Shown here piece by piece: positions 1-64,000 of a stretch of DNA of 64,000 nt. Numbering within the stretch: the first letter of the stretch is position 1; each line of letters begins with the position of its first letter. Made by a program: the position numbers and the translations under genes. The notes below the pieces were generated by a model, which was not told the DNA's origin, did no database searches, and saw only the letters and a list, made by a program, of their open reading frames with translations. The DNA comes from Streptomyces sp. NRRL F-2664 (GTDB lineage Bacteria > Actinomycetota > Actinomycetes > Streptomycetales > Streptomycetaceae): assembly GCF_000719345.1 (NCBI RefSeq), contig NZ_JOFX01000006.1:62001-126000 (forward strand), in the 5' to 3' direction.

Positions 1-12
1 GCCGCACGGCCG

Positions 13-1122
13 TCAGGCCTGGATGCGGCCGCTCATCCACACCAGCATCGGCGGGATCTCACGGCGCCACGTGTTGAAGTTGTGGCCGCCGCTGTCGAGG
101 ATGATGGACGAGACCCGGTCCGGGCCCTGCACCTTCTTGATGAACTTCCGGGTGTCCGCCAGGTTCGGCTCGCCCTTCTCGCTGCTGGTGACGAGGAAGG
201 ACGTACCGGCCGGCTTCTTGTTCTCCATGACGTGGAGGATGTCCGCGCGCTTCTTCAGCTTCTGGTCGCCGTGGAAGAGGTCACCGGTCGTCGGGTCGTC
301 CGGAGCGTCGTAGTACGCGGACAGGCCGGCCGCGGCACCGAAGGTCTGCGGGTAGTGCGCGGCGATCTTCAGGGCGCAGTAACCACCCGTGGAGTTGCCG
401 ATGAAGCCCATGTTCTCGGGCTTCTTGCCGACCCGGAAGGTGTCTTGAACGGCCTGCGGGAGGTCCACTCCGAAGAAGGTCTCGGTCTGCGGCCCGTCGG
501 GGATGTCCACGCACTCGGTGTCCCGCGGCGGCGCCACCGTCGGGCGCAGCATGACCAGGATCATCGGCTTCATCTTGCCCGACTTGGACAGGCTGAAGGC
601 CTTCATCGGGTAGTCGAGCCCCTTGATCAGGTTCTCGGCGGTACCCGGGTAGCCCGTCAGGACGATGGACGCCGGGAAGGTCTTGTCCTTGTACTGCGGC
701 TGGAAGTACTCCGGCGGCAGCCACACGTAGCCCGGGCTCGTGATCTTCGACTTCTGCCCGGATATGGCAACCTTCAGGATCTGACCGCCCACCTGCGGCT
801 TGGCGCCGCCGGGCACGTCCAGCTTCTGCTTGTCGACGACCTTGATGTCCTTGCTGCTCATCGAGTGGTCGACGACCTTGCCCATCGACGTCTCCCGACC
901 GAACAGGTCGGCCCAGGAACCGTAGAACAGGAACGACTTGTTGGCCGCGAGCCCCACCGCCGAGAACAGCGCCAGCTGGGTCGCCAGCAGGAGCCCGATC
1001 CGGCCGGACACCGCACGCCAGGTGCGGCCCGAGAGCTTCGGCCAGAACCAGATGGTGGCGGCGAACAGCAGCACACCGGCGAGGACGGCCAGCGCCAGGA
1101 CCGTATTACTGGTGAGACCCAT
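13..1122 (-). CDS. Membrane-anchored esterase (alpha/beta hydrolase, EstD/antigen 85-like)
   Basis: 369 residues. Two hydrophobic segments (about residues 7-27 and 42-60) should anchor the protein in the membrane with the hydrolase domain outside. The domain carries a GNSTG nucleophile elbow (Ser near residue 245) and a late GGHNF segment that can supply the catalytic His. These fit the PF00756 putative esterase family, which includes mycolyl- and acyltransferase-like enzymes. The substrate cannot be read from the sequence. It is divergent from the aminoacyl-phosphatidylglycerol synthase-like gene at 1275, which hints at a shared role in membrane lipid or envelope modification; that is inference. 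The ATG start at 1122 has only a weak ribosome site. Confidence 0.85.
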   Translation of the reverse strand: MGLTSNTVLALAVLAGVLLFAATIWFWPKLSGRTWRAVSGRIGLLLATQLALFSAVGLAANKSFLFYGSWADLFGRETSMGKVVDHSMSSKDIKVVDKQKLDVPGGAKPQVGGQILKVAISGQKSKITSPGYVWLPPEYFQPQYKDKTFPASIVLTGYPGTAENLIKGLDYPMKAFSLSKSGKMKPMILVMLRPTVAPPRDTECVDIPDGPQTETFFGVDLPQAVQDTFRVGKKPENMGFIGNSTGGYCALKIAAHYPQTFGAAAGLSAYYDAPDDPTTGDLFHGDQKLKKRADILHVMENKKPAGTSFLVTSSEKGEPNLADTRKFIKKVQGPDRVSSIILDSGGHNFNTWRREIPPMLVWMSGRIQA

Positions 1123-1274
1123 GAGCAGTCAGTCGACTTTCTGATGGCAGGACTGGAAATTTCCGGCGGAAGAGTGAACCCGCTGTCCGTCGATGTCGTC
1201 CTAAGGGACGCACCACACACCGGAGGCTGTCGCGGCCTTCGGCCACATGATCTCTCGCGGAGCAACGGGAAGCG

Positions 1275-3125
1275 ATGTCTAGCAGGATAGATGGCGATAA
1301 GTCGGGACAGGTTCCGAGCAGGGTCCGCCGAATCCTCCGAGGCCCACAGCCGGAGTCGGTGCCCGGCCTGGTAGGTACGGCCGTCACGATCGTCGGCCTT
1401 CTGGACATTGCGGCGGGCGTCTTCCCGCGGTTCCGGCACAGCCGGATCCACGCGGTCACCGAGGTGCTGCCCGGCTCCCTCGGCCCGTTCGCGGCCGCCA
1501 TGTCCATCAGCGTGGGCGTGCTGCTCCTGCTGCTCGCCCACGGCCTCAAGCGGCACAAGCGGCGCGCCTGGCGGGCCGCCGTCGTCCTGCTGCCCGCGGG
1601 CGCGGCCGCGCAGTTCACGTACCGCCACTCGATCACCGGCGTGGTCATCGCGGCGGTGCTCCTGGCGCTTCTCCTGCGCCACCAGAGCGAGTTCAAGGCG
1701 CTGCCCGACCCGCGCAGCCGCTGGAAGGCACTGGCCAACTTCGTCCTGATGAGCGCCGGCTCCATCGGACTCGGCCTGGTCATCGTCAACGTCCACCCGG
1801 GCAAGGTCGTCGGCAACCCGGGCCTGTACGAGCAGATCACCCACGTCGTCTACGGCCTCTTCGGCTTCGAGGGACCCGTCGACTACGCGGGCCGGGTGTC
1901 CTGGACCGTCGGCTACTCCCTCGGCGCGCTCGGCATGCTGACCGCCCTGACCACCATCTACCTGGCCTTCCGGCCCGAGCACCCGGCCGCCCGGCTCACC
2001 GCCGACGACGAGGGCAAGCTGCGCGAGCTGCTCGCCCGCCACGGCGGCCGCGACTCCCTCGGCCACTTCGCGCTCCGCCGCGACAAGGCCGTCGTCTTCT
2101 CCCCCAGCGGCAAGGCCGCCGTCACCTACCGCGTCGTCTCCGGTGTGATGCTCGCCTCCGGCGACCCCATCGGCGACGTCGAGGCGTGGCCGGGCGCGAT
2201 CGAGCGGTTCATGGAGGAGGCCAAGGCCCACTCCTGGACCCCGGCCGTGATGGGCTGCAGCGAGACCGGCGGCGAGGTGTGGACCCGCGAGACCGGCCTG
2301 GACGCCCTGGAGCTGGGTGACGAGGCGATTGTCGATGTCAAAGACTTCTCCCTCTCCGGCCGTGCCATGCGCAATGTCCGCCAAATGGTGAAGCGCATCG
2401 AGCGCAACGGCTACACCACCAAGGTGCGCCGGGTGAGCGAACTCACCGAGCAGGAGCTGGAGCAGGTCCGCGGCGCCGCCGAGGCCTGGCGCGGCACCGA
2501 CACCGAGCGCGGCTTCTCCATGGCCCTGGGCCGGGTCGGCGACCCGGGCGACGGCGACTGCTTCATCGCCACCGCGCACCGCGTGGAGGAGGGCGACACC
2601 AGCCCCTTCGGCGACCTCAAGGCCATCCAGCACTTCGTGCCGTGGGGCAAGGACGGCATGTCGCTGGAGCTGATGCGCCGCGACCGCGGCGCCGACCCCG
2701 GCATGAACGAGCTGCTGATCGTCGCCTCCCTGGAGGCCGCCCCGTCCCTGGGCATCGAGCGGGTCTCCCTGAACTTCGCGATGTTCCGCTCGGCGCTGGC
2801 CCGCGGCGAGAAGATCGGCGCCGGCCCCGTCCTGCGGATGTGGCGCAGCCTGCTGGTCTTCCTCTCCCGCTGGTTCCAGATCGAGTCGCTGTACAAGTTC
2901 AACGCGAAGTTCCGCCCGCGCTGGGAGCCGCGCTTCGTGGTCTTCCGCGCCACCCGCGACCTGCCCCGCATCGGCTTCGCCGCGATGCAGGCCGAGGGCT
3001 TCGTGACGCTGGCCCTGCCCCGGCTCTTCGCCGCCCGCCGCCGTCCCAAGCCGGTCCGCACCTGCACGCACAACCTGATGGCGCCCGTCGCCAAGCAGCC
3101 GGAGCGCGAGGTCCAGCCCGCGTAG
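1275..3125 (+). CDS. Phosphatidylglycerol lysyltransferase-like membrane protein (MprF C-terminal domain, DUF2156)
   Basis: 616 residues. The N-terminal third holds several hydrophobic helices (from about residue 25 to 230). The soluble C-terminal part matches the DUF2156 GNAT-like aminoacyl transferase domain of MprF, which moves an amino acid from aminoacyl-tRNA to phosphatidylglycerol and lowers surface negative charge. There is no lysyl-tRNA synthetase domain, unlike mycobacterial LysX, so it would use the cell's own aminoacyl-tRNA. The flippase part is shorter than in firmicute MprF. The ATG has a GGGAAG ribosome site about 2 bases upstream. The transferred amino acid is unknown. Confidence 0.85.
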   Translation: MSSRIDGDKSGQVPSRVRRILRGPQPESVPGLVGTAVTIVGLLDIAAGVFPRFRHSRIHAVTEVLPGSLGPFAAAMSISVGVLLLLLAHGLKRHKRRAWRAAVVLLPAGAAAQFTYRHSITGVVIAAVLLALLLRHQSEFKALPDPRSRWKALANFVLMSAGSIGLGLVIVNVHPGKVVGNPGLYEQITHVVYGLFGFEGPVDYAGRVSWTVGYSLGALGMLTALTTIYLAFRPEHPAARLTADDEGKLRELLARHGGRDSLGHFALRRDKAVVFSPSGKAAVTYRVVSGVMLASGDPIGDVEAWPGAIERFMEEAKAHSWTPAVMGCSETGGEVWTRETGLDALELGDEAIVDVKDFSLSGRAMRNVRQMVKRIERNGYTTKVRRVSELTEQELEQVRGAAEAWRGTDTERGFSMALGRVGDPGDGDCFIATAHRVEEGDTSPFGDLKAIQHFVPWGKDGMSLELMRRDRGADPGMNELLIVASLEAAPSLGIERVSLNFAMFRSALARGEKIGAGPVLRMWRSLLVFLSRWFQIESLYKFNAKFRPRWEPRFVVFRATRDLPRIGFAAMQAEGFVTLALPRLFAARRRPKPVRTCTHNLMAPVAKQPEREVQPA

Positions 3126-3195
3126 CGGGTCCCCGGCGGACCGGGGCCCGCCCCCGCTCCACCGGCCCCGCGGCCCCGCCGCCGCGCACCGTCCC

Positions 3196-3230
3196 CGAAG
3201 GCCCGGCCGGCCCCGCCGACCGGGCCTTCG
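3196..3230 (+). terminator. Hairpin terminator after the MprF-like gene
   Basis: A perfect 11-bp inverted repeat, CGAAGGCCCGG at 3196-3206 and CCGGGCCTTCG at 3220-3230, lies 71 bases past the stop codon and before folP. No U-tract follows, which is usual in Streptomyces. Confidence 0.65.
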
Positions 3231-3315
3231 GCGTACCCGGCCCGCCCCGCCGGCCCTGCCCGGGGGGGCGCCGCCCGGGCGGCCGGGGCGGACGGGGCAG
3301 CCCTACCCTGGAGCC

Positions 3316-4188
3316 ATGGACAACAAGCGCGGAGCCACCGGCAGAGGTCGGGTCGCAGGTCTGCCGGAATGGGACCGCTGCGCGGTCATGGGCGTCGTCA
3401 ACGTGACCCCCGACTCCTTCTCCGACGGCGGACGCTGGTTCGACACCACCGCCGCCGTCAAGCGCGGCCTCGACCTCGTCGCCCAGGGCGCCGACCTCGT
3501 GGACGTCGGCGGCGAGTCGACCCGCCCCGGCGCCTCCCGCGTCGACGAGGAGGAGGAGCTGCGCCGCGTGGTGCCCGTCGTGCGCGGCCTGGCCTCCGAA
3601 GGCGTCACCGTCTCCGTCGACACGATGCGTGCCGCCGTCGCGGCCCGCGCCGTCGACGCGGGCGCCGCACTGGTCAACGACGTCAGCGGCGGCCTCGCCG
3701 ACCCCGGCATGATTCCGGCCGTCGCGGCGGCCGAGGTGCCCTTCGTGGTGATGCACTGGCGCGGCTTCAGCGCCGACATGAACAGCCTCGCCGTCTACGG
3801 CGACGTGATCGCCGAGGTGTCCGGCGAGCTGCGGTCCCGCATCGACGCCGTCGTCGCCGGCGGCATCGCTCCGGAGCGGCTGCTGGTCGACCCGGGCCTC
3901 GGCTTCGCCAAGAACGCCGAGCACGACCTGGCCCTGGTCGCGCACATGGCGGACCTGCGCGCCCTCGGCTTCCCACTGCTGGTCGCCGCCTCGCGGAAGC
4001 GTTTCCTCGGCCGGGTCCTGGCCGGCGGGACGGACGCCACCCCGCCGCCCGCCCGGGAACGGGACGCCGCCACGGCCGCCGTCTCCGCGATCGCCGCCCA
4101 CCAGGGTGCCTGGGCCGTACGGGTCCACGAGGTACGGGCGAGCGCCGACGCGGTTCGGGTGGCCCGCGCGGTGGAAGAGGCACTGTGA
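3316..4188 (+). CDS. folP: Dihydropteroate synthase
   Basis: 290 residues, normal length. It condenses 6-hydroxymethyl-7,8-dihydropterin diphosphate with p-aminobenzoate to make dihydropteroate and is the sulfonamide target. Family motifs are clear: MGVVNVTPDSFSDGG near residue 25, GGESTRPG near 70, DPGLGFAK near 194 and SRKRFLG near 225. It is the first gene of a same-strand folate run (folP, NTF2-like gene, folB, folK). The start is an ATG with GGAG just upstream. An N-terminal extension of about 20 residues precedes the barrel. Confidence 0.97.
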   Translation: MDNKRGATGRGRVAGLPEWDRCAVMGVVNVTPDSFSDGGRWFDTTAAVKRGLDLVAQGADLVDVGGESTRPGASRVDEEEELRRVVPVVRGLASEGVTVSVDTMRAAVAARAVDAGAALVNDVSGGLADPGMIPAVAAAEVPFVVMHWRGFSADMNSLAVYGDVIAEVSGELRSRIDAVVAGGIAPERLLVDPGLGFAKNAEHDLALVAHMADLRALGFPLLVAASRKRFLGRVLAGGTDATPPPARERDAATAAVSAIAAHQGAWAVRVHEVRASADAVRVARAVEEAL

Positions 4189-4213
4189 TCCTCATCGACC
4201 GACAGGGAGCACA

Positions 4214-4657
4214 GTGAGCAGAACCGACATCGAAGCGGTCGAAGAGGTCAACACGGCCTTCTACGAGGCCATGGAGCGGGGGGACTTCGACACTCTGTCG
4301 GCGCTCTGGCTGGAGGACGAGATCTCCTGCGTGCACCCCGGCTGGCCCGTGCTGTCCGGCCGCGGCGAGGTGCTGCGCTCGTACGCGCTGATCATGTCCC
4401 ACACCGAGTACATCCAGTTCTTCCTCACCGACACCAAGGTGGCCGTGATGGGCGACACGGCGCTGGTGACGTGCACCGAGAACATCCTCAGCGGGGGCCC
4501 CGCCGAGGACGGCGGCGAGCTCGGCCCGCTCGTCGGCCAGCTGGTCGTCGCCACGAATGTGTTCCGACGCACATCCGAGGGCTGGCGCCTGTGGTCCCAC
4601 CACGGTTCTCCCGTGCTGACGGAGTCCGACGAGGACGACGAGGACCCCGCCTCCTGA
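4214..4657 (+). CDS. NTF2-like (SnoaL/DUF4440) small protein
   Basis: 147 residues from the GTG at 4214, preceded by AGGGAG at a good distance. An upstream in-frame ATG at 4106 would overlap the folP C-terminus and lacks a ribosome site, so I rejected it. The sequence fits the cone-shaped NTF2 fold: an N-terminal helix (VNTAFYEAMERGD), a conserved CVHPGWPVLSG stretch and a terminal WRLWSHH strand. The C-terminus is acidic (ESDEDDED). The catalytic role is unknown. Its position 25 bases after folP and before folB is conserved in Streptomyces as I recall, so it may belong to the folate operon. Confidence 0.85.
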   Translation: MSRTDIEAVEEVNTAFYEAMERGDFDTLSALWLEDEISCVHPGWPVLSGRGEVLRSYALIMSHTEYIQFFLTDTKVAVMGDTALVTCTENILSGGPAEDGGELGPLVGQLVVATNVFRRTSEGWRLWSHHGSPVLTESDEDDEDPAS

Positions 4658-4789
4658 CCCCGACGGCGGGTACAGGACTGTTTCGCAGGTAAATTCGAAG
4701 TCGGACGACGCCGACCGCACTCGGCGCAGGCCCATGGCCCCGGGGCAGCCCCGAGGCCGGAAGCACCTACGAAAGCAGGAGTGATTCGC

Positions 4790-5149
4790 GTGGATCGTGT
4801 CGCGCTGCGCGGCCTCAAGGCTCGCGGGCACCACGGCGTCTTCCCCCGGGAACGCGAGGAGGGCCAGACCTTCATCGTCGACCTCGTACTGCACCTCGAC
4901 ACCCGCCCCGCCGCCGCCGGGGACGACCTGGCGAAGACCGTGCACTACGGCGTGGTCGCCGAGGAGGTCGTCGACGTGGTCCAGGGCGAGCCCGTCGACC
5001 TGATCGAGACCCTGGCCGAGCGGATCGCCCAGCAGTGCCTGAAGCACGAAGCGGTGGCGCAGGTGGAGGTCGTCGTCCACAAGCCGGACGCGCCCATCAC
5101 CGTCCCCTTCGACGACGTGACCATCACGATCACCCGGAGCCGCGCATGA
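4790..5149 (+). CDS. folB: Dihydroneopterin aldolase
   Basis: 119 residues from the GTG at 4790, which sits 8 bases after AGGAG (4777-4781). The alternative GTG at 4781 overlaps that ribosome site. FolB converts 7,8-dihydroneopterin to 6-hydroxymethyldihydropterin and glycolaldehyde. Family features are the GHHGVFPRERE segment near residue 12, VHYGVVAEEV near 49, a conserved E in DLIETLAERIA and the C-terminal VVVHKPDAPI with the catalytic Lys. Its stop overlaps the folK start by four bases (ATGA), so translation is probably coupled. Confidence 0.95.
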   Translation: MDRVALRGLKARGHHGVFPREREEGQTFIVDLVLHLDTRPAAAGDDLAKTVHYGVVAEEVVDVVQGEPVDLIETLAERIAQQCLKHEAVAQVEVVVHKPDAPITVPFDDVTITITRSRA

Positions 5150-5754
5150 ACAACGGACTGAACGCCCCGAGCGACCCCACCGTCCAGCCGGTACCCGCAT
5201 CCGTCGTCGAGACGGTCGACGCGGCGGACGTGACCCTGTCCAACCCGAAGTGGGCCGTCATCGCGCTCGGCGCGAACCTCGGCAACCGCCTGGAGACCCT
5301 CCAGGGCGCCATCGACGCCCTCGGCGACACCCCCGGCCTGCGGGTCAAGGCCGTCTCCCCGGTCTACGAGACCGAGCCGTGGGGCGTCGAGCCCGGCTCG
5401 CAGCCCGCGTACCTCAACGCCGTCATCGCCGTGAAGACCACCCTGCCCCCGTCCTCGCTGCTGGAGCGCGGGCACGCCATCGAGGAGGCGTTCGACCGCG
5501 TCCGCGAGGAGCGCTGGGGCCCGCGCACCATCGACGTCGACATCGTCGCCTACGCCGACCGCGTCTGCGACGACCCGGTCCTCACCCTGCCCCACCCGCG
5601 CGCCCACCAGCGTGCCTTCGTGCTGGCGCCCTGGCACGACATCGACCCGGAGGCCCAGCTCCCCGGCCGCGGCCCCGTCTCGTCCCTCCTGGCCGGAATC
5701 GGCCTGAGCGGTGTCACGCCGCGCCCCGACCTGGAACTCCACCTCCCCGAGTAG
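5146..5754 (+). CDS. folK: 6-hydroxymethyl-7,8-dihydropterin pyrophosphokinase (HPPK)
   Basis: 202 residues. It transfers pyrophosphate from ATP to 6-hydroxymethyldihydropterin, making the substrate of FolP. Motifs: ALGANLGNRLETL near residue 42, RTIDVDIV near 126 (metal-binding Asp pair) and HPRAHQRAFVLAP near 149. The N-terminus has a roughly 35-residue leader before the core, longer than in E. coli. The ATG at 5146 overlaps the folB stop; a longer in-frame reading from 5035 runs through folB and is a shadow. A 7-bp inverted repeat at 5760-5780 follows the stop. Confidence 0.95.
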   Translation: MNNGLNAPSDPTVQPVPASVVETVDAADVTLSNPKWAVIALGANLGNRLETLQGAIDALGDTPGLRVKAVSPVYETEPWGVEPGSQPAYLNAVIAVKTTLPPSSLLERGHAIEEAFDRVREERWGPRTIDVDIVAYADRVCDDPVLTLPHPRAHQRAFVLAPWHDIDPEAQLPGRGPVSSLLAGIGLSGVTPRPDLELHLPE

Positions 5755-5803
5755 TCGTTAGTAGCCTGTTCACGGCTACTCGCTGAAAGTGGGGAACGGG
5801 CAA

Positions 5804-6292
5804 GTGAAGCAACTGAGGCCGGCGGTCCTGGCGGGCATCTTCGTGGTCGCCGGGGTCCTGTCCTGGGCCGGCGCCCGGCTGTGGAACGCGTACGGCACGC
5901 TGCCGGGCGTTCCGCTGGCCGCGCCGATCGTGCTGGGGGCCATCGCGGCGGTGCTGCTGGCCACGGCACTGTCCCTGAGGGCCCGGCTGAAGGCCCAGCG
6001 CGAGCGCCGGCCGGGGGCCAAGGGCGTGGAGCCCCTGATGGCGGCCCGCGCGGTGGTCTTCGCGCAGGCCAGCGCCCTGGTGGCCGCGCTGGTCGCGGGC
6101 ATGTACGGCGGTGTGGGCGTCTTCCTGCTGACCGAATCCCTCGACGTGCCCGCCCGCCGCGACCAGGCCTGGTACGCCGGATTCTCGGTCCTCGCGGGCA
6201 TCGCGGTCATCGCGGCCGCCCTCTTCCTGGAACGCGTCCTGAAGCTCCCCGAGAACGAGGACCCCACCCCCGAATCCCCGGCCCCCGCCTGA
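5804..6292 (+). CDS. DUF3180 membrane protein
   Basis: 162 residues from the GTG at 5804, which follows GGGGAACGGG. A GTG at 5789 would add five residues and overlap that ribosome site. Four hydrophobic segments (about residues 5-25, 37-57, 83-105, 125-147) with a basic loop RLKAQRERRPG between the second and third suggest a small four-helix membrane protein. The family sits next to folK in actinomycetes as I recall; its function is not known. It is the last plus-strand gene of the folate run. Confidence 0.85.
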   Translation: MKQLRPAVLAGIFVVAGVLSWAGARLWNAYGTLPGVPLAAPIVLGAIAAVLLATALSLRARLKAQRERRPGAKGVEPLMAARAVVFAQASALVAALVAGMYGGVGVFLLTESLDVPARRDQAWYAGFSVLAGIAVIAAALFLERVLKLPENEDPTPESPAPA

Positions 6293-6321
6293 CCCGGCCC
6301 CCGCCGTCAGGTCCTCCGGGG

Positions 6322-7317
6322 TTACGCCTCCCACGGCCCGCGGACCAGGTGTCCGCTCACCAGGAAGCCGGGGTGAGGTGTGAGCCCGAAGCAGTACAAC
6401 GTGGAGGGCTTGGCGCTCGGAGCCCGCGGTGTGACCGCCCTGACCTCGACCCACGCCGACTCGTCGAGGTCGAGTGTGTGCTCCTCCGCCTGGAACGTCC
6501 CCCGCTTCGGCCAGCTGTCGGCGACGATCAGCCGCGACGCCAAGCCCTGCGGGCGGGGGGTGAACCGCGCACCGACAATCTTGGCGATCTCCGCCAAGAA
6601 AGGGACGTTCGAGCTGATCAAGACTCTGGCGGGCCATCGAGTGACCCGGTAACCGTCTCCGTCTTCGTAGCCGTCCAGGAACCCGTTGAAGGTCGCCGCG
6701 TCTCTGAGCACGACCCTCGGAAACCGCTGGCGCATATGGTGCGGGTCACCGCCGACGTACTGCCGCATGAGGTCGGCGAGGTACGAGGAGACGACGCGCA
6801 CCCGAAAGCCGGGTACGTCACGGCCGAGGTAGCCGGAAGGCCTCGTCACGGCTTCCAGCCGCGCGGGAAGCCCGGTGACGTGCGTCAGCGCGTTGGCGTA
6901 CCTCTCGGCGAACGCCTGGTCGTTCACCACCAAGGACAGGTAGTTCTTGCCCACCGTGCCGTCGGAACACGTCGCCCCCACCACGTAACCGAACTTGTAG
7001 CCGGGACGGATGGAAAGCCGTCCGCGACGCAGTTTGCGGGCGGGCGCCCAGGCCACTACGGTGCCGACGGCGTCGCGCGCGTGGGTCCATCCGTCAGGAG
7101 TCCACAGAAGCTGATCGGGAGCCACGGCGAAGGTCGCGTGGTCCGTCGCGACGTCGACGAGGGATCGCGTCCTGGCCACTTGCACCTCGGTGACCTCGGT
7201 CTGTTCGCTGCGGCCTCCCCGCAACGTCCACAAGCGATCCCCCGGCCGAACATCGCGGGCCCGCAGCCGCCCGCCCACGGCATTCACCGTCTGCCTGCTC
7301 GGCACGCCCCACACCAT
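6322..7317 (-). CDS. Orphan intein-like protein: Hint domain with LAGLIDADG homing endonuclease
   Basis: 331 residues. The N-terminal part resembles intein block A (RARDVRPGDRLW, residues 20-30) and block B (TDHATF near 59 and TPDGWTHARD near 73). A two-motif LAGLIDADG region follows: GYVVGATCSDG (110-120) and FLDGYEDGDG (213-222), both with the acidic residue needed for cleavage. The C-terminus resembles block F (LYCFGLTPHPGFLVSGHLVRG begins at residue 307). No extein is attached, there is no Cys or Ser at an intein first position, and the final His-Asn is replaced by VRG. It should therefore not splice, but it may cut DNA. The ATG has a strong GGAGGGGG site inside an inverted repeat. It lies downstream of folE on the same strand. 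Confidence 0.8.
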   Translation of the reverse strand: MVWGVPSRQTVNAVGGRLRARDVRPGDRLWTLRGGRSEQTEVTEVQVARTRSLVDVATDHATFAVAPDQLLWTPDGWTHARDAVGTVVAWAPARKLRRGRLSIRPGYKFGYVVGATCSDGTVGKNYLSLVVNDQAFAERYANALTHVTGLPARLEAVTRPSGYLGRDVPGFRVRVVSSYLADLMRQYVGGDPHHMRQRFPRVVLRDAATFNGFLDGYEDGDGYRVTRWPARVLISSNVPFLAEIAKIVGARFTPRPQGLASRLIVADSWPKRGTFQAEEHTLDLDESAWVEVRAVTPRAPSAKPSTLYCFGLTPHPGFLVSGHLVRGPWEA

Positions 7318-7356
7318 CGTTCCCCCTCCGCGAACCGGTGTCTCGGAGGGGGAACG
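7318..7356 (-). repeat. Perfect 13-bp inverted repeat covering the Hint gene ribosome site
   Basis: CGTTCCCCCTCCG at 7318-7330 pairs with CGGAGGGGGAACG at 7344-7356 around a 13-base loop. In the minus-strand transcript the arm next to the ATG (7317) contains the Shine-Dalgarno sequence. The hairpin could terminate the folE message (its stop is 25 bases upstream) or hide the Hint gene's ribosome site. Confidence 0.8.
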
Positions 7357-7380
7357 TAGCGGACAGCACCGACAATGCGG

Positions 7381-7989
7381 CTAGCGCGCCATGATGAGGC
7401 TCATCGCCTCGGCCCGGGTGGCAGTGGCGCGGAGCTGGCCGCGCACCGCGGACGTGGTGGTCTTCGCTCCCGGCTTGCGGATGCCGCGGACCGACATGCA
7501 CATGTGCTCGGCCTCGACCACCACGATCGCACCGCGGGCGTCGAGGATCTCCATGAGGGAGTCCGCTATCTGCGTCGTAAGACGTTCCTGCACCTGCGGC
7601 CTGCGGGCATAGACCTCCACGAGGCGGGCCAGCTTCGACAGGCCCGTGATCTTGCCGTTCTCCGCCGGGATGTACCCGACGTGCGCCACCCCGTGGAACG
7701 GCAGGAGGTGGTGCTCGCACAGAGAAACGATTTCGATGTCCTTCACCAGGACCATCTCGTCATGTCCCAGGTCGAACACCGTGGTCAGAACGTCCTCGGG
7801 CTTCTGCCACATGCCGGCCAGGATCTCCCGGTACGCGCGTGCCACGCGGGCCGGGGTCTCCAGCAGGCCCTCGCGGTCCGGGTCCTCGCCGACCGCGATC
7901 AGGAGCTCTCGGATCGCCGCCTCGGCGCGCTTCTCGTCGAACTCGCCGATCGTGCCCTCGTCACCGGTCAGGGTCACTGGGTCGGTCAT
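7381..7989 (-). CDS. folE: GTP cyclohydrolase I
   Basis: 202 residues. It opens GTP to 7,8-dihydroneopterin triphosphate, the first step of folate synthesis. The zinc and catalytic motifs are present: [12 protein letters not shown] near residue 90 and EHMCMSVRG near 160. The start is the ATG at 7989 with GAGGAAGAG directly upstream; an in-frame extension to 8250 runs back through the ftsH terminator and is rejected. It is encoded opposite to folP-folB-folK and separated from them by the orphan Hint gene. Confidence 0.97.
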
Positions 7990-8030
7990 CTCTTCCTCGT
8001 TCCTGTCCGCACACGCGGTCGTACAAATGT

Positions 8031-8066
8031 GCCGCGCCCCCCAGGCTAGAACCTGGGGGGCGCGGC
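8031..8066 (-). terminator. Strong hairpin terminator between ftsH and folE
   Basis: GCCGCGCCCCCCAGG at 8031-8045 and its exact complement at 8052-8066 make a 15-bp stem with a 6-base loop. It lies 27 bases past the ftsH stop and upstream of folE, so folE should have its own promoter in or just after it. Confidence 0.85.
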
Positions 8067-8093
8067 TTCCATTCCGGGTGGGTCGGGCCCCGG

Positions 8094-10118
<2,025 letters not shown>

Positions 10119-10320
10119 CCATACGGGGCGCCAGGCGCCCCGTCCCTCCTGCCCGTAGGTAAATGCTGCTGTGTGAGTAAAGACTGTTCTTCGGAATGTA
10201 CCCCTGAATTGTCACCCGCGGCCCGTGGGACGGCTGACAGACCCGCCTTCCCCTGCTCCAACGGCGGGCATCGCCCCCAGGTTCCCGGCGGCGCCGGTGA
10301 TTCCCGGGGGCCGGGCCGGG

Positions 10321-10881
10321 TCAGCCGCCGTAGACGTGCGGGGCGAGCGTGCCGACGAACGGCAGGTTGCGGTACTTCTCCGCGTAGTCGAGGCCGTAGC
10401 CCACGACGAACTCGTTGGGGATGTCGAAACCGACCCACTTCACGTCGATCGCGACCTTCGCGGCCTCGGGCTTGCGCAGCAGCGTCACGACCTCCAGGGA
10501 GGCCGGCTGGCGGGAGCCCAGGTTGGACAGCAGCCAGGACAGCGTCAGACCCGAGTCGATGATGTCCTCGACGATCAGGACGTGCTTGTCCTTGATGTCG
10601 GTGTCCAGGTCCTTGAGGATCCGCACCACGCCGGAGGACTGGGTCCCGGCGCCGTACGACGACACCGCCATCCAGTCCATGGTGAGCGGGGTGGACAAGG
10701 CGCGCGCCAGGTCCGCCATCACCATGACGGCGCCCTTCAGGACACCGACGATGAGCAGGTCCTTGCCCGCGTACTCCGCGTCGATCTTCGCGGCCAGCTC
10801 GGCCAGCTTCGCGTCGATCTCTTCCTTGGTGATGAGCACCGACTGGAGGTCGCTGCCCATGTCCTTCTCGTCCACCCGCAT
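10321..10881 (-). CDS. hpt: Hypoxanthine phosphoribosyltransferase
   Basis: 186 residues from the ATG at 10881; a second ATG at 10860 would shorten it by seven residues. It salvages hypoxanthine and guanine with PRPP to make IMP and GMP. The PRPP-binding motif is [13 protein letters not shown] near residue 103, the loop [14 protein letters not shown] is near 46, and the base-contact region is [20 protein letters not shown] near 147. Longer in-frame readings to 11163 overlap tilS and are shadows. It sits 65 bases downstream of tilS and upstream of ftsH, the widely conserved tilS-hpt-ftsH order. Confidence 0.95.
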
Positions 10882-10946
10882 CACTTTCGTTGTCGGCCGG
10901 GGCTCCGGGGTGGCCCCCGGAGGACTCAGCCGTGTTTCAGCACCAA

Positions 10947-12008
10947 TCAGCCCTGCCGGATGACAAGTCTGCCACCCTGCCGCTGGGCCTCGACCCGGCC
11001 GGGCAGGTTGATGGCGCCCTGACCGCGCCATCCGGTGATGAGGCGGTCGACTTCCTCGATGTGGCGGGCGAAGAGGGAGCCCGCGGGGGAGCCCGCGGCG
11101 ACGACCGCCCGGCGCAGCACCCGGCGGCGGACGGCGGGGGGCAGGGCGTACAGCTTGGCGCACTCCAGGCGGCCGTCCGCGTCGCGCACGCCGCCCTCGG
11201 CCTCGGCGGCCCAGGCGTCAAGGGCGTCGGCGTCGTCGCGGGAGAGCTGGGCGGTACGGGCGAGGGCCTCGACGACGCCCTTCCCGAGAGCCTTCTCCAG
11301 GGCGGGCAGTCCCTCGTGGCGCAGCCGGGAGCGGGTGTAGGCGGGGTCCATGTTGTGCGGGTCGTCCCAGACGGCCAGGGACTGGACCATGCACGCCTTG
11401 CGGGCGGTCTGCCGGTCGACCTGGAGGAAGGGGCGGCGGTAGCGGTGGCTGCGGCCGGGGCCTCCGGAGACTTCGGCCATGCCGGACAGCGAGCGGATGC
11501 CGGAGCCGCGGGCGAGGCCCAGCAGGACGGTTTCCGCTTGATCGTCCCGGGTGTGGCCGAGCAGTACGGCGGCGGCGCCGAGGCGGTCGGCGGCCTCGTC
11601 CAGGGCGCCGAAGCGGGCGTCGCGGGCCGCGGCCTCGGGGCCGCCGTCACGGCCGACGCGCACGGCGACGGACTCCACCGGGTCGAGGCCGAGTGCGGTC
11701 ATGCGGACGACGACCTCGGCGGCGCGCTGGTCGGAGCCGGCCTGCAGTCCGTGGTCGACGGTGATGCCGCCGGCCCGGATGCCGAGTTTGGGGGCCTCGA
11801 AGGCGAGGGCCGAGGCGAGCGCCATGGAGTCGGCGCCGCCGGAGCAGGCGACGAGTACGAGTGGCGGGGTGCCCGCGCCGGTGCGAGGGTCGGGGCGGGT
11901 GACGGCTCCGGACGGGGTCCGGGGGCGGTCGGTGAGCTCGGTGAGGACGTCGTGGAGTACGCGGCGGACCGCCAGGCGTATCGCCGCGACCGCAGGATGG
12001 GGACCCAT
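10947..12008 (-). CDS. tilS: tRNA(Ile)-lysidine synthase
   Basis: 353 residues from the ATG at 12008 ([12 protein letters not shown]), the usual Streptomyces start; an in-frame ATG at 12104 would add 32 unlikely residues. The enzyme adds lysine to C34 of the CAU-anticodon isoleucine tRNA. The PP-loop motif SGGADSMAL lies near residue 54, with the conserved [10 protein letters not shown] near 150 and RSLSGMAEV near 171. It lacks a long C-terminal extension, as in other actinomycetes. Its ribosome site is weak. Confidence 0.92.
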
Positions 12009-12310
12009 GTCCGGTGCCCTTCGATGGAGTTCGGATGCCACGGAGGCTTCGGGGTGGTGCTGGGTGTGCCGGCCCGGCTGCCTCCGCGGAACGGAGGATG
12101 TCACTCAGAGTGCGTCGATGGTGACAGAGCCGAGCCGTTCCCCGAGCATCGCACGCCCTTATACGGCTCACGGTCCCTCGGACGGGTGATGCTGCTTCCC
12201 CCAGTGAGACATGTTTAGGCCTCTCCGTCACATGTGGCGCGAGTGAACGCCGGGAAGCGGCGGGGAGGCGGGAGCCCGCCCCGGCGGGCGGGGCGGGCCC
12301 GTGCCGCCGC
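12009..12310. other. Intergenic region upstream of tilS
   Basis: 302 bases with no convincing gene. The right end holds the metalloprotease terminator (12274-12298). The left part should carry the tilS promoter, but I see no clear -35/-10 pair. ACATGT occurs twice about 21 bases apart (near 12209 and 12230), of unknown meaning. Confidence 0.6.
12274..12298 (-). terminator. Hairpin terminator after the DUF2342 metalloprotease gene
   Basis: GCCCGCCCCG at 12274-12283 and CGGGGCGGGC at 12289-12298 form a perfect 10-bp stem with a 5-base loop, 12 bases past the stop codon of the minus-strand gene. Confidence 0.7.
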
Positions 12311-13453
12311 TCAGCCCTCCCCGGCCCCCTCGGTGCCCTTGCCGTGCACCCGGGTCACCCAGTCCGCGGGCCGGTCGATCTCCGCCTTGGTGGGCAGCGT
12401 GTTCGGGGAGGTCCAGACCCGGTTGAAGCCCTCCATGCCGACCTGGCCGACGACGGCGCGCACGAACCGCTCGCCGTCGCGGTACTGGCGCAGCTTGGCG
12501 TCGAGGCCGAGCAGTTTGCGCAGGGCGGCGTCGAGGCGGCCCGCTCCGCTGGCGCGGCGCTGTTGGAACTTCTCGCGGATCTCGGCGACGGAGGGCACCA
12601 CCTGGGGGCCCACCCCGTCCATCACGAAGTCGGCGTGGCCCTCCAGGAGGGACATGACCGCCGTGAGGCGGGCCAGGATCTCGCGCTGCTCCGGGGTCTG
12701 CACCAGCTCGACGAGGGAGCGGCCCTCGTCCCCGCGCTCGGCGTCGGGGCGGGCGCCGGCGAAGGACTGGGCTGCCTCCCGGATGCGTTCCAGGACCGTG
12801 GCGGGGTCCACTTCGGTGGCGCCGAGGAACGTCTGGATTTCGCCTTCAAGGTGGGCGCGCAGCCACGGGACGGCCGTGAACTGGGTACGGTGCGTCTCCT
12901 CGTGCAGGCAGACCCACAGCCGGAAGTCGTGCGGGTCCACCTCCAGCTCGCGCTCGACGTGGACGATGTTGGGGGCGACGAGCAGCAGCCGGCCGCCCGC
13001 GGCGGAGGCCGGCAGGTCGCGGGAGACGGGCGCGAAGGTCTCGTACTGTCCGAGGACCCTGGAGGCCAGGAAGCTCAGCAGCATCCCCAGCTCCACACCG
13101 GTGACCTTGCCGCCGAACGCACCGAGGACGGCTCCGCCGGGGGCGCCGGCCCGGCGCTCCTGCATCTTGCCGAGGAGCGGCGTGAGCAGCTCCTTGAAGC
13201 CGGCGACGTTGGCCTTGACCCAGCCGGCCCGGTCGACGACCAGGACGGGGGTGTCGGGGACGGCGGCGCCGTCCGGGATCATCCGGGTGAACTCGCGCAC
13301 GTGCCGTTCCGAGGTCCTGGCGTGCCCGCGCAGCTCGGCGACGACGGCCCGCGCCTCGTCCCGGGTGACCTCCGGGCCGGGCCTTACCAGCCGGGTCGCG
13401 GTCGCCACCGCGAGGTTCCAGTCGACCATCTCCGCACCACTGATGCTCGTCAT
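12311..13453 (-). CDS. Zinc-dependent metalloprotease-like protein (DUF2342 family)
   Basis: 380 residues. The defining feature is a zincin helix HEETHRTQF near residue 192, with a downstream Glu-rich helix (LLEGHADFVMDG) that can give the third zinc ligand, as in the DUF2342 family of actinobacteria. Members are often labelled F420-biosynthesis-associated or uncharacterized hydrolases; the substrate is unknown. There is no signal peptide, so it is probably cytoplasmic. It lies between the D,D-carboxypeptidase and tilS on the same strand and may be cotranscribed with the former (38 bases apart). Confidence 0.88.
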   Translation of the reverse strand: MTSISGAEMVDWNLAVATATRLVRPGPEVTRDEARAVVAELRGHARTSERHVREFTRMIPDGAAVPDTPVLVVDRAGWVKANVAGFKELLTPLLGKMQERRAGAPGGAVLGAFGGKVTGVELGMLLSFLASRVLGQYETFAPVSRDLPASAAGGRLLLVAPNIVHVERELEVDPHDFRLWVCLHEETHRTQFTAVPWLRAHLEGEIQTFLGATEVDPATVLERIREAAQSFAGARPDAERGDEGRSLVELVQTPEQREILARLTAVMSLLEGHADFVMDGVGPQVVPSVAEIREKFQQRRASGAGRLDAALRKLLGLDAKLRQYRDGERFVRAVVGQVGMEGFNRVWTSPNTLPTKAEIDRPADWVTRVHGKGTEGAGEG

Positions 13454-13491
13454 GCGTCAACCGTACGTGGGCGAGCCCTCCGGCGGATCCC

Positions 13492-14934
13492 CTACGGAGC
13501 TGCCGCGACGGCCGCGGCCAGCTTGTCGAGGCCCCTCTCGGCGCCCTCGGGGCCGGGGCTGTTCGCCGTGAGGAAGGCGAAGGCGAGGAGCCTGCCGGCG
13601 GGGTCGACGACGGTGCCGGAGAGGGAGTTCACCCCGGTGAGGGTGCCCGTCTTGGCACGGACCAGTCCGGCGGCGGGGGAGGTGCCGGCGTTGCGGGCGC
13701 GCAGGGTGCCGGTGAAGCCCGCGACGGGGAGTCCGGTGAGGACGGGCCGCAGCTCGGGGTGGGCCGGGTCGGCGGCCTTGGCCAGCAGGCCCGTCAACAG
13801 GGCGGCGCTGACCTTGTCGGCGCGGTTCAGGCCGCTGCCGTCGGCGAAGCGGGAGCCGGTCGTGTCGAGGCCGAGGGCGCCGAGCCGGTCGGTGACGGCC
13901 TTCTCGGCGCCCTCGAAACTGGCGGGCCGTCCGGAAGCGAGGGCGGTCTGCCGGGCGAGCGCCTCGGCGATGTCGTTGTCGCTGTTGGTCAGCATGCGTT
14001 CGACGAGGCCGCCCACCGGGGTGGACTGGGTGACGGCCAGCGGCTGGGCGCCGGCGGCGGCCCTGGCCCGGGCGGGTGCGGCGGTGACCTCGATGCCGCG
14101 TTCGGCCAGCAGGGTGCGGAAGGTGCGCGCGGCGGCCCCCGCCGGGTCGTCGGTGCGGTCGACGGGCCCGGAGGTGGAGTCGTCGGGGCGGCCCTGGTCG
14201 GCCGCGAGGGCGGTGACCGGGGCGATGTTGGGGTTGACGCCGATCGGGTGCCGGACGGGTCCGGTGTAGAGGCTGTCGTCGTACCCGAGGGTCACGGTGC
14301 CGGTGCCGGCGGCCTTGAGGGTCTGGGCGGTGTCGGCGGCGAGGGCGACGAGGCTGCCGCCGGATCCCGCGGGGCTCTTCTTCTTCGCGGTGAGGGAGGG
14401 GTCGCCGCCGCCGACCAGGACGATCTGCCCGGGGGCGGTGCCGGGCACGACGGTGGTCCTGATGCGGTGCTCGGGCCCGAGGGCGGCCAGTACGGCGGCC
14501 GCGGTGGCGATCTTCACGGTGGAGGCGGGCGTCATCGCGTCGCGGGCACCGGACTCGTACAGGACCTGTCCGGTGGCGGTGTCCACGACGGAGGCGGTAC
14601 GGACGGTGCCGAGCGCCGGGTCGGCCAGCAGCGGCCGCAACCGGGCGGCGAGCCCGTCGGCGGTTGCGGCGGCCGCGGCCTGTCCCCGCGGCACGCCGGG
14701 ACCGACGGCTCCGAGTACGCCCGGGGCACTGGGCGCGGCCTGCGGGAGGGATCCGGGTCCGGCCGCGCCGCCGTGATCTGCGCCACCCGTACGGCCCCAG
14801 GAGGCGGCCGCGTCCCGCTCGGCCTTACGCTGGCCGGAGTCCCACGGACCGGCGGCGGTCACCGCTGCCACCGACAGGGCGAGGCCGGCGACGGCCGCAC
14901 CCGCGGTGAGCTGCCACGTCTTGACCAATGGCAC
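13492..14934 (-). CDS. dacB: D-alanyl-D-alanine carboxypeptidase/endopeptidase (PBP4, peptidase S13)
   Basis: 480 residues from the GTG at 14934, about 10 bases after AAAGGGG. In-frame starts at 14964 and 14979 add a short hydrophilic stretch before the signal and look less likely. A hydrophobic segment at residues 8-25 is a signal anchor. The three penicillin-binding motifs are present: STVK near 137, SDN near 318 and KTGT near 429. The enzyme trims or cuts peptidoglycan cross-links outside the membrane. It is divergent from ppa, which matches the usual Streptomyces layout. Confidence 0.92.
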   Translation of the reverse strand: MPLVKTWQLTAGAAVAGLALSVAAVTAAGPWDSGQRKAERDAAASWGRTGGADHGGAAGPGSLPQAAPSAPGVLGAVGPGVPRGQAAAAATADGLAARLRPLLADPALGTVRTASVVDTATGQVLYESGARDAMTPASTVKIATAAAVLAALGPEHRIRTTVVPGTAPGQIVLVGGGDPSLTAKKKSPAGSGGSLVALAADTAQTLKAAGTGTVTLGYDDSLYTGPVRHPIGVNPNIAPVTALAADQGRPDDSTSGPVDRTDDPAGAAARTFRTLLAERGIEVTAAPARARAAAGAQPLAVTQSTPVGGLVERMLTNSDNDIAEALARQTALASGRPASFEGAEKAVTDRLGALGLDTTGSRFADGSGLNRADKVSAALLTGLLAKAADPAHPELRPVLTGLPVAGFTGTLRARNAGTSPAAGLVRAKTGTLTGVNSLSGTVVDPAGRLLAFAFLTANSPGPEGAERGLDKLAAAVAAAP

Positions 14935-15097
14935 CTCGGACCAGCCCCTTTCGCGATCACACATATGCGTGAGGGACACTTAACCACTGCGTCTTGCCGC
15001 GAGCATGGCACCCCACCCGAGAGGGCTGGGCCGGACGCGCACGCAGTTGAATCAATGCCGTCTCGAAGCAATGAAGCTGATCATGGAGGAGCAGGAC

Positions 15098-15592
15098 GTG
15101 GAGTTCGACGTCACCATCGAGATCCCCAAGGGTTCGCGGAACAAGTACGAGGTGGACCACGAGACCGGCCGGATCCGTCTGGACCGTCGCCTCTTCACCT
15201 CGACCAGCTACCCGGCCGACTACGGCTTCGTCGAGAACACCCTCGGCGAGGACGGCGACCCGCTGGACGCGCTGGTCATCCTGGACGAGCCGACGTTCCC
15301 GGGCTGCCTGATCAAGTGCCGCGCCATCGGCATGTTCCGCATGACGGACGAGGCGGGCGGCGACGACAAGCTGCTGTGCGTGCCGGCCTCCGACCCGCGT
15401 GTGGAGCACCTGCGCGACATCCACCACGTGTCCGAGTTCGACCGCCTGGAGATCCAGCACTTCTTCGAGGTCTACAAGGACCTGGAGCCGGGCAAGTCCG
15501 TCGAGGGCGCGAACTGGGTCGGCCGCGCCGAGGCCGAGGCCGAGATCGAGGCCTCGTACAAGCGCCTGGAGGCGCAGGGCGGCCACCACTGA
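15098..15592 (+). CDS. ppa: Inorganic pyrophosphatase
   Basis: 164 residues from the GTG at 15098, six bases after GGAGGAG (15085-15091); the ATG at 15071 and earlier starts lack such a site. Soluble family I enzyme that hydrolyses pyrophosphate and pulls biosynthetic reactions forward. Active-site segments: [11 protein letters not shown] near residue 7, YPADYGFV near 37 and the metal-binding DGDPLDALV near 51. Length and motifs are normal. Confidence 0.97.
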
Positions 15593-15766
15593 GCTCGCGC
15601 TCGGCGGTGACGGGCCGGGGGACTCCCCCGCGCCCCGATGACATGACGGGCGGTATCCCCCTGGGGATGCCGCCCTTCGTCGTGTGCGGCCGGGGAGTCA
15701 CGTTTCGCCGGGGAGGAAACGGTTCCGCATACTGATACCCGCGGGTGATCACGAACGGGAGGAAGC

Positions 15767-17413
15767 GTGGCGGAGGCCGACGGGGCCGAGGACGGCAAGC
15801 CCCGGTCCGACGAGGCGCACAGCGCCTTCACGCCGCCTCCCGGCATGGAGCCGGGCGTCCTCGACGACGACCGGCCCACCTCGGAGTTCGTGCGCCCGCC
15901 GAACACCGGGCCGGTCCCGTCCGAGCCGGAGGGATCGGCCTTCGCCGCTCCGGCGACCTACAGCGCGGCGCAGTCACCGCCCGCCCACACCCCCGGCCAG
16001 GGCTTCCCCGTCGCCCAGCTGAAGGACTCCCCCTGGCAGGACCGCATGCGCACGATGCTGCGCATGCCGGTCGACGTGCGCCCCGTGCCGGACCTGGTCC
16101 AGCGGCCCAGCGAGACGGGTCCCGCCGTCGGCCGCGTGCTCGACCTGACGCTGCGCATCGGCGAGCTGCTGCTGTCGGGCGGCGAGGGCTCCGAGGACGT
16201 GGAGGCCGCGATGTTCGCCGTCGCCCGCTCCTACGGGCTGGACCGCTGTGAGCCGACCGTCACCTTCACCATGCTGTCGATCACGCACCAGCCCTCGCTG
16301 GTCGACCACCCCGTATCGGCGAGCCGGACCGTGCGCCGCCGGGGCACCGACTACACGCGGCTGGCCGCCGTGTTCCGGCTGGTGGCCGACATCAGCTCGC
16401 CGGAGACCGACATCTCGCTGGAGGAGGCCTACCGGCGCCTGGCCGAGATCCGGCGCAACCGGCACCCGTACCCCACGTGGGTCCTCACGGCGGCCGCCGG
16501 GCTGCTCGCCGGAGCCGCCTCGGTGCTGGTCGGCGGCGGGGTGGTGGTCTTCCTCGCGGCCGCGCTGGGGGCGGTCCTGGGCGACCGGCTGGCGTGGTTG
16601 TGCGCCGGTCGCGGGCTGCCGGAGTTCTACCAGTTCGTGGTCGCGGCGATGCCGCCGGCCGCCTTCGGGGTGGCGCTGAAGCTCGCGGAGATCGAGGACA
16701 TCAAGGCGTCCGCCGTGATCACCGGCGGACTGTTCGCGCTGCTGCCGGGGCGGGCCCTGGTGGCGGCCGTGCAGGACGGCCTGACCGGCTTCTACATCAC
16801 CGCCGCCGCCCGGCTCCTGGAGGTCATGTACCTCTTCATCGGCATCATCATGGGCGTCCTCGTCGTGCTCTACCTCGGCCTCCAGCTGGGCGCCTCGCCC
16901 AAGCCGGAGGAGGTCCTGCAGATCACCCAGCGGCCGCTGGTGCAGATCGCCGCGTCGATGGCGCTGGTCTTCACCTTCGCCATCCTGCTCCAGCAGGAAC
17001 GCTCCACCGTGTGGATCGTGACCCTCAACGGCGCAGTGGCATGGGTGACCTTCGGGGCGCTGCACTACGCGGGCGGGATCCCGCCCGTGCCGTCCACGTG
17101 CATCGCGGCCGGGCTGGTGGGGCTCTTCGGGCAGCTGTTCTCCCGCTACCGCTTCGCTTCCGCCCTGCCGTACGTGACGGCCGCCATCGGACCGCTGCTG
17201 CCGGGCTCGGCGACGTACTACGGGCTGCTGCTGATCGCCGAGGACCGGCTCAACGAGGGCCTGGGCTCCCTGGTCAACGCGGCGGCCATCGCCCTGGCCA
17301 TCGCGATCGGGGTCAACCTGGGGTCGGAGACCTCCCGGCTGTTCATGCGGATCCCCGGGGCGGCGAGCGCCGTCAAGGGGCGCGCCGCCGCGAAGCGGAC
17401 CCGCGGCTACTGA
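15767..17413 (+). CDS. ThrE-like threonine/serine exporter family membrane protein
   Basis: 548 residues. A long hydrophilic N-terminus (about 125 residues, rich in Pro, Ala and acidic residues) is followed by the soluble ThrE domain (PF06738; LLLSGGEGSEDVEAAMFAVA near 140) and about ten transmembrane helices covering both ThrE/ThrE_2 halves (residues 230-525). The family exports threonine and serine in Corynebacterium; other substrates are possible. The GTG at 15767 follows GGGAGGAAGC. The last seven codons and the stop overlap the first copy of a 20-bp tandem repeat. Confidence 0.88.
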   Translation: MAEADGAEDGKPRSDEAHSAFTPPPGMEPGVLDDDRPTSEFVRPPNTGPVPSEPEGSAFAAPATYSAAQSPPAHTPGQGFPVAQLKDSPWQDRMRTMLRMPVDVRPVPDLVQRPSETGPAVGRVLDLTLRIGELLLSGGEGSEDVEAAMFAVARSYGLDRCEPTVTFTMLSITHQPSLVDHPVSASRTVRRRGTDYTRLAAVFRLVADISSPETDISLEEAYRRLAEIRRNRHPYPTWVLTAAAGLLAGAASVLVGGGVVVFLAAALGAVLGDRLAWLCAGRGLPEFYQFVVAAMPPAAFGVALKLAEIEDIKASAVITGGLFALLPGRALVAAVQDGLTGFYITAAARLLEVMYLFIGIIMGVLVVLYLGLQLGASPKPEEVLQITQRPLVQIAASMALVFTFAILLQQERSTVWIVTLNGAVAWVTFGALHYAGGIPPVPSTCIAAGLVGLFGQLFSRYRFASALPYVTAAIGPLLPGSATYYGLLLIAEDRLNEGLGSLVNAAAIALAIAIGVNLGSETSRLFMRIPGAASAVKGRAAAKRTRGY

Positions 17414-17451
17414 AGCGGACCCGCGGCTACTGAAGCGGACCGGCGGCTGCC
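17392..17451 (+). repeat. Three-copy 20-bp tandem repeat spanning a stop codon
   Basis: GAAGCGGACCCGCGGCTACT occurs at 17392-17411 and again at 17412-17431. A third, diverged copy (three changes) is at 17432-17451. The first copy encodes the last residues of the ThrE-like protein and the first base of its stop; the others lie outside the gene. Confidence 0.9.
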
Positions 17452-17485
17452 GAGGCCGTGTCCGCCTTCCGGCCGGAGCACGAGA

Positions 17486-17529
17486 ACGGGCCGCACTCCC
17501 TGCCCCTGCGGGGCGGGCGTGCGGCCCGT
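17486..17529. terminator. Bidirectional terminator between convergent thrE-like and dedA genes
   Basis: ACGGGCCGCA at 17486-17495 pairs with TGCGGCCCGT at 17520-17529, with a second GC-rich stem (GCCCC/GGGGC) nested inside. It lies between the two convergent stop codons. Confidence 0.8.
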
Positions 17530-17541
17530 CGGCGTGCGCTG

Positions 17542-18252
17542 TCAGCGCTTGGCGTGGCGTCCGCGCTGGCCCGGGGACTGCGGGCCGGTGCCGTCGACGG
17601 CGCCGACCGCGTCGGGCGCCTGGCCGGCATGGGCCTTGTTCTCCTTGCGGGCCTTGAGCACCTCGAAGACCACCGGGATGACGGAGACGAGCACGATGCC
17701 GACGAGGATCGGCTCGATGTTCGTCTTGATGAACTCGATCTGGCCGAGCCAGTAGCCCGCGACGGTGACGCCCGCGCCCCACCCGATGCCACCGATGATG
17801 TTGTAGGTCAGGAAGGTGCGGTACCTCATCGAGCCGGCGCCCGCGACCATGGGGGCGAAGGTGCGGATGATCGGCACGAAGCGGGCGAGCACGATGGCCT
17901 TCGGGCCGTGCTTGTCCATGAACTCGTGGGCCTTGTCCAGGTTCTCCCGCTTGAAGAGCTTGGAGTTGGGCCGGTTGAAGAGCTTCGGCCCGAAGAACTT
18001 GCCGATCATGTAGCCGACCTGGTCGCCGATGATCGCGGCGGCCACGATCAGGGTGCAGACCAGCCACAGCGGCTGCTTGATGTACTGCCCGTCCGCGACC
18101 AGCAGGCCGGCGGTGAAGAGCAGGGAGTCGCCGGGAAGGAAGGCGAAGAGACCCGACTCGGCGAAGACGATGACCAGGATGCCGATCAGGCCGAAGTGCG
18201 AGATCAGGTAGTCCGGGGACAGCCACTCAGGGCCGAGCGCAAGCGTATACAC
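17542..18252 (-). CDS. DedA family membrane protein
   Basis: 236 residues. The SNARE-associated/DedA domain (PF09335) is clear: FAESGLFAFLPGDSLLFTAG near residue 29 and the motif RFVPIIRTFAPMVAGAG near 125 with the conserved Arg residues. Several hydrophobic helices and a basic C-terminal tail follow. DedA proteins are thought to move lipids such as undecaprenyl phosphate or phosphatidylethanolamine across the membrane; this protein's own substrate is not known. The start is a GTG with AGGAGAG about 12 bases upstream. Confidence 0.92.
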   Translation of the reverse strand: MYTLALGPEWLSPDYLISHFGLIGILVIVFAESGLFAFLPGDSLLFTAGLLVADGQYIKQPLWLVCTLIVAAAIIGDQVGYMIGKFFGPKLFNRPNSKLFKRENLDKAHEFMDKHGPKAIVLARFVPIIRTFAPMVAGAGSMRYRTFLTYNIIGGIGWGAGVTVAGYWLGQIEFIKTNIEPILVGIVLVSVIPVVFEVLKARKENKAHAGQAPDAVGAVDGTGPQSPGQRGRHAKR

Positions 18253-18389
18253 GGGTTCCGGGCTCTCCTGGATCGGGGGAAGGCAGGGATGGGGGCGGTT
18301 TCAATTATCAACGCACACGACCCCCCTCCGGTTCCAGGTCCGGCGGGGGCCGTGCGCGTGACGTTCCGCTTACGCCCTGCGCACGCCGT

Positions 18390-19148
18390 TCACGCCTTGC
18401 GCACGCCGTTCGCCAGGATCGCATCCCTCAGGTGCGCGGCCATGCCCGGCCTCACCGCGTCGTAGAACGCCGTGAACCGCTCGTCCGCCACGTACATCTC
18501 ACCCAGGCACACGTGCATCTCGTAGGGGCAGTCGTAGAACCACCTGTGGATGTGCAGGCGGTGCTCCTCGGCCAGGTCCATCGCGGCCTCGCCGTCGGCG
18601 GGTTCGCCCGCCTCCATGGCCGCCGCGTACCGGCGGCCCCACTCGGCCGACTCGTCCTGCATGCGCCGCCAGTCGTCCTTCGTGTACGAGGCCGCGCGGC
18701 GCTGCGACTCGGCGTACGCCTCGGTGCCGCCCCAGCGCTCCTCGGCCTCCTGCGCGTACTGCTCCGGGTCCTGGTCGCCGAAGACCTCGAACCTCTCCTC
18801 GGGCGTGAGGTTGATGCCCATCTTCTTCGCCTCCATGGCGTGCTCAACGGCCTTGGCCATCTGCTGGAGCCGGGCGATCCGGTCGGTCAGCAGGGCGTGC
18901 TGCCGGCGCAGATGCTCCTGCGGATCCGAATCCGGGTCGTCCAGCAGGACCGCGACCTCTTCGAGGGGGAAGCCGAGCTCCCGGTAGAACAGGATCCGCT
19001 GCAGCCGGTCCAGGTCGGCGTCGTCGTACCGCCGGTGTCCCGCACGGCTGCGGCCGCCCGGGGAGAGCAGCCCGATCTCGTCGTAGTGGTGCAGGGTGCG
19101 CACCGTGACTCCGGCGAAACCGGCGACCTGGCCCACGGAGTAGCCCAT
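18390..19148 (-). CDS. tipA: TipA-type MerR regulator (thiopeptide-binding)
   Basis: 252 residues, almost exactly the length of Streptomyces TipAL. The N-terminal MerR helix-turn-helix (VGQVAGFAGVTVRTLHHYDE, residues 5-24) is followed by the dimer coiled coil (about 75-110) and the TipAS drug-recognition domain (about 115-252), which binds thiopeptides such as thiostrepton covalently. The ATG at 19148 follows GGAGGGAAGAA; an in-frame ATG at 19181 lies at the promoter -10 and is excluded. A TipAS-only product could start at an internal codon near Met 115 (MGINLTPEERFEVFG). The promoter upstream predicts autoactivation. Confidence 0.95.
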   Translation of the reverse strand: MGYSVGQVAGFAGVTVRTLHHYDEIGLLSPGGRSRAGHRRYDDADLDRLQRILFYRELGFPLEEVAVLLDDPDSDPQEHLRRQHALLTDRIARLQQMAKAVEHAMEAKKMGINLTPEERFEVFGDQDPEQYAQEAEERWGGTEAYAESQRRAASYTKDDWRRMQDESAEWGRRYAAAMEAGEPADGEAAMDLAEEHRLHIHRWFYDCPYEMHVCLGEMYVADERFTAFYDAVRPGMAAHLRDAILANGVRKA

Positions 19149-19179
19149 TTCTTCCCTCCTCTGCTCGGGTACGCCCTCC

Positions 19180-19210
19180 ACTGTGGTTCCTCACGCCGCG
19201 TGAGGTGCAA
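19180..19210 (-). promoter_or_regulatory. tipA autoregulated promoter with MerR-type operator
   Basis: On the minus strand a -35 TTGCAC (19205-19210) and a -10 CACAGT (19180-19185) are separated by 19 bases, longer than normal, as in MerR-controlled promoters. Between them lies a near-complete palindrome, CCTCACGC/GCGTGAGG with one central base (19189-19205). It closely resembles the S. lividans tipA promoter as I recall it. Confidence 0.88.
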
Positions 19211-19322
19211 GCCGCCGGCGCGGGCTGCTTGCCGAGGGGCCCGTGGCCCCGCCCGTGCGGGCGCACCGCGCCGAGGGCAAGAAGCCGGATCGCGGACGGG
19301 AACCAGGCCGAGCCCCGCCTTT

Positions 19323-19835
19323 CTAGCCCATCGCCTTGGTGCCGTCGATGGACTCCCGGACGATGTCCGCGTGGCCCGCGTGCCGGGCGAACTCCTCCAC
19401 CAGGTGCAGCAGCATCCAGCGGATCGAGACCTTGCCGTCCTGCGGGAACCAGGGCGCCGGCGGCAGCGGGAAGGTCTGGTCCAGGGCCGGGACGGCGGCG
19501 ACGAAGGCCTCCGTCTCCTGCCGGACGCCGTCCCAGAAGGCCAGGACCGAGTCCACGGACTCGCCCTCGACGAGCCGGAAGGACTCGCCGTAGTTCTCCT
19601 CGGTGCGCCCGAGTTCGTTCGGCCGCTGCTGGGCCATGCGCAGCCAGCTCAGTTCGCACTCGGCGACGTGCTTGAGCAGCCCCGACAGGCTCAGTTCGCT
19701 GGCGCTCGGACGGCTCGCCGCCTGCTGCGCGTCCAGCCCGAGGAGGGTCTCGCGGAGCGCCGCGCGCTGGGACTCGACGAAGGCCAGGAGCGTGCCGCGC
19801 TCGTCTCCGAGGACCTCGGTGGAAATCTGGGCCAT
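19323..19835 (-). CDS. DinB-like four-helix protein (DUF664/mycothiol-transferase superfamily)
   Basis: 170 residues from the ATG at 19835 (MAQISTEVLGDERG). The three metal-binding His of the DinB fold are visible: LLKHVAECELSW near residue 53, LLHLVEEFARHAGHAD near 141-155. The family includes mycothiol- and bacillithiol-dependent transferases, but most members have no known substrate. In-frame sequence up to 19883 is proline- and arginine-rich and looks untranslated. It lies between PBP2 and tipA with gaps of over 80 bases on each side, so it is probably transcribed alone. Confidence 0.85.
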   Translation of the reverse strand: MAQISTEVLGDERGTLLAFVESQRAALRETLLGLDAQQAASRPSASELSLSGLLKHVAECELSWLRMAQQRPNELGRTEENYGESFRLVEGESVDSVLAFWDGVRQETEAFVAAVPALDQTFPLPPAPWFPQDGKVSIRWMLLHLVEEFARHAGHADIVRESIDGTKAMG

Positions 19836-19919
19836 GACCGGACCGCCTCTGCGTAGGGGTGCCGGGGGCCTCTCCCCCGACACCTCACACGCTACGGACC
19901 CTTGCGGTCAGGTTCTGTC

Positions 19920-22019
19920 CTAATGGGCAGGGCTGCCCGCCGCGTTCTCCTCGTCCGGACGGATCACGGGAAGCGACGTCGCCGGCTTCGGCAGCAGGGC
20001 CTTGGACAGGTCCTGCCTGCCCGTCGGGTCGAGCCCGTACATCGCCTCGTAGATCTTGCGGACAGCCGGCCCGGAGGCCCCGGATCCGGTGCCGCCCTGG
20101 GAGATCGTCATCACGATCGCGTAGTCCTCGGTGTAGGAGGCGAACCAGGAGGTCGTCTGCTTGCCCTGGACCTCGGCGGTACCGGTCTTGGCGTGCATCG
20201 GGATCTGCTTCTGCGGCCAGCCGCCGAAGCGCCAGGCGGCGCTGCCGTCGGTGGCCACGCCGGCCAGGGCCCTGTCGATGTTGTCGCGCGTCCTGGCGTC
20301 CATCGGGAGCCTGCCCTGCTCCTGCGGGGCGATCTCCTTCACCGACGTCCCGTCGGCGCTGACGACGGCCTTGCCGACGCTCGGACGGTGCAGGGTGCCG
20401 CCGTTGGCGATGGCGGCGTAGACGGACGCCATCTGGAGCGGGGTCACGAGGGTGTCGCCCTGCCCGATCGAGTAGTTGATCGCGTCACCCTCGCGCAGCT
20501 GGTTGCCCTCGCGGCAGTTCTCGTAGGCGATCTTCTCGGCGAAGCTGCCGTTCTTCTTGCCGTCCCGGCACCAGGCGTCCTTGTTGGCGTCGAAGAAGTC
20601 CTGCTTCCACTTGCGGTCCGGGACCCGGCCGGGCACCTCGTTGGGCAGGTCGATGCCGGTGCGCTTGCCCAGGCCGAACTCGTGGGCCGTCTTGAAGAAC
20701 CAGTCGTTCGGGTCCTTCTTCGGCTTGATGCCGCCGTCCTTCTTCCACTCCTGGTCCGCGATCAGGTAGTACACCGTGTCGCAGGAGACCTCCAGGGCCC
20801 GGCCGATGGTGATGTCGCCGTGGCCCTGCGACTCGAAGTTCGTGAAGGTCTGGTTGCCGACGGTGTACGAGCTGGGGCAGGGGTAGCGGTTGTTGAAGGG
20901 GTAGCCCGCGTTGACCGCCGCGGTGGAGGTGACCACCTTGAAGACGGAGCCCGGCGCCGCCTGCCCCTGGATCGCGCGGTTCAGCAGCGGGTAGTTGGAC
21001 TCCTTGTCGGTGAGGGCGGCGTAGTCCTTCGCGGAGATGCCGCCGACCCAGGCGTTGGGGTCGTAGGTCGGGTTCGACGCCATGGCGACGATGCGGCCCG
21101 TCTTCGTCTCCATCACCACGACCGCGCCCGAGTCGGCCTCGTAGTTGCGGCCGGTGTTCCTGTCGTGGACCTTGCGGGCGTCGATCATCGCGTTGTTCAG
21201 CTCGCGCTCGGCGACCGCCTGCACCCGGGAGTCGATCGAGGTCACGATGTTGGAGCCGGGCCGGGCCGGGTCGGTACGGCCCTGACCGATGACCCGGCCG
21301 AGGTTGTCCACCTCGTAGCGGGTGACGCCGGCCTTGCCGCGCAGCTCCTTGTCGTAGGTGCGCTCCAGGCCCGAACGGCCCACCTGGTCGGAGCGCAGGT
21401 AGGGGGAGTCGGTCTTCTTCGCCTTGGCGATCTCCTCGTCGGTGACCGGGGAGAGGTAGCCGAGCACCTGCGCGGTGTTGGCCTGGTCCGGGGCGGCGTA
21501 GCGGCGCAGCGCGGTCGCCTCGGCCGTGATGCCGGGGAAGTCCTCGGGGTGCTCGCGGATCTGCAGGGCCTGCTCGGTGGTCGCCTCGTCGCTGACGGGG
21601 ATCGGCTGGTAGGGCGAGCCGTTCCAGCAGGGCTGCTTGGTCTGGGCGTCGCAGAGCCGGACCTTGTCGACGACCTCCTGGGGGTCCATGCCCAGCACCC
21701 CGGCGAGCCGGGTCAGCACGGACCTGCCCTTGTCCTTCATCTTCAGCAGCTCGGTGCGGCTCGCGGAGACCACCAGGTGGGTGGCGTTGTCGGCGAGCGG
21801 GACCCCTCGTGCGTCGAGGATGGAGCCGCGCACGGCAGGCTGGACCACCTGCTGGACGTGGTTGTTCTTCGCCTCGTCGGTGTACTCCTGGCCGTTGCGG
21901 ATCTGCAGGTACCAGAGCCGCCCGCCCAGTGTGAGCAGCAGGGAGAAGACCACGACCTGGATGACGACGAGCCGGTTCTGGACCCGCGGGGTCCGGCCGG
22001 TCTCCGGTATGTTGCTCAA
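19920..22019 (-). CDS. mrdA: Penicillin-binding protein 2 (transpeptidase)
   Basis: 699 residues with an uncommon TTG start at 22019, six bases after GGGGGAG. One signal-anchor helix lies at about 18-37. The PBP dimerisation domain follows (RGSILDARGVPLADN near 64), then the transpeptidase domain with SVFK near 354, the SCD triad near 409 and KTGT near 609. It cross-links peptidoglycan outside the membrane during cell elongation or sporulation. It is not next to mreBCD or rodA here, so it may be an extra copy; Streptomyces carry several. Confidence 0.93.
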   Translation of the reverse strand: MSNIPETGRTPRVQNRLVVIQVVVFSLLLTLGGRLWYLQIRNGQEYTDEAKNNHVQQVVQPAVRGSILDARGVPLADNATHLVVSASRTELLKMKDKGRSVLTRLAGVLGMDPQEVVDKVRLCDAQTKQPCWNGSPYQPIPVSDEATTEQALQIREHPEDFPGITAEATALRRYAAPDQANTAQVLGYLSPVTDEEIAKAKKTDSPYLRSDQVGRSGLERTYDKELRGKAGVTRYEVDNLGRVIGQGRTDPARPGSNIVTSIDSRVQAVAERELNNAMIDARKVHDRNTGRNYEADSGAVVVMETKTGRIVAMASNPTYDPNAWVGGISAKDYAALTDKESNYPLLNRAIQGQAAPGSVFKVVTSTAAVNAGYPFNNRYPCPSSYTVGNQTFTNFESQGHGDITIGRALEVSCDTVYYLIADQEWKKDGGIKPKKDPNDWFFKTAHEFGLGKRTGIDLPNEVPGRVPDRKWKQDFFDANKDAWCRDGKKNGSFAEKIAYENCREGNQLREGDAINYSIGQGDTLVTPLQMASVYAAIANGGTLHRPSVGKAVVSADGTSVKEIAPQEQGRLPMDARTRDNIDRALAGVATDGSAAWRFGGWPQKQIPMHAKTGTAEVQGKQTTSWFASYTEDYAIVMTISQGGTGSGASGPAVRKIYEAMYGLDPTGRQDLSKALLPKPATSLPVIRPDEENAAGSPAH

Positions 22020-22062
22020 CTCGATCTCCCCCGGGCGGCTGCCTACGCCCGGCCGAGTCTAG

Positions 22063-23520
22063 CTAGAACGGGAACGCCGTCCGTCCGTGCTGTACGGAGA
22101 TCCACTTCTGGGTGGTGAACGCCTCGACCGTGGCTTCGCCGTTGAGCCTGCCCAGACCCGAGGCCTTCTCGCCGCCGAACGCGGCCAGCGGTTCGTCCCC
22201 GATCGTGGAGTCGTTGACGTGGATCATCCCCGTCTCGATCCGCCGGGCGAAGCGCACGCCCCGTTCCACGTCCCGGGTGTGCACGGCGCCGCTGAGCCCG
22301 TACGGGGTGGCGTTGGTCAGCCGCACGGCCTCGTCCTCGCCGTCGAAGACCACCAGCAGCGCGACGGGACCGAAGATCTCCTGGCCCAGCAGCGGGGAGT
22401 CCTCGGGGATCCCGGCGAGCACGGTCGGCTCGACCAGGTTGCCGCGCGTAGACCCCCTGACGAGGGCTTGCGCGCCGGATTCCACGGCCTGGTCCACGAG
22501 TGCGGTCAGGGCGTCGGCCTGGAAGGAGTTGATCAGCGGGCCGATGTGGGTGTCGGCCTCACGCGGGTCACCGGTCTTCAGAGCGCGCACGCGTGCGGTG
22601 AACTTCTCGGTGAACTCCTCCGCGACGGAGGCGTCGACGAGGATTCGGTTGGCGGCCATGCAGACCTGGCCCTGGTAGACGAAGCGGCTGAAGACGGCCG
22701 CGTCCACCGCGTAGTCGAGGTCGGCGTCGTCGAGGACGACGAGCGCGCTGTTGCCGCTGAGCTCCAGGACCGTGCGCTTGAAGTGGCGGGCGGCGATCGC
22801 GCCGACGTGCCGGCCGACCCGGTCGGACCCGGCGAAGGAGATGACCTTGGGGACGGGGTGCGTCAGGAGCGCGTCGCCTATCTCGGCGATGTCGGTGACC
22901 AGCACGTTCAGCAGGCCGGCGGGCAGCCCCGCGTCCTCGAAGATCTTGGCGATCACCCCGCCGCCCACGACGGGGGCGTTCTGGTTCGGCTTGACGACCA
23001 CGGCGTTGCCGAGGGCCAGGGCGGGCGCGACCGACTTCAGGGTGACGAGGAAGGGGAAGTTGAAGGGGCTGATCACGGTGACGACGCCGACGGGCAGCCG
23101 CTGGACCCGGTTCTCCTTGCCCTCGACCGGCGAGGGCAGGATCCGTCCTTCGGGGCGGACGGCCAGCTGGAGCGACTCGCGGAGGAACTCCATCGCGAGG
23201 TGGACCTCGTACTCGGCCTTGGGACGGGTCCCGCCGAGCTCGTCGATCATCGCCTCGACGATCTCCTTCTCACGCTCCTCGGTGATCCGCAGGGCGCGCT
23301 CCAGGATCGTGCGTCTGGTGTACGGACTGGTCGCGGCCCATTCCCGCTGGGCGCGCTCGGCGCCGCGGTACGCCCGGTCCACCTGCTCGACCGTGGCCAC
23401 GGTGATGGCCGCGAGCTTCTCCCCGTTGTACGGGTTGACGTCGATGATGTCCCATGAACCGTTGCCGGCCAGCCATTCGCCGTCGATGTACTGGTGAGCG
23501 AGGTCGCTGAATATGGACAT
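22063..23520 (-). CDS. NAD(P)-dependent aldehyde dehydrogenase
   Basis: 485 residues from the ATG at 23520 (MSIFSDLAHQYIDGEW), with AAGGG six bases upstream. Aldehyde dehydrogenase superfamily: ISPFNFPFLVTLKSVAPAL near residue 146, the general-base motif LELSGNSALVVLDDAD near 250, the catalytic Cys in QGQVCMAANR near 285 and EIFGPVALLVVF near 385. It resembles the benzaldehyde/vanillin dehydrogenase branch, so an aromatic aldehyde is plausible but unproven. No obvious operon partner is present; the upstream neighbour is an XRE regulator about 90 bases away on the same strand. Confidence 0.92.
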   Translation of the reverse strand: MSIFSDLAHQYIDGEWLAGNGSWDIIDVNPYNGEKLAAITVATVEQVDRAYRGAERAQREWAATSPYTRRTILERALRITEEREKEIVEAMIDELGGTRPKAEYEVHLAMEFLRESLQLAVRPEGRILPSPVEGKENRVQRLPVGVVTVISPFNFPFLVTLKSVAPALALGNAVVVKPNQNAPVVGGGVIAKIFEDAGLPAGLLNVLVTDIAEIGDALLTHPVPKVISFAGSDRVGRHVGAIAARHFKRTVLELSGNSALVVLDDADLDYAVDAAVFSRFVYQGQVCMAANRILVDASVAEEFTEKFTARVRALKTGDPREADTHIGPLINSFQADALTALVDQAVESGAQALVRGSTRGNLVEPTVLAGIPEDSPLLGQEIFGPVALLVVFDGEDEAVRLTNATPYGLSGAVHTRDVERGVRFARRIETGMIHVNDSTIGDEPLAAFGGEKASGLGRLNGEATVEAFTTQKWISVQHGRTAFPF

Positions 23521-23609
23521 GCCATCCCTTACTGCGAGCGCGCACCCGTGCGCTGCACCGGAGACCGATCGGTCATCATGCACTGATCAGACGTCATACT
23601 ACGTGCGGA

Positions 23610-24470
23610 TCAAGACAGTTGGAGTAGGCCGCGGAGAAGATCCCGGGTCCGGTCGGGGTCGGGGCAGTCGGCCTGCAGACGCTCCATCGCACGCCCGTAC
23701 TGCCCCACTTCCTCGTCCTTGTCCAGGTAGAGGGCGCTGGTGAGCTGTTCCAGATAGACGATGTCCTGCAGGTCCGACTCGGGGAAGCGCAGCAGGGTGA
23801 AGGCACCGCTCTCGCCCGCGTGCCCGCCGAAGGAGAAGGGCATCACCTGGAGCTGCACGTTGGGCCGCTCGGAGATCTCGATGAGGTGCTCCAGCTGGCC
23901 GCGCATGACGTTGCGGTCGCCGTACGGGCGGCGCAGGGCCGCCTCGTCCAGGACGGCGTGGAACACGGGGGCGCTCTCGGAGACGAGGACCTTCTGGCGC
24001 TCCAGGCGCAGCGCTACGCGGCGGTCGATCTCGGCGGCGGTGGCGCCGGGCATGCCGCGGCTGACGACGGCGTGGGCGTAGGCCTCGGTCTGCAGCAGCC
24101 CGTGGACGAACTGCACCTCATAGACGCGGATGAGCGACGCGGCACCCTCCAGCCCGATGTAGGTCTGGAACCAGCCCGGCAGCACGTCACCGTAACTGTG
24201 CCACCAGCCGGTCGCGTTGGCCTCGCGGACCAGCCCCAGCAGGGACTCGCGCTCGGTGCTGTCCGTGACTCCGTAGAGCGTGAGGAGGTCCTCCACGTCC
24301 CTTGCCTTGAAGCTCACCCTTCCCAACTCCAAGCGGCTGATCTTCGATTCGGATGCGCGGATCGAGTAGCCGGCCGCCTCACGGGTGATGCCGCGGGATT
24401 CTCGGAGTCGCCTGAGCTGGGAGCCCAGGAGGATGCGGCGCACCACAGAACCGCTGGTTTCTGCGGTCAC
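23610..24470 (-). CDS. XRE-family regulator with DUF5753 domain
   Basis: 286 residues from the GTG at 24470, preceded by GGGGAGG at nine bases. An ATG at 24488 lies inside that ribosome site. A helix-turn-helix of the Cro/CI type occupies about residues 12-67 (QLRRLRESRGITREAAGYSI). The DUF5753 ligand-like domain follows (about 90-275; YEVQFVHGLLQTEAYA near 113). This architecture is the DNA-binding member of Streptomyces regulator clusters such as WhiJ, whose activity is set by a small DUF397 partner. Both typical partners are next door (24829 and 25428). Confidence 0.93.
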   Translation of the reverse strand: MTAETSGSVVRRILLGSQLRRLRESRGITREAAGYSIRASESKISRLELGRVSFKARDVEDLLTLYGVTDSTERESLLGLVREANATGWWHSYGDVLPGWFQTYIGLEGAASLIRVYEVQFVHGLLQTEAYAHAVVSRGMPGATAAEIDRRVALRLERQKVLVSESAPVFHAVLDEAALRRPYGDRNVMRGQLEHLIEISERPNVQLQVMPFSFGGHAGESGAFTLLRFPESDLQDIVYLEQLTSALYLDKDEEVGQYGRAMERLQADCPDPDRTRDLLRGLLQLS

Positions 24471-24828
24471 TAGTACTGCCCTCCCCATCGCATTGGCGTG
24501 CGCGTGGTGTGCGCGGCGTCTCGGGGCCCCCGTACCCCAGAGGCCGCAGTCTGCCACCAAAACGCATCGGGCCGTACTCGTTCTGTAACGGAATCCCGAC
24601 CTCAGGGAAAGAAGACCGTAAGTATGCGTAGGAAGAAATGAGCAAGAACCGTCACGGGAGCGGACAGGTCCGGCGCGTGCACGTGCATCTGCCCTTGCAT
24701 CCGGCCCGGCCATTCGGAACGATGGTCCCCGCGCACCTGCGTGCTCTTCGCGCCGGCGCGGGACCCACCCCGCAGTTCTCTTTGGACACAAGCCACCGCT
24801 TCGTCCGCGAATCCCGGGAGTGCCTCGC
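24471..24828. other. Divergent promoter region of the XRE and ATPase genes
   Basis: 358 bases with no supported gene. An ATG at 24638 has a fair ribosome site, but its reading frame continues through the ATPase gene as an Arg/Pro/Ser-rich shadow. The stretch holds one copy of the shared 19-bp motif at 24674-24692 and probably both divergent promoters. Confidence 0.6.
24674..24692 (+). promoter_or_regulatory. Candidate operator, copy 1 of a shared motif
   Basis: CGCGTGCACGTGCATCTGC lies about 140 bases upstream of the ATPase gene. The same 19 bases occur inverted at 25742-25760, and the 12-base core GTGCACGTGCAT recurs at 25393-25404. All three lie outside genes of the XRE/ATPase/DUF397 cluster. 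Confidence 0.6.
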
Positions 24829-25338
24829 ATGGGGACGAATGGATCGACCATGCTCGAGCCGTTACGGCAGGGGCTTCCCCCGGTCGACCCCACGGCTGTC
24901 TCCGGGTCCGCCTCCTGCGCTCTGCCCGCGCGGTTCGACGCGGTGCGGGGCGCGCGCACTTTCACCCGCTCGACCCTGTCCCAGTGGGGTCTGGACGAGC
25001 GCTTCGACGATGTCGCCCTGGTCGTCTCCGAACTCGTCACCAACGCGCTGCGGCACGCCCTGCCGGAGGACTCGCGGGGGCCGGACGCCGAGCCGGAGCC
25101 GCCGGTGCGGCTGCACCTGATGCGGTGGAGCACACGGCTGGTGTGCGCGGTGCGCGACCCCAGCGAGGACCGGCCGGGCGGGGCGTTCTCGCCCGAGCGG
25201 ACCGAGGAGAACTTCGACCTGGAGTCCGGGCGCGGACTGTTCCTGGTGGACTCCTACAGCGACAGCTGGGGCTGGCATCCGCTGGCCGGGAGGCTGACCG
25301 GCAAGGTGGTCTGGGCGCTGTTCCTGCTCCACGACTGA
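24829..25338 (+). CDS. RsbW-like anti-sigma/ATPase (HATPase_c_2)
   Basis: 169 residues from the ATG at 24829, eight bases after GGGAG; a GTG at 24820 would add three residues. GHKL ATPase motifs: the N-box LVVSELVTNALRHA near residue 61 and the glycine box ESGRGLFLVDSYSDSWGW near 133. These proteins bind ATP and act as sigma- or regulator-binding kinases. In this setting, beside an XRE and a DUF397 gene, it is the third member of a WhiJ/AbaA-type cluster and probably modulates the same switch; that is inference from families. Confidence 0.92.
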   Translation: MGTNGSTMLEPLRQGLPPVDPTAVSGSASCALPARFDAVRGARTFTRSTLSQWGLDERFDDVALVVSELVTNALRHALPEDSRGPDAEPEPPVRLHLMRWSTRLVCAVRDPSEDRPGGAFSPERTEENFDLESGRGLFLVDSYSDSWGWHPLAGRLTGKVVWALFLLHD

Positions 25339-25355
25339 GCGTCCCGTACACGCCG

Positions 25356-25394
25356 ACCGGCCGGAACCGATCCCTGCGATCGGTTCCGGCCGGT
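25356..25394. terminator. Bidirectional terminator between the ATPase and DUF397 genes
   Basis: ACCGGCCGGAACCGATC at 25356-25372 and its exact complement at 25378-25394 form a perfect 17-bp stem with a 5-base loop between convergent stop codons. Its right arm touches the motif copy at 25393. Confidence 0.88.
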
Positions 25395-25404
25395 GCACGT
25401 GCAT
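25393..25404 (+). promoter_or_regulatory. Candidate operator, core copy 2 of the shared motif
   Basis: GTGCACGTGCAT, the 12-base core of the motif at 24674 and 25742, placed just past the bidirectional terminator and before the DUF397 stop codon. A regulatory role here is less obvious because no promoter is expected. Confidence 0.4.
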
Positions 25405-25427
25405 GGCGTGATGAATGCGCCGTTCCG

Positions 25428-25673
25428 TCAGCCGATCAAGTGATCGAACTCGCCGTCCTTGACGCCCAGGAGCAGGGCTTCTATCTCGGCCGGCGTGTAG
25501 ACGAGCGCCGGACCGTCCGGGAAGCGCGAATTGCGCATGGCGACATCGCCTCCGGGCAGCTTCGCGAACTCCACGCAGGAACCCTGCGAGTTGCTGTGTC
25601 TGCTCTTCTGCCACGTCAGCTCAAACAAGGAAGCGAGTTCTGCAGCTGCCATCCCGTTGTACGCGTGGTCCAC
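25428..25673 (-). CDS. DUF397 small regulatory protein
   Basis: 81 residues. The DUF397 signature is complete: LTWQKSRHSNSQGSCVEFA (residues 19-37), then VAMRNSRFPDGPALVYTP and a final helix. Such proteins partner with DUF5753-type XRE regulators in Streptomyces developmental loci such as WhiJ and AbaA. It would counteract or tune the XRE protein encoded at 23610. The start at 25673 gives an N-terminus (MDHAYNGMAAAE) of normal length; a Met eight codons in is an alternative. A motif copy lies 70 bases upstream. Confidence 0.92.
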   Translation of the reverse strand: MDHAYNGMAAAELASLFELTWQKSRHSNSQGSCVEFAKLPGGDVAMRNSRFPDGPALVYTPAEIEALLLGVKDGEFDHLIG

Positions 25674-25741
25674 AGGAAGCCCCCGATAGTGCAGATGTCA
25701 ACTCCACCGGATCATAGCTGTGTTCACCAGCTGCTGCATGC

Positions 25742-25760
25742 GCAGATGCACGTGCACGCG
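25742..25760 (-). promoter_or_regulatory. Candidate operator, copy 3 of the shared motif
   Basis: GCAGATGCACGTGCACGCG is the exact reverse complement of the 19 bases at 24674-24692. It lies about 70 bases upstream of the DUF397 start, where a promoter is expected, in the same orientation relative to that gene as copy 1 has to the ATPase gene. Confidence 0.65.
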
Positions 25761-25804
25761 GGGTGTTCCAGTGATCACAGACAGGTCCGCGCTCCGTCGG
25801 ACGT

Positions 25805-26989
25805 CTACGTCTCGGGGAGCGCCGGGCGCCGGCGGCCGCCCATGTGGGCCCGGTCGGCGGCCGCCGTGCCGTCCTCCCAGCCCGCCTGGTCGGTGGCGCC
25901 GCGCAGCCGGGTGGTGGTGGTCCGCGGGAACATCTCCTCCGCCCGTGAGGTGACCGCCACGTCGCGGGCCACCAGGGCCGGCAGGTTGTCCGGGGCCTCG
26001 CCCGCCGCGTGCTCGGCCGTCTCGGCGAGCCGGTGGCCGAGCCGGCCGGCGTAGGCCAGCAGGAACGACTGCCGGAAGGTCTTGGTGCGTTTGCGTCCAC
26101 CCGACCGCTGCACGGCCTCGGCCCGCGTCATCGCGGCCGTCCCCTGCACCAGGAGCGAGGTGTACAGCAGCTCCACCGCCTCCAGGTCGCTCTCGAACCC
26201 GACCACCGTGGAGAACCCGAAGCCGCTGTTCCACACCGCCCGGCAGCGGTTGGCGGTGGCCACCGCGTCGAGCAGGACCGCCTTCGCCTCCTCGTAGGGC
26301 GCCTCGACCCCGATCCGGCAGGCCGCCGGTACCTGGACCGGTCCCCTGCCGCTCGCCGCGAGGACGGCTTCGTCCACGGTGTGCCGGGCCATCAGCTCCT
26401 GGGCCTTGCCGCTGAGCGCCTCGGCCTCCTCCGGGAAGGTGGTCGCCTCGGCCTTGGCGAGCAGGGCCCGGATGCGGCCCAGCATGCGCGGTTCGATGTG
26501 GGCGTGCTCCGCGAGGGCGTCGACCGGGTCGCCGGGCAGCGGCCCCACCGGCTCGATCGAGGGCAGCCGGATCAGCAGCCGCAGCACCTCCAGGACGGCG
26601 GTGGCGAGCGTGAACCGGTCGGCCCGCTCCCGTCGGGCGAGGCCGTCGGCGTACTCCTCGTCGTCCTTCCACCACACCTCGGCGGTGCTCCAGCGCTCCG
26701 GGAGCCGCGCGTAGCGGCGCGCTTCGGCGGCGATCAGGTCCCCGGCGATCCGCAGGTGCCGCTCGTCGAGGTCGCGGCGGACCAGCCGCAGCAGGTCGGC
26801 CGGCTGCCAGCCCCGCTCCCAGCCCTGCCGTACGTACGCCTCCCCGCGCGCCAGCAGCTCGCGGCCCACACCCGGCCAGCCCCCGGGATCGGCGACGAGC
26901 AGCGAGGCACCGGTGTCCAGACCGGCGTCGTCCTGGGCGTACAGGGCTGCGGCGAAGGCGCGGTCGACGGTATCGGCAAGGTCTCTCAC
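25805..26989 (-). CDS. DUF2786 domain protein
   Basis: 394 residues from the GTG at 26989 (MRDLADTVDRAF); an in-frame ATG at 27085 would overlap the start region of the divergent polymerase gene. The DUF2786 helical motif is IRALLAKAEATTFPEEAEAL near residue 170, followed by AQELMARHTVDEA. The C-terminal half is helical with no recognised catalytic motif, and the tail is Arg- and Thr-rich. Function is unknown. About 98 bases separate it from the divergent DNA polymerase gene, so they may share a regulatory region. Confidence 0.85.
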   Translation of the reverse strand: MRDLADTVDRAFAAALYAQDDAGLDTGASLLVADPGGWPGVGRELLARGEAYVRQGWERGWQPADLLRLVRRDLDERHLRIAGDLIAAEARRYARLPERWSTAEVWWKDDEEYADGLARRERADRFTLATAVLEVLRLLIRLPSIEPVGPLPGDPVDALAEHAHIEPRMLGRIRALLAKAEATTFPEEAEALSGKAQELMARHTVDEAVLAASGRGPVQVPAACRIGVEAPYEEAKAVLLDAVATANRCRAVWNSGFGFSTVVGFESDLEAVELLYTSLLVQGTAAMTRAEAVQRSGGRKRTKTFRQSFLLAYAGRLGHRLAETAEHAAGEAPDNLPALVARDVAVTSRAEEMFPRTTTTRLRGATDQAGWEDGTAAADRAHMGGRRRPALPET

Positions 26990-27087
26990 ACCGCTCAGCT
27001 TGGCATGTGCGCCGTCGCGCCCCGTTTCCGGCGGCCGGACGGCCCGTCCCGGCGCCGCTGTCGGACCCCGGTGGGACACTCGCACCC

Positions 27088-28821
27088 ATGAGCGACCGCA
27101 CTCCCCGGTGGGCCCTCGCCGAGGACGGCGACGGGTGGTGGCAGGCCGCCCCCGTGCCCCCCGCCGGCGCCGCCCGGGCGGACGGGCCCCTGCTGCGCGT
27201 CCGCGACCCCGCCGAGGCGATCCGCTCCGCCCCGCCCGGCACCCGCTGGGTATGGCGGTCCACCGCCGCCGTGTATCCGCGCCTGCTCGCGGCCGGCGTC
27301 CGCGTCGAGCGGTGCCACGACATCGAGGACGCCGAGCTGCTGCTCCTCGGCCACGAGGGCCGGTCCGGCGAGCCCCGCTCGGCGGCCGCCGCCTGGGCGC
27401 GCCTGCACCATGCGCCCGTACCGCCCGACCCGCCGCAGCGCGCCGCAGACCCCCGCGCGCAGGACCCGCTCTTCGACCCGCAGCCCGCCGCCCCGCTCCC
27501 CCTGGACGCCCTGCTCGCCGTCCACGCCGACCAGGCCGTCCGGCTCGGCGCCACCGAGCACCCCGACCGGATGCGGCTGCTCGTGGCAGCCGAGTCCGCG
27601 GCCTTCCTCCTCGCCGCCGAGATGCACCGGGCGGGTCTGCCCTGGCGGGCCGACGTGCACCGCGCCCTGCTGACCGAGCTGCTCGGCGAGCGGTACGGGG
27701 GCGGCGGAGAGCCCCGGCGCCTCGCCGAGCTCGCCGACCGCGTCTCGGCCGCCTTCGGCCGGCGCGTGCGCCCCGACCTGCCCGCGGAGGTCGTCAAGGC
27801 CTTCGCCAAGGACGGGATCAAGCTGAGGTCCACGCGCCGCTGGGAGATCCAGGAGCTGGACCATCCGGCCGTCGAGCCGCTGATCGAGTACAAGAAGCTG
27901 TACCGGATCTACACCGCCCACGGCTGGAGCTGGCTCGGCGACTGGGTCCATGCGGGCCGCTTCCGCCCGGAGTTCGTCCCGGGCGGGACCCTCACCGGCC
28001 GCTGGGTCACCAACGGCGGCGGGGCGCTGCAGATCCCGAAGGTGATCCGCCGGGCCGTCGTCGCCGACCCGGGCTGGCGGCTCGTCGTCGCCGACGCCGA
28101 CCAGATGGAACCGCGCGTGCTCGCCGCCATCTCCCGCGACCCCGCTTTCATGGAGGTGGCCGGCCGGCCCGAGGACCTCTACACCGCCGTCTCACGCCAG
28201 GGCTTCTCCGGCGACCGCGACAAGGCCAAGATCGCCGTGCTCGGCGCCGTCTACGGGCAGACCTCCGGGGACGGCCTGAAGAACCTGGCCGCGCTGCGCC
28301 GCCGCTTCCCCCGGGCCGTCGCCTACGTGGACGACGCGGCGAAGGCCGGCGAGGAGGGCCGGCTCGTCCGCACCTGGCTCGGCCGCACCTGCCCGCCGCC
28401 CGCCGGCTCCGGCGAGGGGTACGAAGCCGGCGACGGCGGCGTCGATCCCGGCGGCGGTCCCGACGGGATCGACGCCGGGGCCCCGCAGGGACGGGAGGAC
28501 GGCTGGACCCCCGGTCACGCCTCCACCAACACCCGGGCCCGCGGCCGCTTCACCCGCAACTTCGTCGTCCAGGGCAGCGCCGCCGACTGGGCCCTGCTCA
28601 TGCTGGCGGCCCTGCGGCAGGCGACCGCCGGGATGCGCGCGGAGCTGGTGTTCTTCCAGCACGACGAGGTGCTGGTGCACTGCCCCGCCGAGGAGGCCGC
28701 GGCGGTGGTGGAGGCGATCCGCGCCGCCGGTGACCGGGCCGGCCGGATCGCCTTCGGCGACACCCCGGTCCGGTTCCCCTTCACCACGGCGGTCGTGGAG
28801 TGCTACGCCGACGCCAAGTGA
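27088..28821 (+). CDS. PolA-family DNA polymerase with degenerate 3'-5' exonuclease region
   Basis: 577 residues, far shorter than Pol I (about 900). There is no 5'-3' nuclease domain. The N-terminal 170 residues align only loosely with a proofreading domain. The polymerase motifs are intact: A (ADADQMEPRVLAAI, near 334), B (KAKIAVLGAVYGQ, near 380) and C (QHDEVLVHC, near 523). An unusual Gly/Asp-rich insert lies around 445-475, before the finger-to-palm strand. It is annotated in Streptomyces as a bifunctional exonuclease/polymerase and may act in repair or translesion synthesis. The ATG has a weak ribosome site. Confidence 0.9.
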   Translation: MSDRTPRWALAEDGDGWWQAAPVPPAGAARADGPLLRVRDPAEAIRSAPPGTRWVWRSTAAVYPRLLAAGVRVERCHDIEDAELLLLGHEGRSGEPRSAAAAWARLHHAPVPPDPPQRAADPRAQDPLFDPQPAAPLPLDALLAVHADQAVRLGATEHPDRMRLLVAAESAAFLLAAEMHRAGLPWRADVHRALLTELLGERYGGGGEPRRLAELADRVSAAFGRRVRPDLPAEVVKAFAKDGIKLRSTRRWEIQELDHPAVEPLIEYKKLYRIYTAHGWSWLGDWVHAGRFRPEFVPGGTLTGRWVTNGGGALQIPKVIRRAVVADPGWRLVVADADQMEPRVLAAISRDPAFMEVAGRPEDLYTAVSRQGFSGDRDKAKIAVLGAVYGQTSGDGLKNLAALRRRFPRAVAYVDDAAKAGEEGRLVRTWLGRTCPPPAGSGEGYEAGDGGVDPGGGPDGIDAGAPQGREDGWTPGHASTNTRARGRFTRNFVVQGSAADWALLMLAALRQATAGMRAELVFFQHDEVLVHCPAEEAAAVVEAIRAAGDRAGRIAFGDTPVRFPFTTAVVECYADAK

Positions 28822-28888
28822 GCCCCTGGGGTGTGTCTTGTGGATCGGGGCGGCCCCCGCGAGCCCGGCATGGGTCAAGAGACCCGCC

Positions 28889-30172
28889 CTAGCCGGCGTC
28901 GCCGTTCCATCCCGGCGCGAGCGCGATCTCCTTCAGCCGTTGCAGCGTGAGCGCGGGCGCCTCGCGGGTGGCGGGGCCGAACTGGTTGGCGGCGTTGAAG
29001 GCGGAGACCGTGACCAGCAGGCCGTTCGAGCGCAGGGTGGCCACCCTCCACTGGGTCACGCCCCTGCCCTTCTCGCCGGCCCCCTGCGTGACCACGACCT
29101 TCGTACCGTCGGGCCGGACGGCCACATCGGGGGAGGAGAAGACCGAGGGGGCCTCGCCGTGGGAGACGTTCAGCTGCACCAGGGACAGTCCCTTGCCGTC
29201 GTCCAGCACCGCGTAGCCGTACGACTCCTGCCCGCCCTTGGAGGCGACCGGGATACCGAACGGGGCCAGCAGCGTCTCCAGGGCGTCTCCGGCGTTGCGG
29301 TCCTTCAGCGCCGCGTCCGGTCCGGCCCCCTGCCGGACCGGGTCCCGCTCGGCGGCCGGCAGGTCGTTCAGCGCCGTGAGCCACACCGGCGAGGTGACCA
29401 GTGCCTTCAATCGCTCACTGGACAGCGGCGGCTCCGGCCGGGAGACGGCCGCACCCTTCTGCGCCGGAGCGTTCCACTCGGAGGCCGTCACGGAGAAGCC
29501 CTGCGGGGTCACCAGCACGGCCTGCCAGCACTTGGTGTCCACGCGGCGGTCGGCGTACTCGTACCCCTTGAAGACCATCAGCTTCGAACCGTCCGGCAGC
29601 TGCTCGGTGCGGCAGTCGTCGTAACGCAGGAGGTTCTTGTCACCGCACCGGGTGAGCGCGGCGGCCCGGCTGCCGCCGGGATCCACCCGGGAGAGGGCGA
29701 CGTCGACGGCCGCCTTCCCCCTCCCGTCGTCGTACACGCCGAAGGCCGCCGGGCCCGTCTCGCTCTCGGTACCGCGTCCCGTCGCGGCGGTCAGCCGCCC
29801 GCCCCCCAGGGCGTCCTTCAGATGGGCGACCATCTGTTCCGCGCCGACCGCGCCGCTGCCGACCCGGGACCTGCCCGCTCCGCCGCCCGGCGCTTCACCG
29901 TCGGCGCCGGGACCGCCGTCCGGAGCGGGCTGCGCCGCGATGTCGGTCCCCTGCGCTCCGCCGCCCGGGCCGTCGAGGAGGCCGCCGCCGTAGGCGCCCG
30001 CCGTCGCGATGACGGCCAGGGCCAGCCCGCAACCGCCGACCACCGCGGCCCGGCGGCGCGCCACCAGCCGCCGCCCGCGCTCCTCGCCGGCGTCCACCAG
30101 GGCGTGCCGGTCGGCCGTGAAGGCGCTCCCCGTCCGCCGGAGGGCCGCGCCGAGATCATCTTCGAAGGGCAT
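28889..30172 (-). CDS. Membrane protein paired with a SigE-type sigma factor
   Basis: 427 residues. A short cytoplasmic N-terminus (about 40 residues; MPFEDDLGAALRRTG) precedes one transmembrane helix (about 44-62), a Gly/Ala-rich linker (65-110) and a large extracytoplasmic domain without a family I recognise. The gene follows the sigma factor by 69 bases on the same strand. That arrangement suggests an anti-sigma or sensor role, but the usual zinc-binding HxxxCxxC anti-sigma motif is absent. I would call the role inferred from context only. Confidence 0.8.
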   Translation of the reverse strand: MPFEDDLGAALRRTGSAFTADRHALVDAGEERGRRLVARRRAAVVGGCGLALAVIATAGAYGGGLLDGPGGGAQGTDIAAQPAPDGGPGADGEAPGGGAGRSRVGSGAVGAEQMVAHLKDALGGGRLTAATGRGTESETGPAAFGVYDDGRGKAAVDVALSRVDPGGSRAAALTRCGDKNLLRYDDCRTEQLPDGSKLMVFKGYEYADRRVDTKCWQAVLVTPQGFSVTASEWNAPAQKGAAVSRPEPPLSSERLKALVTSPVWLTALNDLPAAERDPVRQGAGPDAALKDRNAGDALETLLAPFGIPVASKGGQESYGYAVLDDGKGLSLVQLNVSHGEAPSVFSSPDVAVRPDGTKVVVTQGAGEKGRGVTQWRVATLRSNGLLVTVSAFNAANQFGPATREAPALTLQRLKEIALAPGWNGDAG

Positions 30173-30241
30173 GAGGCCTGAGACCTTCCGTTTCAGGGGG
30201 GTGGGGTGGGCGGTGCCAGGGGGCGGGTCGGGGCGGGCGCC

Positions 30242-30757
30242 TCAGTGCTCCGTGAAGGCCGCCGGACTGTCGCCCAGTTGGTCCCGGAGCCGGGCCAGCG
30301 CCCGCGTGGTGCGGGTCCGCACGGCTGCGGAGCTGACGTTCATCGCGTCGGCCGTCTCCTCGACGCTGCGGTCCTCCCAGTAGCGCAGGACCAGGACCGC
30401 CCGGTCCTTCGGCGTCAGCCGCCCCAGCGCCTCCAGCAGCGTCATCCGCAGGACCGGATCGCTGCCGGCGGCAGCCACCGCCCCGGTGTCGGGGAACCGC
30501 CCGACCGGCCGCTCCCCCGCCGACCGGCGGCGCCGGTGCGTCAGGTAGGCGCGTACCAGCACCGTCTGCGCATACGCCGCCGGATTGTCCACGCGGGCGA
30601 TCCGGCGCCAGTGCAGGTACATCCGGCCCAGGGTCTCCTGCACCAGGTCCTCGGCGAGATGCGTGTCCCCGCTCGCCAACAGGCATGCCGATCGGTACAG
30701 GTGCCCCGCCCGGCTCGCCGCGAACTCGCGGAACCCGTCCCTGCGCCCCTGTCGCAT
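30242..30757 (-). CDS. SigE-family ECF RNA polymerase sigma factor
   Basis: 171 residues from the ATG at 30757, preceded by GGGGAGGGG. Region 2 is at about 18-80 (LYRSACLLASGDTHLAEDLV, then LHWRRIARVDNPAAYAQ) and region 4 at about 110-160 (LTPKDRAVLVLRYWEDRSV, then an ETADAMNVSSAAVRTR helix-turn-helix). This is the SigE-type actinobacterial ECF group with few known signals. The downstream membrane protein gene is its likely partner. Two copies of a 20-bp direct repeat lie just upstream. Confidence 0.93.
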   Translation of the reverse strand: MRQGRRDGFREFAASRAGHLYRSACLLASGDTHLAEDLVQETLGRMYLHWRRIARVDNPAAYAQTVLVRAYLTHRRRRSAGERPVGRFPDTGAVAAAGSDPVLRMTLLEALGRLTPKDRAVLVLRYWEDRSVEETADAMNVSSAAVRTRTTRALARLRDQLGDSPAAFTEH

Positions 30758-30768
30758 CCACTCCCCTC

Positions 30769-30809
30769 CCCCTCGCGTCCGTCCCACTGCCCCTCGCGTC
30801 CGTCCCACT
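30769..30809. repeat. 20-bp direct repeat (21-bp period) upstream of the sigma factor
   Basis: CCCCTCGCGTCCGTCCCACT occurs at 30769-30788 and again at 30790-30809, between the acetyltransferase stop and the sigma factor's ribosome site. A two-turn helical spacing fits a tandem operator, or it may be a simple duplication. Confidence 0.85.
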
Positions 30810-30839
30810 CCTTCGACGCGACGGCGGTGCGGAAATGTT

Positions 30840-31364
30840 TCACCCCTCGGGCGGAATCACACCGCCCAGGTCGTGGAAGTACACGTGGAACTGCTCACGG
30901 ACGAAGCCCTCCGCCTCGTACAGCCCCTGCGCGGCGGTGTTGTCGTACGCCGTCTCCAGCTGGACGCCCGTCACCCCGGCGGCGCGCGCCCGCCGCAGCA
31001 CCTCCCGCAGCAGCGCCCGGCCCGCGCCGGTGCGGCGGCCTCCAGGAGCGACGTAGAGGTCGTTGAGGATCCAGGCCGTCGACAACGTCAGGGAGGAGAA
31101 GGCCCGGTACACCTGGGCGAAGCCGACGGTCCCGGCACCGGGCACGTCCGCGAGCAGGACCAGCGACTCGTCCCTCGCGAGCCGCTCCGCGAGGAAGGCC
31201 CGCGGGGCGTCCGCGTCCTTCACCTCCACCTCGTAGAAGTCGAGGTAGCCGCGGAAGAGCGCGGCCGCCGTGTCCACGTCCGCCTCGCCGGCCGCCCGGA
31301 CCACGACACCCGGGTCGCCCCCGGCGGACCCGCCGACCTGCTCCTGTGCTGCCCGACCGCTCAT
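30840..31364 (-). CDS. GNAT family N-acetyltransferase
   Basis: 174 residues from the ATG at 31364, preceded by GGGAGAGG; upstream in-frame sequence to 31595 crosses another locus. The acetyl-CoA-binding motif A is LNDLYVAPGGRRTGAGRALL near residue 98, and the C-terminal ETAYDNTAAQGLYEAEGF is the standard motif B region. It transfers an acetyl group to an unknown amine. It lies upstream of the sigma factor on the same strand, 82 bases away, and is divergent from the type VII locus. Confidence 0.9.
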   Translation of the reverse strand: MSGRAAQEQVGGSAGGDPGVVVRAAGEADVDTAAALFRGYLDFYEVEVKDADAPRAFLAERLARDESLVLLADVPGAGTVGFAQVYRAFSSLTLSTAWILNDLYVAPGGRRTGAGRALLREVLRRARAAGVTGVQLETAYDNTAAQGLYEAEGFVREQFHVYFHDLGGVIPPEG

Positions 31365-31512
31365 GTGCCTCTCCCGGTGTGTGCGTGGCGCGCCGCCTCG
31401 AAGTGCCCACGCTACGACGCGCGTTCGGCCGGGTGCAGCCCGGCGCTCGGACCGGATGTGCCGGATCCGTACACATGCTCTATGTTGCAGAGGCAAAACA
31501 CGGGGGTTCCAC

Positions 31513-31599
31513 ATGGCGCGACGCAGGAGCCGCGCCCTGGAGCGGTGGCAGGTGCTCGACGAGCCGGGACTGGGGCGACGGACGACAGATGGCACGTGA
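31513..31599 (+). CDS. Possible 28-residue leader peptide of the type VII locus
   Basis: ATG at 31513 with GGGGG about eight bases upstream, encoding a basic peptide beginning MARRRSRALERWQVLDEP. Its stop overlaps the next gene's start by 11 bases, which would couple their translation. It resembles no family I know. It may be a genuine small gene at the head of the operon or simply untranslated leader. Confidence 0.4.
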   Translation: MARRRSRALERWQVLDEPGLGRRTTDGT

Positions 31600-31993
31600 C
31601 TACGACAGCCAGCTTCTGGAGTCGGTGGCGGTACGCCGCCGCAGGATGAGGGACGCGCTGCTCTTCGGCGCCCAGCGGGCGCGGCGCACGGCGGACGAGC
31701 GGCTCGGGAAGCTGTTCGCCGGCATCGCCATCGCGGCCGTCCTGTGCGCGGGGTGCGTCGGCTGGTCCTTCATCCAGCACACCCTCGCGAAGCAGAAGGC
31801 CGAGCAGCACAAGCAGCAACAGCAACAGCAACAGCAGGGCCGGCTGCAGCCGTACGGGCAGCCCGCGACGCCGCCGAAGCCGTCCGGTCCGCCCGCGAGC
31901 CCGTCCGCGTCGAAGTCCCCGAAACCGCCGAAGAAGACGTCAGAGCCCACGCCCTCGCACGCGGACCGGTCGCCCGGGCCGGTCAAGTCGTAG
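31589..31993 (+). CDS. Small single-pass membrane protein with poly-Gln and Pro-rich tail
   Basis: 134 residues from the ATG at 31589. A basic N-terminus (RRRRMRDALLFGAQRARR) precedes one transmembrane helix (about 44-64, AGIAIAAVLCAGCVGWSFI). Then come a run of eight Gln encoded by CAGCAA repeats (31814-31837) and a Pro/Ser/Lys tail, so the C-terminus is probably outside. It is the first clear gene of the type VII cluster, 112 bases before eccD. I do not recognise a named family; it may be a membrane accessory of the secretion machine. Confidence 0.75.
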   Translation: MARDYDSQLLESVAVRRRRMRDALLFGAQRARRTADERLGKLFAGIAIAAVLCAGCVGWSFIQHTLAKQKAEQHKQQQQQQQQGRLQPYGQPATPPKPSGPPASPSASKSPKPPKKTSEPTPSHADRSPGPVKS

Positions 31994-32105
31994 AGGAAGC
32001 AGCAGCAGCCGGCGTGCAGATCCGGGAGAGTTCACGGTCCGGCAACGGCGCCATGTCCCCCTTCGCCCCGAAAGGCCGCAAACCCGCGATGATAGGTTCC
32101 CGCAC

Positions 32106-33461
32106 GTGGTGAGCACAACAACGACTTCCCGGGCGCAACTCAGCCGGGTGACCCTGATCGGCGAGCGGCGCCGCGCCGACATGGTCCTGCCGTCCGACAC
32201 GCCGATCGGGCAACTGCTCCCGGACGTGCTCCAACTGCTCGACGACCGGGCCGCGTCGCGTCCGCTGACCCGTCAGCTGATCGCCCCGGACGGCTCCGCG
32301 CTGCCGCACGACAGCACGCTGGCGACGGCCGGCATAGCCGACGGTGCCGTGCTGCGGCTGGTCCGCAGCCACGCTGCTCCGCCCGCCCCGGTGGTCCACG
32401 ACGTCACCGACCTGGTCTCGGACGACCTCGACCTCCAGGCCTGGCGCTGGCGGCCCGCCGCCCGGCGGGGCAGCGCGGGCGTGGCGACCGTCGCCTTCAC
32501 GGTGACCGCGGCGCTGCTCGCCCGCCAGGAGTTCGCCCTCGGGGCACTGGCCGGGGCCCTGGCGGTGGTCACGCTCGTCCTGATGGCGGCCGGTGCGCTC
32601 GTCTCACGGATCGGCCAGGGCAACCGCGGCCTGGCGACGGCGCTGTTGCTCGCCGCCGGCGGCCTGGGCGTCCTCGCCGCGTGGACCGCCGCCGACGCAC
32701 ACGGCTGGCCGGGCACCGCACGACTCGCCGCCGTCGCCGGCGCGTTGGTCCTCACCCTGGCCCTGCTCGGCCACTTCTCGCCGCTCGGCCGCGGCGGACT
32801 CATCGGCGCCGCGGCCACCGCCGTGATCACCGGACTGTGGGAGGCCGTCGCCGCCGTCCAGGACGATCCGGCGCGGCTCGGTGCGGTCATGGCCCTGGTC
32901 TCCGTCGTGCTGCTCGGCCTGCTGCCACGGCTCGCGCTCATGGCCTCGGGCCTCACGGCACTCGACGACCGCCGCTCCGGCGGTGCCTCCGTCAGCCGCC
33001 ACGAGGTGGGCAACGCCCTCGCCGCCACGCACCGCGGGCTCGCCCTCGCCACGATCGTCACGGCGGCCTCGGCGGCGGCCGCCGGCTGGCTGCTGACGCT
33101 CGCCGAGAAGCCCTCCGTGTGGACGGTCGCGCTGCCGTGCGTCGTCGCCGTCGTCCTGCTGTCGCGGGCCCGCGCCTTCCCGCTGGTCGCCGAGGTCGTG
33201 GCACTGATCGCCGCTGCGGCCCTGCTCGTCGTACGCCTGGTGGTGCTGTGGACCGGGCACGACGGGGGCGCCGGGCCGCTCGCGGTCCTGGTCGTCGCGG
33301 CCCTGCTGCCGCTGCTCGCCCTCGCGGTGCAGCCGCCGGACCACGTGCAGGTCCGTCTGCGGCGCACGGCCGACCTCGTCGAATCGGTGGGCATGGTGGG
33401 TCTCTTCCCGCTCGCCGTCGGGGTGTTCGGCGTGTACGGGCAGCTGCTCAACAAGTTCTGA
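32106..33461 (+). CDS. eccD: Type VII secretion integral membrane protein EccD
   Basis: 451 residues. An N-terminal ubiquitin-like YukD domain (about residues 8-92; RVTLIGERRRADMVLPSDTP) is followed by about eleven transmembrane helices (120-450), the standard EccD plan. EccD lines the membrane channel complex of ESX systems. The start may be the GTG at 32106 or the one at 32109. The MinD-like ATPase gene starts 22 bases after its stop, so they are probably cotranscribed. Confidence 0.93.
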   Translation: MVSTTTTSRAQLSRVTLIGERRRADMVLPSDTPIGQLLPDVLQLLDDRAASRPLTRQLIAPDGSALPHDSTLATAGIADGAVLRLVRSHAAPPAPVVHDVTDLVSDDLDLQAWRWRPAARRGSAGVATVAFTVTAALLARQEFALGALAGALAVVTLVLMAAGALVSRIGQGNRGLATALLLAAGGLGVLAAWTAADAHGWPGTARLAAVAGALVLTLALLGHFSPLGRGGLIGAAATAVITGLWEAVAAVQDDPARLGAVMALVSVVLLGLLPRLALMASGLTALDDRRSGGASVSRHEVGNALAATHRGLALATIVTAASAAAAGWLLTLAEKPSVWTVALPCVVAVVLLSRARAFPLVAEVVALIAAAALLVVRLVVLWTGHDGGAGPLAVLVVAALLPLLALAVQPPDHVQVRLRRTADLVESVGMVGLFPLAVGVFGVYGQLLNKF

Positions 33462-33482
33462 GGAAGAGGGGCAGGGGCAGAC

Positions 33483-34859
33483 ATGCCGAACGCAGAGAAC
33501 TGGCAGGGCGACGTCCTGCGCGACCTCCGGGGCGCGGCACAGCCTCCCGCGCAGGCTCCGGCACAGGGACAGGGGCAGGGGCAGGCGCAGGGGCAGGCAC
33601 CGGTGCAGGGGCCAGCACAGGCCGGGCCTCACCGGCAAGCGGCCGGGGGCTCCGCCGTGCAGGCGCCCGCCCCGGGCGTCGCCGCCCCCGCGCACGGGCA
33701 CCCGCAGCACCAGGTACCGGTCACCGGACCGCAGGGCGCCGGCACGGTGCAGCGTCCGGCACCCGGACCCGGCGGGCACGCTCCCGCCCCGGCTCCCGCG
33801 TACGGATACCCGCAGCAGGGACCGGCCGCGGTGCCCGCCGGCCCCCAGGGCCACCTCCCGCCGCAGGCCCAGCCGTACCCGCAGCCCCAGCCCCAGGCCG
33901 GGTACGCCGCCGCCGACCACGGCCAGCGCACCCGTACCACCCCCGACTCCAAGCCCGCCGTGGACCGGCAGCTCTCGACTGCTGGCCGCAAGCCCCGGCA
34001 CGGCGAGCCCTTCACCGCCCGTGCCCTGCGCGCCGTACGGAGAACCGTTTCCTCGTCGGCCGCCCGCGAGGTCGCCGAAGCCACCCGCGCCGCCGAACTG
34101 CTCCAGCAGCCCGTGACTACCGGCCGCCAGATCGCCGTCACCTCCATCCGCGGCGGCGCCGGCAAGTCCACCGTCGCCGCCCTGCTCGGCACCACGTACG
34201 CGCACTACCGGCAGGACCCGGTCCTCTTCGTGGAGGCCGACCCGGCGCTCGGCTCCCTGCCCATCCGGCTCGGCGCCGAGAGCCTGCGTTGGACCACCGG
34301 TGACGTCGCGGACATCGTCGAACCCCAGATGTCGCTGCTCGACATCACCGGCTACCTCGTCCAACTCCGCGACAACGCCTGGCTGCTGCCCGGCAGCCAG
34401 GGCCAGATCGGCGCGATGCTCGACACCCGCGCCTACGAGCGGGCCATGGTCGCACTGCGCCGCTACTTCGGCGTGACCGTCGTCGACTGCGAAACCCTCC
34501 CCGCCGAGGTCGCCCGCGTCGCCCTGTCCGCGTCCCAGGCCCGCGTCCTGGCGACCCCCGCCACCCTCGACGGCGTCAGCAGTACGTACGCCGTCCTGCA
34601 GTGGATGCAGGGCCTGCCCCCGCACATACTGGCCAGCACCTCCGTCGTCATCACCGAGCAGGCCCCGCACTGCGGGGTCGACCTCGCCGACGCCGTCCGC
34701 ACCCTGGAGGCCGCGGGACCCAGCGTCCACGTCCTGCCCTACGACCGCCACCTCGCGGACGGCGGCCACCTCCGCACCGAACTGCTCGCCCACTCGACCC
34801 GGCAGACCGCAGCGCGGCTCGCTGCGGACGTCTTCCAGCTCTCCCAGAAGCGCCACTGA
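33483..34859 (+). CDS. MinD/ParA-like ATPase with Gln/Pro-rich N-terminus (EspI-like)
   Basis: 458 residues. The first about 165 residues are low-complexity Ala, Gln, Pro and Gly, partly from a hexanucleotide repeat (AQGQGQGQAQGQAP near residue 27). The C-terminal 240 residues form a SIMIBI-class ATPase: deviant Walker A SIRGGAGKST near 220 and LFVEADPALGS near 249. Mycobacterial EspI, with the same plan, adjusts ESX-1 secretion to ATP level; a similar regulatory role is inferred. It lies between eccD and eccC with 22- and 2-base gaps. Confidence 0.88.
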   Translation: MPNAENWQGDVLRDLRGAAQPPAQAPAQGQGQGQAQGQAPVQGPAQAGPHRQAAGGSAVQAPAPGVAAPAHGHPQHQVPVTGPQGAGTVQRPAPGPGGHAPAPAPAYGYPQQGPAAVPAGPQGHLPPQAQPYPQPQPQAGYAAADHGQRTRTTPDSKPAVDRQLSTAGRKPRHGEPFTARALRAVRRTVSSSAAREVAEATRAAELLQQPVTTGRQIAVTSIRGGAGKSTVAALLGTTYAHYRQDPVLFVEADPALGSLPIRLGAESLRWTTGDVADIVEPQMSLLDITGYLVQLRDNAWLLPGSQGQIGAMLDTRAYERAMVALRRYFGVTVVDCETLPAEVARVALSASQARVLATPATLDGVSSTYAVLQWMQGLPPHILASTSVVITEQAPHCGVDLADAVRTLEAAGPSVHVLPYDRHLADGGHLRTELLAHSTRQTAARLAADVFQLSQKRH

Positions 34860-34861
34860 CG

Positions 34862-37800
34862 ATGAGTACCCGACTGATCCACCGCCCGGCACGCACCGTC
34901 AGGCCGCCGGCGCCCCCCGCCGCGCGCATCATCGAGGCCCCGCCCAACCTCCCCGAGGGGAAGGCCGGGAGCATCGCCATGTCGCTACTGCCCGTGGCCG
35001 GCGTCATGTCGTCCGTCGTGATGATGACGGTCGTCCGCAACAGCCAGTTCGCGGCGCTCGGCGCGCTGATCCTCGTCGTCACGATCGTCGGCTCGGTCGC
35101 GCTCGTCTTCTCACAGCGCGGCAAGGCCCAGCGCACCCGGCGCACCCAGCGCGAGGCCTACCTCGCCTACCTGGAGGACCTGCGCGAGGAACTCTCCGCC
35201 GAGGAACGCGAACGCGGCGAGCACGCCGACGTCCTGAACCCGCCGCCGCACGCCCTGTACGACATCGTCCGCGACCCCGCCCGGCTGTGGGAGCGCCGCC
35301 GCGTCGACGGGGACTTCCTGCGCGTGCGCGTCGGCACCGGCGAGATGCCCGTACGCGACCTCCAGATCGGCCAGCAGGGCTCCACCGTCCTCACCCCTCC
35401 CGACCTCTTCATGCTGAACGAGGCCTCGGCTCTCACCGCCCGCTTCCGCAACGGCACCGAACTCCCGCTGACCGTGCCGCTCGACCGCGTCGGCAACGTC
35501 AGCGTCATCGGGCCCCGCGAGGACTGCCTGCGCGTCGCCCGCGCCCTGCTCGTCCAGGCCGCCGCCCTGCACGCCCCCGACGACGTGGCGATCGCGCTGG
35601 CCGTGCCCGGCGAGCGGATCACCGACTGGGAGTGGGCGAAGTGGATGCCGCACCTCCTCGACACCGAGCAGCTCGACGGCCCCGTCGCGGCCCGCCGCAT
35701 CGCCCCCTCCGCGGACCAGCTGGCCCGGCAGATCGGCCCCGAGCTGCGCCGCCGGGCCTCCTACGCCGCCGAGGTGCGCCGCGGACTGTCCGGCAAGGAC
35801 GCCCTGTCCATGACCTCGCGGCTGCTGGTGGTGACCGACGGGCACGGTGAGGACGCCGTCGACCTCCCCCGCCCCGACGACGCCGTGGGCCTGCGCGAGA
35901 TGGGCGTGACCGTCCTGCACCTGCTCGAACAGCGCATCCAGGAACCGGGGCACGTCGGCGTACGGATCACCGTCGACGGCGACCGGGTGCTCATCGAGGA
36001 CCTGCGCCAGGACGAACCTGTCAGCGCCCACGGCACTGTCGACGAGGTCGGCATCCCCTTCGCCGAGGGCCTGGCCCGGATGCTCGCGCCGCTGCGCCTG
36101 TCCGCCGAGTCCCTCGTCGACGCCCCGCTGTCCGGACCCGTCGACTTCGCCGACCTGCTCGGCATCGACGACGTGGCCCGCCTGGACCTCGCGAGCCTGT
36201 GGGCACCGCGCGGCGAACGCGCCTTCCTGCGCGTGCCCATCGGCGTCAGCGACTCCCGCGAGCCCGTGCTGCTGGACCTCAAGGAGTCCTCCGAGCTGGG
36301 CATGGGCCCGCACGGCCTGTGCGTCGGCGCGACCGGCTCCGGCAAGTCCGAGCTGCTGCGCACCCTCGTCCTCGCCCTGGTGGCCACGCACCCGCCGGAG
36401 GACCTCGCCCTGGTCCTCGTCGACTACAAGGGCGGCGCGACCTTCGCGCCGTTCGCCGACCTCCCGCACGTCGCCGGCGTCATCACCAACCTGGAGAACC
36501 AGGCCGGGCTCGTGGAACGCGTCCACGCCTCGCTGGCCGGCGAGGTCAAGCGCCGCCAGCAGGTCCTCAAGGACGCCGGCAACGTCGCCGACATCGGCGA
36601 CTACGCGGCCCTGCGCGCCGACCGCCGGCCCGACCTGGACCCGTTGCCGCACCTGTTCGTCGTCATCGACGAGTTCGGCGAGCTCCTCACCGCCAAGCCC
36701 GACTTCATCGACCTGTTCCTGTCCATCGGCCGCATCGGCCGGTCCATCGGCGTCCACCTGCTGCTCTCCAGCCAGCGCATCGAGGGCGGCAAGCTCAAGG
36801 GCCTGGACACCTACCTCTCCTACCGGCTGGGCCTGCGCACCTTCTCCGCCGACGAGTCCCGCACCGTCCTGGACACCACCGACGCCTTCCACCTGCCGCC
36901 GCTGCCCGGCTTCGGCTACCTCAAGGTGGACACCAGCCACTACGAGCGGTTCAAGGCCAGCTACGTGTCCGGCGCCTACCGGGGTCCCGTCCAGCGGACC
37001 GTGGACGAGGACGCCGGCCCGCTCGCCCTGGAGTACGCGGCCTTCAACTCCCACTCCGAGCAGGAGGCCGCGGGCGGTCAGGAGCCCTCGGCACGCCGGC
37101 GCGAGACCGGCCCCACCGAGATGGGCGTCATCGTCGAGCAGCTCCAGCACGCGGCCGGCCCGGTGCGCCGCATCTGGCTGCCCCCGCTGCCCGACGCGAT
37201 CGCCCTGGACACCGTCGCCGGACCCCTCGACGTCGGCGTCCGCGGCATGCAGCTGACCGCGCGCCGCGACCGGATGGTCGTACCGCTCGGCCTGCTCGAC
37301 GACCCGACCAAGCAGTGGCAGGGCCGCTGGTACCTCGACCTGACCGTCGCGGGCGGCCACGCCGCCGTCATCGGCGGCCCGCAGTCCGGCAAGACCACCC
37401 TGCTGCGGACCCTGGTCCTCTCGCTCGCCCTGACCCACACCCCGCAGGAGGTCGGCGTCTACGGCCTCGACCTGGTCGGCGGCGGCCTCCAGGCCCTGTC
37501 CGGCCTGCCGCACGTCGGCGGGATCGCAGGACGCGCCGACCGCGAACGGGCCGCCCGCACCGTCGAGGAGGTGCGCACCATGCTCGCCCTGCGCGAGGAC
37601 CTCTTCCGCGAGCACGGCATCGACTCCGTCGAGCAGCTGCGCACCCTGCACGCGGCCGGCCGCCTGCCGCAGCTGGCCTCCGCCGAGATCGTCCTGGTGA
37701 TCGACGGCTTCGGTGCGCTGCGCGACGACTTCGAGGAGCTCGACGACGCCGTCGTCGACATCCTCAAGCGCGGCGGCGGCTACGGCATCCACGTCGTCGC

Positions 37801-38836
37801 GGGCATGCTCCGCTGGAACGACGTCCGCATCGCCGTCCAGTCGAACTTCGGCACGCGCGTCGAGCTGCGCCTGAACGACCCCAGCGAATCGAGCATCGAG
37901 CGCAAGCTCGCCGAGACCCTCGCACCCGACGAGCCCGGGCGCGTCCTCACCGACGGCAAGCTCTTCGCGCAGGTGGCGCTGCCCCGCACGGACGGGCTCA
38001 CCGACACCTCGGAGCTGGGCGCCGTCCTGGAACGCACCGCCCGAACGGTCCGCGCCACCTGGAGCGGCGACGCCGCACAGCCCGTGCGGGTTCTGCCGCA
38101 CGTGCTGGAGCCCCACCTGCTGCCCGGCCCGGTCGCCGAGCCGAAGCGGGTGCCCATCGGCCTCGACCAGAGCGCGCTGGCTCCCGTCCTCCTGGACCTG
38201 TTCCACCACGACCAGCACCTGCTGGTCATGGGCGACAGCGAGTGCGGCAAGACGAACCTGCTGAAGACCGTCGCCGGCGGTCTCATCGAGCGCTACGGCG
38301 AGGACGAGCTGGTCTTCGCCATCATGGACCCGCGGCGCAGCCTGCGCGGCGTCGTCCCGGAGGAGTTCAACGGCGGCTACGCCTACAACGCCAAGATGTG
38401 CGCCGGACTGGCCGCGGGCATCGCCACCGAGCTGGAACGGCGGCTGCCCGACGACAGCGCGCCGCTGGAGGACCTGGAGCCGGGCAGCTGGGGCGGCGGG
38501 CCGCGGATCGTGGTCCTCGTCGACGACTACGACGTGCTCACCACCGCGGGGCAGTCCCCGCTGGCGCCGTTCGTCCCGTACATCCCGTCGGCGGCGGACA
38601 TCGGCCTGCACTTCGTCCTGACCCGCCGGGTCGCGGGCGCCTCGCGCGGGATGTACGAGCCGCTGGTGCAGGGCCTGCGCGAATCGGGCGCCTCGGCGGT
38701 CGTCATGGCGGGCGACCGCAGCGAGGGGCAGCTGTTCCCGGGCGTGTACGCCTCCCAGCAGCCGGCCGGCCGCGGCGTCCTCGTCCGCCGGGGCCAGTCG
38801 AACCGCCTGATCCAGACCGTGTACGCCGCCGAGTGA
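34862..38836 (+). CDS. eccC: Type VII secretion ATPase EccC (three FtsK/SpoIIIE domains)
   Basis: 1324 residues from the ATG at 34862, two bases after the previous stop; an in-frame reading from 34601 overlaps the ATPase gene. Two transmembrane helices (about 40-83) are followed by three ATPase domains with P-loops GATGSGKSELL near 491, GGPQSGKTTLL near 838 and GDSECGKTNLL near 1124. Domain 1 has a full Walker B (LVLVDYKGGA) and VVIDEFGELL. EccC recognises substrates and drives their export. It is one fused protein rather than split EccCa/EccCb. Confidence 0.96.
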   Translation: MSTRLIHRPARTVRPPAPPAARIIEAPPNLPEGKAGSIAMSLLPVAGVMSSVVMMTVVRNSQFAALGALILVVTIVGSVALVFSQRGKAQRTRRTQREAYLAYLEDLREELSAEERERGEHADVLNPPPHALYDIVRDPARLWERRRVDGDFLRVRVGTGEMPVRDLQIGQQGSTVLTPPDLFMLNEASALTARFRNGTELPLTVPLDRVGNVSVIGPREDCLRVARALLVQAAALHAPDDVAIALAVPGERITDWEWAKWMPHLLDTEQLDGPVAARRIAPSADQLARQIGPELRRRASYAAEVRRGLSGKDALSMTSRLLVVTDGHGEDAVDLPRPDDAVGLREMGVTVLHLLEQRIQEPGHVGVRITVDGDRVLIEDLRQDEPVSAHGTVDEVGIPFAEGLARMLAPLRLSAESLVDAPLSGPVDFADLLGIDDVARLDLASLWAPRGERAFLRVPIGVSDSREPVLLDLKESSELGMGPHGLCVGATGSGKSELLRTLVLALVATHPPEDLALVLVDYKGGATFAPFADLPHVAGVITNLENQAGLVERVHASLAGEVKRRQQVLKDAGNVADIGDYAALRADRRPDLDPLPHLFVVIDEFGELLTAKPDFIDLFLSIGRIGRSIGVHLLLSSQRIEGGKLKGLDTYLSYRLGLRTFSADESRTVLDTTDAFHLPPLPGFGYLKVDTSHYERFKASYVSGAYRGPVQRTVDEDAGPLALEYAAFNSHSEQEAAGGQEPSARRRETGPTEMGVIVEQLQHAAGPVRRIWLPPLPDAIALDTVAGPLDVGVRGMQLTARRDRMVVPLGLLDDPTKQWQGRWYLDLTVAGGHAAVIGGPQSGKTTLLRTLVLSLALTHTPQEVGVYGLDLVGGGLQALSGLPHVGGIAGRADRERAARTVEEVRTMLALREDLFREHGIDSVEQLRTLHAAGRLPQLASAEIVLVIDGFGALRDDFEELDDAVVDILKRGGGYGIHVVAGMLRWNDVRIAVQSNFGTRVELRLNDPSESSIERKLAETLAPDEPGRVLTDGKLFAQVALPRTDGLTDTSELGAVLERTARTVRATWSGDAAQPVRVLPHVLEPHLLPGPVAEPKRVPIGLDQSALAPVLLDLFHHDQHLLVMGDSECGKTNLLKTVAGGLIERYGEDELVFAIMDPRRSLRGVVPEEFNGGYAYNAKMCAGLAAGIATELERRLPDDSAPLEDLEPGSWGGGPRIVVLVDDYDVLTTAGQSPLAPFVPYIPSAADIGLHFVLTRRVAGASRGMYEPLVQGLRESGASAVVMAGDRSEGQLFPGVYASQQPAGRGVLVRRGQSNRLIQTVYAAE

Positions 38837-38852
38837 AGGACCGCAGGACCAC

Positions 38853-40271
38853 ATGACCAAGGACGTCGTAGCCCTCACCCAGCAGATGCCGGCCCCCTGG
38901 GCGGTGCTCGCGGGCCTCCTCTCGGGCGGCCCCGACAAGCTGGTGGACACGGCCGGCGAGGGGGCGGTGATCCAGCTCTGCGACGAGCAGGGACGGCCGC
39001 TCGTCTCGGTCGAGGCGCCGCTGCTCGTGCAGGTCGAGGGCGAGGCGGAGCGGTTGCTCGGCGCCACCCCGCCGCGGGTCCCCTTCTGGTGGACCGAGGC
39101 CCGCGCCACCACCGGCGTACCGGAGGCCGAGCGGCTCGCGGGCACCTTCGCGGCCCGGCTGGCCTCGCTGGCCGGGGGGAGCGCCTGGCCGCCGGAGGCC
39201 GCGCGCTCGGTGGCGGTGGTGCGGAGCGACGGGATCAGCGTGGCGCCGACGCCCGCCGCGGCGCAGCCCGCCGTGGACGTGCTGACCCAGAACGTCGCCG
39301 TGGTCATCATGGACCGCCCGGTCGTCGCGATGACGGCGTGGCTCTCCGACGCCTTCCGGGCCGCGGCGGCGGCCGAGCGGGGCCTGCAGATCGTCACCCC
39401 GCCCGGGACGGTGCTGTCCCCGGCGGTGCTGGCCAACATGCCGGACTGGCCCTCGCGGTGGGTCGTGCAGGACCAGCGGGACGGGTACTACGACGGGCTG
39501 TCGGGTGCGGTGCTGCGCTGGCAGGAGGGCATGTTCGCCACCGTCGTGTCCCCGGACGCCACCGAGGAGGACCCGCGCACCCCGGTCGCCGCCGCGTACA
39601 AGGAGGCGGTGAACACCCCCGAGCGGCAGCTGGCCCTCACCTTCAGCACCGTCCACCCCGCGGACGACCGCCTGGTCCTCGGCGGCGCCCTGGAGACGGT
39701 GTGGCGCGAGCTGACGGGCGCCCCGCCGGCGGGCTGGGGCACGGCCGAGCCCGCCAACCTGCCCTGGTCTCCGGGCCGGCTGACGGACGTGGCGTTCACC
39801 CGGGCCCCCGAGCCGACGTGGTTCGTGGTGGTGGGCGGCCCGGAGCGGCCCGGACTCGCCACGCTGCGGATCAACCGTACGAAGGCGGGCGTCGAGGAGA
39901 CCGTGACGATGGCGCTCGGCTACGGCGCCGGCGAGGAGCCGCCGCTGGACGCCCTCCCGCGGGTCGCGGAGGCGCTGGTCACCCGCCACCGCCTCCGGTC
40001 GATGCTCGTACAGCTCCGCAAAGCGCGGCGCGACCTGCTGGTACCGCCGCGCTTCGAGGGGCCGGGAGTCCCGCTGGCCTTCGTCCTGGGGGCGGAGGAG
40101 GTGCACGGGATGCCGGACGACCGGGCCCGGCGCACGCCACTGGCCGAGGTGCCGGTGCGGCTGGGGCCCAAGTCCCGCCCCGGCTACTACTACCCGATGC
40201 CCGGGGATCCGTCGGACCTCACGGGCTGGGCGGTGTTCGAGCGGCTGATGGCGCATCTGAAGGGCTCGTGA
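38853..40271 (+). CDS. DUF6177-like protein of the type VII cluster
   Basis: 472 residues, with no transmembrane segment or signal peptide. It starts 17 bases after eccC, with AGGACC just before the ATG. The sequence begins MTKDVVALTQQMPAPWAVLAG and matches my memory of the DUF6177 family found next to eccC in Streptomyces. No catalytic motif is visible. A cytoplasmic accessory or chaperone role (like EspG or EccE cytoplasmic parts) is a guess from position. EccE itself has two N-terminal membrane helices, which are absent here. Confidence 0.78.
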   Translation: MTKDVVALTQQMPAPWAVLAGLLSGGPDKLVDTAGEGAVIQLCDEQGRPLVSVEAPLLVQVEGEAERLLGATPPRVPFWWTEARATTGVPEAERLAGTFAARLASLAGGSAWPPEAARSVAVVRSDGISVAPTPAAAQPAVDVLTQNVAVVIMDRPVVAMTAWLSDAFRAAAAAERGLQIVTPPGTVLSPAVLANMPDWPSRWVVQDQRDGYYDGLSGAVLRWQEGMFATVVSPDATEEDPRTPVAAAYKEAVNTPERQLALTFSTVHPADDRLVLGGALETVWRELTGAPPAGWGTAEPANLPWSPGRLTDVAFTRAPEPTWFVVVGGPERPGLATLRINRTKAGVEETVTMALGYGAGEEPPLDALPRVAEALVTRHRLRSMLVQLRKARRDLLVPPRFEGPGVPLAFVLGAEEVHGMPDDRARRTPLAEVPVRLGPKSRPGYYYPMPGDPSDLTGWAVFERLMAHLKGS

Positions 40272-40419
40272 AGATGCCTGGCGGTTTGTCATGGGTAAGT
40301 CACAACTGGCTCGTTGCAGGTTGCAGGTGCGATGTATGTTGATAGAAATGGTCATACTGATGGCCGATTGACTGCCGGTGCAGTCGGTGCAGTCGTTCGA
40401 GAGTGCGGGGGAGTGTGGG

Positions 40420-40752
40420 ATGAAGTTCGACATGGGGACTCAGGTTCTGACGAACCTGATGTCGGGGTCGCGTAACTCGAATACCGACCTGGGGTCGCTG
40501 ATCAAGCAGCTGGTGGCCGCCGCGCAGCCGTTGGAGGGCAAGTTCCAGGGGCAGGGCAAGGTGGCGTTCGACTCGTTCAAGCTGCGTGCGGACGGGATCG
40601 CGAAGGAGCTGAACGCCTCGCTGGCGGCGATCCTGGGCGGCCAGTCCGGCATGGAGCAGGCGTTCGGGTCGGGTGACCAGGAGCAGGGCGAGAACGCCCG
40701 CCAGACGCAGGGCTCGGCGAACTTCGACGCGGCGCGTTTCCGCGGCCGCTGA
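40420..40752 (+). CDS. esxA: WXG100/ESAT-6-like secreted protein (EsxA type)
   Basis: 110 residues from the ATG at 40420, after GGGGGAG; a GTG at 40378 is less likely. Helical hairpin protein of ESX-substrate size, with PLEGKFQGQGKVAFDSFKLR at about 38-57 resembling the Streptomyces EsxA protein as I recall it. It has no literal W-x-G turn. The last 30 residues are polar and end FDAARFRGR, a tail shared with that homologue. It is paired with the gene at 40818 and probably secreted as a heterodimer. Confidence 0.85.
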   Translation: MKFDMGTQVLTNLMSGSRNSNTDLGSLIKQLVAAAQPLEGKFQGQGKVAFDSFKLRADGIAKELNASLAAILGGQSGMEQAFGSGDQEQGENARQTQGSANFDAARFRGR

Positions 40753-40817
40753 GCCGGCCGGGCTCCCGGCTCCATCCGGATTCTTCTTTCTTCAACCTCG
40801 CGGGGAGTGTGGTCGGT

Positions 40818-41132
40818 ATGTCAACTGGTGGGACGGACCGTCGTGCGTACGACGTGGGCGCCTCGACGGAGGTGCAGGGCGGCATCAAGGCGGTGATCGG
40901 CCAGCTGGAGCAGGTGATCGCCGCGCGTGAGGCGCAGGTGGCCGCGGCGATGTCCGACTTCGCGGCGGACGGTGTGGCGGACGACTACCACGCCAAGGAG
41001 CTGCGCTGGAAGAACGCCTCCCAGGAGGTCAAGAACATCATCCAGCTGCTGAACACGACGCTGGAGAAGAACGACGCGACGGCGCGCCAGACGCTCCAGC
41101 GCGCGAAGGCCGCGGTCGACAACATCGGCTGA
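40818..41132 (+). CDS. esxB: WXG100/ESAT-6-like secreted protein (EsxB type)
   Basis: 104 residues from the ATG at 40818. The protein is almost wholly helical (IKAVIGQLEQVIAAREAQVA, then AMSDFAADGVADDYHAKEL), with a loop DGVADDYH at the hairpin turn where WXG100 proteins have W-x-G. It ends AKAAVDNIG, like the Streptomyces EsxB described beside EsxA. It probably forms the partner of the preceding protein and could carry the export signal for both. The gene follows esxA by 65 bases. Confidence 0.85.
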   Translation: MSTGGTDRRAYDVGASTEVQGGIKAVIGQLEQVIAAREAQVAAAMSDFAADGVADDYHAKELRWKNASQEVKNIIQLLNTTLEKNDATARQTLQRAKAAVDNIG

Positions 41133-41205
41133 GCAGGATCGTTTCAGCGGATCACTGGATCAGCGGAACCGGTAGGGAAGTCGGGCTCACGGGGGTGGGG
41201 CGTCC

Positions 41206-41634
41206 ATGACGTCATGGGACATCAAGCCGCAAGGTGTACAGGGCCAGTTGAAGACCGTCGGCACGAACGCCGGCGAGTTGGAGAAGGCCTTGAACGCGCT
41301 GCTCACAGCGATGTCGGAGGCGGCTCAGGCCGCGGGGACGGCGGTGCCGGGCTCGCAGGCGGAGACGAAGCTGCAGGGTCCGGTGGCGCCCGGGCGGCCG
41401 CCCCTGTCCCAGAAGGCGATGGGCCCGGTGGCGGCGGCGCTGGGTGAGTACCTGACGGCCCGCAAGCCGGAGTTCAAGTCGATGGCCGAGCGGATCGAGG
41501 CGTGCGTCCTCGGCGCGGTCGCGGCGACGAACGAGTACCTGGAGGGTGACCTGGACCAGGCCAAGGCCGCCCAGGACGCGGCGAAGTCCGTCAACCTCGA
41601 CATCCTGCGCGAGAAGACCGGGGGCAAGAAGTGA
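41206..41634 (+). CDS. DUF6507-like helical protein encoded before the toxin
   Basis: 142 residues, starting MTSWDIKPQGVQGQLKTVG. It is predicted helical, with an N-terminal half of WXG100 size, and matches my memory of the DUF6507 family, which precedes large type VII effectors. Its stop overlaps the toxin start by four bases (GTGA), so the two are translated together. It probably serves as a targeting partner or chaperone for the toxin, like the small Lap proteins of LXG toxins; this is inference. Confidence 0.8.
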   Translation: MTSWDIKPQGVQGQLKTVGTNAGELEKALNALLTAMSEAAQAAGTAVPGSQAETKLQGPVAPGRPPLSQKAMGPVAAALGEYLTARKPEFKSMAERIEACVLGAVAATNEYLEGDLDQAKAAQDAAKSVNLDILREKTGGKK

Positions 41635-44504
41635 GCGGGGACGCGCCGGTCGACCCGGCCGAGGTGCCGGTCTTCACGGGAGACCTGCCGACGCTGGACG
41701 CGAAGGTCAAGCTGATCTCGTCCGGCGGGGCCGCGGTCTCGACGAAGGCCTCGGACGTCCACACCAGCTTCGGGGGCCTCCAGGCCTTCTACCAGGCACC
41801 GGAGGCCGACCAGCTCTTCGCGACGACGAAGCCGGTCTCGGATCTGGGCCTGAAGCTCAGCTCCGACATGTGCACGATCGCCGGCGCTCTGGGCACGTAC
41901 TCGCGCGACGCGGCACCGGTCGTCAAGAAGCTGGAGAACCTGAAGGCGGAGGCGGCGGCCTTCCGTACGAAGGTCGCCGATGACGACAAGTGGCGTGAAG
42001 ACGGCGACCTGATCGACGAGAACCTGGAGCGCCGCAACAAGATCGCCGAGGTGTGGGCGGAGTTCCAGGAAGTGGAACGGGCCGCGCACGCGAAGATCGT
42101 TGCCCTGGTGGGCGGCAAGCCGCTGCGGGTCAACGACGGCTCCAACGCCAAGGACATGTACGGTTACGACGCCGAGGCGATGAAGCAGTCCAAGTCCCTC
42201 CCCTGGGGCGACGCGGTGGAGGAGTCCATCCCCGCGTGGCAGGTGTGGGAACACGCCTGGGAGTTCGGCAAGGGCGTCGTCGTCGACGGCGTCTGGGGCA
42301 CCCTGAAGGGCCTCGGCGGCCTGGTCGGGCTCCAGGGCTGGGACGTCTTCAAGCAGTCCTGGACCGGCCTGGCCAAGCTGGGCACCGGTCTGGCGATCTC
42401 CTCGATCCCCGGCGTCGGCCCCCTCTTCCTGTCCGCACCGGCCGACAAACTGCCGTCCTGGCTGCGCGACTCGCGCACCGCGATGAAGGAGACCGGCAAG
42501 GCCCTGCTGGCCTGGGACCAGTGGGGCTCCAACCCGTCCCGCGCGGCGGGCGCGGTCACCTTCAACGTCGTGACCACGATCTTCACCGGCGGCGCGGGCG
42601 GCGCCGCCGCCGGAGCCGGCAAGGCGGGCGCGGTCGCCAAGACCCTCTCCTTCGCGGGCAAGGCCGGCCACGCCATCGACCCGATGACGTACATCTTCAA
42701 GGGCGCGGGCGCGGGCTTCTCGAAGATCGGCGACGTGATGGCCGGCCTGAAGGGCATGGGCAAGTTCGAGGTCCCGAGCATCAACGTGGACGGCGTGGTC
42801 GCCCTGCCGGACGGGGCCGTCCACCTCCCCGACGGCGCGATCCACCTCCCGACGGGCACGGCCGTCCCGGACGGCGCGATCAAACTCTCCGACGGCACCA
42901 TCAAACTCCCCGAGGGCACCACGACCCTCCCGCCGGGCACGGTCAAGCTCCCGGTGGACGGCCCGCCGAGGTTCATGGACCTCGAAGGCAACATCTACAA
43001 GGCCGACGGCACGCTCGACCAGAGCGGTACGGCGGCCCGCCAGGAGCCGTCCCCGGATGCGGACGCGGGCGTGCCGCGCACCGAGGCCCCGAAGACGGAC
43101 ACCCCGTCCACCGCCAGGGTCCCGGAGCGCGAGCTGGTCGGCGTCGGCGCCCGCGGCGGCGACGACGCGATCCGCCTCGGCTCCGACATCTCCGACCCGG
43201 TCCACGCGATCGACAACACCCCGCGCGGCGTCGACGCCACCCCGGTCAGGATCCCGGAACACGAACTCGCGGGCGTCGGCGGCCGCGGCGGCGACCACAC
43301 CCCGGGCGGGACAGCCCCGGACAACATGCCGCGCAACGACCTCAACAACCCGGGCGGCCCCCGCCCGGACACCCCGAGCACGCCCGCCACGCACGCGGAC
43401 ACCCCGTCCACGGCCGGCACCCACGCGGACGGCCCGGGCACCGGAGCCACCCACGGCGACGGCCCCGGCGGCACGGGCGGCAACCACAACCCGCTGGGCG
43501 GCCACGGCCCCGGCTACAACGGCATCCCTGACCTGGGCGACGACGCGGCCCGGGGCGCCGGCGACGGGACGCCCCCGGCAGGCGGTCACGACGGCCAGGC
43601 GACTCCTCCCGCGGCCGGACAGCAGCTGACGCCGGAGCAGGTCAAGGCCAGGCAGGACGAGTTCGTTCAGAAGGCGAACGAGGACAAGGCCTGGTTCAGC
43701 CAGTACTACCGGGTGGACGGTCACCGTCACAGCGTTCAAACCAAGATCGACGGCGTCGAGCTGCCGATCCTGGCGAAGGACAGCGACGGGTCCTGGATTT
43801 CCAAGAACAGCCTCCCGTCCGCCGGCTCCGAGACGAAGTTCGGCAAGGATCCGTTCCTCCGCGACGACGCCCACCCCAAGATCGACCACCTCGACGACGT
43901 CGCACGGGACCGCAAGGTCTCGGTGGACCTCGCCAACGCCGAGCGCGCGCACAAGAACGGGCCCACCGCCGACACCCTGGACGAACTGGCGAAGGCACAG
44001 GCTCGTTTCGACACGCGCATGACGCCGAGGTGGGGCGAGAACACCTCCAACAACACGTCGTTCTCGGAACGACTGGGCGAGGACGCCGCACGACTGCACG
44101 TGATCCCGGAGAGGTTCCCCGGGTCGGTGGAGCAGCCACTGCCGAAGACGCCCAACGGTGCCAACATGTTCGACCAGCTGTACCGTCGTCCCGACGGCAA
44201 GCTGATGATCATCGAAGCGAAGGCGCCGTCCTCCAGCCTGCTCTGGCGCAAGGGCGTCGGCCCGGCCGAAGGCTTCATGGTGAAGCAGGGCACCGAGCCG
44301 TACCTGCGCACAATCATCGCCGAAATGGAACTCCGGCCGAACCTGAAGGTGACCGACCCCTTGGGCAATGTCTGGAAAAACTCGGACCTGGCGGATGAAC
44401 TCACAAAGGCCCTGGACAGCGGAAACCTGGAGTACGCCATGGTGAAGGCCAAGGATGGCGGCTCTCAGTACGCTGGGGCCGTCCTTGAATTCTTCAAGAT
44501 CTGA
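41631..44504 (+). CDS. Type VII-secreted polymorphic toxin with a restriction-endonuclease-like C-terminus
   Basis: 957 residues, GTG start. Residues 1-180 are mainly helical (ESX-type targeting region) and 200-370 hold amphipathic and Gly/Ala-rich hydrophobic segments. Residues 389-441 carry a short tandem repeat of the LPDGAxxL type, and 455-660 are a Pro/Thr/Gly-rich linker. The C-terminal domain (about 664-957) shows a PD-(D/E)XK-like signature: D848 in MFDQLYRRPDG, then IIEAK with E862 and K864, then QGTEPYL at 886-892. These fit the Tox-REase nuclease families of bacterial toxins. An Imm49-like gene follows 17 bases later. Confidence 0.87.
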   Translation: MSGDAPVDPAEVPVFTGDLPTLDAKVKLISSGGAAVSTKASDVHTSFGGLQAFYQAPEADQLFATTKPVSDLGLKLSSDMCTIAGALGTYSRDAAPVVKKLENLKAEAAAFRTKVADDDKWREDGDLIDENLERRNKIAEVWAEFQEVERAAHAKIVALVGGKPLRVNDGSNAKDMYGYDAEAMKQSKSLPWGDAVEESIPAWQVWEHAWEFGKGVVVDGVWGTLKGLGGLVGLQGWDVFKQSWTGLAKLGTGLAISSIPGVGPLFLSAPADKLPSWLRDSRTAMKETGKALLAWDQWGSNPSRAAGAVTFNVVTTIFTGGAGGAAAGAGKAGAVAKTLSFAGKAGHAIDPMTYIFKGAGAGFSKIGDVMAGLKGMGKFEVPSINVDGVVALPDGAVHLPDGAIHLPTGTAVPDGAIKLSDGTIKLPEGTTTLPPGTVKLPVDGPPRFMDLEGNIYKADGTLDQSGTAARQEPSPDADAGVPRTEAPKTDTPSTARVPERELVGVGARGGDDAIRLGSDISDPVHAIDNTPRGVDATPVRIPEHELAGVGGRGGDHTPGGTAPDNMPRNDLNNPGGPRPDTPSTPATHADTPSTAGTHADGPGTGATHGDGPGGTGGNHNPLGGHGPGYNGIPDLGDDAARGAGDGTPPAGGHDGQATPPAAGQQLTPEQVKARQDEFVQKANEDKAWFSQYYRVDGHRHSVQTKIDGVELPILAKDSDGSWISKNSLPSAGSETKFGKDPFLRDDAHPKIDHLDDVARDRKVSVDLANAERAHKNGPTADTLDELAKAQARFDTRMTPRWGENTSNNTSFSERLGEDAARLHVIPERFPGSVEQPLPKTPNGANMFDQLYRRPDGKLMIIEAKAPSSSLLWRKGVGPAEGFMVKQGTEPYLRTIIAEMELRPNLKVTDPLGNVWKNSDLADELTKALDSGNLEYAMVKAKDGGSQYAGAVLEFFKI
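42796..42955 (+). repeat. In-frame short tandem repeats in the toxin gene
   Basis: Codons for residues about 389-441 encode at least six repeats of the form (V/I)xLPDGA, for example ALPDGAVHLPDGAIHLP and later IKLSDGTIKLPEG. Such repeats often form a beta-helix or solenoid stalk between targeting and toxin domains. Confidence 0.75.
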
Positions 44505-44521
44505 AAAAGGAGACAGAGTCC

Positions 44522-45376
44522 GTGATCGTGCCGCGCCAGGACTATCCGAAGGACGAGATGGCGGCGGTGGTTCCCTCCATGGAGGGGTCGCTGTCCTATT
44601 CGCTGGAGGAGATCGAGACCTCGCACAATTCCAGGTCGGGCGCGGTCATGAGGTCGCTGAACGTCGCCTTCGTGCGCTGTGTCGGGGACCCTGGTGCCGT
44701 CATGCTGGAGACGTGGGAGTCCTGGCTGCTGGCCATGCAGGTGCACTCCGCCGTCTTCGCAGCCGTGGACCCGGACCGGGAGACGGTCACCTGCAAGATC
44801 CGGCAGGAGGAGCGCCACCTCGCGACCACCGGGCCTCAGACCTACCTCAACGCGAACACCTGGCTCAACGCCTTCTACCTCGCGATCATCTGCCGCGAAG
44901 CAGCCCGCCTCGACATGCTGGCGCGGATCCCGGTTTCCCTGCTGCGCGACTTCGGCGGCGCCCTGGACGAGTACACCTATGCCTGGGTGGAGACCCTCCA
45001 GAGCTTCTGGCTCCGCCGCGACGATGTGGGCGCGCACCTGGTGCGCGCCGTGGACCTGAGCGCTCCCGAGCAGGCCCGCGTCATCGACGCCGAGACGATG
45101 AGCAAGCTCCGCTACCCGCCGATCATGATGCTGTACCGCTACCTGCGCAACGACGCCGCCGGCTTCAACGAGTCCCTTGCCGATGCCGTCCGCTGGCACA
45201 AGGAGTACTGGACCGCCGACGAGGACCGCCGGCAGAACATCCTGGGCATCGTCGCCCTCGCTCCTCTGGCGATCGCCTGCCTGGCGAAGGCCAACGGGCT
45301 CCCGTTCGAGGTCGAGACCGAATACCTCCCGGAGGCTCTCCTCGACTTCGCCTGGCGCGGCGAATTCGACGCCTAG
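44522..45376 (+). CDS. Imm49-type immunity protein
   Basis: 284 residues, all helical, without signal or membrane segments, so cytoplasmic. It fits the Imm49 family (PF15575) in length and in features such as TYLNANTWLNAFYLAIICRE near 106 and the C-terminal WHKEYW. It should bind and block the toxin encoded immediately upstream, protecting the producer and its kin. The GTG start follows AAAAAGGAGACAGAGTCC, a strong ribosome site. GC at third positions is slightly lower at the 3' end of the toxin and across this junction than in neighbours, as is usual for exchanged toxin cassettes. Confidence 0.82.
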   Translation: MIVPRQDYPKDEMAAVVPSMEGSLSYSLEEIETSHNSRSGAVMRSLNVAFVRCVGDPGAVMLETWESWLLAMQVHSAVFAAVDPDRETVTCKIRQEERHLATTGPQTYLNANTWLNAFYLAIICREAARLDMLARIPVSLLRDFGGALDEYTYAWVETLQSFWLRRDDVGAHLVRAVDLSAPEQARVIDAETMSKLRYPPIMMLYRYLRNDAAGFNESLADAVRWHKEYWTADEDRRQNILGIVALAPLAIACLAKANGLPFEVETEYLPEALLDFAWRGEFDA

Positions 45377-45659
45377 CGGGATACGCCCGGTGACCGTAGC
45401 CGGAGCGGGCATCTCGCCCCGGGCGCCACGGCAGAGGAACGTGTCGGGCGACTCGGGTCCGGTGTCGTGCGGGGCACCCGTGGCTGGAGACGTGTACCGG
45501 GACGCCGACGCACCACCACCGCGGCGTTCGGAACTCCTCGTGGAAGTTCACGCCCAAGTACCTTGTCGAAGCGGCCGACTCGGGGAAATCCCCACGTAGC
45601 CGCCGGTCGGGGCTTGAGTAGGGTGGGCGAGATCAAGGCACACGGGGGGAAGATCGCGT

Positions 45660-46598
45660 ATGGAAGCGCTGCGGCATGACGACCCCCGGCGGGTCGGGGC
45701 GTACACCGTGCTCGCGCGGTTCGACGCCGACCCGGAAACCAGCGCTCCCGAGCGGGCGTTCGTCGTCCGCAGCGGTGACGGGGACACGCTCCTCGCGCGG
45801 CTTCCCCGCCCCGGCGTCGATCCGGCCCGCTGGGCCGTCGAGGCCGAAGGGGCCCGGCGGCTCGCCGTGTCGGGGTTCCTGACGGTCGGCGAGGTCGGCG
45901 GCGGTGCGGGTGAGCCGCCCTGGTGCGCGGGCCCGTACGTCCCCGCCCTCACGCTGCCCGCTGCCCTGCGGGCGCACGGCGGGCCGCTGCCCGACCCGGT
46001 CGTGCGGGCGCTGGGTGCGGCCCTCGCGCGGACGCTGGCCACCGCCCACGCGCAGGGAGTCACGCACGCCGGTCTGTCCCCCTCCGCCGTGCTGCTCACC
46101 ACCGACGGCCCCCGCCTGAGGTGCTACGGCGCCGTACGGGCCGCCGCGCCCGACGGCGAGCGGCGCGACGGGTTGCCGGGGCTCGACTCCGGCAGTCTCG
46201 CCCCCGAGCCGGCGGCCGGCGGCCGGCCGCAGCCGCCGGGCGACGTGTACGCGCTCGGCGCCGTACTGGCCTACGCCGCGACCGGCCACACCGTGCCCGA
46301 ACGCGACGAGCTGCCCGCCTTCCTGCGCGAGCCGGTCACGGCCTGCCTCTCCCGCGACCCCGACCGGCGCCCGCAGGCGCACCAGCTCCTCATGTACCTG
46401 GAGCAGGCCGCGTACGAGGCGACACCGCCGGTGGTGACCGCGGCCCCGACCGCGTCCCCGAGCCCGCCCGCCTCTGCGGCCGCCGCGCCCGCCCCCCTCC
46501 CCCTCCCTGCCTCGGTCGTCGTCGCCCTCGCCCGTCAGTCGGCGGAGGTCCTCGCCGCCGAACCGCCCCTCGACGCCTCCCGGACGTACCACGGATGA
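45660..46598 (+). CDS. Ser/Thr pseudokinase
   Basis: 312 residues with a protein-kinase fold but without catalytic residues. The glycine loop is lost (VLARFDADPETS), the catalytic Lys position reads LLARLPRP, the HRD motif reads THAGLSPSAVLL (near 142), and the DFG Asp is replaced (LRCYGAVRAA near 158). The later GDVYALGAVLAYAATG helix and the DRRPQAHQLL end match kinases well. A Pro/Ala-rich tail follows. Its stop overlaps the start of an active-looking kinase (ATGA), so it may act as that kinase's scaffold or allosteric partner. Confidence 0.85.
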   Translation: MEALRHDDPRRVGAYTVLARFDADPETSAPERAFVVRSGDGDTLLARLPRPGVDPARWAVEAEGARRLAVSGFLTVGEVGGGAGEPPWCAGPYVPALTLPAALRAHGGPLPDPVVRALGAALARTLATAHAQGVTHAGLSPSAVLLTTDGPRLRCYGAVRAAAPDGERRDGLPGLDSGSLAPEPAAGGRPQPPGDVYALGAVLAYAATGHTVPERDELPAFLREPVTACLSRDPDRRPQAHQLLMYLEQAAYEATPPVVTAAPTASPSPPASAAAAPAPLPLPASVVVALARQSAEVLAAEPPLDASRTYHG

Positions 46599-48811
46599 TC
46601 GCCCCGCTCACGCACGACGACCCGTACGCGCTCGGCGGCCACCGCCTCGTCGCCCGCCTCGGCAGCGGCGGCATGGGGACCGTCTACCTCGCCCGTTCGG
46701 CGACCGGGCGCACCGCGGCCCTGAAGACGATGCACGCGCACATCGCCGCCGATCCCGCCGTCCGCGCCCGCTTCCGCCTCGAAGCGGATGCCGCCCGCGT
46801 GATCGGCCCCGTGCACGGCGCGCGCGTCTTCGACGCCGATCCGCTCGCCGAGGTCCCCTGGCTGGCCACCGAGTACGTCCTGGGCCCGCCCCTCGACGAG
46901 GCCGTGCGTCTCGCGGGGCCGCTGCCCGAGCGCGCGGTCCGCGCCCTGGGGGCCCTGCTGTGCGCGGCGCTGGGGCAGCTCCACGCCTCGGACGTCGTCC
47001 ACCGCGACCTCAAGCCCTCCAACGTCATGGTCACCGCCGACGGCCCCAAGGTCATCGACTTCGGCATCGCCCGCGCCCTCGGCGACGACCGCCTCACCCG
47101 CACCGGCACGGCCGCCGGCACACCTGCCTTCATGTCGCCCGAGCAGGCCACCGGCCAGGAGCACACCCCCGCCGGCGACATCTTCGCCCTCGCCGGCGTC
47201 CTCGTCTTCGCGGCCACCGGACACGGCCCCTTCGGCAGCGGCGGCCACGCCGACCTCATGTACCGCGTCCGCCACGCCGACCCCGACCTCATCGGCGTCC
47301 CGCCGGGCCTGCGCCCGGTCCTGGCCCGCTGCCTCGACAAGGACCCCGCGGGCCGCCCCGCCACCGGCGACCTCGCCGCCCTGCTGCACCCCGGCCCGGG
47401 CGGCTTCGCCGACCACCTCCCCGAGCCGCTGCTCGCGGAGATCACCCGCCGCGCCGGCGCCGTGTGGAGCATCCCGCCCCGGCGCCTCCCGGCCCCGCCG
47501 GAGCACGGAGTCCCCGCGACCGTCCCGAGCGACTCCCCCCGGCCGCACGCCCCGACGGCCGGCACGAAGGGGTCCGGCCCGTCCCGCCGCCGGCTCCTCA
47601 CCCTCGGCGCAGCCGCCGGCCTCGCGGCGGCCGGTGCAGGCGCCGGCGTGTGGGCCCGGTTCGGCCGGCCGGACACCACCGCCGCGCAGCCGCCCGCCGC
47701 CGCGCCCACCGGGGGTCCCGCACGGGACCTGCTCTGGCAGGAGCCCGTCAGCTACGCCGACCCGCTGATCCCACCCGCACCGCTCCTCCTGGACGGGCTC
47801 CTCCTCGTCGGCGAGTACGGGGTGAAGGGCCTCGACCCCGCGACGGGCGCGGCCAAGTGGGCCGATCCATCGGTGTACTTCATGCGCCGCACCACCACCG
47901 ACGGCACGAAGATCTACTCCGCCGACCACGCCCTCGACGAGAACGAGCCGCTCCGCATCGCGGCGGTCGACACGGCCACCGGCAAGCTCCAGGCCCCCTT
48001 CGGCACGCTCAAGGATCTGCAGGCGATCCTCTACGGGACGCAGCTGCTCTGCGCCGCCCCCGACGCCGTCTACCTCGTGGGCGGCCGCGGCCCGCACCTC
48101 CGCGACGGCTTCCTCAAGGACCAGAAGTGGTTCCTGCTGAAGGTCGACAGCCGTTCCGGCGGGAAGCTCTGGGAGGTCCCGCTGCCCGCACGCCCCGACC
48201 GGTCCCCGCACCTGCACTTCTTGTCCGCCCGCGCCGTGGGCGGCCACCTGGTCCTCGTCCAGCAGTCCGCGGACCGGGAACCGCGCCTCGTCGTGCACGA
48301 CGCGCTGACGGGCCGGGCGCTGTGGGACCGCCCGCTGCAGAGCCCGCAGCCGGTCCTGAATCGGGCCCACCTGGCCGTGGACGACCGGCACGTGTACCCG
48401 TCGGCCGGTGAGCTCATCGCGCTCGACCTCGCCGACGGCAGGCCGGCCTGGCGCTTCGCGGGGCGGACCCCGACGGCCCGCTTCGGTCCCCCGGCCGTCA
48501 AGGACGGCGTGGTGTACGCGGTCGAGGAGAACCGCGGCCTGGTCGCACTCGACGCCGCGAACGGCACCCCACGGTGGACGGAGGGGCCCCGAACGGTCGC
48601 CGCCGAGGACCTCGGCGTCCCGCCCGCGGTCGGCATCTCGACGGTGTACGCGTACTCCGGCGCCTCCGCCGCACTGGTGGCCGCCGACCTGCGCACCGGC
48701 GCCCCGAGCAGGCCCGTCGGGGCCGCCCGGGCCCGCTTCTTCGCCGATCCCGCCGCCCGGCGGCTCATCGCCGTCGGTGACGCGTACGTCGCCGCGTACC
48801 CCCTCGCCTGA
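46595..48811 (+). CDS. Ser/Thr protein kinase with beta-propeller (PQQ-like) sensor
   Basis: 738 residues from the ATG at 46595, overlapping the pseudokinase stop. The kinase domain is complete: GSGGMGTVYLAR near 23, the catalytic Lys in AALKTM near 42, HRDLKPSNVM near 138, DFGIAR near 156 and the APE-like SPEQA. A single transmembrane segment (about 333-352, preceded by SRRRLLTLG) leads to an extracytoplasmic domain of PQQ-like propeller repeats (390-738). The plan is a receptor kinase; the ligand is unknown. It is a Hanks-type (PknB-like) enzyme. Confidence 0.93.
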   Translation: MIAPLTHDDPYALGGHRLVARLGSGGMGTVYLARSATGRTAALKTMHAHIAADPAVRARFRLEADAARVIGPVHGARVFDADPLAEVPWLATEYVLGPPLDEAVRLAGPLPERAVRALGALLCAALGQLHASDVVHRDLKPSNVMVTADGPKVIDFGIARALGDDRLTRTGTAAGTPAFMSPEQATGQEHTPAGDIFALAGVLVFAATGHGPFGSGGHADLMYRVRHADPDLIGVPPGLRPVLARCLDKDPAGRPATGDLAALLHPGPGGFADHLPEPLLAEITRRAGAVWSIPPRRLPAPPEHGVPATVPSDSPRPHAPTAGTKGSGPSRRRLLTLGAAAGLAAAGAGAGVWARFGRPDTTAAQPPAAAPTGGPARDLLWQEPVSYADPLIPPAPLLLDGLLLVGEYGVKGLDPATGAAKWADPSVYFMRRTTTDGTKIYSADHALDENEPLRIAAVDTATGKLQAPFGTLKDLQAILYGTQLLCAAPDAVYLVGGRGPHLRDGFLKDQKWFLLKVDSRSGGKLWEVPLPARPDRSPHLHFLSARAVGGHLVLVQQSADREPRLVVHDALTGRALWDRPLQSPQPVLNRAHLAVDDRHVYPSAGELIALDLADGRPAWRFAGRTPTARFGPPAVKDGVVYAVEENRGLVALDAANGTPRWTEGPRTVAAEDLGVPPAVGISTVYAYSGASAALVAADLRTGAPSRPVGAARARFFADPAARRLIAVGDAYVAAYPLA

Positions 48812-48837
48812 GCTCACAGAAAGCAGCACCGCACGCC

Positions 48838-50940
48838 ATGAAGCCCCTGGAATCCGGAGACCCGATCCGCCTGGGCCCGTACCGTGTCCTCGCCGTCCTC
48901 GGCGAAGGAGGCATGGGCAAGGTCTACGTCGGCCAGGACGGCGAGGGACGCGCCGCCGCGGTGAAGGTGCTGCACCCCCACCTGGCGCACGACCACGACC
49001 TGGCCCGGCGGTTCGTCCGCGAGGCCCGCATGGCCGCCGCGGTCGGCGGCCCGTCCGTGGCCCGGGTCCTGGACGCCCGGACCGAGGGCGGACGGCCTTG
49101 GATCGCCACCGAGTTCCTGACCGGCCCGACCCTCTCCGACGCCGTACGCTCCCACGGCCCGCTCGACGAGCCGACCGTACGGGCCCTCGCGGCGGCCCTC
49201 GCCGGGGCGCTGCGCGACATCCACGCCGCGGGCCTCGTCCACCGGGACCTCAAACCCGCGAACATCGTGCTCACCGCGGCGGGCCCGCGCGTCATCGACT
49301 TCGGCATCGCCCGCCCCGAGCACGGCCTCACCCTCACCACCACCGGCCAGGTCCCGGTCACCCCCGGCTACGGTGCGCCCGAGCAGGTCCTCGGGCAGCG
49401 CGTCGGCCCGGCGGCCGACGTCTTCTCCCTCGGTGCGGTCCTGGTGTACGCGGCGAGCGGGCTGCACGCGTACCAGGGTTCGCACGTCGCCGCCGTGCAG
49501 TACGAGGTCGTGCACGGGGAGCCGCGCCTGGACCGGGTACCGCCCGCGCTCCGGCCGCTGATCGCCCCGTGCCTCGCCAAGGACCCGGCGTCCCGGCCGC
49601 TGCCGGACCGGATCGTCCTCTCGGCCGCGCCGCCCCGCGGTGCCGAACGCGCCTGGCGGCACGGCGCGATCGCGCAGGACATCGCGGCCCGGGAGCACGG
49701 CCTGCGCCGGCTGACCGCCGTACCGGGCGGGGTCGCACCGCGCCCGCTCTCCCGGCGCCGACTGCTGACGGGCCTGGCGGCCGGCGGGTCCGTGCTGGCG
49801 GCCGGCGGGGGTGCCGCGGCCTGGTGGGGCCTGGCGAGCCGTTCCGGCGGTGACCCCTTCGACCTTCCCCCGGCCGTGCGGACGCCGGAGGGCAGGATCC
49901 TCGACGCGAAGAAGGGCGACTACGTCCTGGGGGAGACTCCCGCGCCGCTGTGGAGCGTCGCCTCGGCCGTCTCGGCCGACACGCCCGCGCCCCTGCCCGT
50001 ACGGGACGTGGTGATCGTCGCGGCGCCGGAGGGCGGCATCGCCGCGCGCAGCGTCGTCGACGGCACACTGCGGTGGACGGCGGCGGACGCGGTGGCGACC
50101 AACCGCTATCTGTCCCTCTCCGACCGGCTGGTGGCCGCCACGGACGGCGACGGGAGACTCGTGACGTTCGTCGCCTCGACCGGGAGGCCCAGGTGGACGG
50201 CTCCCGCGGAAGCCGCATGGCTCCTCGCCGCGGACGACGAGGCCGTCTACCTGGTGACGAAGGACCGGCGCGTGCGCAGCGTCGGACGCGCCGACGGCAG
50301 GATCCGCTGGACCGTCGGCGTGGGCGCCGACCTCGGCACGAAGGCCGCCTCGCGCGGCCTGGCGGCCCAGGGCCGACTCGTCGTCACGGCGGCGGACGGC
50401 AGTGTCGTCGCCCTCGACACCGCCGACGGCCGCACGGTCTGGGACCTCCGCGAGCAGTCCGCCGGCGGCCGGGCCATGGTCGCCCTGTCGGGCCGCACGC
50501 TGTGCGTGAGCGGGAAGAACCTCTCCGCCGTCGACGTCGTCGACGGCAAGCAGCTCTGGTCTGCCGAGAACCCGAAGCCGGCGGACGGGACGCCGGTCTC
50601 GTGGGGCCCGCCGACCATCCACGGGGACCACGTCTACGCGAGCGTCCTGACCTCCCCCCTCCGCCTCGACCTGCGCACCGGCCGGGGAACGGACTGGGCC
50701 TACCAGCTCCTGTTCGAGTGCGATGCGCCCAGCCCGCTCGTCGTCCAGGGCAACGGACTGTGGTCCGTCGCCGTCAACAGGACGGAGGGGGGCGTCAACG
50801 TCGTCGACCTGTCGGCCGAGGGCAGGACGTCGTGGGTGTTCCGCATCATCAAGAACCCCGACCGCTACTGGATCACGGCAGACGCGAACCGCGTGTTCCT
50901 CCTCGACGGCACGACCCTCGCCGCCCTGCCCGTGTTCTGA
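48838..50940 (+). CDS. Ser/Thr protein kinase with PQQ-like repeats
   Basis: 700 residues. Kinase motifs are intact: GEGGMGKVYVGQ near 22, AAVKVL near 41, HRDLKPANIVL near 138 and DFGIARP near 157. A membrane segment (about 307-328, after RPLSRRRLLTG) separates it from an extracytoplasmic propeller domain (350-700) with WTAADAVATN-type repeats. It begins 27 bases after the preceding kinase and shares its layout, so the two are probably old duplicates and cotranscribed. Phosphorylation targets are unknown; the adjacent type VII machinery is one possibility. Confidence 0.93.
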   Translation: MKPLESGDPIRLGPYRVLAVLGEGGMGKVYVGQDGEGRAAAVKVLHPHLAHDHDLARRFVREARMAAAVGGPSVARVLDARTEGGRPWIATEFLTGPTLSDAVRSHGPLDEPTVRALAAALAGALRDIHAAGLVHRDLKPANIVLTAAGPRVIDFGIARPEHGLTLTTTGQVPVTPGYGAPEQVLGQRVGPAADVFSLGAVLVYAASGLHAYQGSHVAAVQYEVVHGEPRLDRVPPALRPLIAPCLAKDPASRPLPDRIVLSAAPPRGAERAWRHGAIAQDIAAREHGLRRLTAVPGGVAPRPLSRRRLLTGLAAGGSVLAAGGGAAAWWGLASRSGGDPFDLPPAVRTPEGRILDAKKGDYVLGETPAPLWSVASAVSADTPAPLPVRDVVIVAAPEGGIAARSVVDGTLRWTAADAVATNRYLSLSDRLVAATDGDGRLVTFVASTGRPRWTAPAEAAWLLAADDEAVYLVTKDRRVRSVGRADGRIRWTVGVGADLGTKAASRGLAAQGRLVVTAADGSVVALDTADGRTVWDLREQSAGGRAMVALSGRTLCVSGKNLSAVDVVDGKQLWSAENPKPADGTPVSWGPPTIHGDHVYASVLTSPLRLDLRTGRGTDWAYQLLFECDAPSPLVVQGNGLWSVAVNRTEGGVNVVDLSAEGRTSWVFRIIKNPDRYWITADANRVFLLDGTTLAALPVF

Positions 50941-50971
50941 GCCGCCGGGCGTCGCGCGGCGGGCCCGGCGG

Positions 50972-51643
50972 TCAGACGCGGAAGGGCGGCTGCGGCCAGC
51001 GGTGCGGGCGGTACGGGGCCCACCACCAGAGGTCGCCGACGCCGACCAGGAGGGACTCGGCGGCCAGATCGGCCCGGACGGACGGGACGAGTCCGTCGGC
51101 CGTCGGGGCCGCCCGGACGGCCTCCACGCCCGCCAGGTAGTCCGGTTCGTCGATCACGATCCGGTTCAGCACGCCGGACCGGTGGTCACGGATCTCCAGG
51201 AAGCCGGGTCCCCTGCGGACGACGCACTTGCCGAGGAAGAAGCCCTCGGCCCAGGCCGCCCGCAGTTCCGCCGCGTCGGCGGGCCCCTCGATCCCCGACG
51301 GCGGGTAGAGGTGGCTCAGCGTGAACGCCGAGGGGCCGGACCGGCAGGACCCCGCCTCGGGCAGGCGCACCCGCCAGTCGACGACGACGCCCCACGCGGT
51401 CAGCTCCCGCAGCAGGTTCAGGAGGCGTACGGCGCACAGCGGAGCGGCCGCGGGAGACAGGTCCACGAGGGCGCCGAACTCGGCCCGCCGTACGCCCGTG
51501 CGGTACAGCTCCCGGGCGATGTGCGCCGCGTCGGCGCAGGCGTCGGCGACGGCGACGCTGCCGAGGTGCATGCCCGGCAGGGTCCGCGCATGGTCCCGGT
51601 AGTCCCGCCACAGGTCGATCACGGGCTTGCGGGCGGCGATCAC
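50972..51643 (-). CDS. DUF5825 protein of the radical SAM RiPP operon
   Basis: 223 residues from the GTG at 51643, which overlaps the radical SAM stop by four bases (GTGA). The protein begins MIAARKPVIDLWRDYRDH and resembles the DUF5825 family, found with RiPP-maturation radical SAM enzymes as I recall. No cofactor motif is visible. Co-translation suggests a dedicated partner of the enzyme, for example a substrate-binding or second-step protein. A long in-frame reading extending to 53527 is a shadow of the radical SAM gene. Confidence 0.82.
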   Translation of the reverse strand: MIAARKPVIDLWRDYRDHARTLPGMHLGSVAVADACADAAHIARELYRTGVRRAEFGALVDLSPAAAPLCAVRLLNLLRELTAWGVVVDWRVRLPEAGSCRSGPSAFTLSHLYPPSGIEGPADAAELRAAWAEGFFLGKCVVRRGPGFLEIRDHRSGVLNRIVIDEPDYLAGVEAVRAAPTADGLVPSVRADLAAESLLVGVGDLWWWAPYRPHRWPQPPFRV

Positions 51644-53553
51644 GAGGCGTCCTCGTACGCGGGGCCGGGGATCCGGGCGAAGTCCCGGGTCAGGTCGGGC
51701 GCGGAGCCGCCGAGACGGGTCAGCTCCGCGTTGGTGCCGAGGGGTACGACGTGGACGTACCGGCCGGCGTCCTCGTAGAGGAGCCCGGCCTCGCCCCACT
51801 CCGCGAGCAGTTCGGCGACCCGGGACGCGCAGACGCTGCCGGTGAACCGGGCGCTGAGCCGGTGGGTCAGCGACTGGAGGCTGCGGGGGTCCTCCAGGAG
51901 GCGGAACGCGGCCACCTCGACGGGGTCGGTGATGCTGCGGGTCGTCCAGTCGAAGTCCTCCCGCCGGTTGGTCAGCACGATTCTCGATCCGATGTCGTAG
52001 CGGGTGAGGCTGCTGTGGAGGTGCAGGTCGCGCCACCGCTCGACGGCGGCGCCGAGCTGCTTGGCGAGGGTCTCGTCGATGCCGGCGTGCGGGGCGTCGA
52101 AGAGGTAGGCCAGGTCGTGGAGCTCCGCCTCGGGCAGGTCGTGGACGATCGCGTAGTGGGAGGCCGGGCGCAGCGGGGCGAAGCCCAGCTCCGGCCGGTC
52201 GAAGTACGGGCTGAACCGCTCGATCTCGATGCGGGTGACGCCGTCCGGCGGGGTGAGGTGGGCGAGGGCGGGCAGTTGCCGGATCACCTCGGTGTAGTCG
52301 CGCTCGCGCTCGCCCGGGAAGCCGTACAGGTAGTTCCACGTGGCCCACAGGCCGGCCGACTGGGCGTCCCGCAGGTGGCGTACGTTCTGGCAGCCGGTGA
52401 CGCCCTTGTCCATCAGCCGCAGGACCCGGCTGCTCAGGCTCTCGATGCCCGGCTGCACCTGGACGAGGCCGGCGTCGGCGAGGGTCTTGAGCTGGCGGTA
52501 GCGGAGGTTGGACTTGATCTCGTAGTGGAAGCGCAGGTCGTGGCCCTGCTCGATCAGGGCGGGCAGCACGCTGCGCAGGTATCCCATGTCGAGGATGTTG
52601 TCGACGACGAGGATGTCGAGCACCTGGTGGCGCCGGGTCTGTTCCGCGATCTCCTGCAGGAACGTCTCGGGCGCCTTGCTGCGGAAGGCCATCGAGGATC
52701 CGTTGAGCCCGCAGAACGTGCAGTGGTGCTTCTCGCCCCACCAGCAGCCGCGCGATCCCTCCAGCACCAGCTTCGGCTCGATCCGGGAGCATGCCGCGGA
52801 CGTCTGCACGCGGTGGAAGTAGGGCCGGTAGTCCGGCTGCCTCAACTCGCCGGGCGGCAGCGGGAGGCGGGTCATCGCGTTCGCCCGGTGGGCCCCGTCC
52901 CCGGTGCGCCAGCACAGTCCCGCGACCGTGGCCGGGGCCGTCCCGCCGCGGACCACGTCGAGCAGGGCGGGGAACGCCCGCTCCCCCTCCCCGCGCACGA
53001 CGAAGTCGACGGCGGGGAAGTTGCGGTGCAGGGCGGCGCCCTGTGGTCCGTCGCAGTTGGCGCCGCCGAGCACCGTGACGGTGCCCGGCGACAGCCTCTT
53101 GACCGCCGCGGCTGTCGCCAGCGCGGCCGTGTTCTGCTGGAACGTGGTGGTGAAGCCCACCACGTCCGGCCGGGTGTCGGCGATCCTCGCGGCCAGTTCT
53201 TCGACGAACCGCCCGGACGCCTCGTGCAGGGCCAGGCACACGGCCCGCAGGTGCGGGCTGAGCCCCTGCGCCATCTGCTCCTCGAATGCACGCACCCGCC
53301 ACGACGGGACACCGTGGAGGGCGCTGGAGAACACCCAGTCCCCATAGCCTTCGAAGTACGCGTGGCTGGCGAAGAACTCGTAGTCCTCGACGCTCAGTCC
53401 GATCGCTTCCGCCGCCCAGTCGTAGAAGTCCAGGTTGGCGTTGACCGTCTCCACGTCCGCCCGGTGGGAGCGGCCGACGGAATGCAGGATCCCCAGAGCG
53501 AGGGACGGCGTGTCCAAGGAGGCCCACGGCATGTTCACCAGAATCACACGCAT
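51640..53553 (-). CDS. B12-type radical SAM RiPP-maturation enzyme (rSAM_ocin family)
   Basis: 637 residues from the ATG at 53553. The N-terminal region (about 1-200) has the fold of a cobalamin-binding domain (MRVILVNMPWASLDTPSLAL, then VGFTTTFQQN and VLGGANCDGP). The radical SAM cluster motif is the unusual CX7CX2C, GCWWGEKHHCTFCG at about 267-280, typical of the RiPP maturation radical SAM C-methyltransferase family. A C-terminal region of about 200 residues follows. The expected chemistry is methylation of unactivated carbons in a peptide. The 35-codon peptide gene lies 25 bases upstream. Confidence 0.92.
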   Translation of the reverse strand: MRVILVNMPWASLDTPSLALGILHSVGRSHRADVETVNANLDFYDWAAEAIGLSVEDYEFFASHAYFEGYGDWVFSSALHGVPSWRVRAFEEQMAQGLSPHLRAVCLALHEASGRFVEELAARIADTRPDVVGFTTTFQQNTAALATAAAVKRLSPGTVTVLGGANCDGPQGAALHRNFPAVDFVVRGEGERAFPALLDVVRGGTAPATVAGLCWRTGDGAHRANAMTRLPLPPGELRQPDYRPYFHRVQTSAACSRIEPKLVLEGSRGCWWGEKHHCTFCGLNGSSMAFRSKAPETFLQEIAEQTRRHQVLDILVVDNILDMGYLRSVLPALIEQGHDLRFHYEIKSNLRYRQLKTLADAGLVQVQPGIESLSSRVLRLMDKGVTGCQNVRHLRDAQSAGLWATWNYLYGFPGERERDYTEVIRQLPALAHLTPPDGVTRIEIERFSPYFDRPELGFAPLRPASHYAIVHDLPEAELHDLAYLFDAPHAGIDETLAKQLGAAVERWRDLHLHSSLTRYDIGSRIVLTNRREDFDWTTRSITDPVEVAAFRLLEDPRSLQSLTHRLSARFTGSVCASRVAELLAEWGEAGLLYEDAGRYVHVVPLGTNAELTRLGGSAPDLTRDFARIPGPAYEDAS

Positions 53554-53578
53554 GTGCGGAGCAGCCCTCCGGCCTTTC

Positions 53579-53686
53579 TCAGAGTCCTTCCGCCGCAAGG
53601 GTCCTGCGCACGCCGATGACGTCCGTGCCGGATCTCTTGCCCGCAGCCATCGCGCGTGGGTCGCTGACGATGGTGGTCTTCTTCAC
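53579..53686 (-). CDS. Candidate RiPP precursor peptide (35 residues)
   Basis: A short gene too small for ordinary gene finding. GTG at 53686 follows ACGGGGATCAAA, and the TGA ends at 53579. The peptide starts MKKTTIVSDPRAMAAG, passes KRSGTDVIG and ends VRRTLAAEGL. It is highly charged at the N-terminus, has no Cys, and is placed exactly where a precursor is expected: 24 bases after the SARP stop and 25 bases before the radical SAM start, on the same strand. Codon third positions are mostly G or C. I do not recognise a family. Core and leader boundaries cannot be set from the sequence. Confidence 0.65.
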   Translation of the reverse strand: MKKTTIVSDPRAMAAGKRSGTDVIGVRRTLAAEGL

Positions 53687-53710
53687 TTTGATCCCCGTCC
53701 GTTTCCGTGG

Positions 53711-56700
53711 TCAGTGGAGCGGTTGCAGAACCGGAACTCTAGGCAGGGTCACTACCGGATTCCTTCCGGTCACTCTGCGTGCAACCTGGGCGAGGATCGA
53801 CGTGATGCGGTGGGCGGGTGCGGGCGTGCCGATGCAGGCGGACAGTTCGGTGAGCTCCCTGCGCAGCACCTGGCCGGCCGCCCGGTCCTCGGCGTCGAGC
53901 GCCCGGCACAGCAGCTCGACGGCGGAGAGCAGGACGTGGTGGACGGGCTCCGCGCCCAGCAGCCGGATCGACTGGGCCAGCCGGTCGACGGCCCGGTCGA
54001 TGTGTCCGTCGGCGAGCTCCAGCGAGGCCAGGACGTAGAAGAGCTCGCCCATCCCGAACTCCAGGTTCATGTCCCGCAGGACGGCGTGCCCCTCCTCGAT
54101 GAACCGCCGGGCGGACGGATCGCGCAGCTCCAGCAGACTCAGGCCGAGGGTGAGTCCGCTGAACGCCTCGTACGGGCGGTCCCCCAGCTCGTGGAAGGCC
54201 GCGAGGGCGGTCTCCGCCTTCTCCCTCGCCTCCTGCAACTCCCCCCGGTGGCGCAGCACGACGGCCCAGTGCCGCAGCGCCAGGGCCTCCTCGCGCCGGT
54301 TGCCGGCCTGCCGGCTGAGCCGGACCGCATCCTGGAAGGCGGCCGAGGACAGCTCCCAGCGCCCCTGCTCGTAGCGGATCGTGCCCAGTTCGCGGGCGGC
54401 CAGCGCCTGCGCCAGCCGGTCGGCGCAGTCCCGTGCCACCCCGGCGGCCCGCGTCACCTCGGTGAGGGCGGGGCCGAGCCGCCCCAGCGCCCGCAGCGCC
54501 CCGGCCCGGATCACCAGGCACTCGCTGCGCAGGGCGTCGATGCCCAGCTCCTCGAAGACGGCGGCCGCCCGGTCGACGAGCTCCAGCCCGGCCTCGGGGT
54601 CCCGGCGGATGCACCGCAGGGACGCCAGCCTCAGGGACATGACGCCGACACCGAGGGTGTCGCCGTCGGCCTCGGCCGCCGCCAGGGCGAGCCGGTGGCC
54701 GGCCTCCCAGTCGTCGTAGAGGTGGCGCAGCTCCAGGAAGTCGGTCGTGCTGTCGGCCAGTTCCCACGCGACCCGGCCGAACCCGTTCGAGCAGGCCATG
54801 GCGACCGCGGACGCCAGGGCCGGGCGCTCCGCCTCGAACCACAAGTAGGGGTCCTCGACGATGTAGTCGACGTCGGACCGGTCGAATCCGTCGTAACGTT
54901 TCGCCACTCCCTGCGCGGCGGCCGGCCATCCCTGGGAGCGCTCACCGCTGATGCGCTGCGCCGCCGAGGCGGACAGGGTGAGCCACCCGTCCAGCACCCT
55001 GGCGAGCGCCTCCCGGCACTGTTCCCGCGAGTATTCGGCCTGCGCCCGCTCCCGGGCGTAGAGCCGGACGAGGTTGTGATAGCGGTACCGGGTCTGTCCG
55101 GCGACGTCGCATCCGATGACGTCCAGGAGCTGGGTGCTGACGAGTTCCTCGATCAGGTCCTCGGCCTCGTCGATGGTGATGCGCAGCAGCGGCGCAAGTA
55201 ACCAGGAGGCGAAGTCGGGCGCGTCGATCAGACCCAGGAGGCAGAACGCCTCGCGTTCGCGCGGCCCCAGCTCCTGGTAGCCGGTCGCGAGGGTGGCCCG
55301 CACCTCCAGGTCCCCGGAGACCAGGACGTCCAGGCGCCGCCGCTCGTCGGCGAGGCGGCGGGCGAAGCGGCTGATGCCGCCCTGGGAGTGCTGGGCGAGC
55401 CGGGCGGCCGCGATCCGAACGGCGAGGGGCAGGTACCCGCACAGCCGGGCGATCTCCGCCGTGGTCGCCTCGTCCCCGGCGACCCGGTCCCGTCCGGCGA
55501 TGCGTTCGATCAGGGCCCCGGACTCCTCCGCGTTGAACACGTCGAGGTCGACGTGGGTGGCGGATTCCAGGCCGGTGAGCCGCGGCCGGCTGGTGATCAG
55601 TACGACGCAGCCGGGCGAGCCGGGGAGCAGCGGTCTGACCTGCGCCTCGCTGACGGCGTCGTCGAGCAGGATGAGCATGCGGGAGGAGGCGGTCCGGCTG
55701 CGGAAGAGTTCGCTGCACTCCTCCAGGTCGTCCGGGATGCCCTCCTCGCCGACGCCGAGCGCGCGCAGGAAGCGTTTGAGCGCCACCAGGGGGTCGAGCG
55801 GCCGGGTGTCGGCCGTGCGCAGGCGTATGTACAGCTGCCCGTCGGGGAACTGCTCGGCCACCCGGCGCGCGGCCTGCACGGCCAGCGTGGACTTGCCGAC
55901 CCCGCCCTTGCCCGAGAGGGCGACGAGCGCCAGGGACTCCTTGTCCCCCGACGTCAGGGTGTCGCGGATGCGGCCGACCTGGTCGGCGCGTCCGGTGAAG
56001 TCGGCTATCGAGGGCGGGAGCTGCGCCGGCACCACCGGGACGATGGGCGACCACAGGCGCTCGGGTGCCTCGGCGGCGCTCTTGCGGGGCAGGTCGAGGC
56101 CGGGACCGCCGACCAGGATCGCCTCGTGGAGGCGTTGCAGCTCGCTGCCCGGCTCCAGGCCGAGTTCGTCGGCGATCAGGGTGCGCCCGGCCTGGTAGAC
56201 CGCGAGCGCGTCGGCCACCCGGCCGCAGCGGTAGAGCGCCAGCATCAGCTGTCCGCGCAGCCGCTCCCGCAGGGGCTGCTCCCCCACCAGCGCCTTGAGT
56301 TCGCTGACGAGTTCGCCGTGCCGGCCGAGCGCCAGCTCCGCCTCGATGCGCTCCATGAGGACGCCGATGCGGCGCTCCTCCAACGCCGGCGACTCGGTCC
56401 GTATCAACTCGTCCGTACCGTCGGCCAGTGGCTCCCCCCGCCACTGGGCCAGGCCGGTGCAGTACGCCTCCACGGCGTCGAGTTGACGCTCCTGTGCGAG
56501 CGCGGCCCGCGCGTCCGCGACCGACCGGTCGAAGGTGTGCAGGTCGAACCGGTGCCCACCGAGCTGGAGGCGGTAGCCGTTGCCGGATCTGATGATCAGG
56601 TCCGGCCCCAGCTCGCCGCGCAGTTGGGACACGCACTTCTGGATCTGGGCCACGGCGGTCGGCGGTGGCGATTCCCCCCACAGGATCGCGACCAGTCGTT

Positions 56701-56833
56701 CCACCGGGACGACGTGTTCGGAGCGGAGCAGCAACGCGGCGAGCACCGATCTGGTCTTGCGCCCGTTGAGTTTGACTGCGAGTCCGTCACGCCATGCCGT
56801 GATCGGCCCGAGAACACGGAACTCGAATGTCAC
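53711..56833 (-). CDS. AfsR/SARP-type transcriptional activator (BTAD, NB-ARC, TPR)
   Basis: 1040 residues. An OmpR-like winged helix (about 1-95; FRVLGPITAWRDG) and a BTAD domain (about 100-245) make the SARP core. An NB-ARC ATPase follows (about 285-560; Walker A GKGGVGKST near 308, LILLDDAVSEA near 385), then TPR-like helical repeats to the end. Large SARPs of this type switch on antibiotic clusters. It leads the minus-strand peptide/radical SAM operon (24-base gap to the peptide gene) and is divergent from the N-hydroxylase/NRPS operon. Candidate binding repeats lie 91 bases upstream. Confidence 0.95.
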   Translation of the reverse strand: MTFEFRVLGPITAWRDGLAVKLNGRKTRSVLAALLLRSEHVVPVERLVAILWGESPPPTAVAQIQKCVSQLRGELGPDLIIRSGNGYRLQLGGHRFDLHTFDRSVADARAALAQERQLDAVEAYCTGLAQWRGEPLADGTDELIRTESPALEERRIGVLMERIEAELALGRHGELVSELKALVGEQPLRERLRGQLMLALYRCGRVADALAVYQAGRTLIADELGLEPGSELQRLHEAILVGGPGLDLPRKSAAEAPERLWSPIVPVVPAQLPPSIADFTGRADQVGRIRDTLTSGDKESLALVALSGKGGVGKSTLAVQAARRVAEQFPDGQLYIRLRTADTRPLDPLVALKRFLRALGVGEEGIPDDLEECSELFRSRTASSRMLILLDDAVSEAQVRPLLPGSPGCVVLITSRPRLTGLESATHVDLDVFNAEESGALIERIAGRDRVAGDEATTAEIARLCGYLPLAVRIAAARLAQHSQGGISRFARRLADERRRLDVLVSGDLEVRATLATGYQELGPREREAFCLLGLIDAPDFASWLLAPLLRITIDEAEDLIEELVSTQLLDVIGCDVAGQTRYRYHNLVRLYARERAQAEYSREQCREALARVLDGWLTLSASAAQRISGERSQGWPAAAQGVAKRYDGFDRSDVDYIVEDPYLWFEAERPALASAVAMACSNGFGRVAWELADSTTDFLELRHLYDDWEAGHRLALAAAEADGDTLGVGVMSLRLASLRCIRRDPEAGLELVDRAAAVFEELGIDALRSECLVIRAGALRALGRLGPALTEVTRAAGVARDCADRLAQALAARELGTIRYEQGRWELSSAAFQDAVRLSRQAGNRREEALALRHWAVVLRHRGELQEAREKAETALAAFHELGDRPYEAFSGLTLGLSLLELRDPSARRFIEEGHAVLRDMNLEFGMGELFYVLASLELADGHIDRAVDRLAQSIRLLGAEPVHHVLLSAVELLCRALDAEDRAAGQVLRRELTELSACIGTPAPAHRITSILAQVARRVTGRNPVVTLPRVPVLQPLH

Positions 56834-56923
56834 TCAGCTCCCTTCTGATCCCGTCCGCCCTTACGCGGCAACGGGACACCGCCCCCACCTGATGACCTGC
56901 GCCTGTGGACGATACCGCACGGT

Positions 56924-56953
56924 CGGAAGCCCGGCGGAAGCCAATCGGTAGCG
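56924..56953. promoter_or_regulatory. Candidate SARP binding site: three direct repeats at 11-bp spacing
   Basis: CGGAAGCC begins at 56924, CGGAAGCC at 56935 and CGGTAGCG at 56946, an exact 11-base period (one helical turn). SARPs bind such direct heptamer-type repeats just upstream of a -10 box. The site lies between the divergent SARP and 69-residue peptide genes. Confidence 0.7.
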
Positions 56954-57004
56954 GTGAGTGAAAAGCTCATTACATCCCGGACGCCGACGGAAGCTGCAGT
57001 TCAA

Positions 57005-57214
57005 ATGACCAGAAATGCGGACACCGAAGGCGCGGCTGCGGACACCGCCGGCCTCTCGTCGGCAAGCGACCTCACCGGCCCGGAAGCCGCAGAGTGGGCG
57101 GTCCCGCACGCAGCGGGCGCCTTCAGCGACGGCGCGTTCTTCGCCGGCCGGCATGCGGCCGGGCCGTACTCCGACGGCGCTTGCGCGGACGTGCAGGCGG
57201 TCTCCCGTCCGTGA
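57005..57214 (+). CDS. Small peptide gene with an internal 15-residue duplication
   Basis: 69 residues from the ATG at 57005. A GTG at 56954 would add 17 codons with AT-rich third positions that look untranslated. The C-terminal half contains two copies of a 15-residue unit, HAAGAFSDGAFFAGR (35-49) and HAAGPYSDGACADVQ (50-64), sharing HAAGxxSDGA. The N-terminal half is acidic. It lies 52 bases upstream of the N-hydroxylase on the same strand and beside the SARP repeats. No family is recognised. It could be a peptide scaffold or RiPP-like precursor, or a small structural protein. Confidence 0.6.
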   Translation: MTRNADTEGAAADTAGLSSASDLTGPEAAEWAVPHAAGAFSDGAFFAGRHAAGPYSDGACADVQAVSRP

Positions 57215-57266
57215 CCCAGCCGGCATGCCGACGGCATGCCGTGCCATTCAACTTTGGAGGATCAGC

Positions 57267-58604
<1,338 letters not shown>

Positions 58605-58615
58605 GAGAGACGATC

Positions 58616-59995
58616 ATGCAGACGCTCGAAGCGAGCTCACCGAGACCGGCTGTCGACCTCACCCGGCCCGGACCCAACGGCCGTGTGCTGCTCGACAGCC
58701 AGGCCGCCACCGAGTCCAACGCCCGCACCTACCCGCGCCGGATCCCGGTCGCGATCGCCGAGGCCTCCGGGTCCCACATCACCGACGTCGACGGCCGCCG
58801 CTACATCGACTTCCTCTCCGGCGCGGGCGTCCTCGCGCTGGGCCACAACCACCCGGAGCTGGTCGCGGCCGTGACCGCTCAGCTGCCGAAACTGACGCAC
58901 GGCCTCGACTTCCCGACCCCGGTGCGCGACGAGTTCAAACGCCGGCAGATCGGGATGCTCCCGGAGAACATCCGGGACGACTACAAGATGCACTTCTGCG
59001 GTCCCACCGGCTCCGACGCCGTCGAGGCCGCGATCAAGCTGTGCAAGAAGGCGACCGGCCGCGGCCAGGTCGTCGTCTTCCAGGGGGCCTACCACGGCTC
59101 CACCCAGGGCGCCATGTCCCTGACCTCGGAGCACGCGCCGAAAACCGGTCTGCACAACCTGCTGCCCGGCATCCACTTCACCCCCTACTCCTACTGCCAT
59201 CGCTGCCCCGTCGGCCTGGCTCCCCAGAACTGCAGCACCAACTGCGCCGAGGTCCTGGTCAACACCCTCACCGACACCCACGGCGGGGTGCAGCTGCCGG
59301 CCGCGATCATCATGGAGCTGGTCCAAGGCGAGGGCGGCGCCATCCCGGCCCGCCGGGAGTTCGTCCACCGGGTCGCCGACACCGCTCGAGAGCTCGGCAT
59401 CCCGCTGATCGTGGACGAGGTCCAGACCGGCTGCGGCCGTACCGGCACCTGGTTCGCCTTCGAGCAGTACGGCATCACACCCGACGTCGTCGTGGCCTCC
59501 AAGGGCCTGTCCGGGATGGGTCTGCCGGTCGCCGCCATCCTCTACCGCAAACACCTGGACACCTGGACGCCCGGCAGCCACATCGGCACCTTCCGCGGCA
59601 ACAACCTCGCCTTCGCCAGCGCCAACGCCTTCCTGGACGTCGTCGAGCGCGAGGACCTGCTCGCCCACGTACGCAAGATCGGCGACCACCTGCTCGGCGA
59701 GCTGACCCTGCTCGGCGACAGCCCGCTGGTCTCCGACGTACGCGGCCTCGGCCTCATGCTCGGCATGGAGATGGCCGCCGCCGGGACGGCCGACGCCACC
59801 GGCGTCGCCGCCAGGTTCCAGCAGGAGGCACTGCGCCGGGGCCTGATCGTCGAACTCGGCGGACGGGGCGACAGCGTCGTGCGACTGCTGCCGCCGCTGA
59901 ACATCACCGTCGAGATCGCCGACGAGGCCGTGGCGATCCTGCGCGACGCCCTCACCACGCTGGAGGCGGAACTCGCCGCGGAGGCCGGCCGATGA
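58616..59995 (+). CDS. Diaminobutyrate-2-oxoglutarate aminotransferase (class III, PLP)
   Basis: 459 residues. It converts aspartate 4-semialdehyde and glutamate to L-2,4-diaminobutyrate. The class III fold is clear: FLSGAGVLALGHNHPE near 67, HFCGPTGSDAVEAAIKL near 124, the cofactor-contact DEVQTGCGRTG near 268 and the PLP Lys in ASKGLSGMG near 300. A Cys-rich loop (YCHRCPVGLAPQNC near 193) is typical of the DAB aminotransferase branch (EctB/DdaB/PvdH-like). The ATG at 58616 follows GAGAGAGACG. It is coupled to the next gene by an ATGA overlap. Confidence 0.92.
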   Translation: MQTLEASSPRPAVDLTRPGPNGRVLLDSQAATESNARTYPRRIPVAIAEASGSHITDVDGRRYIDFLSGAGVLALGHNHPELVAAVTAQLPKLTHGLDFPTPVRDEFKRRQIGMLPENIRDDYKMHFCGPTGSDAVEAAIKLCKKATGRGQVVVFQGAYHGSTQGAMSLTSEHAPKTGLHNLLPGIHFTPYSYCHRCPVGLAPQNCSTNCAEVLVNTLTDTHGGVQLPAAIIMELVQGEGGAIPARREFVHRVADTARELGIPLIVDEVQTGCGRTGTWFAFEQYGITPDVVVASKGLSGMGLPVAAILYRKHLDTWTPGSHIGTFRGNNLAFASANAFLDVVEREDLLAHVRKIGDHLLGELTLLGDSPLVSDVRGLGLMLGMEMAAAGTADATGVAARFQQEALRRGLIVELGGRGDSVVRLLPPLNITVEIADEAVAILRDALTTLEAELAAEAGR

Positions 59996-60810
59996 GCACC
60001 CTCGTGTCCGGACGGGCCGGCCGCCCGCCGCGCATCGGCATCGTCAACCTGATGCCGAACGCGGAGCAGTACGAGAACTGGCTGATGCCGCAGCTGTCCC
60101 TGTCGGGACCCTTCGAACTGCAGTGGATCAGGATCTCCTCCCGCCGCTACCGCCTCGACGACCCGGCCCGCATCGCCGCGACGTACCGCACCTACCAGGA
60201 GGCCACCGCGGACGCACCGCTGGACGGCCTGATCGTCAGCGGCGCGGCGGTGGAGCACCTCCCCTTCGAGGAGGTGCGGTTCATGGACGAGCTGAACGAC
60301 ATGGTGCAGGACGTCCACGCGCAGGGGTCGCCGCTGCTCGGCCTGTGCTGGGGCGCGATGGGTGTGGGCCACCTGGTCTACGGGCTGCCCAAGGACACCT
60401 ACTCCGAGAAGATCTCGGGGATGTACGAGACCGAGCTGCTGGCGCAGGACGGTCCCATCGCCTCCGCCCTCGACGACCGCTTCTGGTCCACGCACAGCCG
60501 CTTCGCCGGCTTCGACGACAAGGCACTGGACGCCAGCACCACGGTCCGGGCACTGGCGCGGGCCGAGGGCGCGGGCACGGTCATCGCCGAGTCCTACGAC
60601 CACTCCGTGCTGATGCACACCGGCCACCCCGAGTACTACGGCTCGCGCCTGGCCGAGGAGTACCACCGGGACGTGGGCCAGCAGGTGGCGGGCGTACGGG
60701 CACCGGTCGGCGTGGACCTGGACCGGCCGCTGCGGCTGTGGCGCAGCCACAGCCTGGCGTTCTTCGCGAGCTGGGTCCGGCTGGTCGGCGACCAGTCGGC
60801 CGCGCGGTAG
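59992..60810 (+). CDS. Homoserine O-acyltransferase (MetA-like) of the NRPS cluster
   Basis: 272 residues from the ATG at 59992. The MetA class I glutamine-amidotransferase-like fold is clear: RIGIVNLMPNAEQYENWL near 15, the nucleophile Cys in GLCWGAMGVGHLVYG near 116, and a conserved Tyr-Asp-His and HPEYYGSRLAEEY region near 206. MetA enzymes acylate homoserine with succinyl- or acetyl-CoA. It is slightly shorter than E. coli MetA (309). Streptomyces normally use MetX for methionine, so a MetA inside a secondary-metabolite operon probably makes an activated homoserine-type building block. Confidence 0.88.
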   Translation: MSTLVSGRAGRPPRIGIVNLMPNAEQYENWLMPQLSLSGPFELQWIRISSRRYRLDDPARIAATYRTYQEATADAPLDGLIVSGAAVEHLPFEEVRFMDELNDMVQDVHAQGSPLLGLCWGAMGVGHLVYGLPKDTYSEKISGMYETELLAQDGPIASALDDRFWSTHSRFAGFDDKALDASTTVRALARAEGAGTVIAESYDHSVLMHTGHPEYYGSRLAEEYHRDVGQQVAGVRAPVGVDLDRPLRLWRSHSLAFFASWVRLVGDQSAAR

Positions 60811-60826
60811 AGGACGGGGAGGACCA

Positions 60827-62137
60827 GTGTCACCACAGTCACCCCTGTCCCCCGTGGCCCCCGTGGCCGATGTGGCCCCCGTGACCGCGACCGGCCCCAC
60901 CGGGCGGCCCCTGCGCCCGGTGGTGTGGAAGTTCGGCGGCTCCTCGGTGGGCGACATGGACCGGCTGCGCCGGGTCGCGCAGCGCCTGGTCGATGCCAGG
61001 CGCGCCGGCGCGGACGTCGTCGCGGTCCTGTCCGCGATGTCGGACACCACCGACGACCTGCTGGAGATGGCGAACGTCCTGACGGCGCAGCCCGACGCTC
61101 GGGAGCTGGACGCGCTCCTGGCGGTGGGCGAGTCCATGTCGTGCGCCCTCGCGGCGATCGCCGTGCACGAGCTGGGCGAACGTGCCGTCTCCCTGAACGG
61201 CCGCCAGGCCGGTGTGCTGACCGACACCGCGCACGGCAACGCCCGTATGCAGTCGATCGACCCGCAACGGATCGTGGCGGCCCTGGAACAGGGGCTGATC
61301 GTGCTGGTCACCGGCTACCAGGGCGTCACCGACGACGGTGACGTCACCACCCTGGGCCGCGGCGGCTCGGACGCCTCGGCCATCGCCGTGGCGGCCGCGC
61401 TCGGCCTGCCCGAGTGCGACATCTGGACCGACGTGCCCGGCGTCTTCACCGCCGACCCCCGGGTGGTCCCCGACGCACGGCGCCTGGACCGGCTCAGCCA
61501 CGAGGCGATGCTCCAGCTCGCCGAGGCGGGCGCCCAGGTGATGCAGCCGCGCGCGGTGGAGCTCGCGGCGGCGCACGGCGTCGCCATCCACGTCCGCTCC
61601 TCGTTCACCGGCGAGCCGGGCACCTGGATCACAGAAGGCAGGGAGGACAACGACATGTTCGAGACCGCCAGGATCACCGGCGTCGCCCACCGTCGGCACG
61701 ACCCGCTCTACCAGGTCGACGGCCTGACGCCGGCGCAGGTCTCGGCGGCGCTCGCCGGCCACGGCCTGCCCGTCGGCTCCATCATCGGCAGCCCGGGCGA
61801 GCTCCGCTTCACCTCGCCCGGCGCCGAACCGCAGGCGGTCATCGCCGCCCTCGGCGACATAGGCGCCGCCGTCGCGGTCCACGACGAGGACCTCGGCAGT
61901 GTGAGCGTGGCCGGGGACGCCTGCGGCAACCGGTCCGAGGTCACCCTGCAGATCCTCGAATCGCTGGAGCGCACCGGGATCCGCCCGGTGCTGGTCACCA
62001 GCACCCCCAGCCGGGTCTCCTGCCACGTCGCCTCCGGCGCGGTCGACGAGGCCGCCCGGGTCCTGCACAGCGCCTTCGGCCTGCACACCGACGCTGCTGC
62101 CGCGCCGCAGCCCGTCGGCGCGGGACGAGCCAACTGA
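60827..62137 (+). CDS. Aspartate kinase of the NRPS cluster
   Basis: 436 residues from the GTG at 60827, after GGGGAGGACCA. It phosphorylates aspartate, feeding aspartate semialdehyde, homoserine and diaminobutyrate. Motifs: WKFGGSSVGDMDRL near 29, TTLGRGGSDASAIA near 173, DIWTDVPGVFTADPR near 198 and VMQPRAVELAAAHG near 237. Two ACT domains occupy about 275-420. The N-terminus has an extra 25-residue Pro/Val/Ala stretch before the kinase core. As a second copy inside a cluster it may be less sensitive to lysine/threonine feedback; that is inference. Confidence 0.92.
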   Translation: MSPQSPLSPVAPVADVAPVTATGPTGRPLRPVVWKFGGSSVGDMDRLRRVAQRLVDARRAGADVVAVLSAMSDTTDDLLEMANVLTAQPDARELDALLAVGESMSCALAAIAVHELGERAVSLNGRQAGVLTDTAHGNARMQSIDPQRIVAALEQGLIVLVTGYQGVTDDGDVTTLGRGGSDASAIAVAAALGLPECDIWTDVPGVFTADPRVVPDARRLDRLSHEAMLQLAEAGAQVMQPRAVELAAAHGVAIHVRSSFTGEPGTWITEGREDNDMFETARITGVAHRRHDPLYQVDGLTPAQVSAALAGHGLPVGSIIGSPGELRFTSPGAEPQAVIAALGDIGAAVAVHDEDLGSVSVAGDACGNRSEVTLQILESLERTGIRPVLVTSTPSRVSCHVASGAVDEAARVLHSAFGLHTDAAAAPQPVGAGRAN

Positions 62138-62149
62138 GAGGGCGGGAGC

Positions 62150-63472
62150 ATGACCACCACGCAGGCGCGTGAGGACACCGCGGGCCGACGCGGCGTCCTC
62201 GCCAACCGGGACTTCGTCAAACTCTGGAGCGGGCAGACGGTCTCGCTCGTCGGCTCACAGGTGACCGACATCGCGCTGCCGCTGGCGGCGGTCATCACCC
62301 TGAACGCCAGCGCGTTCCAGATCGGCCTGCTCAATGTCGCCAGGTTCGCCCCGTACGTACTGGTGACTCTGCTGGCCGGAGTCTGGTTCGACCGGCGGCG
62401 CAGGCGGCCGACCCTGATCGCGGCCGACGCGGTCCGGGTGCTGCTCATCGGCGCCCTGCCGCTGGCGCACCTGCTCGGCGTGCTCTCGCTCCCGTGGCTC
62501 TACGCCGTCGGGTTCCTGGCCGGCGTGGCGACGGTCCTGTTCGATGTGGGGATCCTCTCCTACATCCCGGGACTCGTCGACAAGGACGACCTGGCGGACG
62601 CGAACAGCAAGATGACCGCCAGCTACTCGGTGGCCGGTATCGCCGGCCCCGGCCTGGCCGGCTTCCTCGTCGGCGCGCTGACCGCGCCCGTCGCGCTGAC
62701 CGTGGGAGCCGCCACCTACCTGGCCTCGGCCCTGGCCCTGTGGTGGATCCGCAGGCCCGAGGCCGAGCCGGAGCAGCCCGCCGAACGCACGTCGGTACGC
62801 GCCGACATCGTCGAGGGCCTGCGCACCGTGGTCGGCAGCCGCATCCTGCGGCACCTGGCCACCCAGTCGGCCGTGTTCAACCTCTTCGAGAACGTCATGA
62901 CGACCGTCTTCCTGGTGTACGCGGTCAGGACACTGGACCTCAGCCCGTTCCAGCTCGGCCTGGTCGTCGGCGCCGGCTCGGTCGGCGCGCTGCTCGGCGC
63001 GACGTTCTCCGGACGGATCAGCAGGCGCCTGGGCTTCGGCCCGGCGCTGCGCCTGGTCACGCTCCTGGCCTGCCTGTCGCCCGTACTGCTGCTCGTACCC
63101 GGCGACAAGGGCCTGCTCTCCCTGCTGGTGCTGGGCGCGACCCTGGCCGTGCACGGCTTCAACCTGGCCGTCTTCAACGTCAACTCGCTCACCCTGCGCC
63201 AGACCGTGACACCGGCCCGCCTGCTGGGGCGGATGAACGCCAGCTACCGCCTCATCCTCTACGGCACCATCCCGCTCGGCGCCCTGCTGGCCGGCTCGCT
63301 GGCCTCCGTGTTCGGGCTCCGCACCGCCCTGGCCGCCGGCGTCGCAGGCATCGTGCTGCCGGCCGCGTGGATCACCTTCTCGCCCGTCTACCGGTTGCGC
63401 GAGATGCCACAGGGCCCCGAAGAAGCCGAGCCGGCCACAAGCGTCGCGCCGTCACGCGCGGCCGAGTCGTGA
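62150..63472 (+). CDS. MFS exporter of the NRPS cluster
   Basis: 440 residues with about twelve transmembrane helices. It fits the MFS_3/EntS-like branch used to export siderophores and peptides: NRDFVKLWSGQTVSLVGSQV near 20, the RRRRRPTLIAADAVRVLL loop near 82 and a central hydrophilic loop (about 200-225) between the two halves. It begins 12 bases after the aspartate kinase stop, with GAGGGCGGGAGC upstream of the ATG. It probably exports the NRPS product. Confidence 0.9.
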   Translation: MTTTQAREDTAGRRGVLANRDFVKLWSGQTVSLVGSQVTDIALPLAAVITLNASAFQIGLLNVARFAPYVLVTLLAGVWFDRRRRRPTLIAADAVRVLLIGALPLAHLLGVLSLPWLYAVGFLAGVATVLFDVGILSYIPGLVDKDDLADANSKMTASYSVAGIAGPGLAGFLVGALTAPVALTVGAATYLASALALWWIRRPEAEPEQPAERTSVRADIVEGLRTVVGSRILRHLATQSAVFNLFENVMTTVFLVYAVRTLDLSPFQLGLVVGAGSVGALLGATFSGRISRRLGFGPALRLVTLLACLSPVLLLVPGDKGLLSLLVLGATLAVHGFNLAVFNVNSLTLRQTVTPARLLGRMNASYRLILYGTIPLGALLAGSLASVFGLRTALAAGVAGIVLPAAWITFSPVYRLREMPQGPEEAEPATSVAPSRAAES

Positions 63473-63525
63473 CCGCACCCCGGACGCTGCCCCCTCCCCT
63501 TGCCTGAAAGAAGGACCACCCAGTC

Positions 63526-64000
63526 ATGTTGACCGATTCCCAGCGGGCCGCGCTGACCGCCAGGCTGCGTCGCACGGCCCCCCCGATCTCCTCGATCCCC
63601 CGCCGCTCGCCCGCGCTGCAGGACCTGCCGTTGTCGTACGGACAGGAACAGCTCTGGTTCATCGACCAGCTGGCCCCCGGGGAATCCACCTACACCATCG
63701 CCGGCGCCGTACGCATGACCGGTGCCCTCGACCGCGCCGCCCTCGGTGCGGCACTGGACGCCCTCGTCGCCCGCCACGAGGCGCTGCGCACCCGCCTGGT
63801 CACCGTGGACGGCGCGCCCGTCCAGGTGGTCGACCCGGCCGCGCCCGTCGAGCTGGCCTTCGTGGACCAGCGGCACGTCGCCGCGGACGAGGTCGAGGAG
63901 GCCTGGCGGGCGGCGGCGCAGAAGGAGACGGCCCGCCCGTTCGAGCTGGAGCGCGGCCCCCTGTTCCGCGCCCTGCTGCAGCAGCTCTCCGACGAGCACC
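63526..64000 (+). CDS. Nonribosomal peptide synthetase, N-terminal part (condensation domain; runs off the window)
   Basis: Only the first 158 codons are present. After a short linker the condensation domain begins: PLSYGQEQLWFIDQLAPGES (motif C1, near residue 36) and ARHEALRTRLVTVDGAPVQV (motif C2, near 83). The active-site HHxxxDG has not been reached at the window edge. Starting with a condensation domain means either a fatty-acyl starter or an upstream partner NRPS. The order after the precursor genes and exporter shows it is the assembly line of the cluster. Confidence 0.93.
   Translation, partial: MLTDSQRAALTARLRRTAPPISSIPRRSPALQDLPLSYGQEQLWFIDQLAPGESTYTIAGAVRMTGALDRAALGAALDALVARHEALRTRLVTVDGAPVQVVDPAAPVELAFVDQRHVAADEVEEAWRAAAQKETARPFELERGPLFRALLQQLSDEH

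Follow-up and report, generated by a model that had tools for sequence, protein, structure and literature searches.

A predicted RiPP precursor gene in a SARP-linked branch of clavusporin-type loci in Streptomyces sp. NRRL F-2664

The precursor gene and the enzyme pair

The window, that is, the whole 64-kb stretch of DNA analyzed here, contains a set of minus-strand genes that, in the order of transcription, encode a large SARP regulator, a short predicted precursor peptide, a B12-binding radical SAM enzyme and a DUF5825 protein. The features of this locus are as follows.

50972..51643, minus strand: DUF5825 partner (PF19142), 223 aa, 199 bits with a cut-off of 25; overlaps the end of the radical SAM gene
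51640..53553, minus strand: B12-binding radical SAM C-methyltransferase (TIGR03975), 637 aa, profile score 594 bits with a cut-off of 282
53579..53686, minus strand: gene best read as that of a RiPP precursor, 35 aa; GTG start, leader motif, position and neighbors
Peptide residues 1-10 (MKKTTIVSDP): predicted leader/recognition motif
Peptide residues 17-28 (KRSGTDVIGVRR): segment identical in the four closest loci
Peptide V23-I24-G25-V26: predicted core start
53711..56833, minus strand: large SARP regulator with BTAD, NB-ARC and TPR regions, 1040 aa, identified by domain profiles
53736..53769, minus strand: predicted SARP operator and promoter, CCGGAAG-N4-CCGGTAG-N10-TAGAGT, inside the 3' end of the SARP gene
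56923..56951, plus strand: predicted second SARP operator, TCGGAAG-N4-GCGGAAG-N4-TCGGTAG, with an 11-bp pitch, between the SARP gene and the divergent gene

The short ORF lies in the 157-nt gap between the SARP and radical SAM genes (53554-53710), with its GTG 24 nt from the SARP stop codon and its own stop codon 25 nt from the ATG of the radical SAM gene (53553). A GGGGA sequence is located 5 nt 5' of the GTG, and the GC content at codon positions 1/2/3 is 0.60/0.57/0.83. The GTG start, the 35 codons, the gap, the two spacers, the ribosome site and the GC-rich third position had all been pointed out in a sequence-only reading which proposed a new RiPP precursor, and all were found again here. 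The 35-aa translation, MKKTTIVSDPRAMAAGKRSGTDVIGVRRTLAAEGL, includes neither Cys nor aromatic residues, in agreement with the same reading; a sactipeptide or lanthipeptide precursor, for which core Cys is required, was accordingly rejected. No Pfam or NCBIfam model matches this peptide. A clavusporin-type relative peptide likewise has no match in Pfam, and the 26 protein-database relatives of the latter are unnamed or annotated as hypothetical or uncharacterized. Judging from its coding features and its conservation, the ORF is a real gene, most plausibly that of a RiPP precursor, an assignment backed by the conserved leader motif, the position and the adjacent enzyme pair.

The radical SAM enzyme contains the CX7CX2C motif (C270, C278 and C281), and its structure model (pLDDT 85.6) matches the cobalamin radical SAM enzymes OxsB, TsrM, TokK and CysS, TokK also being the best sequence-profile match (E 1.5e-14). 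It shares with the TIGR03975 RiPP maturation enzymes a profile score over the cut-off and this structural likeness but differs from them in belonging to a DUF5825-paired branch with a 35-aa precursor. In the model, the C-terminal part (about residues 516-601) consists of three strands, three helices and a hairpin and looks faintly PqqD/RRE-like; the Pfam PqqD match in this protein (E 0.008) is under its cut-off. For the DUF5825 protein, which is encoded directly downstream (model pLDDT 91), no PDB match was detected by sequence profile (E <= 0.1) or by Foldseek comparison of its fold with solved structures (best E 0.058), so that no mechanism is claimed for this partner, whose predicted fold is possibly new. 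The gene convergent with the DUF5825 gene (48838-50940, plus strand) encodes a Ser/Thr kinase fused to a PQQ-type beta-propeller and, as read from the sequence, is preceded by a similar-looking kinase/beta-propeller gene.

The SARP protein is identified by its BTAD domain (PF03704, 147 bits with a cut-off of 22), the N-terminal Trans_reg_C match (23 bits) remaining below the cut-off of 26.2. The genome encodes 11 SARP-like matches at E <= 1e-30, this SARP included.

The leader motif and the SARP-linked clade

A paper on clavusporin (mpc) by Zhang, Li, Overton and Seyedsayamdost (Nat Chem Biol 2025) reportedly describes clavusporins as surfactants that promote development. According to the accessible parts of the respective publications, the B12-rSAM/DUF5825 pair C-methylates amino acids in clavusporins (PMC12257519), and the clavusporin leader is removed by the oligopeptidase MpcP (PMC12951456). 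We identified 533 relatives of the radical SAM enzyme in species-representative genomes and analyzed the best 80 of these together with two plasmid loci. The usual gene order in the relatives examined is MFS transporter, prolyl oligopeptidase, precursor, radical SAM and DUF5825. The same order is found on the Streptomyces clavuligerus plasmid pSCL4 (NZ_CP016560.1, 487348-502204), in a locus whose gene content indicates that it is likely the clavusporin locus and whose radical SAM enzyme is 56% identical to that of the window.

The window peptide starts with the motif M-x-K-x-x-[IVF]-x-x-[DN]-P. This motif, with a stop codon after a further 15-45 residues, was searched for in the 900 bases before each radical SAM gene and the first 60 bases of the gene itself. 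Within the best 80 of the 533 relatives and the two plasmid loci, 80 loci were evaluable, L067 and L072 being cut by contig ends, and the motif is present upstream of 74 of these 80 radical SAM genes. Of 1790 other windows taken from both strands of these loci, 1 contains the motif, and none of the 80 antisense windows does; this control gauges specificity rather than serving as a blind test, since the motif was written after the sequences had been seen. In the whole 64-kb window, the motif is found solely at the precursor ORF. The single control match, located directly 3' of the DUF5825 gene in L030, is probably a real precursor. This locus encodes two precursor-like peptides with a Tyr near the end (L030:8805, plus strand, and L030:5140, minus strand; MKKDVVHDDPKGKANKPYRMVLVYK and MKKTIVHGDPKKQGSESSKVVYPYRPHQD, respectively), one after the DUF5825 gene and the other upstream on the other strand.

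A motif peptide upstream of the enzyme was not found in six of the 80 evaluable loci (L020, L025, L026, L030, L040 and L051). In L026, N is read at the place of the motif; L030 has the two motif peptides elsewhere in the locus; no motif peptide was found in L025; and L020, L040 and L051 instead encode a different small protein after DUF5825. This Actinomadura protein (L040:8400-8800, L051:8400-8800 and L020:3500-3920), with the C-terminal sequence ...GIRVD[VI]VRDDID[AT]PHERDWGI[GA], may be another type of precursor.

Given the presence of the motif in 74 of the 80 related loci compared to 1 of 1790 control windows, the window peptide is not a new kind of precursor; it belongs to a branch that has diverged within the clavusporin type. 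The novelty claimed in the sequence-only reading thus holds for this branch only: the enzyme pair has already been reported for clavusporins, as seen in the available portion of PMC12257519, and the leader motif is common to most of the related loci. The same reading had named loss of the frame in close relatives as the outcome that would speak against a precursor; in all six nearest relatives, an open frame of the same kind is retained, with 35-36 codons, a GTG or ATG start and 26-34 nt between its stop and the radical SAM gene.

In a tree of 83 radical SAM sequences, the window and these six loci (L001-L006) form one clade with an SH-aLRT value of 100, in a quick tree in which long branches meet near this clade. 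The peptides of the clade have M1, K2, K3, T4, T5, I6, P10 and I24 in common. A SARP homolog, 55-94% identical over about 1040 residues, is encoded directly upstream in all six clade loci besides the window. An MFS exporter or a prolyl oligopeptidase was found in none of the six within about 6 kb on each side (L005 is on an 8-kb contig), and neither an MFS transporter nor a prolyl oligopeptidase (MpcP) was found upstream in the window locus. Among the 70 non-clade loci with at least 4.4 kb of upstream sequence, drawn from the best 80 of the 533 relatives and the plasmid loci, the oligopeptidase is present in 63, the MFS transporter in 61 and both in 61; seven (L025, L030, L040, L043, L051, L080 and L083) have neither. 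Outside the clade, a SARP is encoded directly upstream in only one of the 70 loci, L083, and SARP-like genes that are not directly upstream are found in L017, L019, L037 and L066. L083 (L083:5566-5928, on a plasmid of Streptomyces sp. NBC_01450) encompasses an NB-ARC-TPR SARP, two precursors with V-rich hydrophobic ends, the radical SAM enzyme and DUF5825, with no POP or MFS upstream; its radical SAM enzyme and SARP are 51% and 33% identical to those of the window, respectively.

The nearest homolog of the oligopeptidase in the genome of the window is 41% identical and looks like a housekeeping enzyme, considering its neighbors, which, as read from the sequences, appear to be SURF1, asd, aspartate kinase and recR genes; a dedicated POP elsewhere in the genome was therefore rejected. 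The radical SAM enzyme itself is present in 99 of the 392 genomes of the genus (E <= 1e-50). A profile of the seven precursors strongly matches 2 of these 392 genomes and 2 of 296 relatives, in overlapping sets, the matches being the genome of the window and G042, which corresponds to L001 in contig and position; both are themselves rows in the profile. Weak, partial matches in three other genomes of the genus, G155, G245 and G137, with E values from 5e-4 to 1e-2 and in one case a stop, were attributed to chance. By these profile searches, the SARP-linked variant is rare, and the seven clade loci amount to roughly three lineages since four of them are close relatives.

Thus, the window locus shares with clavusporin (mpc) and pSCL4 the B12-radical SAM and DUF5825 genes and a short precursor directly upstream with the same N-terminal motif, and differs in the replacement of the MFS transporter and prolyl oligopeptidase by a SARP, and in the predicted SARP operator. 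Biphenomycin-like clusters, as far as the accessible text of PMC12257519 describes them, also include the B12-rSAM/DUF5825 pair, there with a second B12-rSAM, but have an MNIO and YHxYxY precursors, whereas the genes identified beside the window locus include no MNIO.

The peptides differ as well. The seven clade peptides were compared with 70 peptides from 68 other loci, again from the best 80 of the 533 relatives and the plasmid loci. The best 10-residue hydropathy after residue 10 is 1.02 in the window peptide and 0.50-1.26 in the clade, compared to a median of 1.67 and a minimum of 1.14 in the others; the net charge is +4 and +2 to +6, compared to a median of -6 and a range of -10 to +4; and the number of V, I and T in the richest 10 residues after residue 10 is 5 and 3-5, compared to a median of 6 and a minimum of 4. 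Relative to the V/I/T-rich hydrophobic core of the relatives, the window core is thus below their minimum in hydropathy and at their maximum in charge, with the V/I/T count within their range. The peptides of the clade appear clearly more basic and less hydrophobic, even though the ranges touch. The sequence [VI]G[VI] is present in the core of all seven clade peptides and of 49 of the 70 others. By contrast with pSCL4, the window peptide has no Pro before the core, where 52 of the 70 others have xP[SGTAK][VIM], plausibly the oligopeptidase site.

The whole peptide evolves faster than its enzyme, as indicated by the comparison of the window with L002 (pS 0.148 and pN 0.115 for the precursor; pS 0.212 and pN 0.059 for the radical SAM gene). 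The precursors of L005 and L006 differ by 6 synonymous and 11 nonsynonymous changes, and selection over the whole peptide looks weak from such counts. Among the four closest loci, residues 17-28 show no nonsynonymous and 0-2 synonymous differences per pair, all of these being small numbers.

Predicted operators and the divergent genes

According to the parts of the literature available, reported SARP sites are direct repeats of heptamers separated by 4 bp, and several of these sites are located 8 bp upstream of the -10 element; the main operator of PimR consists of three such repeats, CGGCAAG (accessible text of PMC5930380). The sequence close to the end of the SARP coding region resembles these sites and includes a -10-like hexamer at 53736-53741, which lies 49 nt upstream of the GTG of the precursor gene. 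The pattern CCGGAAG-N4-NNGG[AT]AG-N10-TANNNT begins 75-89 nt before the precursor in all seven loci, including the distant L004, L005 and L006. The strict pattern occurs once in the 7.98-Mb genome of the window and once in each of the genomes of the six relatives, always before the precursor, and the reversed control pattern is absent from all seven genomes, a uniqueness that is partly by construction because the pattern was read from the same seven loci. In a scan of the window that allowed two mismatches, one further match was detected (56934-56967), as part of the triple copy described below, with 0.05 expected in all.

The SARP coding sequence is unusual at this end: the AT content at third positions of the last 25 sense codons is 0.44, compared to 0.067 in the rest of the gene, with no 25-codon stretch above 0.44 and 4 of 1016 reaching this value. 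In L001-L003, the respective values are 0.40-0.48 compared to 0.060-0.072 elsewhere in the gene. The last 20 SARP codons are 0.82 identical compared to 0.69 overall, which is not counted as evidence.

A triple repeat, the predicted second operator, is located upstream of the SARP gene and is present as NNGGWAG in all seven loci; on its divergent side, no clear -10 was found at the same spacing. Outside the clade, a scan of both strands of 74 genome loci (954 kb, from the best 80 of the 533 relatives) gave two occurrences of the relaxed double repeat. In the genome of the window, there are 5 copies of a narrower double repeat, 3 of them at this locus, compared to 9 occurrences of the reversed control, so that the double repeat alone is uninformative and the information lies in its place, spacing and conservation. 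A fourth repeat match in the window (17146-17162) was set aside as it is inside a membrane-protein-like frame. Compared with the PimR operator, as given in the available text of PMC5930380, the predicted sites share the heptameric direct repeats, the 4-bp spacers and the presence of three repeats at one operator. They differ in the repeat sequence (NCGGAAG/NCGGTAG rather than CGGCAAG) and in the position of one operator within the coding sequence of the regulator; the distance from the repeat to the -10-like hexamer is 9-10 nt here versus the 8 reported for other SARPs.

Beyond the second operator, the plus-strand genes of the window (57264-63472) encode a Lys/Orn N-monooxygenase, a class-III (diaminobutyrate-type) aminotransferase, a homoserine O-succinyltransferase-like protein (59992-60810), an aspartate kinase and an MFS transporter, which together look like a pathway to an N-hydroxylated compound derived from diaminobutyrate. 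The first divergent gene is the same, by sequence, in L001 and L003. In contrast, L002 has ATP-grasp and aminotransferase genes, L004 has a 5-aminolevulinate-synthase-like gene and TauD, L006 has an NRPS, and the divergent side of L005 contains an NRPS-like frame (recognized by reading only, with no profile scan). The SARP module hence adjoins unrelated pathways.

A proposed pathway and its alternatives

The open frame, the conserved leader motif, the clade, the gene replacement and the operator pattern are best explained by a variant of the clavusporin-type RiPP pathway that is under SARP control, to which we assign a probability of about 0.8. We infer the following course of events, from SARP binding to the biological role of the product. 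The SARP would bind the 11-bp-spaced direct repeats close to the end of its own coding sequence, thereby switching on the promoter 49 nt before the precursor, yielding one transcript for the precursor, the B12-radical SAM enzyme and the DUF5825 protein; co-transcription, like the methylation that follows, is expected by analogy. The first ten residues of the peptide (M-x-K-x-x-I-x-x-[DN]-P) would serve as the recognition leader, and the enzyme and its DUF5825 partner would probably methylate unactivated side-chain carbons of a short aliphatic core. Carbon methylation had been judged plausible in the sequence-only reading (at Val, Ile, Thr, Leu or Arg), and the leader motif, the gene position and the enzyme pair speak for it. 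The most likely sites, which are guesses, are perhaps Val23, Ile24 and/or Val26, proposed since, within the core, [VI]G[VI] is what has been retained from the other branch. As the exporter and the prolyl oligopeptidase are not adjacent, leader removal and export would be left to other proteins of the cell, or else the peptide might stay intracellular.

Several other explanations were considered. One of these, a degenerate or non-coding remnant or else a regulatory upstream ORF, would be compatible with the few codons and with the weak purifying selection over the whole peptide, but is exceedingly improbable given that the open frame and the leader motif are retained in 7/7 loci, at enzyme identities down to 66%, and that the four closest loci differ in residues 17-28 by synonymous changes only. 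A product of the usual clavusporin kind, i.e., a hydrophobic, methylated surfactant peptide that aids aerial growth, is suggested by the same enzyme pair and leader motif, the identity to the S. clavuligerus plasmid enzyme and a V/I/T count within the range of the 70 other peptides. This is nevertheless quite unlikely: the hydropathy of the window peptide is below the minimum of the others and its charge far from their median, with the caveat that the clade ranges overlap theirs, and no exporter or POP is found at the window locus.

The peptide could also be a co-regulated partner of the divergent pathway, as a second product or a scaffold, considering that the other operator of the SARP faces mostly biosynthetic genes and that the triple repeat is conserved in 7/7 loci; this is unlikely, however, because a constant module is accompanied by divergent pathways that are unrelated to one another, and the divergent side shows no clear -10 at the same spacing. 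Finally, the modified peptide, instead of being secreted, might remain in the cell and serve the NB-ARC-TPR part of the adjacent SARP as a ligand or feedback signal. The adjacency of SARP and precursor in 7/7 clade loci and the absence of exporter and protease genes from the flanks examined are consistent with such a role, as is the distant L083, where an NB-ARC-TPR SARP also precedes two precursors with no POP or MFS upstream. SARP-like genes are numerous, though, with 11 in this genome alone, and the L083 peptides keep V-rich hydrophobic ends, so that a role of this kind appears improbable. Along the same lines, and as a distinctly speculative suggestion, a C-methylated peptide might be a private, protease-resistant signal sensed by its own SARP, in a SARP-peptide switch attached to several unrelated pathways via the divergent operator.

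The enzyme pair had already been reported for clavusporins; the predicted SARP-type operator and promoter are new here. The sequence-only reading had not noted this operator, the SARP in place of exporter and protease, or the altered core. A SARP-linked branch is not described in the accessible parts of PMC12257519 or PMC12951456, and the primary clavusporin paper may already list such loci. If read as a SARP-controlled variant of the clavusporin-type pathway, the locus would extend the very young family of B12-rSAM/DUF5825 peptides to more basic substrates, and the split between leader and core would offer a handle for probing the role of DUF5825. A SARP with a predicted operator that is defined in sequence and occurs once per genome would be a directly testable genetic switch and, if it is true that the peptide feeds back on the SARP, the peptide would be a ligand for the TPR domain of a large SARP.
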